Assembly: GCA_021604105.1 (NCBI GenBank)
Contig: BQIW01000007.1
Location: 1-64,000, forward strand
Reading direction: 5' to 3'
From: Nitrospirales bacterium
GTDB taxonomy: Bacteria > Nitrospirota > Nitrospiria > Nitrospirales > UBA8639
Length of the DNA stretch: 64,000 nucleotides
This document shows positions 1 to 64,000 of this stretch, piece after piece (positions within the stretch are counted from its first letter, which is position 1; each line of letters starts with the position of its first letter). The notes below the pieces were generated by a model, which worked only from the letters and a program-made list of their open reading frames with translations, ran no database searches and had not been told where the DNA came from. A program made the position numbers and the translations under genes.

Positions 1-2
1 AG

Positions 3-302
3 GCGGAGAAGGATATTGTCGCCTGTGAAAAACTCGCTGAAGAACAGGTCCCTCACTCCAATGCCGGGGAACACGTAGTCGGGCAAACGGCAATTGGCGC
101 GGCCATCGGGGCTGCCGGGGGTGCAGTGATAGGGCTCCTAACGGGTGATGCAGGAATTGGAGCAGCTTTTGGCGCTGCCGCTGGAGCGGCACAGGGGCTG
201 GTACGAGGGCTTTTGGGTGCAGCCAGTTCCGAACCAAACCCCGCGTATCAAAATTTTGTGAACCGATGTCTCAAGGAGGCAGGGTACGAACCAACCGGAT
301 AG
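3..302 (+). CDS. Glycine-zipper protein, 3' end only
   Basis: The reading frame is open from the window edge and closes at TAG 300-302, giving the last 99 residues of a longer protein. The middle is an Ala/Gly-rich stretch with GxxxG spacing (AIGAAIGAAGGAVIGLLTG, then GIGAAFGAAAGAAQG), typical of glycine-zipper membrane or outer-membrane-associated proteins. Two cysteines flank it, one near the visible start (VACEKL) and one in NRCLKEAGYE. The pattern YxxFVxxCLxxxGY near the C-terminus is common in small Gly-zipper proteins of Proteobacteria and Nitrospirota. Function is unknown and the start lies outside the window. Confidence 0.7.
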   Translation, partial: AEKDIVACEKLAEEQVPHSNAGEHVVGQTAIGAAIGAAGGAVIGLLTGDAGIGAAFGAAAGAAQGLVRGLLGAASSEPNPAYQNFVNRCLKEAGYEPTG

Positions 303-466
303 CTTTGAATAGCTGGAACTCTTTGAGATGTTACCGGTTATCTGCCGCAATCAATCCCTCAGTATCTAAAATAGGAGGTCAGGAGTTGGAATGTTCTCTT
401 TCATGAATGATTCTGTAAAGTTTTCCAAAACATTCCCGTCTTAGATGACTTTCCAAGTCATATTCT

Positions 467-487
467 AAAGGAAGACCGCTTCCTTTT
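467..487 (+). terminator. Possible terminator hairpin
   Basis: An 8-bp perfect stem (AAAGGAAG / CTTCCTTT) with a 4-nt loop is followed by T. It lies between the Gly-zipper gene and the convergent fumarase gene and, having A and T flanks, could work in both directions. It is 165 bp past the first stop and 70 bp past the second. Confidence 0.4.
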
Positions 488-555
488 CGATCTCTAAAAT
501 TTACCGTTCTGATGAGATCCGGACGAGCATCATCCTCCCGTCGATAGGTTGTCCT

Positions 556-2217
556 CTATTTTTTTATCTTGTCGTCTGGCCGAACCAAAGCCGGAGGTCG
601 TTGAGAGACCAAATCCGCGTAAAAATCCTTGCCTTCGTGGTTGATCACGATGAAGGCGGGGAAATCTTCCACTTCAATTTTCCACACCGCCTCCATCCCG
701 AGATCTTCGAATTCCAGAACCTCTACTTTTTTAATGCTATGTTCGGCCAGTCGTGCGGCGGGGCCGCCGATAGATCCCAGATAAAATCCGCCATGTTTTC
801 CGCAGGCCTGGCGCACCTGTTTGGAGCGATTGCCTTTTGCGAGCATCACCATGCTGCCGCCGGCTTCTTGAAACTGATCGACATATGAATCCATGCGTCC
901 GGCCGTGGTGGGGCCGAACGATCCCGATGCATGGCCTTGGGGTTTTTTTGCCGGTCCGGCGTAATAGACCACATGATCTTTCAGATATTGCGGCAATCCT
1001 TTTCCAGCATCTAATTGTTCCTTGAGTCGGGCATGCGCGATATCCCGTGCCACCACGATTGGACCGGTGAGGGAAAGACGTGTCGCCACGGGATGCTTGC
1101 GCAACTCAGCCAGAATGTCCGGCATCGGCCGGTGAAGGTCGATCTTGACGACATGCCCTTCCAGGTCTTCTTCTGTCACATCGGGAAGATATTTGGCTGG
1201 ATTGGTTTCGAGCTGTTCCAGAAAGACGCCCTCCTTGGTGATTTTTCCGAGGATTTGTCGATCGGCTGAACAGGAGACGCCCAAACCGACCGGGCAGGAA
1301 GCCCCGTGTCGTGGCAAGCGGATGACTCGTACGTCGTGGGCGAAGTATTTTCCACCGAATTGAGCACCGATGCCGGTTTCGGCGCAGAGTTGAAGAATCT
1401 GCTTTTCCAGGTCGAGGTCGCGAAAGGCACGTCCCTGGGTGTTGCCTGAGGTAGGCAGATCATCCAGGTAGTGGCAACTGGCCAGTTTCACGGTCTTCAA
1501 TGTGAATTCTGCAGATAGGCCGCCCACGACAAAAGCCAGATGATAGGGCGGGCAGGCCGAGGTGCCCAGGGTACGAATTTTTTCCGCCACAAACGCGAGC
1601 AGGGATTTGGGATTTAAGAGAGCTTTGGTCTCCTGGTAGAGAAAGGTTTTGTTTGCGGAGCCGCCGCCTTTGGCAATGAATAAAAAATGATACTCCGGTC
1701 CCGATTTGGCATAGAGATCGATCTGTGCTGGAAGATTCGTGCCGGTATTTTTTTCGGTGTACATGTCGAGTGGCGCCATCTGTGAGTACCGCAGGTTGCG
1801 CGTATCGTAGGCTTCGAAGATACCGCGGGAGAGGGCTTCGGCATCATCGCCGGTGGTGAGAACCTGTTGCCCTTTATACCCCATGGCGATGGCCGTTCCG
1901 GTATCCTGGCAGCCTGGCAGCACGCGGGCGGACGCAATGTTGGCATTTTTGAGCAGTTCCAACGCGACAAACCGGTCATTGTCGGAGGCCTCGGGGTCTT
2001 TCAGAATTTTGGCCAACTGCGCGAGGTGGCTTGGTCGCAACAAGTGGGCGATGTCATCCATGGCTTCTCTCGCCAGAAGTGTGAGGGCCTCGGGGTGGAC
2101 CTTGAGGAGTTCCTGGCCGTCACAGGTGGTGGTAGAGACATGGTCCGACGTGAGTTTTCGATAGCTGGTCGTGTCTGCTTGATGTTCAAATATTTCCTGG
2201 TACTGGAATTCGCCCAT
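556..2217 (-). CDS. fumA: Fumarate hydratase, class I (Fe-S, FumA/FumB type)
   Basis: A 553-aa protein, close to the usual length (about 550) of single-chain class I fumarases, which convert fumarate and malate in the TCA cycle (oxidative or reductive) using an oxygen-sensitive 4Fe-4S cluster. The N-terminal fumarase domain carries the [10 protein letters not shown] motif, KGGGSANK substrate-binding loop and further cysteines ([21 protein letters not shown]) that fit the cluster ligands. The C-terminal beta domain has [15 protein letters not shown] and KGNRSKQV, both family hallmarks. The start chosen (MGEFQYQE) has GAAGGGA 8-9 nt upstream; an ATG three codons earlier leaves no room for that site. 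It stands alone, convergent with the Gly-zipper gene. Confidence 0.93.
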
Positions 2218-2580
2218 GTTTCTCATTCCCTTCTTCGTCTTAACCCCGATAATCTTTGTTCGATCCACGGTAATTGCTGTACGGTCTGCTTGGCAATCTC
2301 GTGCTCCTTGGATTCTCAATTGTGCGTTTTCTTTTATTAAAACTTCAAGTGAGTCACGAATTTTTGGTCTTCCGTCCTTTGAATGCTCCTCCGGGATTGT
2401 GAAAGGGACATGGGACGGTGAAAGTCCTCAGTCCCTCCCGGGAGTGCGTTGTCTGGATCAGACCCTTTCCTTTTTCTCCGTACCATTTTTTTTTGGAAAG
2501 GCAGGTGACTTCGTGTGGATTTTCTTTTAATGTAGCAAACTGCTGGAAGTCTTCATGATCATAATGGAGTGTTGTTGCCC
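2218..2580. other. Divergent intergenic region
   Basis: This 360-bp gap separates the divergent fumarase and glycosyltransferase genes and must hold both promoters. A weak hairpin GGGAC/GTCCC (2412-2435) is visible. I see no gene in it. Confidence 0.4.
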
Positions 2581-3789
2581 ATGAAAGTCTTGATGTTCAC
2601 CAATGAATTTCCCCCTTACACCTATGGTGGCGCCGGGGCCCATGTGGAATATTTGAGTCGGGAATTATCACATCTTCTTCCCATCGAAGTCCGCTGTTTT
2701 GGTGACCAACGCCTGGAACAGGGCAATCTGAAGGTACATGGGATACCCTTGGGAGACACGCCGTTTACAGCTCCCAAGCCCTTGCATTCGGTTCTTGGCG
2801 CGGTGCAGCGTTGCTGGCAAATGAATGCGGAGGGATTGGGCGCGGACCTGATTCATTGCCATACCTGGTATACCCATTTTGGCGGTATTATGGCCAAGCT
2901 CAATTTCGGTATTCCGCTCGTCATCACCACGCATTCATTGGAGCCTCTCCGGCCATGGAAACGAGAGCAATTAGCCGGCGGATACGATTTTTCTCTGTGG
3001 GTTGAGAAGACGGCCCTGGAGATGGCTGATGCCATTATTGCCGTTTCCGAAGGAACGAAGAGAGATATTCTCAAATTGTTTCAGGTTCCCGAAGAACGCA
3101 TTCATGTCATTCATAACGGGATTGATCTGCATGAATTCCGGAATGTCCAAAGCCAGGAAGTGTTGACCCGATATGGGATTCCTGCGGGACAACCCTATGT
3201 GTTGTTTGTGGGGAGAATGACCCGGCAGAAGGGTATCACCTATTTGATTCAGGCTCTTTCCTATTTGGATGAGGAGTTTCCCGTCGTGTTGTGCGCCAGC
3301 TCTCCTGATACGCCGGCCATGGCAGCGGAAATGAAAGAGGCGCTCGACCAGATTTCGGCCCATCGAAAGCATATTTATTGGATACCGGATATCCTCGACA
3401 AATCGAGTCTCATTGAATTGTATTCTCATGCCGGGGTTTTTTGTTGTCCTTCTATTTATGAACCATTCGGGATTATCAATTTAGAGGCGATGGCCTGTGA
3501 GGTGCCTGTGGTGGGTTCGGCTGTCGGCGGCATTCCCGAGGTTGTTGTGGAGGATAAGACAGGATTTTTGGTCCCGGTTGACCAATTGGAAGAAGCTCCC
3601 TTTACACCGAAAGATCCTGAGCGGTTTGCGCAGGACTTGGCCGATCGGTTGAACCAACTGATGAGAGATCCTGAATTACGGGCGCCCATGGGAAAAGCCG
3701 GGAGACGACGGGCGGAAGAACTTTTTGGATGGGACAAAATCGCCAAACGCACGAAGGCGCTGTACGAAACCGTTCTTGGGGCCAGCTAG
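2581..3789 (+). CDS. GT4 glycosyltransferase, glycogen synthase of the actinobacterial type
   Basis: A 402-aa GT-B fold enzyme. The N-terminus MKVLMFTNEFPPYTYGGAG is typical of the Corynebacterium/Mycobacterium-type glycogen synthase (GlgA/GlgM), which transfers glucose from ADP-glucose to glycogen or to glucose-1-phosphate. The N-terminal domain has HCHTWYTHFGG; the C-terminal nucleotide-binding domain has FVGRMTRQKGI and the EPFGIINLEAMA motif of GT4 retaining enzymes. ATG 2581 is chosen with GGAG 11 nt upstream; an in-frame GTG lies four codons earlier, inside the ribosome-binding region. No other glycogen gene lies beside it, so a role in another alpha-glucan cannot be excluded. Confidence 0.85.
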   Translation: MKVLMFTNEFPPYTYGGAGAHVEYLSRELSHLLPIEVRCFGDQRLEQGNLKVHGIPLGDTPFTAPKPLHSVLGAVQRCWQMNAEGLGADLIHCHTWYTHFGGIMAKLNFGIPLVITTHSLEPLRPWKREQLAGGYDFSLWVEKTALEMADAIIAVSEGTKRDILKLFQVPEERIHVIHNGIDLHEFRNVQSQEVLTRYGIPAGQPYVLFVGRMTRQKGITYLIQALSYLDEEFPVVLCASSPDTPAMAAEMKEALDQISAHRKHIYWIPDILDKSSLIELYSHAGVFCCPSIYEPFGIINLEAMACEVPVVGSAVGGIPEVVVEDKTGFLVPVDQLEEAPFTPKDPERFAQDLADRLNQLMRDPELRAPMGKAGRRRAEELFGWDKIAKRTKALYETVLGAS

Positions 3790-3906
3790 GGCCAGTGGCT
3801 TTGGGGGCGGATCCAGGTGGAGGGGCTTTTACGTTGGGAGTAGTGAAGGAATTCCAGGCGAATGGGCTTTCCGAGTGTATGTGTGAGAGGTGGGAACCCA
3901 GGGCTC

Positions 3907-4140
3907 TTACCCGGGATCGTGGCCGGTTTGAAACATGGCCTCCAGTCGTTGCACCTCCTCTTTGCGGCGGTGACGTTCTTCCACCAGCATCGAGATGACG
4001 GAATTCCAAAAAGAGACTTCAGCCTGTGACCCGTCCGTTAATCGTTGGTCTCGCCATTCCGTCGCAAAACGGGTATACACTCGAATTTCGCAATCATTGA
4101 AATTTCTGAGCGATTCAAGCAGTTCGTCTTCAGCATGCAT
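3907..4140 (-). CDS. Small protein of unknown family, copy A of a paralogous pair
   Basis: A 77-aa acidic protein, not recognised. It is a clear paralogue of the product at 4547-4810: both share a run LRxFxDxxxxxYTxFxxEfRDQR, then AExxFWNxxxxxxxxER and RRxxxxxRLExMxxTGxDP. Predicted mostly helical, with no signal peptide or membrane segment. Start MHAEDEL has AAGG about 11 nt upstream. The two copies are on the minus strand and separated by a plus-strand lipoprotein gene. Confidence 0.75.
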   Translation of the reverse strand: MHAEDELLESLRNFNDCEIRVYTRFATEWRDQRLTDGSQAEVSFWNSVISMLVEERHRRKEEVQRLEAMFQTGHDPG

Positions 4141-4177
4141 AAGTCAACTGGCCTTCCTGAAGTAGGAGATGTGAATA

Positions 4178-4243
4178 ATGATTGTTGGTCACAGCAAGCA
4201 TGAGAGTGTGTATCGGCGGTTCTTTGCGCGTTCCTTAGTGTGA
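4178..4243 (+). CDS. Possible 21-aa leader peptide
   Basis: A short frame starting MIVGHSKHES, with TAGGAG about 8 nt upstream of its ATG, ends 28 bp before the lipoprotein start. It could be a translated leader or chance; nothing else supports it. Confidence 0.2.
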   Translation: MIVGHSKHESVYRRFFARSLV

Positions 4244-4271
4244 CACTTATTCTTAGGGAGGAAAATTTTCG

Positions 4272-4532
4272 ATGATCAACATGTCATCCAGTGTGAGAGT
4301 CTGTTTTCGGTGGATTGGACTTAGTGTGTTGTGTTTCATGGTTTGGGGTTGCGGGGAAGATCCTCGGCAATTATATGAGACGGCTCAGTTCGAAGAGCAA
4401 CAGCATAATCGTGCCCATGCACAAGAATTATACGAACAGATAATTCAGCAACATCCTGAGAGTGAATTTGCCGAAAAAGCCCGGCAGCAATTAAAGGCTT
4501 GGAAGACAGAGAATTCAGAAGAAGCACAATGA
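4272..4532 (+). CDS. Small lipoprotein with one TPR-like unit
   Basis: An 86-aa protein with a basic N-terminus, hydrophobic stretch and lipobox (VWGC), so probably exported and lipid-modified at about residue 27. The mature part is a single tetratricopeptide-like helical hairpin (LYETAQFEEQQHNRAHAQEL, then HPESEFAEKARQQL) resembling one repeat of BamD or YbgF proteins. It has a strong ribosome-binding site, GGGAGGAAA, about 7 nt before ATG. It sits between the two paralogous minus-strand genes. Function unknown; the lipoprotein call is firm, the TPR call fair. Confidence 0.8.
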   Translation: MINMSSSVRVCFRWIGLSVLCFMVWGCGEDPRQLYETAQFEEQQHNRAHAQELYEQIIQQHPESEFAEKARQQLKAWKTENSEEAQ

Positions 4533-4546
4533 AGTGTGTGAACCGT

Positions 4547-4810
4547 TCAGGAGTTGTGTTCCGGATCCACGCCGGTACGATACATATATTCTAATCGCTT
4601 AATATCCTGGTCCCGCCGCATTCGTTCATCAATACACAGATTCACGATCGTATTCCAAAATCCAGCTTCAGCCATGGCGCCGGCTTCCATCCGTTGATCG
4701 CGGAATTCGCTGGAGAAACAGGTATAACGCTGCAAATCGCTGTCGTCGAATTCCCGAAGGAAGTTCGGCAAATTTTCCGTATGAGGCATGGGATCGTGTT
4801 GATGGCTCAT
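4547..4810 (-). CDS. Small protein of unknown family, copy B of a paralogous pair
   Basis: An 87-aa paralogue of the protein at 3907-4140, with about 45% identity over 67 residues by eye, including EFRDQRMEAG, FWNTIVNL, DERMRRDQDIKRLEYM and the TGVDPE end. It has an extra His/Pro-rich N-terminal stretch (MSHQHDPMPHTENLP). Conserved Trp, Arg-Asp-Gln-Arg and Arg-Leu-Glu positions suggest a real fold under selection. It is convergent with the lipoprotein gene, whose stop is only 15 bp away. No family assigned. Confidence 0.78.
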   Translation of the reverse strand: MSHQHDPMPHTENLPNFLREFDDSDLQRYTCFSSEFRDQRMEAGAMAEAGFWNTIVNLCIDERMRRDQDIKRLEYMYRTGVDPEHNS

Positions 4811-5031
4811 GATGGAATCTCTTATGGAACACCTATCGGTGCGGGTACCCTGAAGTCTTGAGGTTTGCGGGAGAATTTTTCAGGAACCCGACCGGACTTT
4901 TGCCGTCGAAGCATGACATCCAGTGGAGATGGTATTCATTGTGTACAATTCCTGAGCGTTAGTTCCTGCGGGAGAAGGTTCTGTGTCTCCACTACACAGA
5001 TATCCCATCGCATGCGACAAGGCGACGGGTT

Positions 5032-5727
5032 TTAGCGGACATCCCGGAAAAAAGCAGGAGAAAATGTGGGCAGCCCAAATTCCACATGCAGGATTATCAT
5101 AAGGACGCGGATAAAACTTCGTCCTATTCCCATTTTGACAAATTTCCGGGAATCGGTGAGGACCGTTAAAGGCAAAAGCCGGGGAGTCGTTTGTGTCAGG
5201 AGAGTCTGGCCAAACACGACATCCTCCAGAACGGCCTGCATGGGAAACCCTCCCAATTGGGTGAACAGGCCTTGTCTCACGAATAAGGCCTGATCCCCAT
5301 AGACGATATGTGAATGTGTGCATCGAAAATTATCCAACCAGGATATCACTCGTAATCGCCAATCTTTTCCAGAAAAGCGATGGCGGAATCCACCCGCTTG
5401 ATTAGAAGGGTCGGAAGCGAGATGGTGTAATTGCTGGAAAGCGCCCTGAGGGAGTTGAGTGTCTGCATGGAGGAACAGGAGCCAATCATCGGCGGAGGCC
5501 TGTTGCTGAATCACGAATCGGGCGCCTGCATTCATTTGTGATGCGCGCCCTTTGGGGGCGATACACCAAGAAATTTGTGGATCCTGGCGAAGAATTTCAA
5601 TCGTGCGATCGGTACTTCCTCCATCCACGACGATGAGCCGGTAGGGAGTTGATTGCGACAACACGGACTTGATGGTGTGCGGTAGGGCCTTCTCCTCGTT
5701 GTAGGTGGGAATAATGACCCAAATCAT
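5032..5727 (-). CDS. Family 2 glycosyltransferase (TIGR04283-like)
   Basis: A 231-aa GT-A enzyme beginning MIWVIIPTYNEEKALP, with VVDGGSTDRTIEI, RASQMNAGA and LLFLHADTQLP (DxD-type metal site) in order. This pattern matches the single-domain family named TIGR04283, annotated in some genomes as an arsenosugar-biosynthesis glycosyltransferase. The later part has FPMQAVLEDVVFGQTL, with the acidic ED motif of family 2 enzymes. No arsM or arsS gene is in the window, so the substrate is open. The start follows AGAAGAG; it lies 22 bp downstream of the ferritin-like gene and is probably cotranscribed with it. Confidence 0.82.
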   Translation of the reverse strand: MIWVIIPTYNEEKALPHTIKSVLSQSTPYRLIVVDGGSTDRTIEILRQDPQISWCIAPKGRASQMNAGARFVIQQQASADDWLLFLHADTQLPQGAFQQLHHLASDPSNQAGGFRHRFSGKDWRLRVISWLDNFRCTHSHIVYGDQALFVRQGLFTQLGGFPMQAVLEDVVFGQTLLTQTTPRLLPLTVLTDSRKFVKMGIGRSFIRVLMIILHVEFGLPTFSPAFFRDVR

Positions 5728-5749
5728 AATACTCTTCTGTGCTCGCCGT

Positions 5750-6433
5750 TTACCGGGCCACGTAAAGACCATTCGGTAGGAAGGGGCTACTCTGAGGATG
5801 ATCTCGTAACCAATCCGGAAGGCCGCGTTGAAAGTCCTTCCAATATTCGTGAGGATCTTCTTGAATGAAATAGAAGGAGTCCTGTGCCGAAAACAGAAGG
5901 GCTTTTCCCAATTCCAAATATGCGGGGGCTAATTCCCTCAGGTGGTCAGTGGATGTGTGACCGTCGTCCAACAGTCTCTGCAATGTCCGAATTCCAAAAC
6001 CATGATGGGCCTCTTCCTGTTGGAGGAGTATTTGGCGTAGTTTTCGAAATGGGGCGCCTCGTTTGAGAAGACCCGTTTCCAGCCTTTGTAAAATGGCTTG
6101 GCCTAACCCCTCTAGAATAATTTGTTCCGCCAGAAGAGATTCCGCAAGGTCCCCACGCGTCAGGGCGGACATGATGAGCCGGCGGTACTGATTCATCTGG
6201 TGAGAAATAACAAGAGACTGAGGACCCCGTGGAGCCAGACAGCGAATCGCCCACTGAAAGATCACCGCATGTCGCCCCTCCTGCTTGGCTTGACCGGCCA
6301 GAAACCGTTTCAGGCCCGGTTCCCTGACCAAGGAGGCCTGGGCCTTCGCGCAATCGTGGGCTAATTGTTCGCCCAGGACCATAAATTGGAGTAATTGCGC
6401 CAGGTGGACATGCTCGCCAGATTTCACCAGCAT
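5750..6433 (-). CDS. Ferritin-like diiron-type protein
   Basis: A 227-aa all-helical protein with four Glu/His motifs spaced as in the ferritin-like superfamily: LGEQLAHDC, KQEGRHAVIF, LLAEQIILEG and LQQEEAHHGFG. These would supply two ExxH-type and two Glu ligands for a di-metal centre. It may be an oxidase or oxygenase rather than an iron store. The ATG at 6433 is the only ATG before an in-frame stop and has GGAG 11 nt upstream. It overlaps the end of a possible 53-aa frame by 10 bp, which suggests translational coupling. Confidence 0.7.
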   Translation of the reverse strand: MLVKSGEHVHLAQLLQFMVLGEQLAHDCAKAQASLVREPGLKRFLAGQAKQEGRHAVIFQWAIRCLAPRGPQSLVISHQMNQYRRLIMSALTRGDLAESLLAEQIILEGLGQAILQRLETGLLKRGAPFRKLRQILLQQEEAHHGFGIRTLQRLLDDGHTSTDHLRELAPAYLELGKALLFSAQDSFYFIQEDPHEYWKDFQRGLPDWLRDHPQSSPFLPNGLYVAR

Positions 6434-6585
6434 ACCGACATGTTCTCCAAACTCTTGCGCCCTGCAACACTTAGACGGGCATAAGGGCTCTGTTTAGGGC
6501 TTTCTCCTTTCATCAGGAAACGCGTCTTCACATAGGCAGTCTCCGAGGAGTATTGAATGTTACAAGCCCACCAACAAAATTTCAT
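6424..6585 (-). CDS. Possible 53-aa protein coupled to the ferritin-like gene
   Basis: The frame starts MKFCWWACNIQYSSE and ends inside the ferritin-like start (ATGCTGGTGA). It fills an otherwise empty 200-bp gap within a run of minus-strand genes. No good ribosome-binding site precedes the ATG and no family is recognised. It may be translated to couple the next gene, or be spurious. Confidence 0.3.
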   Translation of the reverse strand: MKFCWWACNIQYSSETAYVKTRFLMKGESPKQSPYARLSVAGRKSLENMSVCW

Positions 6586-6634
6586 GGGGATAGAAGGCCA
6601 AGGATGGAACGGGATGGGAATGGACCCAGATTTT

Positions 6635-7450
6635 TTATGAATGGGAAAGAGGAGGAATTCCATTGAGGCTCCAGTCATAGTCGAGAAATTCGATAGTATA
6701 CGAGTTCTGGCGGATTTCGTTCGCGAGATCCGGATCTGTGACGAATTGTGCAACATAGCCAAGCAGTGAACCTGAATGATTGATAAAATCCTCCGAAAAC
6801 CAATCGAAGATTTTGGACAGATAGGCGATGCGGCGTTCTTGGTCAAAACGGTTGCGTGTGCGATCGTTAATAAACGCTCGGGCACTTGCTGTGAGTTGTT
6901 GATCAAGGGCCTCGGGAGTGTAGGCTGCCGATTGAAGTTTTGGACAGGATTGTGAGGCGCAGACAATAGCGAAATGTATGCGGGGCTCTTTGAAGTCGGG
7001 AATCAAGAGGTGCTGTTCCAAATCGTATAAATTCAGGAACTCCTCACCCACCTGGTATGTCCGTCCAATAAAAAATGTATAGCGACCCGTTAGAGTTGCT
7101 GGAGAACTTCCCTCAAGAATACCTTTGATGGCAAAGGCATTATAGACATTTATCCAAAAGGCCAGACGATGGTTGGGAGTCGGAAGTTGCTGAGGTGCGA
7201 TATGTTGAAGGAGGGTAAGATAACGATTGAAGTGTGAATCGTGAGCGAGTTGGGGATAGTCCACAACGCCGTTCTTCACATGAGCCATAAGTGCTTGATG
7301 AAAGTGTTCATGGCTAAAAGTCTCTGGAGAAATAGGATGAGAAGGAGTAAACGTAGGGGGAATGGTCGAGCAGCCCAGGGAAAAGACGAAGGAAAAGATA
7401 AGAATGAAGGGCCATTTCGATCGGCTAGAAAATTGGGTGATCCATTCCAT
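6635..7450 (-). CDS. DUF547 lipoprotein
   Basis: A 271-aa protein with an N-terminal hydrophobic segment and lipobox (FSLGCST), then a DUF547 domain: LAFWINVYNAFAIKGIL, GEEFLNLYDLEQHLL, RIHFAIVCASQSCPKL and KIFDWFSEDF are the family's conserved blocks. DUF547 proteins are widespread and related in sequence to a plant domain; the enzymatic role is unknown, though the invariant Asn/Tyr and Cys-Cys positions suggest catalysis. The start MEWITQF gives a normal lipoprotein signal; upstream in-frame ATGs (to 7579) would add an unlikely Pro-rich leader. It heads the run leading to the ferritin-like and glycosyltransferase genes. Confidence 0.82.
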   Translation of the reverse strand: MEWITQFSSRSKWPFILIFSFVFSLGCSTIPPTFTPSHPISPETFSHEHFHQALMAHVKNGVVDYPQLAHDSHFNRYLTLLQHIAPQQLPTPNHRLAFWINVYNAFAIKGILEGSSPATLTGRYTFFIGRTYQVGEEFLNLYDLEQHLLIPDFKEPRIHFAIVCASQSCPKLQSAAYTPEALDQQLTASARAFINDRTRNRFDQERRIAYLSKIFDWFSEDFINHSGSLLGYVAQFVTDPDLANEIRQNSYTIEFLDYDWSLNGIPPLSHS

Positions 7451-8001
7451 AAGGTCAGGGTCCGGTTCTTGGTTTTCGGGTGGGCAAGGTATCTCCGGTT
7501 TGCGGATCAATGATTCAAGACTTGGTGTTGGCGATGGCCGCATCCGACCGGTCTTTCCGTTGATCATACCCTTTGTCATTCAATGTGTCGATTTCCGTAA
7601 TCGCCGGTTGTGCGTAAAGATTCGGGTAGGTAAGGGTAAACGGGAACATGACCGTTCCTCGAAAGGTCAGCGTCCACCGATCAGCAGAATTAAAGGGGTG
7701 AGTACGGTTAGACCTGGCACAAAGTTCATCGATTGAGGTCATGGAACTCGTGGTTGGTTGTATGTAACCAAACCCTTGGTCCCACCTGCCGGCCCTTGCG
7801 AACGTACTTGCCGGGCGTAAAGGATTGGTGGCTATGGTCCTGATAAATTGAGGGTACCGGCGGTGGGACACCAATGTTCCGTTCGAGTTTCGCATGTTGG
7901 AGATATGGTCTATTTTGGAATGATGACGTTACAGCAAGGTCAGGACGGAAAGGTTTTCCGGGTTGTTCAATCCGGTCGGAACGGAGAAAAGGGGAGGGTG
8001 T
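7451..8001. other. Intergenic region, decaying sequence
   Basis: About 550 bp between the DUF547 gene and the recognisable corA remnant. A minus-strand frame at 7515-7742 (MTSIDELCARS...IANTKS) has normal composition but no ribosome-binding site. Plus-strand frames next to the corA remnant (7860-8000) may be more of the same decayed gene, but I could not align them. Confidence 0.3.
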
Positions 8002-8315
8002 ATGTTTTTGTATCTCCGAGATGTGTAAGATCACACCATCATTTGGTTGGGACCAAGGAAACCTACCTCGATTGGCTGAGGGCATGACAAATTTTTCTCA
8101 CGAGTTGAAGTTATAAGCTGAAGGAAACCATGAATGTTCTGGCTGTGATTGCAACAATTTTTATTCCGTTGATTTTTATTGTGGGAATCTACGGGATGAA
8201 TCCTGACGTGAGGACGGAATGGGGATGACCGTGGGGTTATTCGATTGTGATAAGCCTCATGCTCGTTCTCGGGATCGGTATGCTGTGGTTTTGTCGAAAG
8301 AAGCCTTGGATTTAA
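8002..8315 (+). pseudogene. corA: corA-type Mg2+/Co2+ transporter remnant (C-terminal part)
   Basis: Three pieces align in order with the CorA C-terminus. FLYLRDV-stop-DHTI matches the central helix (LRDVYDHTI). After a frameshift, KETYLDWLRA-stop-QIFLTS-stop-SYKLKETM matches the stalk helix. Then VLAVIATIFIPLIFIVGIYGMN gives the first membrane helix with the GMN signature, and PWGYSIVISLMLVLGIGMLW is the second helix, ending RKKPWI. There are four internal stops (the last TGA at 8226-8228) and one frame change, so the gene is dead. The N-terminal cytoplasmic domain is unrecognisable. The membrane part is best preserved. Confidence 0.8.
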
Positions 8316-8330
8316 GGGGAGGATGGAGCC

Positions 8331-8660
8331 TCAAACCCGAACGGTATGGGAAAAGACATGAATGACGATTACTCCCATGATGATCAATCCCATTCCAATG
8401 ATTGCCGGCGTATCTGGAATTTCGCGAAAGGCGACTGCACCGACGAGCGCCAGGAGAACGATACCGACGCCCGACCAAATGGCATAGGCGATGCCGACCG
8501 TCATGCTTCTCAACACGAGGCTTAACAGAAAAAATGCCGCGAAATATCCAATGACGACTAACAGGCTTGGGCCTAATTTGGTGAAACCTTCGGCTGCTTT
8601 GAGTGAACTGGTTGCAATCACTTCTGCCACAATTGCCAGGAACAAATACAAATAGGTCAT
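8331..8660 (-). CDS. Small multidrug resistance (SMR/EmrE-like) transporter
   Basis: A 109-aa protein with four membrane helices, the usual SMR size. The essential membrane-embedded glutamate is present (LAIVAEVIATSSLKAAEGF), and the block SMTVGIAYAIWSGVGIVLLA is the family signature, closer to EmrE/Qac than to SugE. These dimeric exporters exchange protons for lipophilic cations or, in some subfamilies, guanidinium or polyamines. Start MTYLYLF has AAAGGA about 8 nt upstream. Its stop is 15 bp from the end of the convergent corA remnant. Confidence 0.92.
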   Translation of the reverse strand: MTYLYLFLAIVAEVIATSSLKAAEGFTKLGPSLLVVIGYFAAFFLLSLVLRSMTVGIAYAIWSGVGIVLLALVGAVAFREIPDTPAIIGMGLIIMGVIVIHVFSHTVRV

Positions 8661-8919
8661 GGGCACAATCCTTTCGGGGTCAACAAGACGTTTTTTATCG
8701 TCAACCGATTTGGCTTGCAAAATTTTTTCCGGCCGGGTGGTTTAAGAAACATGCTGCTGTAACATTATATGGGACAAACCGTAGAGTGTCGTCAATCAGA
8801 AAAGTGGAAGAGGCGTACACATTACCAGAAAAAACCTGTTGCCCCAAAAATGTCATTTTCGACGAGAAAATCAATAATACGATGTCTGTTGCGCTACCTG
8901 TCGATTGAGGAGGAGTCAT

Positions 8920-10581
8920 ATGGAAGTTCAGATTTTTTCAAAGGTATTCACGGTCCTGGGTATTGTCGCTCTGACTGGAATCGGCATGCCCTTTCCAAAT
9001 CAAGTGTTAGCTGAGCCTGTCCTGCTTCATGAGGGCTTAGGGAAATATCATTTTCCCATCTCTTCCAATGGATCGATGGCCCAGCGATATTTCGATCAAG
9101 GACTCATCCTGGCCTTTGGTTTTAATCATGCTGAAGCGGCCCGATCTTTCAAGGAAGCTCAAACGCGGGATCCGAACTGTGCTATGTGTTTTTGGGGTGA
9201 GGCGTTGGTGCTCGGTCCGAATATCAATGCGCCGATGGATCCTTCGGTCGTTCCACAGGCCATTGCGGCTCTGGAAAAGGCGGTCGCGCTGAAAGACCGC
9301 GCTACCGAAAAAGAGGCCGCGCTTATTCAGGCGCTGGCGATGCGCTACTCCCAAAAGGTGATGACCGATCGTTCCCCACTCGACGTGGCCTATGCCGAGG
9401 CAATGCGGGCTGTGGGTAGGCAGTTTCCGGACGACCCGACAATTGGCGCATTGTTGGCGGAAGCGCTGATGGATTTGCATCCCTGGGATTTTTGGAGTAC
9501 GGGAGGTGAACCTAAATCTTGGACACCGGAAATTGTGTCGAGGCTGGAGACCGTGTTAGACCAATCTGCCAGTCATCCGCTGGCCAATCATCTCTACATT
9601 CATATTATGGAAGCTTCGCCGCATCCTGAAAAGGCTCTGCCCAGTGCTGAACGATTACCCGCTCTTGTCCCTGGCTCAGGACATCTCGTCCATATGCCTG
9701 CCCATATCTATATTCGTGTCGGGCGGTATCGGGATGCCGTATTGGCTAATCAACATGCTGTTAAGGTTGATAAGCACTATTTGAACCATGCGCACGAGGA
9801 AAGCCTGTATACGGCGGCCTATGTTCCCCATAATTCACATTTCCTCTGGGCTGCGGCGATGAAGCTCGGGCAACAGCAACTGGCGATGCAGGCGGCTCTT
9901 GAGACGGCGGCGTCCGTCAAGCCTGAGATGATGCGCGCTTCCGGTATTGCCGGAACCATGCAACATTTTTGGATTATTCCCCTCTACACCAAAATTGCCT
10001 TCGGGAAGTGGTTGGACATTCTCGCGGAGCCCGAACCTCCAGTGGATTTACTGTATCCCACGGCTATCTGGCATTATGCCCGGGGATTAGCATTGGTGCG
10101 TCAAGGGAAATTGGAGGCTTCCCACAAGGAATTCATGAAACTCGCGAAAATTTCCCGGGACCCTGCTGTGGCCAACCTGACCATTCTTGATCTGAATAAC
10201 ATTGTCGATATACTGTCCATTGCGGAAGCGGTTTTAGCAGGAGAAATGGCGGCAGGCCATGGCAATTATGAGGAGGCGGTACGACAATTGGAGCGTGCCG
10301 TCAAACTTGAAGATGGATTAAATTATACGGAACCGAAGGATTGGTATCTCCCGTCCCGTCAGGTGTTGGGTGCAGTGCTCCTCGAGGCTGGGAAACCCGG
10401 CGACGCCGAGCGCACCTTTCGAGAAGATCTTCAGGATCATCCCCAAAACGGGTGGGCACTTTTTGGGTTGGAACAGAGTTTACGCGCCCAGGGAAAAACC
10501 GATGAGGCTACAATCGTTCTTCAATCGTTTCGGCAGGTATGGAGCGATGCGGATGTGACCTTAACGGCTGTCCGGTTTTAA
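8920..10581 (+). CDS. Exported TPR-repeat protein
   Basis: A 553-aa protein with an N-terminal signal-like helix ending near VLAEP, then tetratricopeptide repeats. RYFDQGLILAFGFNHAEAAR is the start typical of a widespread uncharacterised family, followed by a CxxC (NCAMCFWGEALVLGPN). Central blocks HPLANHLYIHIMEASPHPEK and HMPAHIYIRVGRYRDAV are strongly patterned and His-rich, and C-terminal repeats include PGDAERTFREDLQDHPQNGW. The ATG is chosen because GAGGAGGAG precedes it by about 6 nt. The role is unknown; the family is usually annotated only as a tetratricopeptide repeat protein. Confidence 0.85.
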   Translation: MEVQIFSKVFTVLGIVALTGIGMPFPNQVLAEPVLLHEGLGKYHFPISSNGSMAQRYFDQGLILAFGFNHAEAARSFKEAQTRDPNCAMCFWGEALVLGPNINAPMDPSVVPQAIAALEKAVALKDRATEKEAALIQALAMRYSQKVMTDRSPLDVAYAEAMRAVGRQFPDDPTIGALLAEALMDLHPWDFWSTGGEPKSWTPEIVSRLETVLDQSASHPLANHLYIHIMEASPHPEKALPSAERLPALVPGSGHLVHMPAHIYIRVGRYRDAVLANQHAVKVDKHYLNHAHEESLYTAAYVPHNSHFLWAAAMKLGQQQLAMQAALETAASVKPEMMRASGIAGTMQHFWIIPLYTKIAFGKWLDILAEPEPPVDLLYPTAIWHYARGLALVRQGKLEASHKEFMKLAKISRDPAVANLTILDLNNIVDILSIAEAVLAGEMAAGHGNYEEAVRQLERAVKLEDGLNYTEPKDWYLPSRQVLGAVLLEAGKPGDAERTFREDLQDHPQNGWALFGLEQSLRAQGKTDEATIVLQSFRQVWSDADVTLTAVRF

Positions 10582-11285
10582 ACCCTTTAGGTTATGGTCG
10601 TGTTGGCGTAGCGTGGACTCTGTCGCCTTTCCCGGGCCCCAGTCGTTTATTTTTTAGTTTTTGTCATCTCTCTTGCTTTGGTGTAGGTGGAAAAGGGTGA
10701 GTGTCGCACGTGCGGTGTCAGGCGGTGCGTGGTTTCTCCTGAATCGAAACACAGCTTCAACAATAATGGGTCTGTTGAAAAAAGCCGCCAGCGGCGTTCT
10801 CACCATTTTCCCGTGCTCACGTACTCAGTGTACGCTCCGCGCGTAAAAACGGCTGCGGCCTTTCCTTCGAGGGGCCTCAGGACAGGACTGGACGGACCCT
10901 TCGGGAAGACTCAGGGCATGCTTTTTTGAACCGACCCGTAGCCTTTGATGAGTAATCTCATCCTGCGCAAATTTGCTCTTGAACATCTTTATTATTCAAC
11001 ACTCCTATAATGTTCAGAGGGAGATTCATGTTTTTTCCCTGCAACATGAGGCATACGCAGGAAAGGCTTTTGTCTCCATGGCCACACTGTTTTCTGTGGC
11101 ATCTTGAAAGTTTTCTTTATTGTCCCCTCTGTTTATTTAAGTTTCTCCTGTCACAATCCGACAACAGTTCAATAAGAAATGTGGTAGCGGTACTGGGGCA
11201 TACAAGTCCGGTGAGTTGTTGCTCCCTTGCAGGCTGTTGTGAGGGAAATATACATGGCTACATAACCTGATCCACGGAGTACACT
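10582..11285. other. Long intergenic region with a palindromic repeat
   Basis: A 700-bp gap between the TPR and LuxR-type genes. It contains the 170-bp inverted-repeat element described separately. The remainder (10582-10767 and 10938-11285) shows no gene I can support. Confidence 0.5.
10768..10937. repeat. Palindromic intergenic repeat element (REP/MITE-like)
   Basis: The ends form an imperfect inverted repeat: GGGTCTGTTGAAAAAAGC on the left and GCTTTTTTGAACCGACCC on the right. The interior has a second structured part whose core (CCCTTCGGGAAGACTCAGGG, 10897-10916) resembles the GCCCTGAG...AAGGG repeat at 14808-14830. No coding capacity. Elements starting GGTCTGTTGAAAAA and ending TTTTTGAACAGACC recur, from memory, in Nitrospira intergenic DNA; that recollection needs a genome search. 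Confidence 0.6.
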
Positions 11286-11927
11286 TTGAGTCGACGATCT
11301 ATCGGAATTCCTTGTACGACTGTTTCAAAGTCCACCCAGGGTAATGGTTTGTCCCGGCTCCAGGAAATTGCCGATCGACGATCAATTCCCGGCGTATTGC
11401 TCTTCTCCGGATCAGGAGACGTGCTGTTTATGAACGCCGAAGCCGAGACGATAAGCCGGCAGATCATGGGAAACGCGAACGATGCTGAGGAGCGAGGTGT
11501 GTGGCCTTCAGAGGTTTTGGAGTTATGTGGGTCCCTTCGGACACTCTTAGACAGTTCCGAGACTCAGACGGCCGAAGCCCAACACGAGTTGCGCCGTGTG
11601 ACCGGCGATGTGAAATCGCCGGTATTACTGCGTGGGTTTCCATTAGCGGCCCATACAGAAAAAGATGAAGCCTGTATGCTCATCATCATGGAAAAAATCG
11701 GACGTGAACGGCGGGTGGTTTCTACCCAAGCCAAGGAGCAATATCGCTTGACCAGTCGAGAAGTAGAAATTGTGAAATATATCAGTGAGGGATGGACCAA
11801 CAAAGAAATTGCTCGACATCTGGAAATTAGCGAACATACGGTGAAAGAACATGTTCGTCATCTTCTCAAGAAAACGAAAACAACCACTCGAACGGGCATT
11901 CTTGCCCAAATCTTCCAGGATACCTAA
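11286..11927 (+). CDS. LuxR-family transcriptional regulator
   Basis: A 213-aa protein with a C-terminal LuxR/GerE helix-turn-helix: LTSREVEIVKYISEGWTNKE, then IARHLEISEHTVKEHVRHLL, ending with KKTKTTTRTGI. The N-terminal 140 residues contain a PAS-like stretch (GVLLFSGSGDVLFMNAEAE), suggesting a small-ligand or redox sensing domain rather than a receiver; no phospho-acceptor Asp pattern is seen. The TTG start follows GGAG with 7-nt spacing. It lies 265 bp ahead of the ECF sigma gene on the same strand, though cotranscription is uncertain. Confidence 0.85.
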   Translation: MSRRSIGIPCTTVSKSTQGNGLSRLQEIADRRSIPGVLLFSGSGDVLFMNAEAETISRQIMGNANDAEERGVWPSEVLELCGSLRTLLDSSETQTAEAQHELRRVTGDVKSPVLLRGFPLAAHTEKDEACMLIIMEKIGRERRVVSTQAKEQYRLTSREVEIVKYISEGWTNKEIARHLEISEHTVKEHVRHLLKKTKTTTRTGILAQIFQDT

Positions 11928-12191
11928 CGCATCCGGGTGTCGGCCCGGTTATCCCTATTCTCTTCTTTTCTTCATTCTTGCTTTCCAATAACCCGTTTGG
12001 TCAATTTCCCGTGCCGCCCTATTTCTGCCTGGCGGATTCCATTTTATTTTGAGAAGGTTAGGCGTGATTCAACACAGTTTCTTTTCCGTAAACCCTTGAT
12101 TGTGGCTGTCAGGCGAAGGATAATCCTCTGGTTGGAGTTTGGTGTCTCTTCAACGTTTCAGAGGTTGCTTATTTCTCCCTTGCCCCTCACG

Positions 12192-12842
12192 GTGTACGAT
12201 ACGCTAAAGCTTGATGAGCCAGGGTTGGTTCGGGCTCTTCAAGAAGGTAATGAACAGGTGTTCGCGGCCGTGATGGATTGGTATTCCGGTTCGTTATTGC
12301 GATTAGCCCTGTCCTATGTCCCAAGCCGGGCTGTGGCTGAGGAGGTCGTGCAGGAAACCTGGATGGGGGTGTTTGAAGGGATCCATCGATTTGAGAGCCG
12401 GTCATCTTTTAAAACCTGGCTTTTCCGGATTTTGATCAATCGAGCCAAAACACGAGGGATACGAGAGAGTCGATATGAGCCGTCTGGGCTGAGCCTTTCT
12501 TCTCCGGATGCGGATGAGGGGCCTTCCTTAGAAGATTCGCTTTTCATAGCGGAAGGTTCCAGAATGGGTCATTGGAAAGATCCACCTCATGACTGGCAAC
12601 CGGATACACCCGAACGGATATTACTGTCAAAGGAATGTCGAGCTGCCATTGAAACCGCGATTGAAAATTTGCCGCCCATGCAGTGCCAGGTGATGACCTT
12701 GCGCGATATCGAGGGTGTCAGCTCTGAAGAAGTCTGTAACATCCTTGAGATCAGTGAGACCAATCAACGGGTCTTGTTGCACCGAGCGCGCACGAGGGTG
12801 CGCCGAGAGCTTATTCCCTATGTTTATGGAGATAACACCTAA
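12192..12842 (+). CDS. ECF-type RNA polymerase sigma factor
   Basis: A sigma-70 family protein with region 2 (FAAVMDWYSGSLLRLALSYV, VAEEVVQETWMGVFEGIHRF, FKTWLFRILINRAKTRG) and region 4 (LPPMQCQVMTLRDIEGVSSE, EVCNILEISETNQRVLLHRA), separated by a longer than usual acidic linker of about 50 residues. The frame is open for 85 codons further upstream. I place the start at GTG 12192 (MYDTLKLDEPG) because region 2 normally begins close to the N-terminus, but no clear ribosome-binding site marks it. A zinc-binding anti-sigma gene follows after 5 bp, so the pair should be cotranscribed. Confidence 0.88.
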   Translation: MYDTLKLDEPGLVRALQEGNEQVFAAVMDWYSGSLLRLALSYVPSRAVAEEVVQETWMGVFEGIHRFESRSSFKTWLFRILINRAKTRGIRESRYEPSGLSLSSPDADEGPSLEDSLFIAEGSRMGHWKDPPHDWQPDTPERILLSKECRAAIETAIENLPPMQCQVMTLRDIEGVSSEEVCNILEISETNQRVLLHRARTRVRRELIPYVYGDNT

Positions 12843-12847
12843 AGACA

Positions 12848-13159
12848 ATGGATACGAGTCTGAAACACAAACTGATGCGGTATATGGTGGGAAATTTTTC
12901 CTGCAAGGAAATCGCCCAACTCATTACCGATTACCTGGATGGGTCGTTGACGCTCACGGAACGAATTCGATTTCACATGCATTTGGGTCTGTGTGTTGCC
13001 TGCCGTAATTATCTCCGTCAGATGAAATACACCATTGCGACTCTACGCCAATTACCACCGGAGCCTGTCCCCCAACATGTGAGAGAGGAACTTCTTGAAC
13101 GCTTTCGAGCCTGGAAGCAACGTTCCCCTCAGTCTTCCGTTCAATCGGAAACCGATTGA
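12848..13159 (+). CDS. Zinc-finger anti-sigma factor (zf-HC2 type)
   Basis: A 103-aa soluble protein. It begins with a basic helix and then has the anti-sigma zinc site C-x(n)-H-x3-C-x2-C: FSCKEIAQLITDYLDGSL, then HMHLGLCVACRNYL. This ZAS domain binds and holds an ECF sigma factor until a redox or other signal releases it. No membrane segment follows, so it acts in the cytoplasm. It starts 5 bp after the sigma stop, which strongly supports the partnership. Confidence 0.85.
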   Translation: MDTSLKHKLMRYMVGNFSCKEIAQLITDYLDGSLTLTERIRFHMHLGLCVACRNYLRQMKYTIATLRQLPPEPVPQHVREELLERFRAWKQRSPQSSVQSETD

Positions 13160-13287
13160 TTCATTGCAGCGATGACCGGTGCCCCCCTTCTCCCTTTCCA
13201 GGCAATGTGGTAAACAGGACGGCAAATTTGCTGATTGTATTCATTCGCGGGATTTCATAAGTTTTGATTAACCTAAAGGAGTGAACC

Positions 13288-13863
13288 ATGGCATTAAAAG
13301 ATTCGACGATGCTCCCGCTGGGAACACCCTTGCCTCACTTTGAACTACCGGATGTTCGGACAGGACATATGGTGTCCGATGAAAGTTTTGTGGGGAAACA
13401 CGCCATTTTGGTGATGTGTATTTGTCGACATTGCCCGTATGTCGTTCATGTGCAAGAGAAATTGGCCAAACTCGGTCGGGATTATCAATGGAAAAATGTT
13501 GGTATGGTGGCGATCAGTAGTAATGACGCGACACGTTACCCTCAGGATTCTCCCACAAGACTGAAAGAAATGGCGGAGGAATTGGACTTTCGTTTTCCCT
13601 ATTGTTATGACGAATCTCAGGAGGTGGCGAAGGCTTTGACGGCGGCTTGTACACCGGATTTTTTTGTGTTTAATGAAGAACGCAAACTGGTGTATCGTGG
13701 ACAATTGGATGATAGCCGACCGGGAAACGGGAAGCCTGTGACGGGGCGGGACTTACGATTGGCCCTGGAGGCTGTTCTGGAGAAACAATCGGTTTCCGTG
13801 GTGCAAAAGCCTAGTGCGGGCTGCAGTATTAAATGGAAGATTGGGAATGAGCCGGATTATTGA
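13288..13863 (+). CDS. Thioredoxin-family (AhpC/TSA-like) protein
   Basis: A 191-aa thioredoxin-fold protein with no signal peptide. The redox site is CRHC (VMCICRHCPYVVHVQEKLAK), preceded by another Cys. AISSNDATRYPQDSP and ACTPDFFVFNEERKLVYRGQ include the cis-Pro loop, and GCSIKW near the C-terminus is typical of a common bacterial family annotated as thioredoxin family protein. It has CxxC, so it may act as a disulfide reductase or peroxiredoxin-like protein. An AAGGAG site precedes ATG by 7 nt. Its relation to the upstream sigma/anti-sigma pair is only by position (gap 128 bp). Confidence 0.88.
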   Translation: MALKDSTMLPLGTPLPHFELPDVRTGHMVSDESFVGKHAILVMCICRHCPYVVHVQEKLAKLGRDYQWKNVGMVAISSNDATRYPQDSPTRLKEMAEELDFRFPYCYDESQEVAKALTAACTPDFFVFNEERKLVYRGQLDDSRPGNGKPVTGRDLRLALEAVLEKQSVSVVQKPSAGCSIKWKIGNEPDY

Positions 13864-13978
13864 TACTCAGTGGGTGAGAGGGAGCGTTGAGGCGTGAGAT
13901 GTAGAGTGCAGCGATTTCCTTGTGTGGGTTGATCCAGGAATTTTTCTCTTCTGATGTATTCTTTTCAATCTTTTCCTC

Positions 13979-14752
13979 TCATTCCTTTCCGGATTTTTTA
14001 AATACTATATCCCCGTAATAGGCGACGGCGGACTCGTTGGTGTTATCCGTGTCGGTCATGATGGCGACTCCTGAGATGTTTGGGGGGTCCTCTCCGAATG
14101 CTTTCTTGTAATCTTCATAGATGTTGTGTTCCTCGGTTACCCATTGATTCAATTTGGCACTTCCGCTTTGCGTGACGAACATGTAGACCCGATCCGTATA
14201 AGGATTGGGAACCATCGTGCCAATGGGGCTTTTGCTTTCCCAAATATAATTGATGGCTCCAATTGGGGGATATTGGCCATAAATTAATTTGATGGTTTCA
14301 AACTTCGCTTTTTCAAAAAACCCGACCTCACTGCTGTCATATTGGAAGGTAATGTAGAGCCGTGCCGGATAGTCATCTCCTGATTTTTGAGTGACATCCC
14401 CATTTTGAAGAATATTTTCAATTTTCCATCGCCATACAATGACCGGATATTCCTTTGGGTCGATTGAGATCTCTCGTGTCAGGCCTGAGGACGATTGACG
14501 ACTGATGGCCTTGACCACCACCTGTTGTTCGTCTTTGACCAGATCATATTGGGTCTGTTCTGGAATGTTGTCAAAGGTCAGAGGCTTCCACCCTTGAGGA
14601 AACGGTCCTCCCGGAGTGGCAAGGGAGAAATGGCCGACGATGAGGTGATCGGGGCTTTCGGCGATGACCGTGTTCAAATGGGCCAGATTGAAGAGTCCGA
14701 CGACGAGTGCGAACACACAGAAGAAAGCGGGCCGGGGTGTGAAAAGTGTCAT
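13979..14752 (-). CDS. DUF3047 exported protein
   Basis: A 257-aa protein with an N-terminal hydrophobic segment (FFCVFALVVGLFNLAHL) that reads as a signal peptide, then a DUF3047 domain: GWKPLTFDNI, YPVIVWRWKIENIL, DYPARLYITFQY and GVAIMTDTDNTNESAVAYYG. The family is thought to have a jelly-roll fold and is of unknown function. The frame extends upstream to 14887, but that part is translated from a repeat-like sequence (FDRLRAN), so I start at ATG 14752 despite a weak ribosome-binding site. It lies downstream of the flavoprotein gene on the same strand. Confidence 0.78.
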   Translation of the reverse strand: MTLFTPRPAFFCVFALVVGLFNLAHLNTVIAESPDHLIVGHFSLATPGGPFPQGWKPLTFDNIPEQTQYDLVKDEQQVVVKAISRQSSSGLTREISIDPKEYPVIVWRWKIENILQNGDVTQKSGDDYPARLYITFQYDSSEVGFFEKAKFETIKLIYGQYPPIGAINYIWESKSPIGTMVPNPYTDRVYMFVTQSGSAKLNQWVTEEHNIYEDYKKAFGEDPPNISGVAIMTDTDNTNESAVAYYGDIVFKKSGKE

Positions 14753-14807
14753 GCCTGGTTGCCGATAAAGCCTGAGTGGTGTTGGTATGATTTGTTGACC
14801 GATCCTG

Positions 14808-14830
14808 TTCGCCCTGAGCCGGTCAAAGGG
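14808..14830. repeat. Short REP-like repeat (FDRLRAN type)
   Basis: The sequence TTCGCCCTGAGCCGGTCAAA followed by GGG matches the common dispersed motif whose translation reads FDRLRAN. It occupies the gap between the DUF3047 start and the flavoprotein gene and shares its GCCCTGAG...AAGGG core with the larger repeat at 10768-10937. Confidence 0.6.
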
Positions 14831-14870
14831 CCACAACATACGGGCGTGAGGGAATTGATGAGACATGACA

Positions 14871-16421
14871 TTACCGGGTCCACGCAAAGAGTTTGCGAAG
14901 GAACTGTTTCTTCCCTTCCGTCAGCGTGGTTTTTCGCCAGGCATTTGCCGACTTTTTGACGACTTCCGCTTGGGTCGGATAGGGGTGAATGGTGCTGGCG
15001 ATGGTGTTGAGTCCCAGACCTCCTTTCATGGCCAGAGTGAATTCACTAATCATATCGCCCGCATGGGCGGCCACGATGGTGGCTCCGACAATCTTATCGG
15101 TCCCTTTTTTTACATGGACTCTGGCAAAGCCTTGGTCTTCACCATCGAGAATAGCCCGATCGACTTCATTCAGTGAAAAGGTGAAGGTGTCGATCGGGAT
15201 GTGTCTGTCCTTCGCATCCTTTTCATAGAGACCGACATGGGCAATTTCCGGCTGGGTATAGGTCGCCCAGGGAATTACCAGGTGTTCCGTGCTGCCGTAG
15301 CCCAGGCCGAAAGGATGGGGAAATAACGCGTTTTGAATGACGATTTGTGCTTGAGCATCGGCCGTATGAGTGAACTTAAACGGAGAGCAGATATCCCCTG
15401 CGGCAAAAATCTTGGGGTTGCTGGTTTGAAGCCGGTGATTGACCTTGACTCCGGTTTGGTCGAATTCGACCCCAACGGAATCCAGTTCCAATCCCTCAAT
15501 GTTGGGACTGCGGCCGACTCCAACCAGGATGGCATCAACCGGGATGTCATACTGTGTGCCATGCGAATGAACCATGAGGTGCTTGGCGCCTTTGGCCGAC
15601 TGAATATTCAGGTCCTTGCCGCAACAAAGCAGTTGCACGCCGTCTTGCAAAATCGATTGTTCCACGATGGCGGCGGCGTCGCGGTCTTCATTGGGAAGAA
15701 TGCCATGCATGGCTTCCACCAAAAATACTTGGCTACCGAATCGGGCAAATGATTGGGCCAACTCACAGCCAATAGGACCGGCACCGATAACCCCTAGCCT
15801 CGGAGGAAGTTCCGTCAGAGAAAAAATGGTTTCGTTGGTGAGATATTCGGTGTCTGACAAACCTGGAATCGCTGGCGCGGTGGCCCGGGCTCCTGTGCAG
15901 ATGACGGCTTTGGCAAATTGTAATGTCGTTCCATCCACATCGATGGTGCTTGAGCTGGTGAACCGGCCGTTCCCGATAAACACATCCACTCCAAGTTTCG
16001 TAAAGCGATGAGCTGAGTCGACATGACTGATCCGGGCACGCAGTTTTCGCATGCGGGCCATGGCTGCACCGAAATCCTGTTTTATCTCACCGGAAATATG
16101 CACACCGAATTGTTCGGCCTCTCTGACGGTGTGCCAGGCTTTGGCCGCCCGTATGACGCCCTTGGAGGGTACACATCCTACGTTCAAGCAGTCTCCGCCC
16201 ATCAGGTGCCGTTCAATTAACGCCACCTTGGCTCCGAGGGCTGACGCAATTGCCGCGGTGACTAATCCGGCAGTGCCGGCCCCGATGATTACGAGGTTAT
16301 ATCGTCCGGACGGCGTAGGATTGCGCCATTGGGGCGGATGCACATTGTTGACCAACTCCTGGTTATAGTGGTCCTGGGGAAGGACTAAACCGCTATGGGC
16401 TGGTGATTGTGGGCTGTTCAT
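14871..16421 (-). CDS. MerA-like FAD-dependent disulfide oxidoreductase
   Basis: A 516-aa class I pyridine-nucleotide-disulfide oxidoreductase. FAD site YNLVIIGAGTAGLVTA, redox pair GGDCLNVGCVPSKG, NAD(P) site RLGVIGAGPIGCELAQSFAR, second FAD motif KIFAAGDICSPFKFTHTADA, and the C-terminal dimerisation domain with HPYPTQAEVVKK. It resembles mercuric reductase in the redox region but lacks both the N-terminal heavy-metal domain and the C-terminal vicinal cysteines that deliver Hg(II), so it is not a confident mercuric reductase. The 40-residue N-terminal extension is typical of the subgroup found next to TVP38 proteins. The TVP38-like gene lies 40 bp upstream, so cotranscription is likely. Confidence 0.88.
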   Translation of the reverse strand: MNSPQSPAHSGLVLPQDHYNQELVNNVHPPQWRNPTPSGRYNLVIIGAGTAGLVTAAIASALGAKVALIERHLMGGDCLNVGCVPSKGVIRAAKAWHTVREAEQFGVHISGEIKQDFGAAMARMRKLRARISHVDSAHRFTKLGVDVFIGNGRFTSSSTIDVDGTTLQFAKAVICTGARATAPAIPGLSDTEYLTNETIFSLTELPPRLGVIGAGPIGCELAQSFARFGSQVFLVEAMHGILPNEDRDAAAIVEQSILQDGVQLLCCGKDLNIQSAKGAKHLMVHSHGTQYDIPVDAILVGVGRSPNIEGLELDSVGVEFDQTGVKVNHRLQTSNPKIFAAGDICSPFKFTHTADAQAQIVIQNALFPHPFGLGYGSTEHLVIPWATYTQPEIAHVGLYEKDAKDRHIPIDTFTFSLNEVDRAILDGEDQGFARVHVKKGTDKIVGATIVAAHAGDMISEFTLAMKGGLGLNTIASTIHPYPTQAEVVKKSANAWRKTTLTEGKKQFLRKLFAWTR

Positions 16422-16461
16422 CTGAGGCCTCTAGTTTGGTAAAGGGTTCAGTCATTTACGA

Positions 16462-17220
16462 TTAAGGATTGATGATGCCGCTTCGAGTCTTCTTCCATTT
16501 CTGATAGGCCACCGGCATGAGAGCTAACAAGCCTAGGAGCGTAAAAGCGAGTAAGACCGGTGGGCTGGCAATTTCACTCAAGGAATTGATTGTGCCCAAC
16601 TGGCGGCCCGCAAAGGCAAAAACAAAACTGCCGGGAATAATGCCAATGGACGTCGCCAGCACATAGGTGCCGAGGCGGACACGGGTGAGGCCGGAGACCA
16701 GGTTCACGAGAAAAAAAGGAAAGGCCGGAATAAGTCGAAGAGTCATGAGATAACTAAACGCATTGTTGGCAAATCCTTCTTGAATGGTCCCAAGCCGGTC
16801 ACCAAATTTTCGCTCCACCCAATCGTGGAGTAGATAGCGGGCGGCCAAAAAGGCGAGCGTGGCTCCGGCGGTGGCTCCGACATTGACGAATAGGGTTCCC
16901 ATCAGGCTTCCAAACAGGAATCCTCCCGTCAAGGTGAGGATTGCTCCGCCGGGAAGTGAGAATGCTGTTTGGAGAATATAGAGGAGAATAAATGCCGCGG
17001 CTGCGATTTCATAATGTGAGGCGGTGTAAGCTAATAAGGTGTCTCGATTTTTCTTTAATGACTCGAGCGAGAGATAGTGACCAAGATCAAAATAGAAAAA
17101 TGAACCGATACCCGCCAACAGAATGCATCCTATGAGAAGCTTCCCTCTCAAGGAATTGGGTGCGTCGGCTGGCGTGGTAGAAGGATGAGGCATGTGAGGC
17201 TCTATTATGTGGGTTTTCAT
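16462..17220 (-). CDS. TVP38/TMEM64 (DedA-superfamily) membrane protein
   Basis: A 252-aa membrane protein with five or six hydrophobic segments. The VTT-domain signature is present: FSLPGGAILTLTGGFLFGSL and, after NVGATAGATLAFLAARYLL, RLIPAFPFFLVNLVSGLTRV. Members of this superfamily act in lipid scrambling or transport and membrane homeostasis; the substrate here is unknown. The start has GGAG 8 nt upstream. Association with disulfide-reductase-like flavoproteins is common for this family, and here one lies on each side in the same orientation. Confidence 0.9.
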   Translation of the reverse strand: MKTHIIEPHMPHPSTTPADAPNSLRGKLLIGCILLAGIGSFFYFDLGHYLSLESLKKNRDTLLAYTASHYEIAAAAFILLYILQTAFSLPGGAILTLTGGFLFGSLMGTLFVNVGATAGATLAFLAARYLLHDWVERKFGDRLGTIQEGFANNAFSYLMTLRLIPAFPFFLVNLVSGLTRVRLGTYVLATSIGIIPGSFVFAFAGRQLGTINSLSEIASPPVLLAFTLLGLLALMPVAYQKWKKTRSGIINP

Positions 17221-17481
17221 GGCAATTCTCCAGTCATGTTGTCGGCATTGCGTTATTTGGGAAACCGGATATCACTCATATTCTAGTTGGTCAGGGATAG
17301 AAATTTCCGATCCTACGACTGATTGTCTCATGGCGTCCTGGCCGACATTGGGTTGTAGTCCTGATTTGGGGATATTTGTTACGAGGAAATTTCGAGAGGC
17401 AAGGGCGGCAGTGTGATTCTGGTTTGACGACGGTTCGATTCATCCCTGACACAGGGAACGTTTTCGAATGAACAATGCCAC

Positions 17482-18867
17482 TTACGTAAGCGACAATTTT
17501 CCAATGAGCTCCTCAGCAGGATAGGTCAGTATTTCAGCCAGAGTGGGATGGTAATGGGGGATGCGGAGAAGATCGTGGACTGTGCCGCGAAAATACATAA
17601 TGGCAATTAGTTCATGGATGAGTTCCGAGGCCTCCGGTCCGACAATATGGCCACCCAGAATCTCACCGGATTGAGGGTCACAGAGCACTTTGACGTGTCC
17701 ATACGTTTCCCCCAGGCAAAGAGACTTGCCATGGTCGTTAAAGGGGTATGAGGCCACAAGATAGGGGACCTGACGGTCCAGGCATTCCCGTTCGGACAAT
17801 CCCACGCTGGCCACCTGGGGATCGGTAAAGACGACCTGGGTCTTGAGGCGGGAATCAAAATGTTTGGGAGATTGGTTGGGATGAACGGCGTTCCATCCCG
17901 CGATTTCGCCCTCTTCGATGGCAATATGAACGATTTCATACCCGCCGTTGACATCTCCAACGGCAAAAATATGTGGTTGGGATGTTCTCATTGCCTTGTT
18001 GACCAAAATAGCATTCGTTTGATGGGCCACCTGAGCCGCCTCCAAATTGAGACCGTCGATATTTGGGCGGCGGCCGAGGGCCTGGAGAATGGAGGTGGCG
18101 GTGACGTGTTTCATTTGATCTTCATGACGGAAGGAAACTGTTTTCTGTTTCCCGGATGTGCTGACATCCCGTATTTGCGTGTTGGTATAGAGATTCATCC
18201 CTTCTGCCTGGAGATGGGTTTCTACCGGGCGGGCAAGATCTTCGTCTGAGTCGGAGAGAACGTGCCCGCTTCGTTGGAGCAGGGTGATGTTGACCCCAAT
18301 GCGGGAAAAAAACTGCGCAAGTTCCAGTGCAACAGGTCCGCCTCCCAGAACGATCATGGATTCAGGCGCAGAATGAAGCTCGAGTACCTCATCACTTGTG
18401 AGATAGCCAGTTTCTTCTAATCCTGGAAGGGGGATTCGCGAGATGACTGATCCGGTGGCGATGATAAACGCCTTCGCGGAGAGCTGGTGTCGACCGGCTT
18501 GAATGGTGGTCGGCGAAACAAAATGGGCATGTTCCTGATAGAGGGTAAATCGCGGATCTCTGAGTGCGTGAATGCGATCCACTGCAAATTCTTTAATTAA
18601 TCGATTTTTTCGATCGATAATGGCTGCAAGGTTTGCCTGGAAGTCGGGTGAGTGAAGACCGAATTCCGAGGCTCGCCGGATCAGGGCCGCGATGTCGGAT
18701 GAGCGGAGAATGGCTTTGGTCGGCATGCATCCTCGTAAGATGCAGAGGCCACCCAACGGACCCTGATCGACAATGCCGACATCGGCTCCTTCCCCTTGGG
18801 CGGTGCGGGCGGCTGCATAGCCGGCCGATCCCCCTCCAATAATGATGATGTCATGGAAATGAGTCAT
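17482..18867 (-). CDS. Dihydrolipoamide dehydrogenase-like flavoprotein
   Basis: A 461-aa enzyme of the same superfamily as the product at 14871-16421 but a distinct lineage. FAD site IIIIGGGSAGYAAARTA, redox pair GGLCILRGCMPTKAIL (CILRGC instead of CLNVGC), NAD site SMIVLGGGPVALELAQFFSR, FAD motif HIFAVGDVNGGYEIVHIAIE, and C-terminal HYHPTLAEILTYPAEEL, where the HP pair supplies the catalytic base. It is probably an NAD(P)H-dependent disulfide reductase; the true substrate is not shown by the sequence, and no 2-oxoacid dehydrogenase genes are near. The 261-bp gap to the TVP38 gene could hold a separate promoter. Confidence 0.87.
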   Translation of the reverse strand: MTHFHDIIIIGGGSAGYAAARTAQGEGADVGIVDQGPLGGLCILRGCMPTKAILRSSDIAALIRRASEFGLHSPDFQANLAAIIDRKNRLIKEFAVDRIHALRDPRFTLYQEHAHFVSPTTIQAGRHQLSAKAFIIATGSVISRIPLPGLEETGYLTSDEVLELHSAPESMIVLGGGPVALELAQFFSRIGVNITLLQRSGHVLSDSDEDLARPVETHLQAEGMNLYTNTQIRDVSTSGKQKTVSFRHEDQMKHVTATSILQALGRRPNIDGLNLEAAQVAHQTNAILVNKAMRTSQPHIFAVGDVNGGYEIVHIAIEEGEIAGWNAVHPNQSPKHFDSRLKTQVVFTDPQVASVGLSERECLDRQVPYLVASYPFNDHGKSLCLGETYGHVKVLCDPQSGEILGGHIVGPEASELIHELIAIMYFRGTVHDLLRIPHYHPTLAEILTYPAEELIGKLSLT

Positions 18868-19392
18868 GTGTGAGCCTCGTCTTTAAGTATGAAATGGGAA
18901 AACACTCATGGTCGAATACCGGCTGGGGGTATGTAGCATGAACAGTTTCAAGGAAGAAAGCCATGTGTCCGCACGCCATGCGCTCCTGTCCTTTTGTGTT
19001 GGTTGGCGTAATTACGCGGTTGTGGATCCAAGGCACTTCTTCTGACTTTCCCCTCAATGGAGCATCCCATGGCCAATGATTTGAATTTAACCCGTGTTGA
19101 TTCGTATTAGTCCGGGCATTGCCTGGAAGCCGTGAAGTCTTTTGGCCAAACCTTGCAGATTGATTTTGAAGAGGTGTTTTAATGCAGCACTAGCGCTACG
19201 CATGCTGGATCAGCATGGAGAAACGACTCAGGACTTTCGACGGGCCGGGGAGTTGGATTCTTAGAATGCGACGATTCTCAATTCTGCCTTGTATCAGAAG
19301 CCTCTGGGACTGTCCTCGACGTTTGAGCGCCCTTGGGTGAAGGCTTTCGGAATCGGCAGTCATGTGAGGTGGGCGATGGAGGTGGAGGTTCC
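18868..19392. other. Intergenic region without a supported gene
   Basis: A 525-bp gap between two minus-strand genes. It should carry the promoter of the flavoprotein gene. I see short broken frames but no family match, strong hairpin or repeat. Confidence 0.4.
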
Positions 19393-21342
19393 CTACAGAT
19401 CAGGTTTATTGGAGGATCTCGTTTGTTTCTGCCTGATATCTTCGATTTTCGCCATAAGTGTTTCCACTTGATAGGGTTTTTGAATAAAGGCCGCTATGTC
19501 CGGGTTGTGAAACCTTTTCATGGCTTCCTCCTCGGAATATCCACTTGATAAAATTACCGGAATGGTTGCGTTAAGCCCTTGAATGTGTTCGAGGAATTGT
19601 TGTCCATCCATATTGGGCATGGTGAGATCGAGGAGCACGATCATAATCTCGTGGTGATGTTGCTGGAAGACCTGAGTGCCAATTTGTCCATCCGAGGCGA
19701 CCAAGGTTTGCAATCCCATTTCTTCAAAGATCATGGAACAGGCCATCCGAACGTCCTCTTCGTCATCAACCACCAACACCATAGGCTTTTTTGTCAGAGA
19801 GGCATGCTGGGTGGGAACTGAGAAGACCGGCCCCTTCTTTGGTGAAGGACTGAACGTGGTGGCGGGAAACAGTAACATAAATTCTGTGCCGACATCGGGT
19901 TGACTTCGAACAGCTATGGTGGCGGCATGGGCCTGAGCGAGTCCAAGAAGCGCCGCAAGGCCAAGTCCTCGTCCCGGGAGTTTGGTCGAAAAAAATGGGT
20001 CAAAAATTTTTGGAATCGTGTCGGATGTCATTCCGCATCCAGTGTCCTGAATGATCAAGGCAACACTGCGGTTATCCGGGAGCTCTCCAATCACATACCA
20101 ACTCTGAAAATACTCTGTTGTCGGCTCCCATTCGAAAGTGCGGATGGTGATGACCCCATCCTTTTCTTCACAGGCCTCTGATGCGTTTATCACGATATTC
20201 ATGATGAGTTGCCGCAATTGAGCCTGGTCGGCTCGAATCGGTGGAAGGGAGGGGGCGAGATCGTATTCGAAGGCCAGTCGTTTTGAAAGGGTGGCTCGGA
20301 AGAAAGGGGCCATGTCCTCGAGGAGTTTGGGAAGATTGATGACTTGAAAGTCCAAGCGGGTCTGCCCGGCAAATGCCAACATTTGGTTGGCCAATTCCCC
20401 ACCGCGAAGACCGGCTTTTTCAATAAAGTCCAAGTGCTCTCGAGCGGGAGCGTCAGGGGGAAGGGCACGAAGGGCGAGACCGGAGCGAGCTACAATGGTC
20501 ATCAGTAGATTGTTGAAGTCATGAGCGATCCCTCCGGCGAGCACTCCCAGGCTTTCCTGTTTTTGTGAATATTGTCGTTCGATTTCATGACGGCGTCGTT
20601 CGTCTTCGACTCTTCGCTGTTCAGTTACATCCCTGAGGGAGGCTAAATATGCGGGTTCTTCATCCCACTCAATAGGCACGACCCGCATTTCTACAGGAGT
20701 TGGTCGTCCGGGTTCGCTCATAATGTCAATTTCCGTCGTCTGGTTTGCGGAGATTGGGAAACCAAAGGGGGAGCCGGTGAGTTGTTCGGAGGTCTTTTGG
20801 AAAAGCTGCTCGGCGGCCGGATTGGAAAAACGGATTAGTCCGTCATGTCCGACGACAAGGATTCCATCGCTGGATGATTGCAAAATGATGCTGGATTGAC
20901 GTTCAAGAGCGCGTATGCGAGGGATGGTAGTAAGCTGCTCGATTACTTGCTCCATATGATACCAGAGGAGTTTTTCCGATAGAGTGTTTTTGTTGAAATA
21001 CTCTTGTGCACCCAACTGGATGGCGTGAGCCGCACTTTCTTCGTTACCGTACCCGGTGAGAAAAATGATGGGAGTCTTTGGCTGTGAGTGTGGCCTTCTT
21101 ACCTTCGCCAGGAATTCTAATCCGGTCATATCCGTCAATTGGTCATCCAAAAGCAGACAGTGAGGAGGGGAGATCTTACAGGCTTCCCATGCCTGGGTTC
21201 CTGTTTCCATTTCTTGAATGTCGAGGGGGATCGAAGCTGTGCGACGGATCCATTGAGTATAGGTGGATCGGTCACTTGGGCTATCATCGACAATAAAAAC
21301 CTTGAGAGTGGTGAGTTGAGATTTTTCAAGACGGCTTGGCAT
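19393..21342 (-). CDS. Hybrid sensor histidine kinase, REC-PAS-HK-REC
   Basis: A 649-aa cytoplasmic protein. An N-terminal receiver (KVFIVDDSPSDRS, phospho-Asp in LLLDDQLTDMTG) is followed by a PAS domain (SSDGILVVGHDGLIRFSNPA), a coiled linker, the kinase H-box (LGVLAGGIAHDFNNLL, HisKA_4-like), an ATPase domain (NIVINASEACEE, DTGCGMTSDTIPKIFDPFFS, GRGLGLAALLGLAQAHAAT), and a C-terminal receiver (VLVVDDEEDVRM, VLLDLTMPNMDGQQF). No membrane segment is present, so input comes through the first receiver or PAS. The start is set at MPSRLEK; the frame is open 24 codons upstream. It is near the REC-GGDEF-EAL gene on the same strand, a plausible partner. Confidence 0.9.
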   Translation of the reverse strand: MPSRLEKSQLTTLKVFIVDDSPSDRSTYTQWIRRTASIPLDIQEMETGTQAWEACKISPPHCLLLDDQLTDMTGLEFLAKVRRPHSQPKTPIIFLTGYGNEESAAHAIQLGAQEYFNKNTLSEKLLWYHMEQVIEQLTTIPRIRALERQSSIILQSSSDGILVVGHDGLIRFSNPAAEQLFQKTSEQLTGSPFGFPISANQTTEIDIMSEPGRPTPVEMRVVPIEWDEEPAYLASLRDVTEQRRVEDERRRHEIERQYSQKQESLGVLAGGIAHDFNNLLMTIVARSGLALRALPPDAPAREHLDFIEKAGLRGGELANQMLAFAGQTRLDFQVINLPKLLEDMAPFFRATLSKRLAFEYDLAPSLPPIRADQAQLRQLIMNIVINASEACEEKDGVITIRTFEWEPTTEYFQSWYVIGELPDNRSVALIIQDTGCGMTSDTIPKIFDPFFSTKLPGRGLGLAALLGLAQAHAATIAVRSQPDVGTEFMLLFPATTFSPSPKKGPVFSVPTQHASLTKKPMVLVVDDEEDVRMACSMIFEEMGLQTLVASDGQIGTQVFQQHHHEIMIVLLDLTMPNMDGQQFLEHIQGLNATIPVILSSGYSEEEAMKRFHNPDIAAFIQKPYQVETLMAKIEDIRQKQTRSSNKPDL

Positions 21343-22043
21343 GGTTGACGGCGTTCCCCTGAATGGAAGTGGAAAGGCTGAGAATGAGGGGGAATGCAAA
21401 AACGTATGGGTCAATCAAAGGTAAGGTTCCCCATCACCCCGGGATTTTTTAGTTGGGTATTTTGCTCGGTTTCGGGTGGACAACTCATGTAAAGGGGGTA
21501 TTCTTTGAATTTTAATGAGAATTTCAAAAATACCCGTTTTCAAGCAGTTCCACAATATAACTGTTGGCCTCTTCCCAATTCCAGGCTTCGAACCCGCATT
21601 TGTCCGGAGAGGTATGCCAAAATATCCGAAATATGCCTTGTTGATAAATTTGAGAAATGCCGATGGCGTGATCCCCAGGGCTTTTTCAAATACCTGAATC
21701 AGGCGATATCTACACCGATAACTCAATCCATTTTTTCAGATCTTGTGGCATTGCATGGCCATTGTGATCAGATTAGCCTGGGATTCCAAAATTTTATTGG
21801 ATCACAGGATCGGGTAGGAAAGTGAACCGAGCGGTTGCTTTTGACCTGGGTCTCTTCCCATTCGTGGCTTTAGCTTAGATATTATCATCTAGCATCGCAA
21901 CAGTATTCACAAGATGATGCGTAAATCCGTCGATAATCGATAAGGAAGTTCAAGATGAAGAGTCAGAACAAAAAATCAGAGGCAGGGTGACCGAAGCTTA
22001 CGCGTAAAGATGGGTAAAGTCGAGAAGGTGTGAACAACCGTCC
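21343..22043. other. Intergenic region with possible gene remnants
   Basis: A 700-bp gap. On the minus strand at about 21650-21726 a frame reads RLIQVFEKALGITPSAFLKF, which resembles the second helix-turn-helix of AraC-family regulators (FEKAxGxTPxxFLK). Further on, another minus-strand frame reads FEAWNWEEANSYIVELLENG, also protein-like, but in a different frame. No continuous gene can be built, so these are at most relics. Confidence 0.3.
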
Positions 22044-23726
22044 TTACGACATGTGTACCATGTGCTGGGTGCTTTCATTGGCGGGAAGTGGCGGGGCGAT
22101 CCAATACCCTTGCATCGCATCGCAACCATGTTCCTCCAGGAAATCCGCTTGTTCTTGTAATTCCACTCCTTCCGCAATGACCTGTAGCCCTAGGGTTTTG
22201 GCCAAAGAAATGACGGCAATAACGATAGCGGCATCGTTAGGACTGTATGGAAGATTTTGAATGAGGCTTTGGTCGAGTTTGATGCCGTCTACGGGAAATG
22301 ATTTCAAGTATCGAAGTGAAGCATAACCTGCTCCAAAATCATCAATGTACAGATGGATTCCCAACGCCTTGATTTCGCGGAGAGTCTGGATGGTTTCTTC
22401 TGTTTCATGAATCAAAAACGTTTCGGTTAGTTCCAGTTTGAGATTTTCCGGATCCAGATGTGAGTGCTTGAGAATATCTTGTATGAGTGCAGGAAGATTC
22501 CCCTGATGAATTTGTCTGGCTGAGAGGTTTACGGCGATATGAGGAGCAGGAAATCCCTGTTTTTCCCAGTATTTGGCTTGTTTGCCGGCTTTACGTAAAA
22601 CCCACTCGCCTATGGGAATGATCATGCCATTTTCCTCGGCTTGAGGAATGAAATGATTCGGACCAATGAGGCCTTGATAGGGATGATGCCAGCGCAGTAA
22701 CGCCTCCATGCCAATGACTTGCTTGGTGCATATATTCATTTGTGGTTGGTAATGGAGGAGAAATTCTTCTTTGGCCAGAGCTCGACTGAGTTCCATCTCA
22801 AGGGTGGAGCCATCAAGGCCTGCTGTTTTCATGCCTGCGGTGTAAAATTGATGGGTATTACCTCCCTGAGCTTTGGCTCGATACATCGCGGCATCGGCAT
22901 GAGATAAAAGTTCCTGAGGGTTGGCGCTATCCCATGGGTAGATGGTGATTCCCAGGCTTCCAGTCACATGCAACTGGTGTTGCTTGATGATGACCGGTTG
23001 AGCCAGTAAGTGAAGAATTCGTTGTGCAACAGAGGCCACATCCTCAATCGACACAATTTGTTCAAGAAGGACGGCAAATTCATCTCCCCCTAATCGGACA
23101 CCTGTATCAATTTCTCTGATACATTTTTTGATCCGTACGGCCACGGTTTTGAGTAAGGAATCCCCACAGTCATGGCCGAGAGTGTCATTGATGTCTTTGA
23201 AGTGGTCCAGATCCAAAAACATCAGAGCGATTGCCGTGTCATTCCGATGACAGCGGGCAACCGCACAATTTAACCGTTCATAAAAAAGACCCCGGTTTGC
23301 GAGTCCGGTTAAATGGTCGTAATGGGCCAACTGGGTAATGCGTTGGGTGGCCCTCTGGCGTTCCATGGCATAGCGAATGGCCCGGCACAGAGTCGAGCTG
23401 CTGGTCTGCCCTTTGATTAAATAGTCCTGGGCTCCACTTTTCACCGCTTGAATCGCCTGGTCTTCTTCCTCAACTCCGCTCAAAATCAGGATCGGGGCAT
23501 CGGGACAAAATTGTAGAAATTGTGGAATAGATTCAAATGATTTTCCGCCCGGGAGGTGCGAGTCCAGGATAATGCCCTGGAAGTGGTTCTGTTGAATGAG
23601 GTCGAGAGCCTCGCTGAGGGAACGACTATGCTTCAAGGTAAATTGGTTTTGGAGTCCTTCTTTCAGCATATTTTTTATAACCAAAGCCTCTTTTGGGTCA
23701 TCTTCAACCAACAAAAGTGAAATCAT
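22044..23726 (-). CDS. Response regulator with GGDEF and EAL domains (c-di-GMP turnover)
   Basis: A 560-aa cytoplasmic protein. The receiver (SLLLVEDDPKEALVI, ILDSHLPGGKSF) is followed by a GGDEF domain with intact signature (GVRLGGDEFAVLLE) and an EAL domain with GMEALLRWHHP, LELTETFLI and DDFGAGYASLRYLKSFPVDG, all expected for active catalysis. It could therefore both make and degrade cyclic di-GMP depending on phosphorylation. The start has GGGGAGAAAG upstream. Together with the hybrid kinase 700 bp downstream it may form one signalling pathway, but this is an inference from position only. Confidence 0.92.
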   Translation of the reverse strand: MISLLLVEDDPKEALVIKNMLKEGLQNQFTLKHSRSLSEALDLIQQNHFQGIILDSHLPGGKSFESIPQFLQFCPDAPILILSGVEEEDQAIQAVKSGAQDYLIKGQTSSSTLCRAIRYAMERQRATQRITQLAHYDHLTGLANRGLFYERLNCAVARCHRNDTAIALMFLDLDHFKDINDTLGHDCGDSLLKTVAVRIKKCIREIDTGVRLGGDEFAVLLEQIVSIEDVASVAQRILHLLAQPVIIKQHQLHVTGSLGITIYPWDSANPQELLSHADAAMYRAKAQGGNTHQFYTAGMKTAGLDGSTLEMELSRALAKEEFLLHYQPQMNICTKQVIGMEALLRWHHPYQGLIGPNHFIPQAEENGMIIPIGEWVLRKAGKQAKYWEKQGFPAPHIAVNLSARQIHQGNLPALIQDILKHSHLDPENLKLELTETFLIHETEETIQTLREIKALGIHLYIDDFGAGYASLRYLKSFPVDGIKLDQSLIQNLPYSPNDAAIVIAVISLAKTLGLQVIAEGVELQEQADFLEEHGCDAMQGYWIAPPLPANESTQHMVHMS

Positions 23727-24330
23727 GATTGCTGCTTTCTCCCCATTTCAATGCGTTTTGTATCAGAGACTGTATTAGGTTTTAGAAAGGTGGTCCTAAG
23801 TTATCTTGTCGGAAATAGCAGTATTTTCTTGATAGTTTCTGAATCTTTTGTACATTTTGGTGAGCAAACTCTATAAATCACTTGCCCCGTCATAGCGATA
23901 AAATATTTGAATGAAAACAAATGCTTAAACGATGCTTCTGGCATATTTGCCTAGGTTTTTTAAGGTAGGATTAAGTACTCATAATTAGGCTTATTGTTCA
24001 CATAGGAGATTTAACTTTACTTTACAGTCAAAATTTTTATATAGTGTCTTCAAATTGCGCCCTGTATGTGTACCTTCGATTTTTTTATCAAATAGGTCTT
24101 TTTCCTGGTTTCGCCGCAAAGAGGATATGACGTACTTATCTCTAGACTGAAGTACGGTTTTTCTCTAAATCTAAACAAAAATTGCACACCATTCTTAATG
24201 CAATGCGGTCTACTGAAAAGAAGGACGAGAGAAGAACGATCGGTTTCTCCTGTCGAGAGGAATGCCCATGGTTCAATAAGAATAGTGGTATGATTGGGTT
24301 AAAGGTATTTATTTTGAAGGAGCTATGTTA
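23727..24330. other. AT-rich divergent upstream region of rpoD
   Basis: A 600-bp gap, clearly richer in A+T than its surroundings (23800-24200), between the divergent signalling gene and rpoD. It should hold promoters for both; TTTACT/TATAGT-like hexamers around 24020-24045 are possible but not convincing. No gene is seen. Confidence 0.4.
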
Positions 24331-26154
24331 ATGGGGAAGACAGCGTCATTACCGGAGGTGATTCAGCGATTAATTGAGATTGGCAAGCCAAAAGGGCATG
24401 TCACCATAAAGGACTTAACGCATATTCTTCCTGCTGATCAGATCACCTCTGATCAGCTACATACCATTCTAAGTGAGTTGCACGAAGTCAATCTTCAAGT
24501 GATTGATCCTTCAAAGAGGACGGCCTCGCAGTTGGCGGCTTTAAAAAAGAGTGCGGGGCAAGAGGACTCAGATGATTCAGATGAGGAAACGGATTCTTCC
24601 TTGGATATTGATTTGACGCCAGGTGAACCTACCCGTATCGATGATCCGGTCCGGTTGTATTTAAAAGAAATGGGGCGGGTGCCTTTGCTCACCCGTGAGG
24701 GCGAAATAGAACTTGCGAAACATATCGAAGAAGGCAAGCGTGAATTGGCCTGTGCTGTCTATGGCATGCCGCTGAATATCCATTATTTGGAATCACTCCA
24801 CGACCAATTGAAACTTGAGGAGATCCGTGTTCGAGATATTGTGCTCCTACAGGAGACATTGGAGGATGAGGAAGTAGAAGAAGAGGCCATTGCCAGTGAA
24901 CAGGAGGATGAGGAACTCCGATTTCGAACGCTAGAAAGCCTGTCAACGGTTCGCAAGCTTGGGCGTGGGTTGCTTGCTCTTTACACTCAAAGTCGAGACG
25001 GGCAAACGACAAAAAATACGAAGGCACAGCTTGAAAAGCGCAGGATTGGCCTGGCGGACCAATTTGTGGATCAAATCGAAGCCCTTAATCTGCATCAGCG
25101 GGTTAAAGATCAGATGTTAAAGCGTGTCAAAGATGTAGGTCAGGAAATTCGATCGGTTGAAATGATGACTGCCCGTCATACGAAAAAGCTTGGGCTTGCC
25201 GGGCAGGACGGTATTCAGGTGATTGGAAAAAAGTCACGTGCCACTACAAAAGGGAGTTCTCTGAGGCGCAAACAACAATTGACTCCTGAAGAAATTGAAA
25301 AATTAAAACAAGAAATTGAAGCTGGGAAAGCTACCCTCTTACGCCTCCAAGATGAGGTGCTGGGCATGCCGATGGAAGAATTTACGGCTGCTCTGACTAT
25401 TTTGGAATCCGCTGAGGAAAAGGTAAAACGTGGAAAAGCCCAATTGATCGAAGCCAATTTGCGATTGGTCGTTAGTATTGCACGAAAATATACGAATCGA
25501 GGATTGCAGTTTATTGATTTGATCCAGGAAGGCAATATTGGTTTAATGCGGGCTGTCGATAAGTTTGAGTATCAGCGTGGCTATAAATTTAGTACCTATG
25601 CAACGTGGTGGATTCGACAGGGTGTAACGCGTGCCATTGCCGATCAGGCTCGTACCATTCGTATCCCGGTACATATGATTGAGGCCAATACCAAATTGGC
25701 ACGGACAGCAAGGCAGTTGGTGCAGCAATTAGGGCGTGAACCTACCCCAGAGGAAATTGCCGAACGGATGGGTTTAACCCCTGAAAAGGTCCGCATGATG
25801 TTGGATATTTCTAAGGGAACCATTTCCCTTGAAACGCCAATTGGTGAAAAAGAGGATAGCCAGTTAGGGGACTTGATTGAAGATAAAAATGCAGTCTCTC
25901 CCATGGATGCTGCAAACCGGTATGATTTGCAGCGACAGATTGCTAATGCCTTGGGCGTGTTGACCCCTCGCGAAGAGACGGTGATCCGTAAGCGGTTTGG
26001 GATCGGTGATAGTACAGACCATACATTGGAAGAAATCGGCCAGGACTTTGATGTGACTCGTGAGCGGATTCGCCAAATTGAGGCCAAAGCCCTAAAGAAA
26101 CTTCGTCACCCAAGTTGCAGTCACAAACTTCGGAGTTTGGTGGATCATCTCTAA
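24331..26154 (+). CDS. rpoD: Primary RNA polymerase sigma factor RpoD
   Basis: A 607-aa sigma-70. Region 1.1 ([20 protein letters not shown]) and an acidic stretch are followed by region 1.2 ([20 protein letters not shown]), a non-conserved region, region 2 ([40 protein letters not shown]), region 3 ([20 protein letters not shown]) and region 4 ([20 protein letters not shown]). Presence of region 1.1 and the full length mark it as the housekeeping sigma. The start MGKTASLP is chosen because GAAGGAG lies 8 nt upstream; an ATG two codons earlier is only 2 nt from it. A strong terminator follows. dnaG, often upstream of rpoD, is absent here. Confidence 0.96.
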
Positions 26155-26178
26155 TCTGAGTCAATTATGAATGGATAA

Positions 26179-26212
26179 GGCCCCGTCATAGCCATGACGG
26201 GGCCTTTTTTTT
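26179..26212 (+). terminator. Rho-independent terminator of rpoD
   Basis: An 11-bp perfect stem (GGCCCCGTCAT / ATGACGGGGCC) with a 4-nt loop and eight T residues, 25 bp after the rpoD stop. One of the clearest terminators in the window. Confidence 0.95.
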
Positions 26213-26291
26213 GTCCTATCCTGTATCCCAAATCACTCTTTTTGTGTTCCCCTTCTCGGTCTAGGTCTGTAGATGGTATGCTTTTTCTAAG

Positions 26292-26966
26292 ATGCGAATT
26301 TTAGTGGTTGAAGATGAACCAAAGGTGGCTTCATTTATCCGGCGGGCGCTGGAGGAGGAAAGTTATGCCGTCGATGTATGCGCTGATGGACCAGGAGGGC
26401 TGGATTGGGCTCAAGCCGTAAATTATGACTTGATTATTTTGGATTTAATGCTTCCAGGCTTGCCCGGAGTAGAAGTGCTTAAACGTGCTCGGGCTGCAGG
26501 TGTCAAAGCTCCAGTGCTTATATTAACGGCACGTTCGGAAGTGGACCAACGGGTCAAGGGGCTGGATGCGGGGGCTGACGATTATTTAACGAAACCCTTT
26601 GCGATCGAAGAGTTGCTCGCCCGAGCTCGAGCCCTCCTTCGTCGAGCAGGAGGGGCTCCAACCGGAATTCTTCAGGTGGATGATGTGGTATTAAATCCTG
26701 TCACTCGAGAGGTGACTCGTGCGGGTCAACGTCTTGAGTTCACAACTAAAGAATATGCGCTTTTAGAGTATTTAATGCGAAATGCAGGGCGTGTGTTAAC
26801 GCGGTCAATGATTACCGAACATGTATGGGACTTGGATTTTGATACGTTCACGAATGTAATTGATGTGTATATCAGCTACTTGCGAAACAAAATCGATAAA
26901 GGACGGGAACGAAGTTTAATTCAAACGGTTAGGGGAAGCGGATATATGATGAGGTCGGACGGGTGA
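26292..26966 (+). CDS. OmpR-family response regulator
   Basis: A 224-aa regulator. The receiver has RILVVEDEPKVASF, phospho-Asp in LIILDLMLPGLPG, LTARSEVDQRV, and KPF (DDYLTKPFAIEEL). The C-terminal winged helix has LEFTTKEYALLEYLMRNAGR, TEHVWDLDFDTFTNVIDVYI and RGSGYMMR. It resembles the CusR/QseB branch. The kinase gene begins inside its stop codon (GTGA overlap), so the two are translationally coupled. No target gene can be read from the sequence. Confidence 0.95.
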   Translation: MRILVVEDEPKVASFIRRALEEESYAVDVCADGPGGLDWAQAVNYDLIILDLMLPGLPGVEVLKRARAAGVKAPVLILTARSEVDQRVKGLDAGADDYLTKPFAIEELLARARALLRRAGGAPTGILQVDDVVLNPVTREVTRAGQRLEFTTKEYALLEYLMRNAGRVLTRSMITEHVWDLDFDTFTNVIDVYISYLRNKIDKGRERSLIQTVRGSGYMMRSDG

Positions 26967-28381
26967 GAACGACCTCGATTCGAGTTCGATTAACTTTGTG
27001 GTATGGATCCGCGTTAGCTCTCATTCTGGTTCTTTTTGCCGTGGCATTATATTTGGTGATGTCCCGCGCACTCCGGGAACAGGTCGATGCGTCGTTGGAG
27101 GAAGCTGCTGCTGTGGCAATTCGAACGTTGGGAGAACATCGGTTTGGCCCGTTCTTGATTTTCGAAGATTTATCTCAGGATTTTCCTGAAATTGCGCTTT
27201 TGGATAAGTTTTTTCAAATTTTTGGGCCGGCGGGGCAAGTGACGATTCAATCGGCTAATATTCAAAGCCGGGAGATTCCATTGAGTCAGACGTCGTTCCG
27301 TGCCTCTCTTGATGGAAAATCAACGTTTGAATCCGTCCAATTTGAAAAAGGGGTTCCACTGCGATTGCTATCCGTTCCTATTCGTCAAGATGATCAATTG
27401 GTGAATATTTTGCGCGTTGGGACATCTCTTTATCCAACAGAACGAATGTTGCATCGGCTTTTAGCTGGTCTCTATATCGCCTCTCCCTTGGCCTTGCTTG
27501 TGTCTTTGGTCGGAGGGTGGTTTTTGGCAGGACGAGCGTTGCGGCCGGTTCATGCTATCACGCAAGCAGCCCAACGTATCGCGGCCGGAGATTGGACCCA
27601 ACGGATTCAAACTCCACATTCCAACGATGAAATTGGACAATTAGCTTCGACCTTTAATGACATGATTGGACGCTTGGAAGTGTCGTTCCGGCAGATCCGG
27701 CAGTTTAGTGCAGATGCGTCCCATGAACTTCGAACACCCTTAACCATTACAAAGGGAGAGACAGAGCTAGCGTTACGGCGACCGCGCCAAGCAGAAGATT
27801 ATCGGGTGGTGCTGGAGAGTAATTTGGAGGAGATCGACCGCATGAGCCGGATTGTGGATGAGCTCTTGTTTTTATCACGGGCCGATCTTGGAGAAATTAA
27901 GCTCAAGATGTTTCCGGTTCAGTTGGACGATTTAGTGCGAGAAATCCAGCAACAGGCTTTAGTTTTGGGGCAAGAGCGGAAAATTCACACGGTGCTCGAA
28001 GCCATTGAGCCCGTCGTGGTTCAGGGAGACGATCTGCGTTTGCGGGAGTTACTTTTAAATCTGGTCGATAATGCCGTGAAATATTCTCAAGAGGGACAAA
28101 CGGTGGAGCTATCTTTGCTTGTTGCCGGAAACAAGGGAAAGCTGGTGGTTCGAGATCATGGTATCGGTCTTGCCCCTGAGGATCATGGCAGAATTTTTGA
28201 TCGGTTCTACCGGACGGATGAGGCGCGTGCTCATGCGGCGAAAGGGACAGGATTGGGTTTGGCGATTTGCAAGTGGATTGTGGAAGTTCATCATGGGACC
28301 ATTGAGGTCCAAAGTGACGTTCATGGTGGTTCCTGTTTTACGGTTTTCCTGCCTTTGGCAACCTCTGCAGCGAAAGTATAA
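26963..28381 (+). CDS. Membrane sensor histidine kinase
   Basis: A 472-aa kinase paired with the preceding regulator. Two membrane segments (LTLWYGSALALILVLFAVAL and LYIASPLALLVSLVGGWFL) enclose a periplasmic sensor of about 130 residues, followed by HAMP (RALRPVHAITQAAQRIAAGD), the H-box (FSADASHELRTPLTITKGET), N-box (LLNLVDNAVKYSQEG), DHGIGLAPEDHGRIFDRFYR and GTGLGLAICKWIVEVHHG. The arrangement resembles heavy-metal sensor kinases such as CusS, but the periplasmic domain has no Cys or His-rich metal site, so the signal is unknown. GTG start overlaps the regulator's stop. Confidence 0.93.
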   Translation: MRTTSIRVRLTLWYGSALALILVLFAVALYLVMSRALREQVDASLEEAAAVAIRTLGEHRFGPFLIFEDLSQDFPEIALLDKFFQIFGPAGQVTIQSANIQSREIPLSQTSFRASLDGKSTFESVQFEKGVPLRLLSVPIRQDDQLVNILRVGTSLYPTERMLHRLLAGLYIASPLALLVSLVGGWFLAGRALRPVHAITQAAQRIAAGDWTQRIQTPHSNDEIGQLASTFNDMIGRLEVSFRQIRQFSADASHELRTPLTITKGETELALRRPRQAEDYRVVLESNLEEIDRMSRIVDELLFLSRADLGEIKLKMFPVQLDDLVREIQQQALVLGQERKIHTVLEAIEPVVVQGDDLRLRELLLNLVDNAVKYSQEGQTVELSLLVAGNKGKLVVRDHGIGLAPEDHGRIFDRFYRTDEARAHAAKGTGLGLAICKWIVEVHHGTIEVQSDVHGGSCFTVFLPLATSAAKV

Positions 28382-28660
28382 GACGTCAATACTTCTCGCT
28401 CTATTAAAAAGTTTTAATTTTCCCCTAATTTCCCCTTCATCTCTGGTTGGTACATTCATATCTGTACTGAGGAAATCTTTTGGAGATGATTCTTGATCAG
28501 AAATTAAGAAAGTAAATTTCTGGTCCTAGAAATCAAGTTCCGGGGGGAATTTAATGTCAAAGTCTGGATTCTTTCCCATCTTGTTGGTCTGTCCAGACCA
28601 ATTCATGTATCGGCCAAGTCTAGTTGGCTCTAACCCTGTAATGTTCGGAGGGGGAAATTC

Positions 28661-29902
28661 ATGATCACACTTCAAACGGCTTCAAAATTCAGTGAAACGC
28701 GGGAAAATCACGCATCATCTTTGCGAAACCGATCTAAGAAGCGGGCTCCAGTACGTTATCGGAATTCCTCAAAGCTGTTGGATCAAGATCAGGAGGAGAG
28801 TTCCAAATCCATTGCTGAGCCAGGTTCGGTCAATTTAGAATCCATGTATTTTCGAGGGTTTCGTTCGCGCCCACTTCTGAACGCTCAGGAGGAATTAGGG
28901 TTAGCGACCCAACTGTATCAGGGGACAGCCGATCTTCGTTCAATGTTACAGCAGGCCCTTGAACTCACCAAAGGGCTGAGTTCACAGCCTGAGGTTAAGG
29001 CGTTTCAGGAAGAATTGACGAAATTTAAAGAGCTAAATGGGTATTCAGCTCCTGTGGTGGAAAACATCCTGGAGTGTTTGACTAACATCGAGTCCTTCTC
29101 AGCCACGCATGGGAGGGCAGGGCATAAGCTCAGTCTGCGATTTGGAGAAATTCGTCGATCCATTGAGGAAGTCCGTGTGGATATCGAAGAACCAAAGGAT
29201 GCTTTGGTGCAACGAAATCTCCGGCTGGTAGTAGATGTTGCGAAGCGCTATTTAGGGCGAGGGATGAATTTTCTGGATCTTGTGCAGGAAGGGAATATTG
29301 GACTGATGAAAGCGGCAGAACGCTTTGACTACACTCGTGGCTTTAAATTCAGTACGTATGCCACGTGGTGGATTCGTCAGGGTATTTCACGAGCGGTTGC
29401 CGACCAAAGCCGAACCATTCGTGTGCCTGTGCATACTAATGAGGCGTCCACCAAAATTGCCAAAACTGCGCAGCGACTCGCACAGCAATTTAATCGAGAA
29501 CCTACCTTTGAAGAAATTGGACAACATCTGGATATGACAGGAGATAGGGTGAAAGAAACGATTGAAGCGTTTCAGGATCCGATATCGTTAGATGCTCCAT
29601 CTGTTGATGGAGAGACGGAATTGGGAGAACTAATTCCTGACCTGGGGTGCCAATCTCCGGACGAAGAAGTGTCCCGTAAATCCAATGCTCAATGGTTGAA
29701 TCAGATTTTTCAGGTTTTGACCGCTCGCGAGCAACAAGTCATTCGTTTGCGCTTTGGTATTGGCGTGGATGAAGCTTGGACCTTGGAGCAGGTGGGGCGG
29801 TCCATGTCCGTGACTCGTGAACGGATTCGTCAAATCGAGGTTGTGGCATTGAAAAAGCTCAAAGAGTCCCATGTCAAGGCCATGCTGGCTGAAATTCAGT
29901 GA
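28661..29902 (+). CDS. Group 2 (RpoD-like, alternative) sigma factor
   Basis: A 413-aa sigma-70 family protein without region 1.1. Region 1.2 is altered ([20 protein letters not shown]); region 2 ([40 protein letters not shown]), region 3 ([20 protein letters not shown]) and region 4 ([20 protein letters not shown]) are complete. This is the layout of group 2 sigma factors such as RpoS/SigB-type general stress or stationary-phase factors. GGAGGGGG lies 7 nt before ATG. A terminator follows. Its place next to rpoD and a two-component system is notable, but a functional link is inference. Confidence 0.93.
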
Positions 29903-29990
29903 ACAGATCTGGTTGCGAAGTTCAACTGTACAGGATACAGTGGCATGCTGGCAGGTTGACGTAGAGGTTTAAAAAGTGAAGGACTGTGAA

Positions 29991-30023
29991 AGGCAGGAAT
30001 CTTAAGGTTCCTGCTTTTCTTTT
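29991..30023 (+). terminator. Terminator after the second sigma factor gene
   Basis: A 7-bp stem GCAGGAA / TTCCTGC, 8-nt loop, followed by TTTTCTTTTT, about 90 bp past the stop. Confidence 0.85.
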
Positions 30024-30214
30024 TGCGGGTGTAGCTTCCCCTTATAGGTTCTCTAGAGTCGTTGAAGTATGGCATTATTCGCGGGGGAATACTCAAGGCC
30101 ATGAAAATTGAGGCCATCGGGCCTAATGGTAGATTCAGGGAGGCCGGTGTTGGGAATATCCCCTGCTCTAGGAACAAGGGAAGAAAACAGCCCCCTTTTT
30201 GTTCGGATATCTGT

Positions 30215-30646
30215 ATGCCAATTGTGATCACTTCCCATCTTTTCATCCCTGATTCTGATGTACGAATTTCGGCTGCCCGAAGTGCAGGTCCTGGTGGTCA
30301 GCATGTGAATAAGGTGAATAGTCGGGTCATTTTAGAATTTGATGTCAGGCATACTTCGGTCCTCAGCTCCTCTCAAAAACGGAAACTTGCCGAAAAGGTG
30401 GGGCAACGGATGAATCAAGAGGGGATTCTGAGACTGCAAGCCCAACGGCATCGCACCCAGTCGGCAAATCGGGCGGATTTATTGGAGAAGTTTGTGAAAA
30501 TTCTGCAGGACGCATTGCGGCCGGAACTACCACGAGTTCCGACCCGGGTGCCGCATCGAGTGCGTGAGAAACGTTTGGAAGAGAAAAAGCTTCGTACTCG
30601 AGTAAAGCAGGTGCGACAAAACCCCAAAAATTTTGACGAAACGTAA
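30215..30646 (+). CDS. arfB: Alternative ribosome-rescue factor ArfB (peptidyl-tRNA hydrolase)
   Basis: A 143-aa release-factor-like protein. It has the catalytic GGQ loop (SAGPGGQHVNKVNSRVILEF) and a basic C-terminal tail (REKRLEEKKLRTRVKQVRQN) that enters the empty mRNA channel of stalled ribosomes, so it should hydrolyse peptidyl-tRNA on non-stop complexes. The start MPIVITSHLFIPDSDVRISA matches the normal ArfB N-terminus; the frame is open for 51 more codons upstream, but that part has no homology. The ribosome-binding site is weak. Confidence 0.92.
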   Translation: MPIVITSHLFIPDSDVRISAARSAGPGGQHVNKVNSRVILEFDVRHTSVLSSSQKRKLAEKVGQRMNQEGILRLQAQRHRTQSANRADLLEKFVKILQDALRPELPRVPTRVPHRVREKRLEEKKLRTRVKQVRQNPKNFDET

Positions 30647-30676
30647 CGATTAGGATATTTGACGTAGGGAAAATTC

Positions 30677-32758
30677 ATGGCAACCCGTCCCTCCCATTCT
30701 GGTCCTTTAATGCCCACTCCACCACGTGCAAAACGGATTCCGCATCGGCTGGAACATCACGGTCACATTCGAACCGATGAGTATTATTGGCTCAGAGATC
30801 GTGATAACCCTGAAGTGTTGGCTTATTTGCAGGCTGAAAATGAGTATGCGGCGACGTTGAGAAGCCATACCAGGGAATTGGAACAGACCATTTTTGAAGA
30901 AATCAAGGGCCGCATCCACCCAACCGATTTGTCTGTGCCGTTTCGGATGGGAAATTTTTGGTATTACATCCGATATGAGGCGGGAAAGGAGTATGCCCTC
31001 TACTGCCGGAAGGAAAAGTCCTTGACCAGCTCCGAAACCATCATGATCGATGGTAATGAGTTGGCTCAGGGACATGATTATTTTTCGTTGGGGAATTGGA
31101 CGGTGAGTTCCGGTCAAAATATTCTTGCCTATGCCATCGATACTCAAGGCCGGCGTATGTATACCATTGGCTTTAAAAATCTGGCTACCGGCGAAATATT
31201 TGATGAATGTATCCCGTTGGTGACTGGCAATATGGAGTGGAGCAATGACAACCGTACGCTCTTCTATTCCAGACAGGATCCTGAAACGTTACGATCATTC
31301 CAGATCTTCCGCCATCGATTGGGTTCGGATCCGCAGCTGGATACGTTGGTCTATGAAGAAACGGATGAGACCTTTTCAGTTTTTATCGAAAAAACCAAAT
31401 CCAAACGCTATCTGATGATTGGATCCCATCAGTCCATCACGAGTGAGTACCGGTATGTGAATGCGGACCATCCGGAAAGCGATTTTCAAATATTTCAGGC
31501 ACGGAAACGTGGCCATGAATACGATGTAGACCATCTCGGTGAGTCTTTCTTTATTCGAACCAATGATGAAGCCAAAAATTTTCGATTGATGCGGACTGAA
31601 ACGCATAAGACGGACCTCACACAGTGGCAAGAAGTTATTCCCCACCGTACGGAAGTATTTTTGGAAGGTTTTGAACTATTTGAGGATTTCCTGGTCCTAG
31701 AAGAACGAAAACAGGGGCTCATCCGCCTTCGAATGATTCGGACTGCGGATGGCTTTGAACATGAACTGGATTTTGGAGAGCCGGCTTACCTGGCAACCTT
31801 GGGGGATAACTTAGAAGCCGATACTTCCTATCTACGGTATGGGTATACATCGATGACTACCCCCATGACCATCTATGATTATCACATGGAAACACGGGAA
31901 AAAATTCTTCTCAAACAGGAGCCGGTCCTAGGCAATTTTCACATCAGCCACTACCAGACGGAACGTCTTTTCGCTCCAGCATCAGATGGCATTTCCATTC
32001 CTATATCCCTGGTCTACCGAAAAGGTTTTGCCCCGAATGGCACGCATCCCCTCTTATTGTATGGCTATGGTTCCTATGGTGCGAGCATGGATGCAAGTTT
32101 TAGCTCCCCCCGTCTCAGCTTGCTGGATCGCGGGTTTGTCTATGCGTTAGCCCATATTCGAGGTGGGGAAGAACTGGGCCGACAATGGTATGAAAACGGT
32201 AAGCTATTATACAAAAAGAACACCTTCACGGATTTTATCGCCAGTGCCGAATTTCTCATTCAGCAGGGGTACGCCGCGCCTCAGAAATTATTCGCTCTCG
32301 GCGGAAGTGCTGGTGGTTTGTTGATGGGAGCGATTATGAATATGCGGCCTGATTTGTTTCATGGTGTGGTGGCCCAGGTTCCTTTTGTAGATGTGGTGAC
32401 CACGATGTTAGATCCCAACATCCCACTGACGACCGGAGAATATGATGAATGGGGTGATCCCAACCAACAACAGTTTTATGAGTATATGCTATCCTATTCC
32501 CCCTACGATAATCTTCAGCCCCAATCGTATCCACACCTATTGGTGACTTCAGGGTTGCACGACTCACAAGTGCAATTTTGGGAGCCGACAAAATGGGTTG
32601 CGAAACTGCGTACGCTGAAGACCGATACACACCGCCTTTTGCTCAGAACGAATATGGATGCCGGTCATAGCGGAGCCTCAGGCCGGTTTAAACGTTATGA
32701 GGAAACCGCGATGATCTATGCATTTTTATTGGATCTCGCCGGTTCCGTGGACCTGTGA
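30677..32758 (+). CDS. ptrB: Oligopeptidase B (prolyl oligopeptidase family, S9A)
   Basis: A 693-aa serine peptidase. The N-terminal beta-propeller opens with ADDxYYWLRD-type sequence (GHIRTDEYYWLRDRDNPEVL), and the C-terminal alpha/beta-hydrolase domain has LLLYGYGSYGASMDASF, AHIRGGEELGRQWYENGKL, the nucleophile loop ALGGSAGGLLMGAIMN, a catalytic Asp region (VTSGLHDSQVQFWEP) and a His in MDAGHSGASGRF. It should cleave small peptides after basic residues in the cytoplasm or periplasm; no signal peptide is seen. It follows arfB after 30 bp. Confidence 0.93.
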   Translation: MATRPSHSGPLMPTPPRAKRIPHRLEHHGHIRTDEYYWLRDRDNPEVLAYLQAENEYAATLRSHTRELEQTIFEEIKGRIHPTDLSVPFRMGNFWYYIRYEAGKEYALYCRKEKSLTSSETIMIDGNELAQGHDYFSLGNWTVSSGQNILAYAIDTQGRRMYTIGFKNLATGEIFDECIPLVTGNMEWSNDNRTLFYSRQDPETLRSFQIFRHRLGSDPQLDTLVYEETDETFSVFIEKTKSKRYLMIGSHQSITSEYRYVNADHPESDFQIFQARKRGHEYDVDHLGESFFIRTNDEAKNFRLMRTETHKTDLTQWQEVIPHRTEVFLEGFELFEDFLVLEERKQGLIRLRMIRTADGFEHELDFGEPAYLATLGDNLEADTSYLRYGYTSMTTPMTIYDYHMETREKILLKQEPVLGNFHISHYQTERLFAPASDGISIPISLVYRKGFAPNGTHPLLLYGYGSYGASMDASFSSPRLSLLDRGFVYALAHIRGGEELGRQWYENGKLLYKKNTFTDFIASAEFLIQQGYAAPQKLFALGGSAGGLLMGAIMNMRPDLFHGVVAQVPFVDVVTTMLDPNIPLTTGEYDEWGDPNQQQFYEYMLSYSPYDNLQPQSYPHLLVTSGLHDSQVQFWEPTKWVAKLRTLKTDTHRLLLRTNMDAGHSGASGRFKRYEETAMIYAFLLDLAGSVDL

Positions 32759-33012
32759 GGTCCCCCACCTCCTTGCAGGAATCTCATTAATCGACACATC
32801 TTTCTTCAGCCCCAGATCACATTTCCCCAAGTGAATCAAAGCGAAGGTCAGGGTCATTTCATTGTTGGTTACTCAACCCTGATAGGAGTTGCCCTCCTTC
32901 CATTTGAAATAACGGTTTATCCGCGAAGGCCTCAACGGCATTTGGCGGAAATAAAGAAAACCTCGATGCTAGGCTCTTGCCAGATGAAACAAGATTCTCT
33001 ACATTCCTAGGC

Positions 33013-33729
33013 ATGACCCCCAGACGATTCCGGGCCAAGGTACTTCGCGTTCGGCATTTAACTCAAGATGTTCGAGAATTAATCCTGGAGTTAGTGGATT
33101 CCCAGAGTTTAGAGTTTCTCCCAGGCCAATCAATTGCCGTGACCATCCCGGATGGAGCGTCGGGCCTCTCATACCTGAGATACTATTCGCTGGCTTCACT
33201 TCCCAGTTCCTCTCATCAGCTCGTACTACTCTTTAATGCCGGAGAAAAAGGAAAAGGTGCGACGTTTGCGTTAGAGCATTCGGTTGGGGAGGAACTTGAA
33301 TGTTCCGGTCCTTTCGGTTCATTTCACCTTCATGAGGACCCTGAACGAGATCTGTTATTTGTTGGGACGGGAACTGGCATAGCACCGTTATGGTCTATGC
33401 TGTCCAGTCTTTTTGAGCAATCTTGTTCTCAGCCTATGACTCTGCTGTGGGGGCTTCGAAGTGAGTCGGATATCTATTATTTGGACGAATTGCAAAAGTG
33501 GGCCGATTGCTATAAAAATTTTTCCTTTATCCTGACACTGTCTCAACCTGGGCATCATTGGAGGGGAAAAAGGGGACGTGTGACGCACCTGCTTCAGGAG
33601 TTTCCGCAGGTGGATCATTTGGCGGTGTATATCTGTGGCAATCGAAAAATGGTTGCGGAGGTCACCGGACTCCTTCAGTTCAAGGGAAGGTGTCCGATCT
33701 ATCGAGAACGTCATCATGAAGGGTCATAA
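33013..33729 (+). CDS. FAD/NAD(P)-binding ferredoxin reductase-type protein
   Basis: A 238-aa FNR-like flavoprotein. The FAD domain has LEFLPGQSIAVTIPDG and LRYYSLASLPSSS (RxYS-type motif), and the NAD domain has DLLFVGTGTGIAPLWSMLSS and VYICGNRKMVAEV. There is no plant-type 2Fe-2S domain, so it must pass electrons to or from a separate partner. The ATG is used because the frame is open 12 codons upstream only from a TTG with no better ribosome-binding site. Possibly a naphthalene-dioxygenase-reductase or CDP-glucoseen-reductase-like protein; substrate unknown. Confidence 0.83.
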   Translation: MTPRRFRAKVLRVRHLTQDVRELILELVDSQSLEFLPGQSIAVTIPDGASGLSYLRYYSLASLPSSSHQLVLLFNAGEKGKGATFALEHSVGEELECSGPFGSFHLHEDPERDLLFVGTGTGIAPLWSMLSSLFEQSCSQPMTLLWGLRSESDIYYLDELQKWADCYKNFSFILTLSQPGHHWRGKRGRVTHLLQEFPQVDHLAVYICGNRKMVAEVTGLLQFKGRCPIYRERHHEGS

Positions 33730-33869
33730 GTGTTAGCCCTCAATTGTCATATTCATCCCTTGACCTTTCCTGTTTGCGTCTCGTATCTCCTAATTATTTC
33801 TGTTTTTCAATTACCAGGCGATGGCTTTGGTGTGGAATTCGTTAAACGACAGATGGAGTGCAAAGTGGG

Positions 33870-35051
33870 ATGAGTGTGATGGAACAGAAAAGTGAGCGAT
33901 CAAGGAAACACGATGGGCTTACGGACGATCTTGGTATTTATCTCCACGTTCCCTTTTGTGTGAAGCGATGTCATTTTTGTGCCTTTTATCTGGTCCTCCA
34001 TAATCGGCAAAGGGTAGAAACTTTCCTTCAAGCTCTGGAAAGAGAAATCGCGCTGTATGCGAGTCAACCCGGAATGCGTGAGCGAACCGTCTCTACGGTA
34101 TATGTCGGAGGAGGAACTCCCACGGTCTTAGGTTCAGGACAATTGGCAACAATCTTTTCCAGGATCAGATCAGGGTTTGCATTGTCGGAGCAGTGTGAAA
34201 TTACCGTCGAAGCGACACCGGAATCTCTCACGGAACAGTATGCCGATTTCCTTCAAGAGGCGGGCGTAACTCGTTTAAGTATAGGAGTCCAGTCCTTTGA
34301 TCCACGGGAACGGACCATGTTGGGACTTTCAGGAACCATGGCGGAAGCCATATCGGGTGTGAAGATCGCGAAACAGGCCGGATTCTCCAATATCAATCTT
34401 GACCTCATTTATGGAAATCCAGGCCAAACAATGCAATCATGGGAAATGACTCTGACTTATGCTCTGGAGATGGATCCCTCTCATCTGTCCTTGTATGCCC
34501 TTTCCCTTGAAAAAGGGACTCGATTTTATACGGAATTTCGACGTGGGCTATTCGAGATGATGGACTCTGACCATGAGGCGTGTTTCCTCCAGCAGGCTGA
34601 AACTCAACTTGAGCCCCTGCAGTTATCTCGATACGAACTTTCAAACTGGGCGAAGCCAGGGTTTTCCTGTCAACATAATCTGCGGTATTGGAAGGGATTG
34701 GAATATTTGGGATTAGGCCCGAGTGCCCAATCCTATGTCTCAGAAAGCCGTTATGGCAATGTGTCCAGTATCGAACATTATTCGAAGCGCCTGGTGGCCG
34801 GGCAGCTGCCCATTGCCAACAAAGAACTGTTGACCCAGGCTCAGCAAGATAAAGAACGTATTGTGTTCGGTTTGCGGCTCCTTGAGGGTGTGCCAATTGA
34901 TTGGGTTCGTCAGGCGTCTCAAGACGAAGTATGGGCAACATCTTTAAGGGCATTGGTGAAAGAGGATTATCTTTTTCAGACGGACACAGGTGTGCAATTA
35001 ACACAAAAGGGTCGACGATTCGCCGATACGGTTGGAATGCGATTATTGTAA
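33870..35051 (+). CDS. hemW: HemW-type radical SAM protein (heme chaperone)
   Basis: A 393-aa radical SAM protein. The cluster motif CxxxCxxC is in VPFCVKRCHFCAFYLVLHNR, followed by YVGGGTPTVLGSGQL, RLSIGVQSFDPRERTMLGLS and NINLDLIYGNPGQTMQSWEM, all typical of HemW (formerly called HemN-like). HemW binds heme and delivers it to respiratory enzymes and is not a coproporphyrinogen oxidase. The motif has the C-x3-C-x2-C spacing without the extra Cys of HemN. Start ATG 33870 has GGAG 11 nt upstream; a GTG four codons earlier is possible. HemW is the last gene before the DnaA-box region. Confidence 0.88.
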   Translation: MSVMEQKSERSRKHDGLTDDLGIYLHVPFCVKRCHFCAFYLVLHNRQRVETFLQALEREIALYASQPGMRERTVSTVYVGGGTPTVLGSGQLATIFSRIRSGFALSEQCEITVEATPESLTEQYADFLQEAGVTRLSIGVQSFDPRERTMLGLSGTMAEAISGVKIAKQAGFSNINLDLIYGNPGQTMQSWEMTLTYALEMDPSHLSLYALSLEKGTRFYTEFRRGLFEMMDSDHEACFLQQAETQLEPLQLSRYELSNWAKPGFSCQHNLRYWKGLEYLGLGPSAQSYVSESRYGNVSSIEHYSKRLVAGQLPIANKELLTQAQQDKERIVFGLRLLEGVPIDWVRQASQDEVWATSLRALVKEDYLFQTDTGVQLTQKGRRFADTVGMRLL

Positions 35052-35567
35052 AACGTGGTGGGATTTGAATCGAAATCGTGAACCGAGATGTTGAGGTATT
35101 TGAGAAAAAATGCCTGCGATTAAGGCGTTTTGCAAAGAGGAGCGTACAGGGCGGATTTGGCCAGGTTATAAACAGATTTATGCAGAGATCTTCCACAGCT
35201 TTTGTGGATAAATAATTTCTTTATTTTTTTAAATTGCAATGAATTGAATGTGTATTTGTATGGTAAGTCATTCGCAATGTATGGTGCTGATTTTATTGAA
35301 AGGTTATAGAAAACAGATAGTTATGCGGTTGTATGGTGTCATCAAGCGTCATGGATAACCTTAGCAAATTGTATGTCGAGGTTTGATTTATGGTGGTTTT
35401 CCACAGGATATGGGGATAAAGGTAATTTGTTTGAATGTTTACTCTAAAATGACCGGGGAGGAAAAATACCCGGTCATATTGCATGGAAGGAAAAACATGA
35501 GCAGTATGCTGTCATGTAGGGTCCCGAATGTTGGATGGGTGCCAGTGCCTAAACATGACGTTTTCAA
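35052..35567. other. AT-rich intergenic region with DnaA-box-like sites
   Basis: A 515-bp gap with very AT-rich core (35208-35320). A perfect DnaA box TTATCCACA lies on the minus strand at 35203-35211, TTTTCCACA at 35397-35405 and TTATCCCCA (minus) at 35411-35419, each a one-mismatch variant; weaker matches are at 35166-35174 (TTATAAACA) and 35350-35358. This is a candidate oriC or DnaA-regulated site. A 9-bp inverted repeat (ATGACCGGG / CCCGGTCAT) is at 35449-35477. No gene is visible. Confidence 0.5.
35449..35477. repeat. Perfect 9-bp inverted repeat
   Basis: ATGACCGGG and CCCGGTCAT separated by 11 nt, upstream of the DUF2779 gene. It could be a hairpin or operator. Confidence 0.6.
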
Positions 35568-37142
35568 ATGGGTTATTCCTCTCCAATCCGGTGTGCCGTC
35601 GTTGACCCCACGAACCCAATTTCTCCTATCCCCTTCGTTACCGGATCAGAAAAATTGAATCGATCTGTTTCAACACATCGTTTATCCAAAAGCCGATTTC
35701 TGGCGGGCTTGCAATGTGCCAAGCGGTTATATTTAGAAATTCATTCGCCAGAATTAGCCACACCGCCTACGCCTGATCGCCGGGCCATTATGGATATGGG
35801 TACCGACGTTGGGGTTGTTGCTCGTCAATGTTTCCCTCATGGCGTTCTGGTTGAACACACGCACCGTCAAATTCCTGCAGCGCTCCTTCGCACCAGTGAA
35901 CTTGTGAAGGATGCAGGCATTCCGTCTTTATTTGAAGGGGCGTTTGTCTGGCAAGGCATTTTGGTTCGGGTTGATATCTTAGAACGAATTGATGCCATGC
36001 GCTGGCGATTGATTGAAGTAAAGGCGACATCGAAGGTGAAAGCTACACATCTAGACGATCTAGCCATTCAATCTGCAGTTCTGGAGGGGGCCGGGATTGA
36101 AGTCAGTGGGTGTTTTTTGATGCATCTGAATACCCAGTATTCATTTCTTGGTGGAGATCTGAACTTAGAGGAAATGTTTGTTTTGGAAAATAAGACCGAG
36201 GAGGTGGAGGCGCGGCGGCCATTCATTCAAGCGCAGCTTGAAGATATGTGGAAGACATTGGAGCAGGCAACGCCACCTCACATTGTCCCTGATAGCCATT
36301 GCCATCAGCCGTATGAATGCCCTTTTTGGAACCATTGTACCAAAGAGAAGTCTCCGCGCTGGGTGTTTTATCTCCCTGGCAGCTCGAAATTGCAATCCCT
36401 CCTCCTGGAGGAGGGGATTGAAACCATTGATGAGATTCCCGACCATATTCAGTTGTCTGCAACTCAGCGACGAGTGAAGGATAATGTGGAATGGATTTCA
36501 CCTCTGCTTCGGCCTCGGCTGCAATCGGTCAGGTTCCCAGTTCATCATTTGGATTTTGAGACTTTTATGCCGGCCATACCGGCGTTTCCTTATACCCGTC
36601 CGTATCGTCCGATTCCCTTCCAGTGGTCTAACCATATTGAATATGCCGATGGCACGATTGTCCATCATCATTATTTGTGCACAGATGGCCGGGACCCTCG
36701 CGAAGAAGTGGCCTTGAGTTTGCTGGAAAGCTTGGGAGAGGTCGGGACCATTTGTGTGTATTCGGAGTATGAACGATTTCTGCTTTTTGCGCTGGGAGAC
36801 GTGCTGCCTCAATTGAAGCCTGTCCTATCGAAGGTGGTTCGCCGGTTGTGGGATCTCCTTTCGGTTATTCAGGAACATTATTATCATCCGGATTTTCACG
36901 GATCCTACTCCATTAAAACCGTCTTGCCAGCTTTGGTGCCTGCCTTGGCTTATGATGATTTAACAATTCAAAATGGGGCGGTGGCTGCTGTCATGTACCA
37001 GAAAATGGTCTTCCATGAAACGGACTTAATGGAGCGTGCTCACATCGCCCAGGCTTTACATGACTATTGTGGTCGGGACACATGGGCAATGGTTGAGCTG
37101 AGACGGGTCCTTCTGGGGCGTGCAGGAGGTCGCCTAACCTAG
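35568..37142 (+). CDS. Cas4-like/DUF2779 putative nuclease
   Basis: A 524-aa protein. After a variable N-terminus it has STHRLSKSRFLAGLQCAKRLYL, the entry motif of the DUF2779 family, then a PD-(D/E)xK nuclease-like core (VRVDILERID, LIEVKATSKVKATHLDDLAI). Cysteines at LQCAKR and HCHQPYECPFWNHC could bind a 4Fe-4S cluster as in Cas4/AddB. The C-terminal half is DUF2779 with a DEDD-like motif (HHLDFETFMPAIPAF) and other acidic residues. It is therefore a likely two-domain nuclease of unknown target. The start is uncertain: ATG 35568, or TTG 35655 just before the conserved part. Confidence 0.8.
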   Translation: MGYSSPIRCAVVDPTNPISPIPFVTGSEKLNRSVSTHRLSKSRFLAGLQCAKRLYLEIHSPELATPPTPDRRAIMDMGTDVGVVARQCFPHGVLVEHTHRQIPAALLRTSELVKDAGIPSLFEGAFVWQGILVRVDILERIDAMRWRLIEVKATSKVKATHLDDLAIQSAVLEGAGIEVSGCFLMHLNTQYSFLGGDLNLEEMFVLENKTEEVEARRPFIQAQLEDMWKTLEQATPPHIVPDSHCHQPYECPFWNHCTKEKSPRWVFYLPGSSKLQSLLLEEGIETIDEIPDHIQLSATQRRVKDNVEWISPLLRPRLQSVRFPVHHLDFETFMPAIPAFPYTRPYRPIPFQWSNHIEYADGTIVHHHYLCTDGRDPREEVALSLLESLGEVGTICVYSEYERFLLFALGDVLPQLKPVLSKVVRRLWDLLSVIQEHYYHPDFHGSYSIKTVLPALVPALAYDDLTIQNGAVAAVMYQKMVFHETDLMERAHIAQALHDYCGRDTWAMVELRRVLLGRAGGRLT

Positions 37143-37291
37143 GACGTGCGCCAAATTCCGTTGACCCATTCGTCTGTCGCTGCTAGAATTTCACGGATTC
37201 TGTCTTACCCAGATTTCGCCAGTCCAAACGATGCCTGTGTCCTCAATACTCTGAATCCTCGCCAACGCCATTTATTTATGGAAAATACCTA

Positions 37292-37744
37292 GTGAATATA
37301 CTGGTGTTACATGGGCCTAATCTGAACTTACTTGGAACTCGTGAGCCCACCCTCTATGGAACAACTACCTTGGAGGAAGTGGATACGTCGCTGAAAAAAT
37401 TGGGAATGGACTTAGGGGTCTCGGTCGAAAGTCGCCAGTCCAATCTGGAAGGGGAATTGGTCACTTGGATTCATGAGGCCAATACACACTTTGACGGGTT
37501 GGTATTTAATCCTGCTGCCTATACCCATACCAGTATTGCCCTGAGAGATGCTGTTGTAGGCGTGGGCATTCCTATGGTCGAAGTTCATTTATCGAATATC
37601 CATCGCCGGGAAAGTTTTCGTCGGCGGTCCTACCTTGCCTCGGTTTCGCTTGGGCAAATCACGGGATTTGGACTACAAAGTTATCTGCTTGGACTGAGAG
37701 CGTTGGTTGATGCGCTTCAGCGGACTATCCCAGCACCCCGTTAA
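37292..37744 (+). CDS. aroQ: 3-dehydroquinate dehydratase, type II
   Basis: A 150-aa dodecamer-forming enzyme of the shikimate pathway, converting 3-dehydroquinate to 3-dehydroshikimate. The start region [21 protein letters not shown] carries the active-site Arg and Tyr loop; [18 protein letters not shown] and [20 protein letters not shown] carry the catalytic His and the substrate-binding residues. The start is GTG 37292. It opens a run aroQ-efp-accB-accC-thiE on one strand with gaps of 40-90 bp, a common bacterial order for the first four. Confidence 0.95.
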
Positions 37745-37783
37745 CATTTCTGTTCACGCTTATTGTATGAGGAGTTTGATGCC

Positions 37784-38344
37784 GTGATTACAACTGCAGA
37801 ATTTCGAAATGGGTCGCGCTTAGAGCTTGATGGGCAACCCTATTATATAGTGGAATTTCAACATGTAAAACCCGGTAAAGGCGGAGCCTTTGTGCGAACA
37901 AAATTAAAAGGCTATAAAACGGGAAATGTCATTGATCGCACTTTTCGTTCTGGTGAAAAATTCGACGAACCCAATCTTGAGGAATGCGACATGCAGTTTC
38001 TCTATAATGCTGGGGAAGAATATGCGTTTATGGATGTTAATAGTTTTGAGCAGTTTACCTATCTTAAAACCCAATTGGGCGAAAACGTCGATTTGCTCAA
38101 GGAAAATACCGTCGTCAAAATTTTATTGTATCATGACGAGCCGATCGCGGTAGAGTTGCCCGTGTTTATGGAGTTGAAAGTCGTGGAAACCGATCCCGGT
38201 ATCCGAGGAGATACGGCATCTGGTGGGACCAAATTGGCGGTTGTCGAGACCGGGGCTTCAGTAAAAGTGCCTCTCTATCTGGAATCCGGTGAAGTTATTA
38301 AAATTGATACACGGACGCGCACCTATGTAGAACGGGTTCGGTAA
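37784..38344 (+). CDS. efp: Elongation factor P
   Basis: A 186-aa three-domain protein. The KOW-like first domain has the modification loop EFQHVKPGKGGAFVRTKLKG, where the Lys of PGKGG would be the site for beta-lysylation or another modification; the OB domains end with DTRTRTYVERV. EF-P eases ribosome stalling at polyproline. The GTG at 37784 is chosen since GGAG lies 9 nt upstream and the length then fits the family (185-190 aa), although a TTG at 37763 keeps the frame open. No modification genes (epmA/epmB, ymfI) are in the window. Confidence 0.95.
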   Translation: MITTAEFRNGSRLELDGQPYYIVEFQHVKPGKGGAFVRTKLKGYKTGNVIDRTFRSGEKFDEPNLEECDMQFLYNAGEEYAFMDVNSFEQFTYLKTQLGENVDLLKENTVVKILLYHDEPIAVELPVFMELKVVETDPGIRGDTASGGTKLAVVETGASVKVPLYLESGEVIKIDTRTRTYVERVR

Positions 38345-38386
38345 TCCGGGATCCCTGACCTGCAGAATTATACGAAATAGGAGATT

Positions 38387-38851
38387 ATGGCTGATTCATC
38401 CAGAAGAGAAATCGAAGACCTTGTCGAAGTCTTAAACCGGTACCATCTGACCGAGTTGGAATTCGAAAAAAAAGGTGTGCGAATACGCATTAAACGTGAT
38501 CCTGCGCCGGCTTCTTCGCCTCAGGTGGACGTCTCAAAGACCGTAGAAGCAGGTTCTCCCCTGGAAAGGCCAGTTCCCCTCCACTCCTCCGAACCCGCAC
38601 ATTTCTTGACTGTGACTTCCCCCATTGTGGGAACCTTTTATCGTTCCCCCTCTCCTGATACTGATCCCTATGTCGAAGAAGGTGATATCGTCAAAAAAGG
38701 GCAGGTGCTTTGCATTGTCGAAGCCATGAAACTGATGAATGAAATTGAGGCAGAATCCGATGGGAAAGTCGTGAAAATTCTGGTGGAAAGTACAACTCCT
38801 GTTGAGTTCGGCCAACCACTTTATTTAATTGATCCGTTGTCGGGATCCTAA
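38387..38851 (+). CDS. accB: Acetyl-CoA carboxylase biotin carboxyl carrier protein
   Basis: A 154-aa BCCP. A helical N-terminus (REIEDLVEVLNRYHLTELEF) precedes a Pro/Ala-rich linker and the biotinyl domain, with the biotinylated Lys in the EAMKLMNEIEAE motif and the thumb-region PSPDTDPYVEEGDIVKKGQV. It carries carboxyl groups for malonyl-CoA synthesis. It lies directly ahead of accC, in the normal order. Confidence 0.97.
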   Translation: MADSSRREIEDLVEVLNRYHLTELEFEKKGVRIRIKRDPAPASSPQVDVSKTVEAGSPLERPVPLHSSEPAHFLTVTSPIVGTFYRSPSPDTDPYVEEGDIVKKGQVLCIVEAMKLMNEIEAESDGKVVKILVESTTPVEFGQPLYLIDPLSGS

Positions 38852-38942
38852 GCACTGGTTTCCTTTGCAAGAGAAGAGGACAGTCAGTTGCTCAAGATGA
38901 TTCGGATGGCTTCCTGGAGTCTGTTGATCTTAAGGATACGAC

Positions 38943-40292
38943 GTGTTTAAAAAAATTCTGATTGCCAATCGTGGAGAAATTGCCCTAAGGGTGAATCGTG
39001 CGTGTCGAGAACTGGGCATTCGTACTGTTGCGATTCATTCCGACGTTGATGCTCAATCACTCCATGTCCGTTATGCCGACGAACATGTGTGCGTCGGACC
39101 TGCCGAAGGCGGACTGAGTTATCGGAATATTCCAAATGTATTGAGTGCTGCTGAAATTACCGGAGTGGATGCGATTCATCCAGGGTACGGGTTTTTAGCT
39201 GAAAATGCGCATTTTGCGGAAGTCTGCGAATCGATTGGAATTGCCTTTATTGGGCCCACCTCTGAGCATATTGCCTTACTCAGCGATAAATCAAAAGCCC
39301 GGGCCCACATGAAAAAGCGTGGGATCCCTGTGTTGCCCGGAAGCGAGGGTGAAATTGAGGATCCCAAAGCCTGTGTCGCTATTGCCAAAAAACTAGGATT
39401 TCCGGTTATTGTGAAAGCCTCTGCCGGTGGGGGAGGGCGAGGCATGCGGGTGGTCTGGCATGAAGAAGAGTTGACCCAGGCGATTGAGTCCGCTCAATTG
39501 GAAGCGCAAACAGCGTTTGGTCATGGCGGTGTGTATCTTGAGCGGTTTTTTGAAGACCCACGGCACATTGAATTTCAGATTATGGCGGATAACCATGGGC
39601 ATGTGGTGCATTATCATGAACGAGATTGTTCCATCCAGCGTCGATATCAAAAAGTGTTGGAGGAATCCCCGTCTCCAGCGTTGGATGATACGTTACGACG
39701 AAAGATGGGGCAGGTGGCTGTCGAGGCCATTAAATCTGTGAAATATCGAAACGCCGGAACCGTTGAATTCCTCATGGATCAAAGTGGAAAGTTTTATTTC
39801 ATGGAAGTCAATACGCGAATTCAAGTTGAGCATCCGGTCACCGAAATGGTAACCGGAGTCGACCTGATTAAGGAGCAAATTCGTATTGCCGCTGGTGAGG
39901 AACTGTCCTATCGACAAAAAGATATTCACTTGACCGGACATGCCATCGAATGCCGAATCAATGCCGAATGTCCGGACCGATTTACCCCTAGTCCCGGTAC
40001 CATCACAAAATTTTGTCCCCCTGGTGGACCAGGGATACGCGTCGATACGGCCATGGATACAACCGGTATTGTCCATCCGTATTATGACTCGATGATTGCG
40101 AAGCTTATTGCTTTTGGGCGAGATCGAGATGAAGCCATAGAACGAACCAGACGCGGGTTGGATGAATTTGTCATTGATGGAATTAAAACCAGCATTCCCC
40201 TCCATCGACGGATTCTTGATCATCCTGATTTTCAGAAGGGTCCCGTGTCTACTCGATTTTTGGACCGGCTTGTTGCTTTGCACTCCCCATGA
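38943..40292 (+). CDS. accC: Acetyl-CoA carboxylase biotin carboxylase subunit
   Basis: A 449-aa ATP-grasp enzyme that carboxylates the biotin on AccB. It begins [20 protein letters not shown], with [20 protein letters not shown], the glycine-rich loop [36 protein letters not shown] and the catalytic [20 protein letters not shown]. The length and motifs are typical. Start is GTG 38943. thiE starts four bases before its stop (ATGA overlap). Confidence 0.97.
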
Positions 40293-40942
40293 CCGCAGTT
40301 AATTCTCCGCGGATGTTCCCTACGGGTATTTTTTTCCGATTTTACCTCATTGTGGATAACAGCTGGGCCTCTCGATGTTCATTACTGCAGGTCCTCCATC
40401 AGGCCAGCGAAGCGGGGGTCAAGCTGGTGCAATATCGCAATAAAAGCGGATCGATGAAACAGGCTTATGAAGCGGCCCTTGCCCTTCGAAGGGTAGCAGC
40501 AGAGAAGGACATGACTTTCATTGTGAATGATCGATGTGATTTGGCAGTAGCTGTCGAGGCTGATGGTGTACATCTTGGTCAGGGGGACCTTCCCCTTCCT
40601 CTTGCGCGGACTGTCGTCGGACAAAATATGTTGATTGGGGTTTCGACGCACAATTCTGAACAGGTGCGATTGGCCACGGCCGAAGGTGCGGATTATTTAG
40701 GATTTGGCCCTATTTTTTCGACAAGGACCAAAGCGAATCATGAGCCGGTAGTTGGTATTCAAGGATTAGCTGGTGTTCGAAGCCTGACCACTCTTCCCAT
40801 CATTGCGATTGGCGGGATTGTTCCCGGTTCCGTTCCGGCACTCCGACGCGCAGGTGCCAATGGCGTGGCGGTGGCGTCGGCCATACTCGATGCGGTTGAT
40901 CGGCCAAGGATGTTGGCGCAGTTTATGGCTCAGTTTCAATAA
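40289..40942 (+). CDS. thiE: Thiamine phosphate synthase
   Basis: A 217-aa TIM-barrel enzyme that joins HMP pyrophosphate and THZ phosphate. [37 protein letters not shown] and GQGDLP are the family signatures, followed by [20 protein letters not shown] and [11 protein letters not shown]. The usual QLREK motif at the pyrimidine site is LVQYRNK, a common variant in this lineage. It overlaps accC by 4 bp and ends 20 bp inside the tail of the convergent bioD gene. Confidence 0.93.
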
Positions 40943-41669
40943 TGTGTTTGGCCAATCGTCGAATTTCAGGATGGTCGGCTAGGTTTTCGACTCCCGTTCG
41001 CCAATCTCTCTGCACGGTTTTTTGAAACTCCAAGGGGCCAAAGACAGGCACTGTCGACCATTCCTGAATCAGGCGAATCGTGGAGGTGCGCTGCTGAATG
41101 AAACTCTCAGTTTGAGTCGTGGGCATGGGATCATTCAGGACGATTCCACATGTCTTAATTCCGGCACCGCGCAAGGCTTCTAACGTCAGGAGCAGATGGT
41201 TCACACTGCCCAGGCTTGTCCGGCCGACGACGAGAGCAGGAAGATTCAGGGTCATGATCAGATCCCGTATGGTATGTGTTGGTGAGAGTGGAGTAAATAA
41301 ACCTCCTGCCCCTTCCACGAGACACACGGAGTGCTGTTGCCTGATGAGATGGAAGGTGCCGGCAATTCGGGCCAGATCAATGTTTATTCCAGTTGCGCGC
41401 GCGCAAGCTAACGGTGCAATAGGCTCAGGAAAGGCATAGAGGCAGATGGACGCGAAATCAGGAGGAGGAGAAAGGAGACTTTGAAGACGGCCTGTGTCGG
41501 AAGTTTCTTTCTGTTGAAGATCGAAACCGGTCTCGATCGGTTTCATGACACCTACTTGATACCCCTTTTTTTTTAACCCTAGAACCAGCGCCGCTGTGAT
41601 AGTTGTTTTTCCGACCCCGGTGTCGGTCGCGGTTATGAATATGGCGAGATGGTCTGAGTGAGTACTCAT
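40923..41669 (-). CDS. bioD: Dethiobiotin synthetase
   Basis: A 248-aa P-loop enzyme of biotin synthesis that closes the ureido ring of dethiobiotin with ATP and CO2. The start region IFITATDTGVGKTTITAALV is the modified P-loop, with KPIETGFD and VEGAGGLFTPLSPTH further on. ATG 41669 is used; a GTG two codons earlier is the alternative. The SDR gene lies 31 bp upstream, so both are likely in one operon. Convergent with thiE with a 20-bp overlap. The biotin made here would serve AccB encoded next door, a functional but not transcriptional link. Confidence 0.93.
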   Translation of the reverse strand: MSTHSDHLAIFITATDTGVGKTTITAALVLGLKKKGYQVGVMKPIETGFDLQQKETSDTGRLQSLLSPPPDFASICLYAFPEPIAPLACARATGINIDLARIAGTFHLIRQQHSVCLVEGAGGLFTPLSPTHTIRDLIMTLNLPALVVGRTSLGSVNHLLLTLEALRGAGIKTCGIVLNDPMPTTQTESFIQQRTSTIRLIQEWSTVPVFGPLEFQKTVQRDWRTGVENLADHPEIRRLAKHIIETEP

Positions 41670-41699
41670 AGTCACGGAGAGGCTAAAGAATGAATAGGG

Positions 41700-42461
41700 T
41701 CACCAAATCCGGCTGTCCAGATTCCATATTTGTCCAGATGTATCTGACGACACGGCCATGTGAAAGATAGAGGTGGCCATATGCTGTAGAGAAGGAGTCC
41801 TGTGGAGCGTATGGTTGCGGGGATCCATGGTGGCATGCCATCCCGGTTTTGATAGTGGTGAAAGATGCCAGCCTGGGAATACCATGTTCACTCGAATATT
41901 GAAGGCTCCCCACTCCTTTGCCACTGAGTACATCAATCCAACCAGTCCTGCCTTCGACGCCGCATAGGCGGCTTGTCCTGCTACTCCTTGTTCAGCAGAA
42001 AGAGAGCCTACCAAAATGACGGCCCCATTATGTTGTTGTTCAAAGATGGGGGACATGGCTTTGAGTACGGTAAAGGCACCGGTCAGGTTCGTGTGAAGGA
42101 TTCGTGTCCATTCCTCAGGGGAGGTTGTGAGTAGGAGCTTCGAAGAGCCCATCCCAACGGCCCAGACCATGACATGCAGAGAATGATGGGATTGTATGAA
42201 CTCCTGTAGAATAGCCTGAATTTGTATGCTGTTGGTGACGTCGGCTTGATACAGATGACTCTCTCCTCCAGCCTTCGCGATCATGGAGGCGGTTTCTTTT
42301 GCGACAGTGTGATGTTGATGGTAATGAAGGCCGACTCTCCATCCCTGGCGTCCGAACGCTGTCGCAACGGCTCTACCGATGACTCCGGATCCTCCAAACA
42401 CCATGACGTTTGAACGGGAATTCACTATGCCGACGGGCGTTTGGCCAACGGATTCGTTCAT
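41700..42461 (-). CDS. Short-chain dehydrogenase/reductase (FabG-like)
   Basis: A 253-aa SDR. The nucleotide site is MVFGGSGVIGRAVATAFGRQ, and the catalytic set is Asn-Ser-Tyr-Lys (VGSLSAEQGVAGQAAYAASKAGLVGL). It looks like a FabG-type 3-oxoacyl reductase. Its tight linkage to bioD suggests a role in making the pimeloyl precursor for biotin, but a general fatty-acid or other reductase is equally compatible. Confidence 0.85.
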   Translation of the reverse strand: MNESVGQTPVGIVNSRSNVMVFGGSGVIGRAVATAFGRQGWRVGLHYHQHHTVAKETASMIAKAGGESHLYQADVTNSIQIQAILQEFIQSHHSLHVMVWAVGMGSSKLLLTTSPEEWTRILHTNLTGAFTVLKAMSPIFEQQHNGAVILVGSLSAEQGVAGQAAYAASKAGLVGLMYSVAKEWGAFNIRVNMVFPGWHLSPLSKPGWHATMDPRNHTLHRTPSLQHMATSIFHMAVSSDTSGQIWNLDSRIW

Positions 42462-42565
42462 ATTTGTGTGGAGCAGGTGTCACTCCCCTCCATCAAACAA
42501 AAGAAAAGCAGCAAGATGAGTGGGCGGGTATTTGACTGAGTTGAAGTTGTCATGTATTGATTACC

Positions 42566-42582
42566 ACCACGGTCTCCGTGGT
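42566..42582. repeat. Perfect 7-bp hairpin
   Basis: ACCACGG-TCT-CCGTGGT followed by TTTCTAG lies in the 280-bp divergent gap upstream of the SDR gene. It could be an operator or part of a leader. Confidence 0.5.
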
Positions 42583-42740
42583 TTCTAGTCTGCATAGGGA
42601 AAAAAAATTGTCAATCCTTGAATAGTCTGTCAAGCAAAATGGTGCCATTTTCGTGGTGAATGGGGCCTGAATTGATTGATCTTGATTGGCGTCTTGCCGG
42701 TTTTAACGATCCTATGGTAGGTTCACATCACTTTCTGCCT

Positions 42741-43655
42741 ATGAAAAATTCCTTTCCATCGTGTAAAGTTTTGTCCGCAGCCGGAGTCTTGGTTTTCTTT
42801 TCTCTTTTCCTGGTGTCCATGCCCGGGACGGTCCATTCAGCTGATTCTACGAAAATTGTGGTGGATAATAGTCATGAGTATTTTCCTGATCAGGTGGGAA
42901 ATGAATGGGTGTATCAAGGCACGATGATTGAAGGGGGCATGGTCCAGATTAAGAATGAGAATACCCGGTTTACAAACGTTTCAAAGGTTATAGGGACAGA
43001 AATCCTAGAAGGAGTCAAAGTCACAGTTTTCAATGATACCAATCCCGGGAATCAAGGGCCGTCGGATAGTTATTATTTTCGTGATGTGGCAGGTATCCGG
43101 TATTATGGGTCGAAACCCGGCACCACGTTGGAGCGTCAACTGGTGCCCTATCAAATCGTCCGATTTCCTTTAGAGATCCCAAGCTCTTTCGAGCAATTTC
43201 ACCGGACTGGGTTGGATTTCGGCATGGATGTGGATCGTGACGGGGAAAAAGAAACTGTAGATATTGAGGCCACCGTGTCCGTTCAGGGGCAAGAGACCGT
43301 GGTCGTACCGGCGGGCATTTATCAGGAAGCCATTCGTCTTGAAGCCAAAATGATCATGAAGGTGAATTTGTCCGAGAGCGGGGAGTCAATTCAGGGAACA
43401 GATACGATGACGGCCTGGTTTGCTCGAGGAGTGGGATTGCTCAAATACATTGAACGCCAAACCATTCCTTCTATTCGGAGTCAGAATGAACGGATGGTCG
43501 AAGTGATTGAGGAATTAGAAAAGGTGACTGTGGCATCTGATGTCGCCTTATTGAGTCGGAGCGAAGCCACGGCGAAGCGTGTTTTCCGTGATCACCTTTT
43601 CCACCATGAATTGCTCAAGATACCCACTCCCTCCGGCCTTCCGGCCGATTCCTGA
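42741..43655 (+). CDS. Exported protein of unknown function
   Basis: A 304-aa protein with a typical signal peptide (VFFSLFLVSMPGTVHSADS). The mature part is beta-rich: HEYFPDQVGNEWVYQGTM, SDSYYFRDVAGIRYYG, then VSVQGQETVVVPAGIYQEAI and TMTAWFARGVGLLKYIER. This last block (PAGxYxxxxxx...WfarGvGlvk) recurs in many exported beta-sheet proteins of unknown role. The last 36 residues overlap the end of the convergent putA gene by 108 bp, and the family-like part ends before it, so the tail may be a run-through. Confidence 0.8.
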   Translation: MKNSFPSCKVLSAAGVLVFFSLFLVSMPGTVHSADSTKIVVDNSHEYFPDQVGNEWVYQGTMIEGGMVQIKNENTRFTNVSKVIGTEILEGVKVTVFNDTNPGNQGPSDSYYFRDVAGIRYYGSKPGTTLERQLVPYQIVRFPLEIPSSFEQFHRTGLDFGMDVDRDGEKETVDIEATVSVQGQETVVVPAGIYQEAIRLEAKMIMKVNLSESGESIQGTDTMTAWFARGVGLLKYIERQTIPSIRSQNERMVEVIEELEKVTVASDVALLSRSEATAKRVFRDHLFHHELLKIPTPSGLPADS

Positions 43656-46538
43656 TAATCGATGACCTCCAAAGGGTTGCCTGCTCACTAATGATCCGGT
43701 AATCGGTCGGTTGATATACAAATTTCCCACATCAAATGTGTCACGAGCCCGTTGGATATTGGCAGGACTACGTGAGTATATCCCTCCAGTCAGGGCATAG
43801 GGGGAATCATTGGCTAATTTCAGTGCATCCGAAATTGTGGAGACCTTCAAAACAACCATGACCGGACCAAATATTTCTTCCTGAGCGACCGGGTGGGAGG
43901 GTGGCAGATTTGTCAGTATCACCGGCCCTTGAAAATACCCAGGTTCTTCAATCTGACGATCAAGAATGCAGGTGCCATCTGTTTTCCCAAGTTGCACAAA
44001 GTATCGAACTCGTTCCAGTGCCCGTCGATCAATAAGTGGTCCCATACGGTTGCCAGGGTGTTCGGGGGCACCAATCGGAATGTTTAAAGCCGCTTGTTTG
44101 AGCCGTTCAAGAAATAGGGTATACACGTCGTTTAGGACGAGAATTCTGGAGCAGGCGGAGCATTTTTGTCCTTGGTAGCCTGTTGCACTGGCTAATACCC
44201 CGACTACGGCTTCATCCAAATCGGCCGTTTCATCAACAATAATGGCATTTTTCCCACCCATTTCTGCAATGACATGTTTGATATGTCGTTGTCCAGCCGA
44301 AACGTGGCTGGCCTCTTGAATAATATTCAATCCGACGGTTTGTGATCCCGTAAAGGCGATCAGGTGTACCTTGGGGTGTTTGACAAGAGCTTGCCCCAAT
44401 TCTGGTCCACCAGGAAGAAACTGCAAGGCGCCATCAGGTAAACCTGCTTCCTTTAGCAGTGCGTAGAGGTGAAACCCCATCATCGGTGAGCGCTCGGATG
44501 GTTTAAAAAGAACCACATTTCCAGCGACTAAGGCCGCCGAAACAAGACCGGTAGGGATGGCTAGAGAAAAATTCCACGGCGAAATTACTACGGCCAACCC
44601 TCGTGGTTGGAAGGTCCGTTGATTGTGTTCCCCCGGCTCTGTTCCCAGCCGCTCCGGAGTCCCTAGACGAATCATTTCCCGTCCATAAAACTCCAGGAAA
44701 TCGATGGCTTCAGCGACGTCCGCATCGGCTTCCCGCCAGGGCTTCCCGGTTTCCAATATTTCCCAAGCGGCTAATTCAGATTTGCGTTGTCGCATCAGCC
44801 CGGCTGCATGAAATAAAATTCGTGCACGGGCGGGCGCAGGGACTTTTCCCCAATTGCTCATATGGGTGTAAGCGTGCTGGATAATGGGATCAATCTGTTT
44901 GGGAGACAGAGTTGGAAGTTTGGCAATGATTTGGTCAGGAAAGCTGGGATTTCTCGAGATCAGGGTTGGTCCAAGCCAGGGCATGGTGATCGGAAGTGGA
45001 TAAGAGTGGGTTTGTCCCAGCAGAGGGGCGATGTGTGCGAGGCCAAGAGAGAAATTTTGTTGAATGGTCTGTTGAGAAAAATCCGAATGCGGTTCGTTGA
45101 CGAACCTGTCAGGATTGTTTTCATCGACTAACGTGGCTTCCGACTGACTTTCCAGGAACATCGTGTCCCCTTCATTCCTGTTCCCATTCGAAGGTGACAA
45201 TAGTAGATGATCAAGTGATTCGGCGGTTTCATATTGGCGTCGAATGAAACTTTCATTCGAGGTATTTTCCAATAATCGACGCACCAGATAGGCCATACCC
45301 GGAAGGAGTTCCCCAATTGGGGCATAGACCCTGAGCCGAAAGCCTTGTTCCACCATGGCATCACGTAGAGGCTCGGCCATGCCATACAACATCTGATATT
45401 CAAATGTCCCTGGGGGGAGGTTGAGCGAGTCACCTATTGCTTGGACCACGGCTAAGGTTCGAATATTGTGTGAGCCAAAAGCCGGGCGAATGAAGGCTCG
45501 ATGTTCCAGAATCCGGCGAGCGAGGTGTTCGTAGTTAGCATCGGTGTCCGATTTTTTTAGATAGACCGGGATGGGCCAACCTTGTTGTTGATAGCGAATA
45601 ACTTCAGAGTCCCAGTAAGCGCCCTTAACGAGGCGAATGCCGAAGGGAGTGTTTCGTTGTTTTCCCCATTCTAAAAGGGCATCCAGTGTGTGGTTAGTGT
45701 GTTTGAGGTAGGCTTGTATGGCAATGCTTGCATGCGGAAAGTGTTGGTAGTCAGGTTCAGAAAATACACGCATAAATACCATAAGAATGAGTGGCTCCAA
45801 TTCGGCCTGTTCCATATCAAAGGTGAGAGAGGCAGGCAGGGCCTGCGCACAGTCAAGGATCGATCGTAGACGAGGGGCAACTCCTGAGTAACTGCCCTGA
45901 GGATCAATCGGGTCTAATTGCGAATATAAGGCGGAAAGTTTGATGGACAGATTGACCCTGGGAAGAGTCCCGAGATGATCGGTTTCTAATAGAGGTTGAT
46001 AATTCCATTGTGGGATGACTGCATGTAATTGTGCCAACGTCTGAAGACATCGCGTGTGATAGCGGTCGGCTTCCTCTTCACTGACTGTGGATTCTCCCAG
46101 CAAATCAAGTGAACAGGCACTTCCGGTATGCCAAAGTTGTGTGAGTGTGGGGACAGCGTGGCTGACGGTTTCCCCTGCCATAAACGTATAGGCCATTTTC
46201 AGAAACTGGCGTCGCAATATCTGTATGCCCACTTTAGCCGTACGGGAATTATTTGAAAAACGTTTAAGGAGCCAGTGCAGGGGACCAGGGAGAGATGGTA
46301 GGTCTTGAAAGTATTCCTTAAGGATACGCACGAATTGTGCGTCTGTCTGAAGGGAGGGTAGGACGTCAATAAAGCGAAACAGTTGTACCTTGAACTGTTC
46401 GTCACGGGTTCCCCAATCTAAGAGAAGTGACGTCCACCAGCGGTGATCCCAGAAGCCTGGCGTATGGTGATGTGCATATTTCGCTAATCTCTGTCCAATA
46501 CGCCGGATATCAGATTCTAGTGAATCATGGGCGATCAT
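43548..46538 (-). CDS. putA: Bifunctional proline dehydrogenase / P5C dehydrogenase
   Basis: A 996-aa enzyme oxidising proline to glutamate. The N-terminal PRODH barrel has NLSIKLSALYSQLDP and IRLVKGAYWDSEVI (FAD binding); the C-terminal ALDH domain has VISPWNFSLAIPTGLVSAAL, IAEMGGKNAIIVDETADLDE with catalytic Glu, and the Cys in GQKCSACSRIL. The C-terminal GGSGYLEQFMVEKVITENTL is canonical. The N-terminal ribbon-helix-helix DNA-binding domain of E. coli PutA is absent, so it is not self-regulated. AGGAGGT lies 8 nt before ATG. It could also supply electrons from proline to the quinone pool. Confidence 0.95.
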   Translation of the reverse strand: MIAHDSLESDIRRIGQRLAKYAHHHTPGFWDHRWWTSLLLDWGTRDEQFKVQLFRFIDVLPSLQTDAQFVRILKEYFQDLPSLPGPLHWLLKRFSNNSRTAKVGIQILRRQFLKMAYTFMAGETVSHAVPTLTQLWHTGSACSLDLLGESTVSEEEADRYHTRCLQTLAQLHAVIPQWNYQPLLETDHLGTLPRVNLSIKLSALYSQLDPIDPQGSYSGVAPRLRSILDCAQALPASLTFDMEQAELEPLILMVFMRVFSEPDYQHFPHASIAIQAYLKHTNHTLDALLEWGKQRNTPFGIRLVKGAYWDSEVIRYQQQGWPIPVYLKKSDTDANYEHLARRILEHRAFIRPAFGSHNIRTLAVVQAIGDSLNLPPGTFEYQMLYGMAEPLRDAMVEQGFRLRVYAPIGELLPGMAYLVRRLLENTSNESFIRRQYETAESLDHLLLSPSNGNRNEGDTMFLESQSEATLVDENNPDRFVNEPHSDFSQQTIQQNFSLGLAHIAPLLGQTHSYPLPITMPWLGPTLISRNPSFPDQIIAKLPTLSPKQIDPIIQHAYTHMSNWGKVPAPARARILFHAAGLMRQRKSELAAWEILETGKPWREADADVAEAIDFLEFYGREMIRLGTPERLGTEPGEHNQRTFQPRGLAVVISPWNFSLAIPTGLVSAALVAGNVVLFKPSERSPMMGFHLYALLKEAGLPDGALQFLPGGPELGQALVKHPKVHLIAFTGSQTVGLNIIQEASHVSAGQRHIKHVIAEMGGKNAIIVDETADLDEAVVGVLASATGYQGQKCSACSRILVLNDVYTLFLERLKQAALNIPIGAPEHPGNRMGPLIDRRALERVRYFVQLGKTDGTCILDRQIEEPGYFQGPVILTNLPPSHPVAQEEIFGPVMVVLKVSTISDALKLANDSPYALTGGIYSRSPANIQRARDTFDVGNLYINRPITGSLVSRQPFGGHRLSGIGRKAGGSGYLEQFMVEKVITENTLRRGFAPTQ

Positions 46539-46620
46539 CTTACTTACCTCCTAAAGATATTTTACACCTTTTCGGAGAATGCGGAAGAGCGATAAAGGAG
46601 AACCAAACGGGGGAAAAAGA

Positions 46621-47784
46621 TTAGGGCTGGCAAGTCGTCAAACGCTTCCCTGAAATACTGCCATAAGGGCCGAGGGAATTTTTGAAAGTGCCTTCAAGAC
46701 GGGAGTCATTGTTGCTGATGAGCAAACTATCTTCCTGAACTCCTTGAGGAAAAGTCCATTTGAGATAGACCGTATCCCCGTGAATCTCAATAACGCTTGG
46801 GGCAATTTGAGACGGTGAGGATTGGTCGGGGGGTAAAAAGGTGACGGTCATTTTACGATCCCCATGGTTTTGGTGATTATGCACCACCCATCGCCAGGTT
46901 CCGCATAGTCGAGTGCTGTCAGAATTGGTTTGTTCCTGTTGTTGCCATTGTTGAATTTTTTTCCAGGCTTCCCATGTATTCCCGTATGCCGTGGCCTCCA
47001 ACTCGCCAGTTTTCGTGAGAAGGATCATTCTGAACATCGGTAAGAGACGGGTTTCAATATACAGCTGAGTAAAGGCATCATGAATGGGGGGTAAGGACTG
47101 GTGCAGATCGTTCAGGTGATGGGATATTTGCCAATACTCAAGTAATCTATCCTCGATTCCCTTTTGGCCGTGTTGTGTAAAGAGGCTTGTCCAGGATTGA
47201 GGGCTTTCATCCCAATCCTGATACGTTTGGTCGTAATAGGAGGCAAATTTGGCAAATTCTCCAACCGGGGGAACTGGATGTGAAGTTGCCTTTTGAGACC
47301 AAGTCGAAATTTGTCTGTAGCCATCAATTATGAGTTTCAATTCTTGAAGGGAGGGGTGGGTCATGATCCATTGCAGTTGTGCCTCGCCGGGGATGATGTC
47401 GGAAAGTGGTGGAATGCCTGTTGTTGGCTTTACAAGGATCTCCCGAAGTATTTGCGCATGGTTTGCGGCAGCCAGAGATTTCAAGTAGCTGCTGATGGAT
47501 TCCCTCATCTCTGTTGGCAGGTTCAATTGCGTAGGTGCCGATTGCGAATTCATGTGAATACGAGAACCCCTGGTCTCTCTTGTGGTTGTGGATGTGAAGA
47601 AAGCTAAGGCTTCGTCGTCAGAGGCAAGCTGAAGAATTTGTGTATGGTGTTCTTCAAGGAAGGACCATGGGAGTCCGGTTGCTTTCTTATTGGCAAAGGC
47701 AAGGGAAAAAGAACAGAAAACAAAAACGTGGCTGGCAATAATCCACAGTATCACCCATGCATTTTGATTGCCACGCCTAGCCAT
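46621..47784 (-). CDS. Exported protein of unknown function
   Basis: A 387-aa protein with a hydrophobic N-terminal segment (VILWIIASHVFVFCSFSLAF) acting as a signal peptide or anchor. The mature protein is mostly helical, with Trp-rich parts (TAYGNTWEAWKKIQQW) and a beta-rich C-terminus (LCGTWRWVVHNHQ, YLKWTFPQGVQEDSLLI, LEGTFKNSLGPYGSISGKRL) that resembles a lipocalin-like module. It sits between DLH-like and putA genes on the same strand. No family is assigned. Confidence 0.7.
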   Translation of the reverse strand: MARRGNQNAWVILWIIASHVFVFCSFSLAFANKKATGLPWSFLEEHHTQILQLASDDEALAFFTSTTTRETRGSRIHMNSQSAPTQLNLPTEMRESISSYLKSLAAANHAQILREILVKPTTGIPPLSDIIPGEAQLQWIMTHPSLQELKLIIDGYRQISTWSQKATSHPVPPVGEFAKFASYYDQTYQDWDESPQSWTSLFTQHGQKGIEDRLLEYWQISHHLNDLHQSLPPIHDAFTQLYIETRLLPMFRMILLTKTGELEATAYGNTWEAWKKIQQWQQQEQTNSDSTRLCGTWRWVVHNHQNHGDRKMTVTFLPPDQSSPSQIAPSVIEIHGDTVYLKWTFPQGVQEDSLLISNNDSRLEGTFKNSLGPYGSISGKRLTTCQP

Positions 47785-47872
47785 GGGATCTCTCAAGGCG
47801 AGTCATAGTGTTGTGGAGGGATGAATTGGTGAATCGGGTCGTTCATGGATTTTGAAAATCAATGTGGTGATT

Positions 47873-48691
47873 CTAGGTTTTGTTGAGGATCGCATTGATG
47901 AAATCTATTGAGGTCTGCAGGACTTCTTCCATATCTGATGCCCGGAAGCCAGGAGTGCTACTTTGCCAGAATTCATCAGAGGCTTCAGGATAAGATCTAA
48001 CTTCTATCTTTTTCCCGGCTTCTTTAGCCATTTGGCAAAACTGGTCATGTTCTTCTGCCGAATTGAGAACGCTTTGTCCGGGAGTTTGGAGCAAAAGGGG
48101 GCAATACAAGCGTTGGGCCAATTGAAGATCGGTTGGCAGAGTGCCACAGATTGCCACTGCGGCCTGAAGGCGACGTCGATGCGCGGCAGTTTGAATTGCC
48201 AGGGTTCCCCCCATGCCAAATCCGATCACTGCATGTGCGTTGCGGGTGGTTCTTTCTAATAAGGAATCTTCGGTTAGGTTGGCGTTGAGGAATTCAAAGC
48301 TGGCGTTAATATCCTGCAAGGCTTGTTGTTCATTGACTCGCTCCATTAAGGCATTGGCCACTTCAGCATTAGCTGTCACCATTCCACCCTGTCTCACATA
48401 CAAATTGGGAACTAAGACGACGTACCCCTGACAGGAGAGACCTTTCGCTAATTCCTGAATGTGTGACGTGAGGCCATAGCGATCATGCAGGAGGACCATA
48501 GCCGGCAATATTTTCTTGGCCTCTTGCGGGGCAAATTGCATACCCTCAACCTGTGGGCCTTTAGGTTTTCGTGTATCGGCATAGGGGTCTACCATGTGAT
48601 CTTTGTGAGTTTCAAAAATTCCTGTACTGTTGAATCGCACAAGGGTATATCCAATTTGATCAATGTCATAGGGAGTGGTGTGTTGGGTCAT
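47873..48691 (-). CDS. Dienelactone-hydrolase-like protein lacking the catalytic triad
   Basis: A 272-aa alpha/beta-hydrolase-fold protein of the DLH family. LPAMVLLHDRYGLTSHIQEL and GYVVLVPNLYVRQGG are the normal DLH starts. The nucleophile elbow reads VIGFGMGGTLA where active enzymes have GxCxGG, so the Cys is a Gly. The usual Asp and His regions are also changed (LLQTPGQSVLNS; YPEASDEFWQ instead of YPGAGHxFF). The fold is kept, the enzyme seems inactive. A binding or regulatory role is possible. The start has AAAGG about 9 nt before ATG. Confidence 0.82.
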   Translation of the reverse strand: MTQHTTPYDIDQIGYTLVRFNSTGIFETHKDHMVDPYADTRKPKGPQVEGMQFAPQEAKKILPAMVLLHDRYGLTSHIQELAKGLSCQGYVVLVPNLYVRQGGMVTANAEVANALMERVNEQQALQDINASFEFLNANLTEDSLLERTTRNAHAVIGFGMGGTLAIQTAAHRRRLQAAVAICGTLPTDLQLAQRLYCPLLLQTPGQSVLNSAEEHDQFCQMAKEAGKKIEVRSYPEASDEFWQSSTPGFRASDMEEVLQTSIDFINAILNKT

Positions 48692-49235
48692 CAGAATAGC
48701 CTTTGGATAAGAATGAATAGAGCAGCACAAAATGGAAATTTCTTTGGAAATTCAATGGGAAAAGTCAAAACACTATATCGGTGGCTTTCTTGGCCTGTCA
48801 ATCAAGCAACAGTTGTTCAAGGTGGGAAGTATTAAGCCAATATTTTCAGTGGTATCGTCTTTAGTAGGGAACGATTCGATGTGAAAGGGTTTCTGGTGAG
48901 AAGGGGCCATCATGTCAAACTGTTTCCTTACAGGGGAAGCCAACTCAGCATAATGGGCATCCCCTTTTACGATGTGAAAAAGACCACCAAATTCATTCAC
49001 GAAATAACCAAGGCTAGTGCACCTCAGTTCAATTTTGTAACCCGGCCTCTGTTGGTACTTCTCTCAGCCACCAGGTTGAGTGAACCTCACGTGCATTTTT
49101 TTATAATAAATTTACTGGCTAAATCCTAGAAATGTTCATTAGGGAATATTGCCAATTTTATGGGAGTTAGTGTAGAATGCCGCCTGCAGGGGAATGTCAA
49201 AAGGCTCTGATTTCGGGATAAGGAAAGGAGTTGGT
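48692..49235. other. Divergent intergenic region
   Basis: A 540-bp gap between the divergent DLH-like and Lys-rich-protein genes; contains both promoters. No gene is supported. Confidence 0.4.
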
Positions 49236-49718
49236 ATGGAACGGCGAGTCACTTCCCATACGGAAGAAGAGGAAATGAATCAACGCCGTCGCCTTCTCAC
49301 GCTTGCACGGAAAGGGGATCAAAAGGCAGTTGAATCGTTATTTGAATTGTATCAGGTTCGTGTTTTTTCAGGGGACGCCCTGAAAAAAAAGAAACTCCCT
49401 TCCTTCCCATTGCCCACGCCATCAGGATCTTCGGGAAAAGGTTCGGGGAAGGGTGTGAAGAAACTGGGCAAAATTTCTAGATCCTCTCCTGCAGACATAA
49501 TGCCCGTGCCCGTATCCGTCAATCCAGCGCAAGGATCAAAAAAGAAGTCAGAATTGTCCACAAAGAAAATGGGAAAGGTCAAGGGGGCAAAATCATCTGA
49601 GAGGAAGTCCCTACAAACTGCTCACAAAGTTGGAAAAAGTAAACAATCGGCTTCTGTCGCCAAAACCAAAAAAACATCTACCCTGTCTGCGAGACCGGCC
49701 CGGGTGAAGAAAAAATAA
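49236..49718 (+). CDS. Lys/Ser-rich basic protein with a sigma-like N-terminus
   Basis: A 160-aa strongly basic protein. The first 40 residues (RRRLLTLARKGDQKAVESLF, then ELYQVRVF) resemble the first helix of ECF sigma region 2 (LARxGDxxAxxxLFxxYxxRV). The rest is low complexity, rich in Lys, Ser and Pro (KKLGKISRS, KKKSELSTKKMGKVKGAKSS) like histone-H1-type or AlgP-like tails that bind DNA. AAGGAG lies 5 nt before ATG. It is convergent with clpS (40 bp). It may be a nucleoid-associated protein; no experimental family is recognised. Confidence 0.72.
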   Translation: MERRVTSHTEEEEMNQRRRLLTLARKGDQKAVESLFELYQVRVFSGDALKKKKLPSFPLPTPSGSSGKGSGKGVKKLGKISRSSPADIMPVPVSVNPAQGSKKKSELSTKKMGKVKGAKSSERKSLQTAHKVGKSKQSASVAKTKKTSTLSARPARVKKK

Positions 49719-49758
49719 ATTCGGGAGACAGGACGACTTCGTTGTGTGGTGCCAGAAT

Positions 49759-50064
49759 TCAGTATCGGACTTCAACTCGCAAGCCACCTGCTGCCAGCTG
49801 CTTTCCAATTACATCAGCATTTTTTATGTCACCTTGAAAGACGATTGCACTTCCGTGGTGATCAATCTGCCAGGCTAATTCAAAGGCTTTTTTCGGGGTC
49901 ATCCCGGGAATCACCTGACAAAAAAGACTGACGACTTGTTGGTAGGTATGACAATCACAATTGTAGACAACGACTTCGGCTTCGAAATCTTTTCCGGTTC
50001 CTATGTCGGTAATCTCTAGGGTTTCGGGATCTTTTACGATCCCACACACCATATGGTAAGACAT
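49759..50064 (-). CDS. clpS: ATP-dependent Clp protease adaptor ClpS
   Basis: A 101-aa adaptor that brings N-end-rule substrates to ClpAP/ClpCP. The binding pocket region reads VVVYNCDCHTYQQVVSLFCQ (the usual N-D/H-T pattern with an extra Cys), followed by ELAWQIDHHGSAIVF, in which the DHHG block marks ClpS, and VIGKQLAAGGLRVEV. The MSYHM start was preferred over the TTG five codons upstream. No clpA or clpC gene lies beside it. Confidence 0.88.
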   Translation of the reverse strand: MSYHMVCGIVKDPETLEITDIGTGKDFEAEVVVYNCDCHTYQQVVSLFCQVIPGMTPKKAFELAWQIDHHGSAIVFQGDIKNADVIGKQLAAGGLRVEVRY

Positions 50065-50314
50065 TCCGCATTGTAGCAATGGAGTAGAGGTCCCTCAAGT
50101 GAATGTTAAGCGACCCGGCATTTTACTGAAAGTCTGATTCAGAAAAGTCAAATAATCGGTGGTCAACGATAATCGACGTATGATTTCCCTTCCTTATCAA
50201 GCATGACAGGGTAGTGGCCGAAGAAAATTAATGGAGTTGTGTATCAATCTCTCGAAGTCAGCGAGAAATTAATGTACCAAATATGAACCCTCTAAGAAAC
50301 CTAAAGGAGTGTCC

Positions 50315-51337
50315 GTGGGTAAAACGATATTGGTAACCGGTGCTGCGGGATTTATTGGAAGCCATGCGGTGGAAGCATTGGTTAGGCGTGGAGATCAAGT
50401 GATCGGTCTTGATAATCTCAATGATTACTATGCTCCTGTCCGTAAAGAGAAAAACCTTCGAGAGGTGACCGAACATGCCAAAACCGGAAAATGGCCTGGC
50501 ACGTTTCAGTTTCTCAAAGGAGATATTCGTGATCGAGAGTTGGTTGCACATCTTTTTTCTGATCATCGTTTTGACGCTGTCGTCCATTTAGCCGCGATGG
50601 CGGGAGTTCGGGTGTCCATTGATGACCCTGCACTGTATTACGATGTCAATGTGATGGGAACGATGGCCTTATTGGATGCGTGCGTGGGGCGGATTGGTTC
50701 ACAGGGCAAAAATTCACCCTCTCCAACGTTTGTGTTTGCATCAACATCTTCGGTGTATGGCAATACTAAGACAATTCCCTTTGTTCCGGAGGATTCGTGT
50801 GATAAGCCGCTTGCCCCATATGCGGCGAGTAAACGAGCAAGTGAATTGCTAGGGTATACCTATCACCACTTGTATGGGTTGGATTACACCGTCTTTCGAT
50901 TTTTTACCGTGTATGGCCCGCGTGGCCGTCCCGATATGATGGCCTATAAAGTGTTAGATAACATATTCACCGGCTGTGAAGTCCCTCTCTATAACAATGG
51001 AAACATGCATCGAGATTGGACGTATGTTGAAGATATTGTCAGTGGCCTGGTCGCGGCGGTTGACCGTCCGATGGGGTATGAAGTTTTGAATCTTGGACGA
51101 GGCGAACCGGTTCTTCTTGTTGACTTTGTCAAAGGCATTGAACAATTAACAGGGCGCCAGGCGCAACTCGTTCCCGCACCTATGTTAGATGCCGATATCG
51201 CTTACACTTTTGCCGATATCTCTAAGACCCGCAGGCTATTGGGATATGACCCACAAACATCTGTTCCGGAGGGGGTCGGTAAATTTTGGACCTGGTATCA
51301 ATCCGAGATTTTGCAAGCTCCAACCTCAAAGCTCTGA
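50315..51337 (+). CDS. NAD-dependent nucleotide-sugar epimerase (UDP-glucuronate 4-epimerase type)
   Basis: A 340-aa extended SDR. GKTILVTGAAGFIGSHAVEA is the NAD site; DNLNDYYAPVRKEKNL is the signature of the UDP-glucuronate 4-epimerase branch, followed by LAAMAGVRVSIDDP, FASTSSVYGN and the catalytic PYAASKRASELLGY (Y-x3-K). It should supply UDP-galacturonate or a related sugar for surface polysaccharide. GTG 50315 is preferred because AAAGGAG lies 5-9 nt upstream; GTG 50309 overlaps that site. Confidence 0.9.
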   Translation: MGKTILVTGAAGFIGSHAVEALVRRGDQVIGLDNLNDYYAPVRKEKNLREVTEHAKTGKWPGTFQFLKGDIRDRELVAHLFSDHRFDAVVHLAAMAGVRVSIDDPALYYDVNVMGTMALLDACVGRIGSQGKNSPSPTFVFASTSSVYGNTKTIPFVPEDSCDKPLAPYAASKRASELLGYTYHHLYGLDYTVFRFFTVYGPRGRPDMMAYKVLDNIFTGCEVPLYNNGNMHRDWTYVEDIVSGLVAAVDRPMGYEVLNLGRGEPVLLVDFVKGIEQLTGRQAQLVPAPMLDADIAYTFADISKTRRLLGYDPQTSVPEGVGKFWTWYQSEILQAPTSKL

Positions 51338-51720
51338 CCCTGAATCTCTCATTCCAGCGTTAAATCCTATCATTACGTTCAGAACCTGCACCCATTCCCC
51401 GGTTCAACCGGATCGGGGAATGTATCCCATTGTCCCTCCCTGAGAAGGAGCGAAGGAAGAGATTTTGCCATTTATACAAGGATTCAGGCGGGACAATAAA
51501 GTGGTGCTGCCACGGTGAACAATAGGGCCGTATCCCGCATGTTATGGGGCATCCTTAATTTTTTTGCAAAGTAACCGATAAGGAGCACGTGTGTATTGCG
51601 GAAGAATGAACAAAATTTTAGTTGTCTGTTATTCAGAAACCATTTCGTATTGGAGATCAAGGAGTAATCTTCCCTCTTACCTCATGATACAAACAGTCAC
51701 CATTGCACCAGGAGGATCTC
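51338..51720. other. Intergenic region with a long hairpin
   Basis: A 380-bp gap upstream of pal. It holds a perfect 9-bp inverted repeat with a 12-nt loop (51393-51422: CATTCCCCG / CGGGGAATG) but without a T tract, so its role is unclear. No gene is seen. Confidence 0.5.
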
Positions 51721-52794
51721 ATGTGGGTTTGTCCAAATCGTAGCAACTTAATAGTCGTTGTCATGCTGGGGGTCCTTATGGCTTCGGGATGTAGTAGCCA
51801 TTCGGTCCGAACCGGAGCCAACTCAGAAGGGGATGGAATGGCTTCAAGTGAAGATGGAAATGCTGTCGATCCCAATAGAATTATAAGTCAGGCCAATAGA
51901 TCGGATGAGGAAAGTGGAATAAATGGTGGATTGGTCAATGGAGTCAAGCCTTCTCAGTATGCAAATGGTTCCAAAACACAAGACAGAGTGAACGGAGCAG
52001 ATTCTAATTCGAATCCAGAAACAATGCGGGGAACGGAATCAATGTTGGGCCAAGTTGGTTCAACCTATGGGCACCAATACCCTGGTGTGGATGGATCTGG
52101 CCCAAATCATGGATCTGTGTCTGGGTTTGAAAATGGGATGGCCTCCAGTCAAAATCCTGATCCGGAAGCTTGGGCAAATGCCTATTTAGGAAAGGGCAAA
52201 AATAGCTCGGATTATAATGGAGATCCGTCAAAGTCCCCGGTTTCCAATGACTCTGCTCAAGGAGGAGTGAATCCTGACGCCTGGGCTGAATCCTATAAGA
52301 AGGAACATGGCGGTCCATCACCGGAATATGTCGATCCTGACTCGAGCATTGCCGATGGCCATAGCCAGCGAGGAAGGGCCTCGGTGGGAATTGGGAGAAC
52401 CGATACCAATGGCTCGATATTTGAGTCGAATTTTAGTGGTTCCATGGGGATCCAACACGGTCAGGTGCAGGATATTTACTTTGCCTTTGACAGTTGGAAT
52501 ATTTCTAGCCGCGCCGCCAAGTACCTTGAAGAAGGGGCGCAATGGTTACAAGCGAATCCTGGAAAGGTCTTGACGATTGAGGGGCACTGCGACCAAAGGG
52601 GAACACAGGATTATAATCTGGTACTCGGCAAAAAGCGGGCGGAGGCGGCTCGGGAGTATTTAGTGAATCTTGGTGTGCAACCGGACCGGATTAAGATTGT
52701 TTCCTACGGCAAAGAACGGCCATTTTGTCAAAACGACAGTGAAGATTGCTTCCAGGAGAATCGCCGGAATCATATGGTAGTTCGAGTCAATTAA
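51721..52794 (+). CDS. pal: Peptidoglycan-associated lipoprotein (Pal, OmpA domain)
   Basis: A 357-aa outer-membrane lipoprotein. Lipobox MASGC after a hydrophobic signal; a long Ser/Asn/Gly-rich linker of about 190 residues with two imperfect repeats (NPDPEAWANAYLGKGKN and NPDAWAESYKKEHGG); and a C-terminal OmpA domain with DIYFAFDSWNISSRAAKYLE, IEGHCDQRGTQDYNLVLGKK and the peptidoglycan-binding RAEAAREYLVNLGVQPDRIK. The C-terminus is typical Pal, the linker unusually long. AGGAGG lies 5 nt before ATG. No tol genes are adjacent. Confidence 0.88.
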   Translation: MWVCPNRSNLIVVVMLGVLMASGCSSHSVRTGANSEGDGMASSEDGNAVDPNRIISQANRSDEESGINGGLVNGVKPSQYANGSKTQDRVNGADSNSNPETMRGTESMLGQVGSTYGHQYPGVDGSGPNHGSVSGFENGMASSQNPDPEAWANAYLGKGKNSSDYNGDPSKSPVSNDSAQGGVNPDAWAESYKKEHGGPSPEYVDPDSSIADGHSQRGRASVGIGRTDTNGSIFESNFSGSMGIQHGQVQDIYFAFDSWNISSRAAKYLEEGAQWLQANPGKVLTIEGHCDQRGTQDYNLVLGKKRAEAAREYLVNLGVQPDRIKIVSYGKERPFCQNDSEDCFQENRRNHMVVRVN

Positions 52795-52830
52795 GGATTC
52801 GGCTTTCATTGAAACATCAAAGTCCCTCGA

Positions 52831-52870
52831 ACAAGAGGGTGCGAAACATTCGCATCCTCTTGTTTTTTTT
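52831..52870 (+). terminator. Terminator of pal
   Basis: A long stem ACAAGAGGGTGCGAA / TTCGCATCCTCTTGT (one G-T pair) with a short loop, followed by eight T residues, 37 bp past the stop. Confidence 0.92.
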
Positions 52871-53015
52871 ATCCGTATATCCGGCATCGAACCAAAAGGA
52901 AAAAGAGGAAATGATTAGGGGATGCATGTGGTTTTTCTGGACCGATTGTTTCTGCCTGAAAATCTTGCACCGGTTTTTTAGGAGTGGTACAGTCTCGTCG
53001 CCAATCTGTGCGTTG

Positions 53016-53104
53016 CCGGAGTGGCGGAATAGGCAGACGCAAGGGACTTAAAATCCCTCGGGCTTACCAGCTCGTACCGGTTCGACCCCGGTCTCCGGCA
53101 CCAA
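53016..53104 (+). tRNA. tRNA-Leu (anticodon UAA)
   Basis: A class II tRNA of 89 nt with acceptor stem GCCGGAG/CTCCGGC, anticodon loop CTTAAAA (UAA), a long variable arm (CTCGGGCTTACCAGCTCG region), T-loop GGTTCGACCCC and encoded CCA at 53102-53104. It decodes UUA and UUG. A decayed integrase gene lies just downstream with its 3' end facing the tRNA, suggesting that it was an integration site. Confidence 0.97.
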
Positions 53105-53139
53105 TTGAATCAACAACTTACAGCGAGTTTTGTCCCTGA

Positions 53140-53580
53140 AGCCGGAATGGCTTGAGAAGAGTGTTTTGGGGCTAGTGTTAAATAGGTGAGCATCGGCCTG
53201 AAGGTCAGCCTCTCGGAAGCTATTGTCCCGGGTAAAGAAGGCCATCCTTTTTTGGCCAGGAAAACCGCATGATGATCAAATGATCAATACCCGCCCGTCT
53301 CGTATTGCTAGATGGCTGTAGGTCGGAGGTCATGAAACCGGAATTCTTGAATGTCAGCATCTCGGCATGCAGTCTTAAAAGCTTCCCGCATACATTAAAT
53401 TGGATTCCCATTCCGTAAGAACGCCTGTGAGCTGGTGAGAGAATGGCCCTTGAACAGATTCGTAAAGAGGTCCAACAACTCTTTCGCCAAATGTAAGGGA
53501 ATCGCTTTTGTTTCTTGATAGCCATTATCCGGACGATTTACCTCCAACAGGTTCTCGATTTTTTCCTTAGGAATGGCATT
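53140..53580 (-). pseudogene. Tyrosine recombinase (integrase) remnant
   Basis: Pieces in three minus-strand frames align with one phage-type integrase. In order: PTILNAIPKEKIENLLEVNR and ETKAIPLHLAKELLDLF, then, after a stop, AFKTACRDADIQEFRFHDLR (the catalytic HxLR, with the following His changed to Pro), then RRAGIDHLIIMRF in another frame, then FTRDNSFREADLQADAHLF, where FTRxNS is the last catalytic Tyr region (Tyr to Asp). The gene is inactive, with multiple stops and frame changes. It ends about 40 bp from the tRNA-Leu 3' end, the usual spot for a tRNA-integrated element. Confidence 0.8.
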
Positions 53581-53850
53581 CAGAATGGTCGGGCCCCCAC
53601 CGGAAGGAATTGTTTGGTAAACCCAACTGTATTTTTCTTATAAATCCGTTGGCGTTAAAGTTTGGGGTCTTTAAGATACGCATTAGTGTGGACCTTGGTC
53701 CGTTGACTCGCTTGCTGACAATCTTTCGCATCATCAAGTCCCTTTTAATCTTTGCCTCGTCCTTCTTGGCCAAAGTCTTGTTAGGTTCAGGTTTTCCACC
53801 GTTTGAGCTGAGCCCCTGGTGTCCCTCATGCTAGCTGTAACTCCTTGCCG
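53581..53850. other. Decayed sequence next to the integrase remnant
   Basis: A minus-strand frame (53567-53773: AKKDEAKIKRDLMMRKIVSK ...) could be the N-terminal part of the integrase or of another lost gene. I cannot assign it. Confidence 0.3.
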
Positions 53851-54141
53851 TCATTTGCAATAAGAAACTTCACGTACCATCCGTCCTTTCATTCTGTCAG
53901 TCCCAAGAGACATTCCTCCTGAGTGTGTATGTGAAGTAATCGGTTGATCACTAATGACTCGGGGCACGGTGACCGCTATTGCCCCGGGCAACTTCCGGAG
54001 CCTGGAGAGGTGAGGATCATAAATCTTCTTCTCAATCCGTGCCAGAGTGACATAGTGCACCCCGCCCTGTTTTGCACATGCCGGAATCGGAAGCCCTCGG
54101 GCTTGCCGTATTCGCTTTAGTGCTGTCTCAAGATTTTTCAT
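53851..54141 (-). CDS. Eroding XRE-family transcriptional regulator
   Basis: A 96-aa frame. The N-terminal 60 residues are a Cro/C1-type helix-turn-helix: LETALKRIRQARGL, then HYVTLARIEKKIYDPHLSRL, RKLPGAIAVTV, close to a normal XRE domain (LAxxAGVHYVTLARIExGxYDPxLSTLRKLAxALGVTV) but with several helix-breaking changes (PIPACAKQGG, RKLPGA). The C-terminal 35 residues are unrelated and Arg/Met-rich. It may still be expressed but probably has weak function. A 26-bp inverted repeat directly upstream may have been its operator. Confidence 0.55.
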   Translation of the reverse strand: MKNLETALKRIRQARGLPIPACAKQGGVHYVTLARIEKKIYDPHLSRLRKLPGAIAVTVPRVISDQPITSHTHSGGMSLGTDRMKGRMVREVSYCK

Positions 54142-54144
54142 GAA

Positions 54145-54170
54145 TTAGCCTATAATCTAACGGAGGCTAA
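54145..54170. promoter_or_regulatory. Inverted repeat, possible operator
   Basis: TTAGCCT and AGGCTAA separated by 12 nt, starting 4 bp upstream of the XRE start and overlapping where its promoter would be. The position fits autoregulation. It could also be a stem in the transcript. Confidence 0.45.
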
Positions 54171-54314
54171 CTGAGTTTTCTAGGTTGCGGCATCACGATT
54201 GGCTGTTTGATCCGTGCAGTTTGGCGTAATTAAATATGCCCGCTCCTTCCATAAATTGTCTTTTATCCAAAAAAGACTCTCCACTCTCTCCTCTTTCTTA
54301 CCGATATACCTCTT

Positions 54315-54674
54315 ATGCAGGACTTCGATAGCTCCAACCATCCAACCACGAGAGTCTTGACTCTTTCCGGACATCTGGATGCCCTTCAAACCCTGAGGCT
54401 TGAAGAATTTATTGAGGAGGCCCAACAGGGAACCTGTCGCCACGTCATCCTCAATCTTTCCAACGTGGCCACCATGGACCTTGGAGGAGTAGGCAACCTG
54501 TTTACGTGGTACCACGCTTTGCATATCAATCAGGTGTGTCTCAGCATCGTGGCACCGTCCCCCATGGTCCGCAATACGATGGAATCTCTCCATTTGACGG
54601 AGCTCATTTCTATCTATTCGTCCATTCCTGAAGCGATCCGTCATCATCCTGCCCCCAATTCAGTTTCCTCCTAA
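54315..54674 (+). CDS. STAS-domain protein 1
   Basis: A 119-aa single-domain STAS protein (anti-sigma-factor-antagonist fold). RVLTLSGHLDALQTLRLEEF, RHVILNLSNVATMDLGGVGN, then YHALHINQVCLSIVAPSPMV. In active antagonists the phosphorylation loop is DSSGLG or DSTGLG; here it is MDLGGVG, with no Ser or Thr, so it cannot be switched by phosphorylation there. It belongs with three related proteins at 57.6-60.7 kb. No clear ribosome-binding site before ATG. Confidence 0.82.
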   Translation: MQDFDSSNHPTTRVLTLSGHLDALQTLRLEEFIEEAQQGTCRHVILNLSNVATMDLGGVGNLFTWYHALHINQVCLSIVAPSPMVRNTMESLHLTELISIYSSIPEAIRHHPAPNSVSS

Positions 54675-55165
54675 ATATCCCCTGGGCGTGGGCATGACGA
54701 GTGGAGTGTCCAGCCAGTGGTCATACAATGATTCAACAGGTCCGCTCCCCATATCTGCCTTACACATGAAAGGAAGAATTCTGCTGCGAGTGGATAAATT
54801 TGAAACATGAACGTCTTGAAGATGCCATTTCTCATCATCAAGAAACAAAGGCGTGTGATTTCCGCCTCGAAGAATACGGACCAAGGAAACACTCGCGATC
54901 CTTAGAATGGGGAAGGATGATTGTTTATCCAGTGCAGTGGGTGTGATGGGGATCAATCCGAGAAAGGATTGTGAGCCATGTAACTAGCCTATCGAATTAC
55001 TACACCAACATGTACCGTCCAAAAAGTTGTATTTACTATGGACTTTCTTCCTGCACTTGATCTTCATCCACATCCCAGTAGGTGGCCGGGTATACCCCAG
55101 CTGGTCCAGGAAGATGGAGATGTAGACGAACTCTAAAGGACAGGAAGGACGGGTTGAATTTCGCA
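54675..55165. other. Region without a supported gene
   Basis: A 490-bp gap between STAS-1 and the end of the convergent secreted-protein gene. A minus-strand frame of 98 codons with a TTG start and no ribosome-binding site is present, but it has no recognisable domain. Confidence 0.35.
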
Positions 55166-56113
55166 CTAGTAAATTCCAATTCCAATGTCATCAATCTGAT
55201 AGATACCCAAGCTACCGTGACTGGCTTGAATTTTTACTTCGGTAATATGATCGGTCCAATCCGATAAATCCCAATTGCCCGTGGGAAGTTCATTCCAGCA
55301 ATACCAAATCCCTGGAGAAGTCGTCCCACCAGGTCCATTGGATTCCCAAGGGCTCTCAATTTCTTGCATTGGTTTGTAACACAACTGTATGGCCTGGTCG
55401 CTTTCAACTCTAATCCGGTTGAGTTGAAAAGGTTTTTTGTCATTGATTCCGCCATCCGTCACAAAGATGTGCGTTGGTCTATGACCCTCATGGGGGTGGA
55501 GAGTTCGGGGTTCTTCCCGTGGATCAATTTCTTGGCAGGTACCATCATCCTGGATAATGCCCCACTCACTAAAGCTTCCTGGGCAAGCCGTAATATGTGG
55601 ATTTTCATAGCCTAAATGAAAATGGCTCATGCTTAGAGGCGTCCAGATAGGACGGACTTCGACATACATGAGCCCATTACAGGCTTGGTGCCACCAGGGG
55701 GTAAAGGCAAAAGTATCTTCGGCGTATGGATGAGTACTGAACCCCAAGAGATCCAAGGCATCGTAATCTGAGAAATCGACCAGACATTCTTCTGACAAGC
55801 TCCGATTCGTCGGTGTTCGCAAAGTGTCCAAAGGCGAGGCCGACGTGTCATTCCGCGTCCGTGAGATATTGGCGGTTGGAAATGTGGAGGGCTTGGTCAA
55901 GGTAGGCAAAGTGGGCCCTCGATACCCAAATCCTTTTATGACGTTTTTGCCTTTAGGTTGTGCTACTAAAACCATCCGATCGGCTTTTGGGGAAACGTTA
56001 AATGTGGTTTGACCCCAACCGGCCATGGGTAACATTAAAGCGATACCCCATGCTCCAGCTCGAAGCATGACCTTAGCAAAACCTTTCTTGAGTATTTTTC
56101 GCCTCATCCTCAT
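55166..56113 (-). CDS. Exported protein of unknown function
   Basis: A 315-aa protein with an N-terminal signal peptide (basic KILKKGFAKVMLRAG, then IALMLPMAGWGQT). The mature part is rich in Trp, Cys and Pro: six cysteines (CLVDFSD, HQACNGL, TACPGSF, TCQEID, LCYKPM, WYCWNEL) suggest disulfides and an extracytoplasmic location. No family is recognised. GGAGAGAGAGG precedes two alternative ATGs (56113, 56107). It lies inside the accessory island, on the opposite strand to the STAS genes. Confidence 0.72.
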   Translation of the reverse strand: MRMRRKILKKGFAKVMLRAGAWGIALMLPMAGWGQTTFNVSPKADRMVLVAQPKGKNVIKGFGYRGPTLPTLTKPSTFPTANISRTRNDTSASPLDTLRTPTNRSLSEECLVDFSDYDALDLLGFSTHPYAEDTFAFTPWWHQACNGLMYVEVRPIWTPLSMSHFHLGYENPHITACPGSFSEWGIIQDDGTCQEIDPREEPRTLHPHEGHRPTHIFVTDGGINDKKPFQLNRIRVESDQAIQLCYKPMQEIESPWESNGPGGTTSPGIWYCWNELPTGNWDLSDWTDHITEVKIQASHGSLGIYQIDDIGIGIY

Positions 56114-56493
56114 CCTCTCTCTCCAATGTTCTCAGTGAGCACCGTAGACTTTTTCATTTCCCTGATGGATTTATAATTCATTAGTACCAAAAAGCAATTC
56201 ATATGCCATTGGCGCTTAGCGTCCATTAACCTGGGAATTTATGAAGTTTTGCATGTGAGACGGGTAGGGAGAGTTCATCTCAGGAATGTCCGCCAGACGT
56301 TTAAGGAAGGTTTGACTGTATCCAAACCGATACGATGTTTATCTGATCGAGTCAAATTCTCGGATGGTTTAAGATGATCATCATAAAAAACCATATTTTA
56401 AAAAAGTAATTAGGGCGTTTCGTAATCAACGTGTGCGAGAAAAGGCGCATGGCTACTTGACGAAACACGGTTTTTAGTTGTGCGGCCAATTTT
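56114..56493. other. Gap upstream of the IS1595 remnant
   Basis: A 380-bp stretch holding the promoter of the exported-protein gene and possibly the left end of the insertion sequence near 56400; I could not pair terminal repeats. Confidence 0.3.
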
Positions 56494-57200
56494 TTGCGTG
56501 GTCGCAAGTGTATTGTTTGCGGATCGTTCAAAATCCTGCATACGAGTCGGGGCTCTGTGAATTGCCAATTCTGTGGCAAGAGCAACAGTCTCAGTCGCTT
56601 CCGTCAGGAGGTCACGATCCTGCAGAGCTTCTATTTTTTCCAACCGGTTTACCGTCTAAGTCGGGATCTGGAGGTCGACATTAAAGTGGTCATCCGTGTG
56701 TACCAACATCTGCGAGAAGGCCTATACCATCTGGCTGAGTTGGAAGGAGTGAAACTCAAGGGAGTGATTGAGCTGGATGAGGCCTACGTTGGTGGTCGGC
56801 GGAAAGGCAAACTGGGCCGAGCCGCGTCGGGCAATTGTGTCGTTTTCTGGGTTTTCTGTGGCGGGGACCGCCGCGTCTACACTAAAGTCGTGGAATCGGG
56901 CCGTGCGGAAGAACTCATGCGGCATATCCAAGCCAAACCCGGAAAGGTTCGGTCTATTACACCGATGCTTTGGGGACTATCAGTCCTTGAAACGCTATGG
57001 CAAATATCATCCGATCAATCATCCTAAAATCTTTGTGAGCCTTCGACGGGTGAAGATCCCCATTAATGGGGTTGAGGGATTCCGGAGTTAGGCCAAACAT
57101 ATTTTGTCTCACTATCGGGGCGTCTCAAAATACCATTTTCCGATGTATCTGAATGAAATCAGATACCGATTTCATCACCGAACGGAGATTTTGGTGTCTT
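56494..57200 (+). pseudogene. IS1595-family transposase remnant
   Basis: A broken ISXO2/IS1595-type transposase. The N-terminal zinc ribbon (CIVCGSFKIL and CQFCGK), then LEGVKLKGVIELDEAYVGGR (first DDE acid), then GSVYYTDA (second) in a new frame and FGDYQSLKRYGKYHPINHPK in a third, then NGVEGFRS-stop-AKHILSHYRG (third acid) and MYLNEIRYRFHHRTE. Thus two frameshifts (about 56940 and 56970) and one TAG stop (about 57089). It is not active. Terminal inverted repeats were not identified. Confidence 0.82.
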
Positions 57201-57580
57201 CGGCCTATCGTCCTCCTTGGTCCGCTTGCCGTCGATTTTCTTTATCTCAAAATCGGTTTGTATTTAGACCTTTTGTTGCTTACACACGCTCGTATTCGTG
57301 GTGAGAGTTTTTGATGGTTTGAGTTTGGCTCCGGTTGTCTCCCGTACTAAACTCCTAGGCCCTCTTATTAGCCACGACTGGAAATAGCCCGTGTCCCCCT
57401 TCCGGTTTTTGCAGTTCCATGAGGCGTTCCTTTTTTGTGTGTCGGTTTTTCAGCAAGATCACGGATCTTTACCTCTAGTCTTAACGAGTAATTGTTAGGC
57501 TCTTTCGGAAAAGGTTGAATGTTGTTCAACGCATGAACAATTCCCATTTTCGTGGTTTTACGAATGAAGAGGTAAATTCC
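57201..57580. other. Region without a supported gene
   Basis: A 380-bp stretch between the IS remnant and STAS-2. It would include the right end of the IS and the STAS-2 promoter. No gene is seen. Confidence 0.35.
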
Positions 57581-57925
57581 ATGCTTCAAGTCTGCGAAAA
57601 ATTGAATCATCAAGCAACTGTTATCATCTTTGCGGGACGGTTTGATCGACAATCCACCATTGGTATCGGGGATCTGATCCTCGGGACCATAGACAGGAGA
57701 TGTCAACACATTATCCTGGATTTCAGGGGTATCACCGGGATAGACTCGGTGGGCCTCGGGCTCTTGTACCTTTGGTACCATAAACTCCGACCCCAACACA
57801 TTGGGCTAAGTATTGTAGGGCCTTCTCCTAGCGTCCGGGCGGCTCTGGAAGGGTGTCACCTTCTCGACTGCGTTCCGGTTTATGCTTCTGAGCACGAGGC
57901 AGTCCGACAGGAAATTTACGGTTAG
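57581..57925 (+). CDS. STAS-domain protein 2
   Basis: A 114-aa STAS protein. TVIIFAGRFDRQSTIGIGDL, QHIILDFRGITGIDSVGLGL, then LYLWYHKLRPQHIGLSIVGP and PSVRAALEGCHLLDCVPVYA. The phosphorylation loop IDSVGLG keeps the Ser after Asp, so it may be regulated by a serine kinase. GAGGTAA lies 8 nt before ATG 57581, which is preferred over upstream starts (57515, 57533). Confidence 0.84.
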   Translation: MLQVCEKLNHQATVIIFAGRFDRQSTIGIGDLILGTIDRRCQHIILDFRGITGIDSVGLGLLYLWYHKLRPQHIGLSIVGPSPSVRAALEGCHLLDCVPVYASEHEAVRQEIYG

Positions 57926-58144
57926 AACATCTTTGCTTATTGGGAATAACCGTAAGCAGGCTTCGCATTTTGTTGTAGGGAATCAGTCGTCTTAGGGCCA
58001 ACTCATGTAGGATATAATTGTAAGTCCAGAGAAACCATTTCTAATCTCTGAGAATCGAATGTTTTTATATTGCTGGAATTCGTTTTTCTTCAGACAACAA
58101 AGAACGATTGAAGACATAGATCCTACCTTGAAATTCTGCCGGGG

Positions 58145-58381
58145 TTAACGAAAGGCTTTTGCCAAGTCACGGTGGCAATCGGAGCACTTAGCCCCTTCAT
58201 TCGAGACCGTTACCAATCGAATGTAATGTGCACACCACATGCAGTAAAGATACCCTGGCCCATTAAATCGGAACGGATAGGTGGGGGAGAGCTTCCCCCA
58301 ATTGACCGCTTCTATTGGACACCAGGAAAGTCCATGAGACTGCATGGGGTACAAATCCTTTCTCAATAAATTGGTCTTCAT
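58145..58381 (-). CDS. Small double-CxxC protein
   Basis: A 78-aa protein with a C-terminal four-cysteine site, CMWCAHYIRL and KCSDCHRDLA, 20 residues apart, typical of a zinc ribbon; the second pair, CSDCH, also fits a c-type heme motif, but no signal peptide is present, so a zinc site is more likely. Start MKTNLLRK has AGAGGG 6 nt upstream. The 26-aa membrane peptide gene ends 33 bp upstream, on the same strand, suggesting one transcript. No family recognised. Confidence 0.6.
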   Translation of the reverse strand: MKTNLLRKDLYPMQSHGLSWCPIEAVNWGKLSPTYPFRFNGPGYLYCMWCAHYIRLVTVSNEGAKCSDCHRDLAKAFR

Positions 58382-58414
58382 GATCATCCCTCTAAATAGA
58401 GAAACTCGGTTTTG

Positions 58415-58495
58415 CTAACCCCGGAACCAGTGGAGGGTGAAGACTCCCAAAAACGCTATAACCGTTTCGATCAACCATAATGTTGTCCAGTCCAT
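58415..58495 (-). CDS. 26-aa single-pass membrane peptide
   Basis: A short frame of 26 codons with a near-perfect ribosome-binding site (AAGGAGGACA, about 7 nt before ATG). The product starts MDWTTLWLIETVIAFLGVFT and ends with a short basic tail, so it is one hydrophobic helix. Such small proteins are often regulators or subunits of membrane enzymes. It directly precedes the double-CxxC gene. The strong translation signal is the main evidence. Confidence 0.6.
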   Translation of the reverse strand: MDWTTLWLIETVIAFLGVFTLHWFRG

Positions 58496-59099
58496 GAAGG
58501 TGTCCTCCTTGTTCCTCCGTTGCCTTCTTTTGGTTCTTGATTCATGAAAATAGCAACCTTAATGCCACGTATTTCCAGGCATCCGACCGAAGGACCACCA
58601 GGCTATTAACTATTTGTTTTATTAAAAGAAACAGGGAAGTTGAAAAAGGGAAGTTTTGATCTGACCATGTGAGCCGGCGTATCGGAAGGAATACAAACCG
58701 TATCATTTTCACACAGGGAATGTTGTTTAAGAATGAGTACGGAATTCAGGATGATTGAAGGGCAGGAGAATTGAGGAGCAGGATAGGGGTTGACTCCTGG
58801 TGGAAGTGACTCAGCGCCTATGAGCGATCGATCAGATCAAAAAACCGAGTTGACGGGGTGTTGACGTGACCCGCCCTTCTTGGGCTCAAGAAGAGTAAAT
58901 AATAATCAAACTGGCAGGGGTTTTGAGAGATGCCCATCAAGGAAATTTTTGGAGGTTCAACATTAGATAAGAAATACCCTGCGGTTAGGTCGTGAGTCGA
59001 GTATAGCAGAGCGATAGGAGGCAATTAGTTTCCAATTACTTTCTGTGCTCATTTTGACTCGTATGGATCATTGAGTTGAAGCCGTTATAGTCCTGCTAT
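58496..59099. other. Region without a supported gene
   Basis: A 600-bp stretch between the small membrane-peptide gene and the ISL3 remnant. It carries the promoter of the two-gene unit. No other gene is seen. Confidence 0.35.
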
Positions 59100-59449
59100 C
59101 TCCTGGGCGATGTTCATCATTGGTCAATCCTTCGGATAGGGTCGTGAACTGGCTGCCCATCTTGGTCCAGGCACTGTAATCTGTTTGACTTCTTGGTGAG
59201 GACAATTCATACGAAGGACCTCGGTTTTAACCCAAGTGGAAAATTGCCACATTTCCAGATGTCACCAGCGGCGAAATTTTTGATCCTACCCGCTGGCCAA
59301 TTGCGGACATTCGGGACGCGCATGCTAGCCCGTACCAGCATCGACTGTCATCCCAACCTGTTGCCGCGTCATATCCAGATCCACAGTGATCACTTTCCAG
59401 GGATCTCGCAAGCCCAACAGAGCTTGATACAGTTCGACGTCGCGTATAG
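59100..59449 (-). pseudogene. ISL3-family transposase remnant (N-terminal part)
   Basis: A decayed transposase start on the minus strand. IRDVELYQALLGLRDPWKVI and TVDLDMTRQQVGMTVDAGTG match the ISL3 N-terminus (xxDVELYQxxLGLxxPW.V..VDLD...QQV), followed after stops by HARPECPQ (the CPxC site, partly lost), HLEMWQFSTWVKTEVLRMNC and, after a frame change, WTKMGSQFTTLSEGL. At least three stops and one frameshift. Only the first part of the about 400-aa protein remains. Confidence 0.72.
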
Positions 59450-59866
59450 TTTGGGATTTCCTTTCCAAACCCTCAACATGGCGAAAGAGCAATTGATTAC
59501 CCACATAATTTCCCGGTTCTGGTACTTTCCCTCTCCGCCTGCGCTGTTTCTTTCGCGTTGTTTACCCAGTGTCGGATGGAATTGCGCGTGGATGGCTACA
59601 CGTCGCGGTCCATCCATGTGTCCATAGAACTTTTTTACCCATTGGGTAAGGTCTGCTTGTTTGTTGATATACGTTCAGGAGACTTGAGTTAAGCTCGGTT
59701 CTATATAGACATGGTTTTTGAAGGAAATTTTGATAGGAGAACTGCGGAGGTCGGAGTATACCAAAAGTTGAATGTGGCACATCTGTTGCTGATGATTTGA
59801 AGGATAGCCAAGCAGGGGCGATTCATTATCAAAATGCGTTACGGACAACATAGGGAGGAACAGGTC
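59450..59866. other. Region between ISL3 remnant and STAS-3
   Basis: A 420-bp stretch. Minus-strand frames continue from the ISL3 remnant (59476-59640) but no longer resemble it. No gene is supported. Confidence 0.35.
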
Positions 59867-60199
59867 ATGTTGGTACGAGCACGGTGGGAAAACGGAACGA
59901 GAATCTTGATGCTTTCCGGTCGGTTCGATAAATTTGGACGGGTTCCAGTGGAAACGGCGTTGGCGGCGGGAGAAGGACGACACTGCCATCACGTCGTCAT
60001 GAATTTTTCACGAGTATCATCTATGGATAGTGCAGGCATTGGAAGATTATTGTTGCTTTACCATTCCCTTCGAAGGAAAGGGATGGCCTTGACGGTGATC
60101 AATCCAAAGCCCTCTGTTAGGGCCCTTTTGGATTTGGCGGGTTTACCCACCATTATTCCGATTATGCAGGAAAAGCCTGAGATCCGATCGGTGGCCTGA
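59867..60199 (+). CDS. STAS-domain protein 3
   Basis: A 110-aa STAS protein. RILMLSGRFDKFGRVPVETA, HHVVMNFSRVSSMDSAGIGR, then LLLLYHSLRRKGMALTVINP and KPSVRALLDLAGLPTIIPIM. The loop MDSAGIG has one Ser, close to the consensus. GGGAGGAA lies about 8 nt before ATG 59867, preferred over ATG 59834. STAS-4 follows 76 bp later and is likely cotranscribed. Confidence 0.86.
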   Translation: MLVRARWENGTRILMLSGRFDKFGRVPVETALAAGEGRHCHHVVMNFSRVSSMDSAGIGRLLLLYHSLRRKGMALTVINPKPSVRALLDLAGLPTIIPIMQEKPEIRSVA

Positions 60200-60275
60200 T
60201 CACCTGACAATTGAATTTCTTTAAGTTGCAGAAGTGGAAAACCGAAATGGAAATTATCGAGACGTGATACTTACG

Positions 60276-60650
60276 ATGCCTACCCAGCCGACTCTTATTG
60301 ACGATATGCATGTTATTACATTCGGGGCATACTTTGATGGGTCTGCGGAACCTGCTTTAGAGGCGGCTGTCTTACAAGTGCAGGAAGTACAAGGCAAGCA
60401 CATCATCCTGAATTTGGAAGCTCTGACCACACTGAATAGTCGCGCCTTAGGCAAATTATTTCTCACCTATCATCATCTCAATCGGAATCACATTCGACTC
60501 AGTTTGGTCAACCCTAAGCCGGCAGTTCGTGAAATGTTAACCTTTGTCAATTTTCCGCAGATCGTGCCCATTTATGATTCAATTGATGCCGTGGTGGCCT
60601 TTGAGCAACGTCAGATGGAATCCCCAACCCTGCCACGGCGAGCGTGGTAA
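60276..60650 (+). CDS. STAS-domain protein 4
   Basis: A 124-aa STAS protein. HVITFGAYFDGSAEPALEAA, KHIILNLEALTTLNSRALGK, then LFLTYHHLNRNHIRLSLVNP and KPAVREMLTFVNFPQIVPIY. The loop is LNSRALG: the Asp is replaced by Asn and the Gly before Leu by Ala, so it departs from the normal switch site though a Ser remains. Start MPTQPTL gives the same N-terminal length as STAS-3; GTG 60234 upstream is the alternative. Confidence 0.84.
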   Translation: MPTQPTLIDDMHVITFGAYFDGSAEPALEAAVLQVQEVQGKHIILNLEALTTLNSRALGKLFLTYHHLNRNHIRLSLVNPKPAVREMLTFVNFPQIVPIYDSIDAVVAFEQRQMESPTLPRRAW

Positions 60651-61182
60651 AAAGTGCGCATTGAGGTAGAGGGTATTTCAGATAAAAAATGCGGCATGTG
60701 GTCATTGGCCAAAATTAGGGAATGATGTTCCCGAATACTCGTTGGCGGCATGGAGCACTACCTTTCCATTCTAAGGGAAATGCGGCATGTCTGGACAGCG
60801 GGACCACCTGGTGTCGAACGATGTGTGTCCAATCTTCTCTTCCATGCAAATCCGGACATTCGATTGCATGGTGCCAATCAATTGGGAAGACGAGTTAATC
60901 GAATCTTTGCTCAACCGCTGAAACTTGGGCATTAAGAATGACACTCGATGACCCAAATCCGACAGTTCTAGAAAGGGGTTTGCAATCCCTGATGGCTATG
61001 ACGGCATCAAATGCCTAAAGTGGATCTCCGGCCCCACATTTGCCAGAAACTTCTCCAACACCAGTCTCCCTTTGATCGGGTGGCATAATGCCGGTGTCCC
61101 TTCATTGACTTCCATTTTCCTCCCTTCCTAGAATCGTCACCCTGGCAATTTGTTCATTCCTCCCGGAAGGGAATACTGGCTT
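60651..61182. other. Region upstream of potA
   Basis: A 530-bp gap between STAS-4 and potA. It should carry the potABC promoter. Short frames without homology only; a short TCTCCGGC.CCA match to the tRNA-Leu 3' end is at about 61025-61036. Confidence 0.35.
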
Positions 61183-62283
61183 GTGAATGAAAGCGTGGTC
61201 CTCGATAAGGTTACCAAAACTCATGGTCTCGTGAAGGCGGTGGATCATGTGTCCTTGTCTATCCAAAGCGGAGAGTTTTTTTCTGTATTGGGGCCGAGTG
61301 GGTCGGGGAAAACCACGATCCTTCGATTAATTGCCGGATTAGATCGCCCCGATCAAGGTGACATTGTTATTCAGCAACGTGTTGTCACCTTAGATCCCCC
61401 TCATAAGCGACCCGTAAATATGGTGTTCCAGCACTATGCGCTCTTCCCGCATCTGTCCGTGTTTGAGAATGTGGCCTTCGGTTTACGCATGAAAGGTGAA
61501 TCGCAGGCAATGACTCAAAAAGCCGTGAGTCAGATGTTGGCTTTGGTGCGTTTGCAAGGAAAAGAGAAACGACTTCCAGGGCACTTGTCGGGAGGAGAAC
61601 AGCAACGTGTGGCGCTCGCACGAGCCTTAGTGAATCGTCCCATAGTCCTGTTGTTGGATGAGCCCTTGGCGGCTTTGGATCAGCAGTTACGTCAGGAGAT
61701 GCAAGGAGAGCTGAAACGGTTGCAGCGGGAGGTGAAAGCCACATTTATTTGCGTGACTCATCAGCAGGATGAAGCGCTCATGCTGTCTGATCGAATTGCC
61801 GTCATGCAGGGTGGGAAGGTCTTGCAGGTTGGGACGCCTCGGGAGATCTATGATTGCCCTGTATCTTCAACGGTGGCCCAGTTTATCGGTCTGTCTAATG
61901 TCTTGTCCGGTACCATCGCCCACTGTGAAGATGGATTGTGTCGGGTTGAACATGAAGTCTTGGCACCCGTGAAGGTCGTGTGTTCCCCGCATGATTCTCT
62001 GCAGGGCGCCGTGACGGTTATGGTTCGCCCGGAGCGGGTGCATGTGTCCTCTGACATGTCCGCCAACGGATATGACAACATGTTCACGGCGATTGTGCAC
62101 CAAGTCGTCTTTTCCGGGAATGAAGTGGTGTACCATGTGCGGCTTCGGGGCGAGGTGATCTGGATCGCCCGTGTACCAATCGCCGAAGCGCGGGCCCGAC
62201 CATTGACCGTTGGCCAGCCGGTGTATGTGCAATGGCGGGCACAAGAGGGACTAGTCTTGCCCGCTCATTCTACGCCATGCTGA
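61183..62283 (+). CDS. potA: Polyamine-type ABC transporter ATP-binding protein
   Basis: A 366-aa ATPase of the PotA/CysA-like group. Walker A GPSGSGKTTIL, Q-loop VFQHYALFPHL, signature HLSGGEQQRVALARALVN, Walker B VLLLDEPLAALD, H-loop CVTHQQDEAL, and a C-terminal TOBE regulatory domain (VMVRPERVHV). It energises import through the two permeases encoded downstream. GTG 61183 is chosen as the start (VNESVVLDKVTK); GGAAGGGA lies about 10 nt upstream. Overlaps potB by the ATGCTGA junction. Confidence 0.9.
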   Translation: MNESVVLDKVTKTHGLVKAVDHVSLSIQSGEFFSVLGPSGSGKTTILRLIAGLDRPDQGDIVIQQRVVTLDPPHKRPVNMVFQHYALFPHLSVFENVAFGLRMKGESQAMTQKAVSQMLALVRLQGKEKRLPGHLSGGEQQRVALARALVNRPIVLLLDEPLAALDQQLRQEMQGELKRLQREVKATFICVTHQQDEALMLSDRIAVMQGGKVLQVGTPREIYDCPVSSTVAQFIGLSNVLSGTIAHCEDGLCRVEHEVLAPVKVVCSPHDSLQGAVTVMVRPERVHVSSDMSANGYDNMFTAIVHQVVFSGNEVVYHVRLRGEVIWIARVPIAEARARPLTVGQPVYVQWRAQEGLVLPAHSTPC

Positions 62284-63140
62284 ACCATCGTTCGGACACA
62301 TCTTTTGCTTTTCCTGTCAAAGTATCGCTCCTATCGGCTGGTCTCTTCTTGGGCCTGTTTTTTTTCCTCCCGCTGATATTGGTCTTTGGTGTAAGTCTGG
62401 CGAGCCGGGGAATGTATGGGGGGATAACCTGGATCGTTACCTGGGAAAATTATCAACGTGTCTTCGATCCACTCGTGGGGATGATATTTTTACGGTCTCT
62501 TTTCCTGGCCGGATTGACGACGCTCATCTGTGCGGTGGTGGGGTTCCCGTTGGCCTATTGTCTGTCCAGGGCGTCCAAACCCTGGCAACTTATATTGCTG
62601 ACGTTAGTGATGATTCCATTTTGGACGAATTTTTTGGTTCGCACCTATGCGTGGGTGCTGATCCTTAGAGCGGACGGTATTTTGAATAGTCTGTTGATCG
62701 GGGTAGGATTGCTGGATGCGCCCCTTTCCCTCTTATTCACGGATCTGTCGGTATTCGTGGGACTGGTTTATGGCTATCTGCCCTTTATGGTGCTTCCTTT
62801 GGTGGTGGCCATAGAACGTATCCCGCCGCAATTGGAAGATGCGGCGTTTGACTTATATGCCTCTATGGGCGGAATGTTTCGACATGTGCTGCTTCCTCTC
62901 AGTACTCCAGGCTTTCTGGCCGGTGGGGTGTTAGTCTTTATTCCTTCCCTCGGGGCCTTTATTACCCCCTATCTGTTGGGTGGAGGACAAAACATGATGC
63001 TGGGGACATTCATTCAACAAGAATTCCTGGTTGCACGAGACTGGCCGTTTGGATCCGCGCTCTCCTTCGGATTAATGGGAACCGTCCTCCTCACCTGGTT
63101 TCTACTAGGTCGTATGTCCGTTGAGAAGGAACCGTCATGA
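62277..63140 (+). CDS. potB: Polyamine-type ABC transporter permease (PotB)
   Basis: A 287-aa permease with about six membrane helices, of the PotB type. The EAA loop is present (IPPQLEDAAFDLYASMGGMF), and TNFLVRTYAWVLILRADGIL is typical of spermidine/putrescine permeases. It is coupled to potA by overlapping start and stop codons and to potC by a 4-bp overlap. Confidence 0.9.
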   Translation: MLNHRSDTSFAFPVKVSLLSAGLFLGLFFFLPLILVFGVSLASRGMYGGITWIVTWENYQRVFDPLVGMIFLRSLFLAGLTTLICAVVGFPLAYCLSRASKPWQLILLTLVMIPFWTNFLVRTYAWVLILRADGILNSLLIGVGLLDAPLSLLFTDLSVFVGLVYGYLPFMVLPLVVAIERIPPQLEDAAFDLYASMGGMFRHVLLPLSTPGFLAGGVLVFIPSLGAFITPYLLGGGQNMMLGTFIQQEFLVARDWPFGSALSFGLMGTVLLTWFLLGRMSVEKEPS

Positions 63141-63934
63141 AACGGATGCCGTCCAGTTTCCTCGTGATGAGCCTGCTGGTGATGCTGTTTTTATATCTGC
63201 CGGTCGTCATCCTGATCGGGTTGTCCTTTAATGCCTCCACGATGGGAGTGGCGTGGAAAGGGTTCACGTTCCAGTGGTATGAAAAATTGGCAATGGACCA
63301 GGGGATTCTCGAGGCCGCGCTCAATAGTGTGGTCATTGCCTTGCTCTCAACCGGAATGGCTCTCATCCTTGGAGTGGGGACTGCCATCGGTCTGGAAACC
63401 CGTCAGAAAAGGCAAAGATCCTGGGTCAATATGATCCTGGTGTTGCCACTGGTGATTCCGGAAATTTTATTGGGCGTGGCCTTATTGATGGTGTTCGTCC
63501 TGTGTCAGGTCCATCTGGGGTTTGGTACCATTATTATCGGACATATGGTTTTCAATCTCCCCTTGACCATCGTCATCGTCAGGGCACGCCTCCGTAAGCT
63601 GGACCCTGCCTGGGAGGATGCGGCCCGTGATTTGGGTGCCACGCCATGGGATGTGCTCACCCGTATTACGCTTCCCTTGTTACGTCCGGCAATTTGGGGA
63701 GCAGCCCTGCTAGGGTTTACCGTATCTTTGGATGACTTTGTGGTGACATTTTTTGTGGCTGGCCCAGGTTCGACGACGTTACCACTCAAAGTGTTTTCGA
63801 TGATCAAAACAGGGATGACCCCGGAGATTAATGCCTTGTCGGCAGTAATGGTAGTGGTCTCCATGCTGTGTGTGGGGTTGTCCTGGGCCGTTCAGCAGCG
63901 GTCCACACCGGTCTCGTCCGTTTCTTCGTATTAA
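63137..63934 (+). CDS. potC: Polyamine-type ABC transporter permease (PotC)
   Basis: A 265-aa permease with about six membrane helices. LYLPVVILIGLSFNAS and FTFQWYEKLAMDQGILEAAL open it as in PotC; the EAA loop is LDPAWEDAARDLGATPWDVL, and the C-terminal helix follows FTVSLDDFVVTFFVAGPGST, the usual PotC signature. It overlaps potB by 4 bp. The substrate-binding protein gene probably follows. Confidence 0.92.
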   Translation: MKRMPSSFLVMSLLVMLFLYLPVVILIGLSFNASTMGVAWKGFTFQWYEKLAMDQGILEAALNSVVIALLSTGMALILGVGTAIGLETRQKRQRSWVNMILVLPLVIPEILLGVALLMVFVLCQVHLGFGTIIIGHMVFNLPLTIVIVRARLRKLDPAWEDAARDLGATPWDVLTRITLPLLRPAIWGAALLGFTVSLDDFVVTFFVAGPGSTTLPLKVFSMIKTGMTPEINALSAVMVVVSMLCVGLSWAVQQRSTPVSSVSSY

Positions 63935-63947
63935 TGAAAGTCTGCCT

Positions 63948-64000
63948 GTGAAGAACCTGATCCCTCTGCTTGTAGTATTCTTGATACTCCTCTTGGCTGG
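63948..64000 (+). CDS. potD: Probable substrate-binding protein of the ABC importer, start only
   Basis: A GTG 14 bp after potC opens a frame reading KNLIPLLVVFLILLLAG, a signal peptide or lipoprotein leader, before the window ends. Position and leader fit the periplasmic PotD-type protein. Confidence 0.6.
   Translation, partial: MKNLIPLLVVFLILLLA

Follow-up and report, generated by a model that had tools for sequence, protein, structure and literature searches.

Introduction

The four proteins described here, referred to as S1 to S4, have their closest described counterparts in SpoIIAA and RsbV of Bacillus. Like these, they consist of a single STAS domain, the Bacillus proteins are their best relatives of solved structure by both sequence and fold, and the D-S-x-G-[LI]-G loop is found in S2 and S3. 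Unlike the Bacillus systems, however, no kinase is encoded in the operon, S1 has no Ser in the loop, S4 carries Asn-Ser, and the S3 and S4 genes lie behind a predicted sigma-54 promoter.

Sets of STAS proteins that feed several inputs into one switch are already known from mycobacterial SigF, where several STAS antagonists act on one anti-sigma factor, RsfB via phosphorylation and RsfA via disulfide formation (PMC7693655). That switch (RsfA, RsfB and several RsbW) shares the presence of several STAS antagonists with the locus studied here, but in our case, which concerns another phylum, convergence is only something we infer and the sigma target is putative. In Pseudomonas, HsbR and HsbA control FliA and biofilm, and a switch made of receiver, phosphatase and kinase plus STAS, acting onto FliA, is established (PMC6482189). 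The HsbR-HsbA and CrsR-CrsA systems of Pseudomonas and Shewanella (PMC6482189) resemble ours in that receiver, PP2C phosphatase, HATPase and STAS are linked with FliA or motility; the receiver, phosphatase and HATPase functions are divided here between two proteins, a receiver-SpoIIE and a receiver-HATPase, encoded beside a FliA-like sigma factor. In contrast to those systems, S1 to S4 are multiple and encoded away from this cluster (on contig C1, see below), and the link to FliA is one of gene neighbourhood only. Lastly, Vibrio SypA and Bordetella BtrV are STAS-only proteins, as are S1 to S4, and control biofilm or secretion, not always via a known sigma factor (PMC8256260). SypA and BtrV come with a cognate kinase/phosphatase and with known phenotypes, whereas the kinase and phosphatase of S1 to S4 are candidates.

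A literature search returned no paper that joins STAS domain, sigma54 and Nitrospira, and the words STAS and sigma factor are absent from two genome papers on this Nitrospirales lineage, whose members are important nitrite oxidisers in the sea and in wastewater. A STAS set that is conserved, has a natural Ser-less member and includes a sigma-54-wired pair would offer a testable case of several inputs to one partner switch, and S1 in particular a case for the natural role of a non-phosphorylatable anti-anti-sigma-like protein.

Genome and locus

The stretch of DNA analysed (the window) comprises the first 64 kb of the 76-kb contig C7 of a metagenome-assembled genome (MAG; 4.9 Mb, 217 contigs, 96% complete). 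Its named close relatives are Nitrospirales/Nitrospiraceae MAGs, including UBA8639 and NPIRA06, and family UBA8639 corresponds to Nitrospira lineage IV (PMC12342949). Judging by the names of these relatives, the organism is a nitrite-oxidiser relative, most likely belonging to lineage IV. The STAS genes are flanked by core genes, an OmpA/Pal-like lipoprotein gene on one side and potABC on the other:

54315..54674 (+), S1, single-domain STAS protein, loop MDLGGVG (Leu at the SpoIIAA Ser58 position), Pfam STAS 57.6 bits
56494..57091 (+), broken IS1595-type transposase between S1 and S2, truncated frames, NCBIfam transpos_IS1595 5e-8
57581..57925 (+), S2, single-domain STAS protein, canonical loop IDSVGLG, Pfam STAS 50.3 bits
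59867..60199 (+), S3, single-domain STAS protein, canonical loop MDSAGIG, Pfam STAS 51.6 bits
60276..60650 (+), S4, single-domain STAS protein, second gene of the S3-S4 pair, loop LNSRALG, Pfam STAS 50.3 bits
61150..63934 (+), potABC-like ABC transporter genes (Pfam ABC_tran, TOBE_2, BPD_transp_1), neighbours of S4 by synteny

Four related STAS proteins in two lineages

All four reading frames had been taken from the sequence alone to encode STAS proteins, and this is borne out by the profile search, in which each matches Pfam PF01740 as a single domain at 50–58 bits against a cut-off of 22.6. The start of S3 at 59867 is backed by a conserved GGAGG and a conserved N-terminus. The proteins are also related to each other, as had been claimed: S2 to S4 show 27–34% identity to S1, the four can be aligned with one another, and the helix that follows the loop has an invariant Y-H. 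The shared pattern that the sequence-only reading quoted for them stood only in part, as some of it is generic to SpoIIAA-like STAS proteins (HIVLNL, DS.GLG, Y, SPAV.R) and S3 has HVVMN, not H[IV][IV][IL][ND].

With the NCBIfam model TIGR00377 (anti-sigma factor antagonist) the four score 45–49 bits, near but under the cut-off of 53.45, and we therefore call them RsbV/SpoIIAA-like rather than members of that family. By profile, the nearest solved structures are Bacillus SpoIIAA proteins, and an AF2 model of S1 adopts a STAS fold (pLDDT 79.6, pTM 0.75) whose best PDB match is SpoIIAA in the SpoIIAB complex. An identity as MlaB was considered and rejected, given at most 23.3 bits with NF033618 (cut-off 90) and neighbours that are potABC-like and not an mla operon.

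The window's own genome contains 23 STAS matches, approximately 15 of them single-domain. In a phylogenetic tree, S3 and S4 group with a tandem pair from another genus (support 98/81), while S1 and S2 group with two more paralogues encoded elsewhere in the genomes (97/99). The two groups are sisters, albeit through a weaker joining branch (94/64) and with a program warning of long branches. The idea of a single array of four thus gives way to two lineages, an old S3-S4 pair on the one hand and S1/S2 with two further paralogues on the other. We tentatively favour, on the strength of these profiles and this tree, the proposed reading that S1 to S4 are RsbV/SpoIIAA-like anti-anti-sigma (STAS-only) proteins of a lineage-specific expansion. 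The genes of another STAS paralogue group, S6 (loop IDSMGLG; L091:6102-7119 and L097:5356-6507), are followed by one for a lone receiver protein.

Conservation of the locus

Of the 21 genomes of the genus, 18 have the S3-S4 tandem pair, and in nearly all of those with a readable flank potABC follows a few hundred bases downstream. S2 is found at the same place in 7 genomes, before S3-S4 in at least six, and the order S2-S3-S4 is kept in several species. S1 precedes S3-S4 in the window and in two more genomes and is located elsewhere in G011 and G019; in G019, but not in G011, it adjoins Wza/Wzc-like exopolysaccharide genes. Pairwise dN/dS against the window copy, with saturated comparisons left out, was 0.08–0.11 for S1, 0.08–0.15 for S2, 0.07–0.17 for S3 and 0.13–0.28 for S4, values (0.07–0.28 overall) that indicate purifying selection on all four genes.

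The earlier description of the locus as an accessory island is wrong, since the genes sit between core genes in genus-wide synteny and have low dN/dS. The broken IS1595 transposase, of which no homologue was found in the relatives' copies of the locus, is the sole accessory-looking piece. The four proteins do not fall into unrelated families, and their genes do not show loss from every close relative coupled with high nonsynonymous rates; judged by this genome comparison, they form a conserved, selected set of putative regulators and not an accidental island.

The phospho-switch loop

The loops MDLGGVG, IDSVGLG, MDSAGIG and LNSRALG read exactly as had been reported. At the position of SpoIIAA Ser58, S1 has Leu in 6/6 orthologues, with the entire loop identical in all six. 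The S2 loop is likewise identical, with Ser present, in 7/7 orthologues; that of S3 is [ML]DSAG[IL]G with Ser in all 14 aligned orthologues, and S4 retains Ser in 14/14. The invariant Leu of S1 and the retention of Ser in S2, S3 and S4 indicate that one of the four, S1, is truly non-phosphorylatable at the usual site, as far as residues can predict it, in agreement with the claim that one copy has lost its Ser. The companion claim, that one copy (S4) has lost its Asp, applies to the window copy with its Asn but not to the family: Asn occurs only in the window's own clade while deeper orthologues have Asp, a distribution that marks the Asp-to-Asn replacement as a recent, shallow change in one clade.

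Predicted sigma-54 control of S3-S4

Upstream of S3 we found two conserved elements:

59775..59790 (+), TGGCACATCTGTTGCT, predicted sigma-54 promoter for the S3-S4 operon, exact -24/-12 consensus, 76 nt ahead of the start of S3
59627..59656 (+), GAACTTTTTTACCCATTGGGTAAGGTCTGC, conserved element further upstream (by approximately 140 nt, counted from the -24 element), containing the palindrome TTACCCATTGGGTAA at 59635-59649

A sigma-54 site with at least 10/11 consensus positions is present in each of the 19 regions upstream of S3 in the genus, two of which come from G010, whereas shuffled sequences are expected to give 0.08 regions per set. In nine of the 19, the whole upstream regions are only 42–49% identical, yet the promoter is kept; its -24/-12 bases are essentially invariant across the 19 regions while the spacer bases vary. 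The 30-nt upstream element is recognisable in all 19 as well, although the exact palindrome TTACCCATTGGGTAA is not in all. It is a probable binding site for the activator, to judge from this conservation. A genome-wide search for further copies, which might have delineated an activator regulon, returned this one occurrence only.

The genome encodes RpoN (442 bits against a cut-off of 277) and approximately 27 strong matches to sigma-54 activators. Exact sigma-54 sites number eight genome-wide, as compared to three for the reversed pattern, and two of the others precede FlgE/F/G-type and FliL genes. A search before S1, S2 and the other STAS paralogues gave no convincing sigma-54 site. S3-S4 is a long-established tandem pair, preceded by a conserved, predicted sigma-54 promoter.

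Candidate kinase and phosphatase

The sequence-only reading saw neither a kinase nor a phosphatase near the STAS genes, and indeed a profile search detected no RsbW-like (PF13581) or SpoIIE-type (PF07228) gene on the window contig. Extended to the whole genome, the search gave a mixed answer, namely one good RsbW-like candidate and one strong SpoIIE-type phosphatase, neither of them near S1 to S4. Both are in the same cluster:

L084:3583-9198 (= G000:C1, approximately 47.6–53.2 kb), flagellar/chemotaxis cluster with receiver-SpoIIE, receiver-HATPase, STAS and FliA-like sigma factor

The best kinase candidate is the receiver-HATPase protein (49.9–50.9 kb of C1), which shows N-box and G-box motifs; the receiver-SpoIIE protein is the sole strong phosphatase match. 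Adjoining them are STAS and chemotaxis genes as well as the gene of a sigma-70-type factor that has regions 2, 3 and 4 and is FliA-like by context. Twelve HATPase_c_2-like matches were found in the genome, and those inspected after the first are ordinary sensor kinases. A receiver-HATPase homologue occurs in 18/21 genomes of the genus, singly in all but G017, which has two; G004, G013 and G016 have S3-S4 without a kinase match, in assemblies that are 83–84% complete. Other families of the order encode related STAS proteins within a chemotaxis cluster, in a compact module with receiver-SpoIIE and receiver-HATPase, and the module of G040 has two STAS genes. The C1 cluster holds STAS genes of its own, with loops MDSSCVQ and VDSSALG, and a shared use of its kinase by S1 to S4, also as the possible decoy array of the sequence-only reading, is therefore something we infer. 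Moreover, since the MAG is split into 217 contigs and 96% complete, a second kinase could be missing from it.

A working model and its alternatives

The kinase/phosphatase pair on C1, the kinase homologue in 18/21 genomes and the compact modules elsewhere lead us to a working model in which S1 to S4 would provide extra inputs to the C1 partner switch, with S1 as the non-phosphorylatable member. Resting on counts, neighbourhoods and residues, this model is the likeliest of those considered, though somewhat short of an even chance. It retains much of the earlier suggestion of a multi-input, partly non-phosphorylatable set: the set is multi-member, selected and conserved, S1 is without Ser, and there is one kinase candidate elsewhere, but the proteins form two lineages and no island. 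Sigma-54 and its activator would turn on S3-S4, and the fresh, unphosphorylated STAS proteins would bind the RsbW-like receiver-HATPase, thereby releasing whatever the kinase holds. The receiver-SpoIIE phosphatase would reset the Ser-bearing members, while S1, non-phosphorylatable at the loop site, might bind constitutively, with an effect that depends on how much of it is made. The switch may decide between motility and surface life, as suggested by the kinase gene adjoining the FliA-like sigma factor and by the sigma-54 sites before flagellar genes; this flagellar link comes from gene neighbourhood. The model in its complete form, a sigma-54-controlled switch with several STAS proteins that titrate a single kinase and differ in how far they can be switched (two canonical, one Asn-Ser and one non-phosphorylatable), we consider unlikely to hold in every part. 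If true, it would couple the output of sigma-54 to a decision on motility or on a second sigma factor.

A possible, though on balance doubtful, explanation is that S1 to S4 are adaptors for a non-sigma target without an RsbW kinase, such as PotABC or an exopolysaccharide or c-di-GMP enzyme, phosphorylation being secondary or absent. MlaB, which binds an ABC ATPase, is a precedent for a STAS-transporter adaptor, and SypA and HsbA are precedents for action on an exopolysaccharide or c-di-GMP enzyme. The near-constant proximity of S3-S4 to potABC fits such a role, but S4 is separated from potA by approximately 500 nt and by a distinct promoter-like site, a related pair, that of G022, lacks potABC as a neighbour, and the MlaB profile scores far below its cut-off. 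Similarly, the exopolysaccharide genes beside S1 are found in G019 only, G011 having S1 elsewhere, and the absence of a kinase gene near S1 to S4 has to be weighed against the phospho-Ser kept in S2, S3 and S4.

We think it rather improbable that each STAS protein has a separate partner, possibly a non-RsbW kinase (two-component HATPases, hybrid kinases), and that the cluster reflects the accumulation of paralogues. The supply of ordinary sensor kinases among the 12 HATPase_c_2-like matches, the lone receiver next to S6 and the mobility of S1 between loci speak for this possibility, whereas the order S2-S3-S4 kept in several species, the S3-S4 pair kept nearly throughout, and the RsbV-like Ser and loop of S2 to S4 speak against it. 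Finally, an accessory island in which the STAS copies are redundant or decaying and serve no selected function, a reading to which the IS1595 remnant and the gene-poor DNA around S1-S2 in the window might point, is contradicted by synteny, dN/dS in all four genes and promoter conservation, and is highly improbable.

Other genes at the locus

A tRNA-Leu (taa) gene at 53015-53103 (+) lies directly upstream of the S1 region, and an Rfam search of the gene-poor stretches of the window gave nothing above cut-off except one tRNA. Repeats among the S1 to S4 genes amount to short chance matches at most. Divergent to S1 is a small XRE-type HTH gene (Pfam HTH_3; 53851-54141, -), relatives of which are found near S1 in G003, G004 and G015. 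A 315-aa protein with an N-terminal hydrophobic stretch and without a Pfam or NCBIfam match is encoded at 55166-56113 (-), and a 96% identical copy is located near S1 in G004.

Between S2 and S3, a divergent unit of two small-protein genes (58145-58567, -) forms the second conserved sigma-54-like unit at the locus:

58552..58567 (-), sigma-54-like promoter TGGCATTAAGGTTGCT of the unit, 10/11
58415..58495 (-), 26-aa single-TM microprotein MDWTTLWLIETVIAFLGVFTLHWFRG, AGGAGG site, kept with synonymous changes in 7 genomes
58145..58345 (-), 66-aa CxxC...CxxC (Cys4) zinc-ribbon-like protein, no Pfam match above cut-off

Homologues of the zinc-ribbon-like protein are found in 17 of the 41 genomes searched, and within the genus the family has copies at further locations. 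At 19/20 loci the zinc-ribbon gene follows a sigma-54-like site that scores 9/11 or more, and similar TM microproteins are encoded before most of the other zinc-ribbon copies examined.
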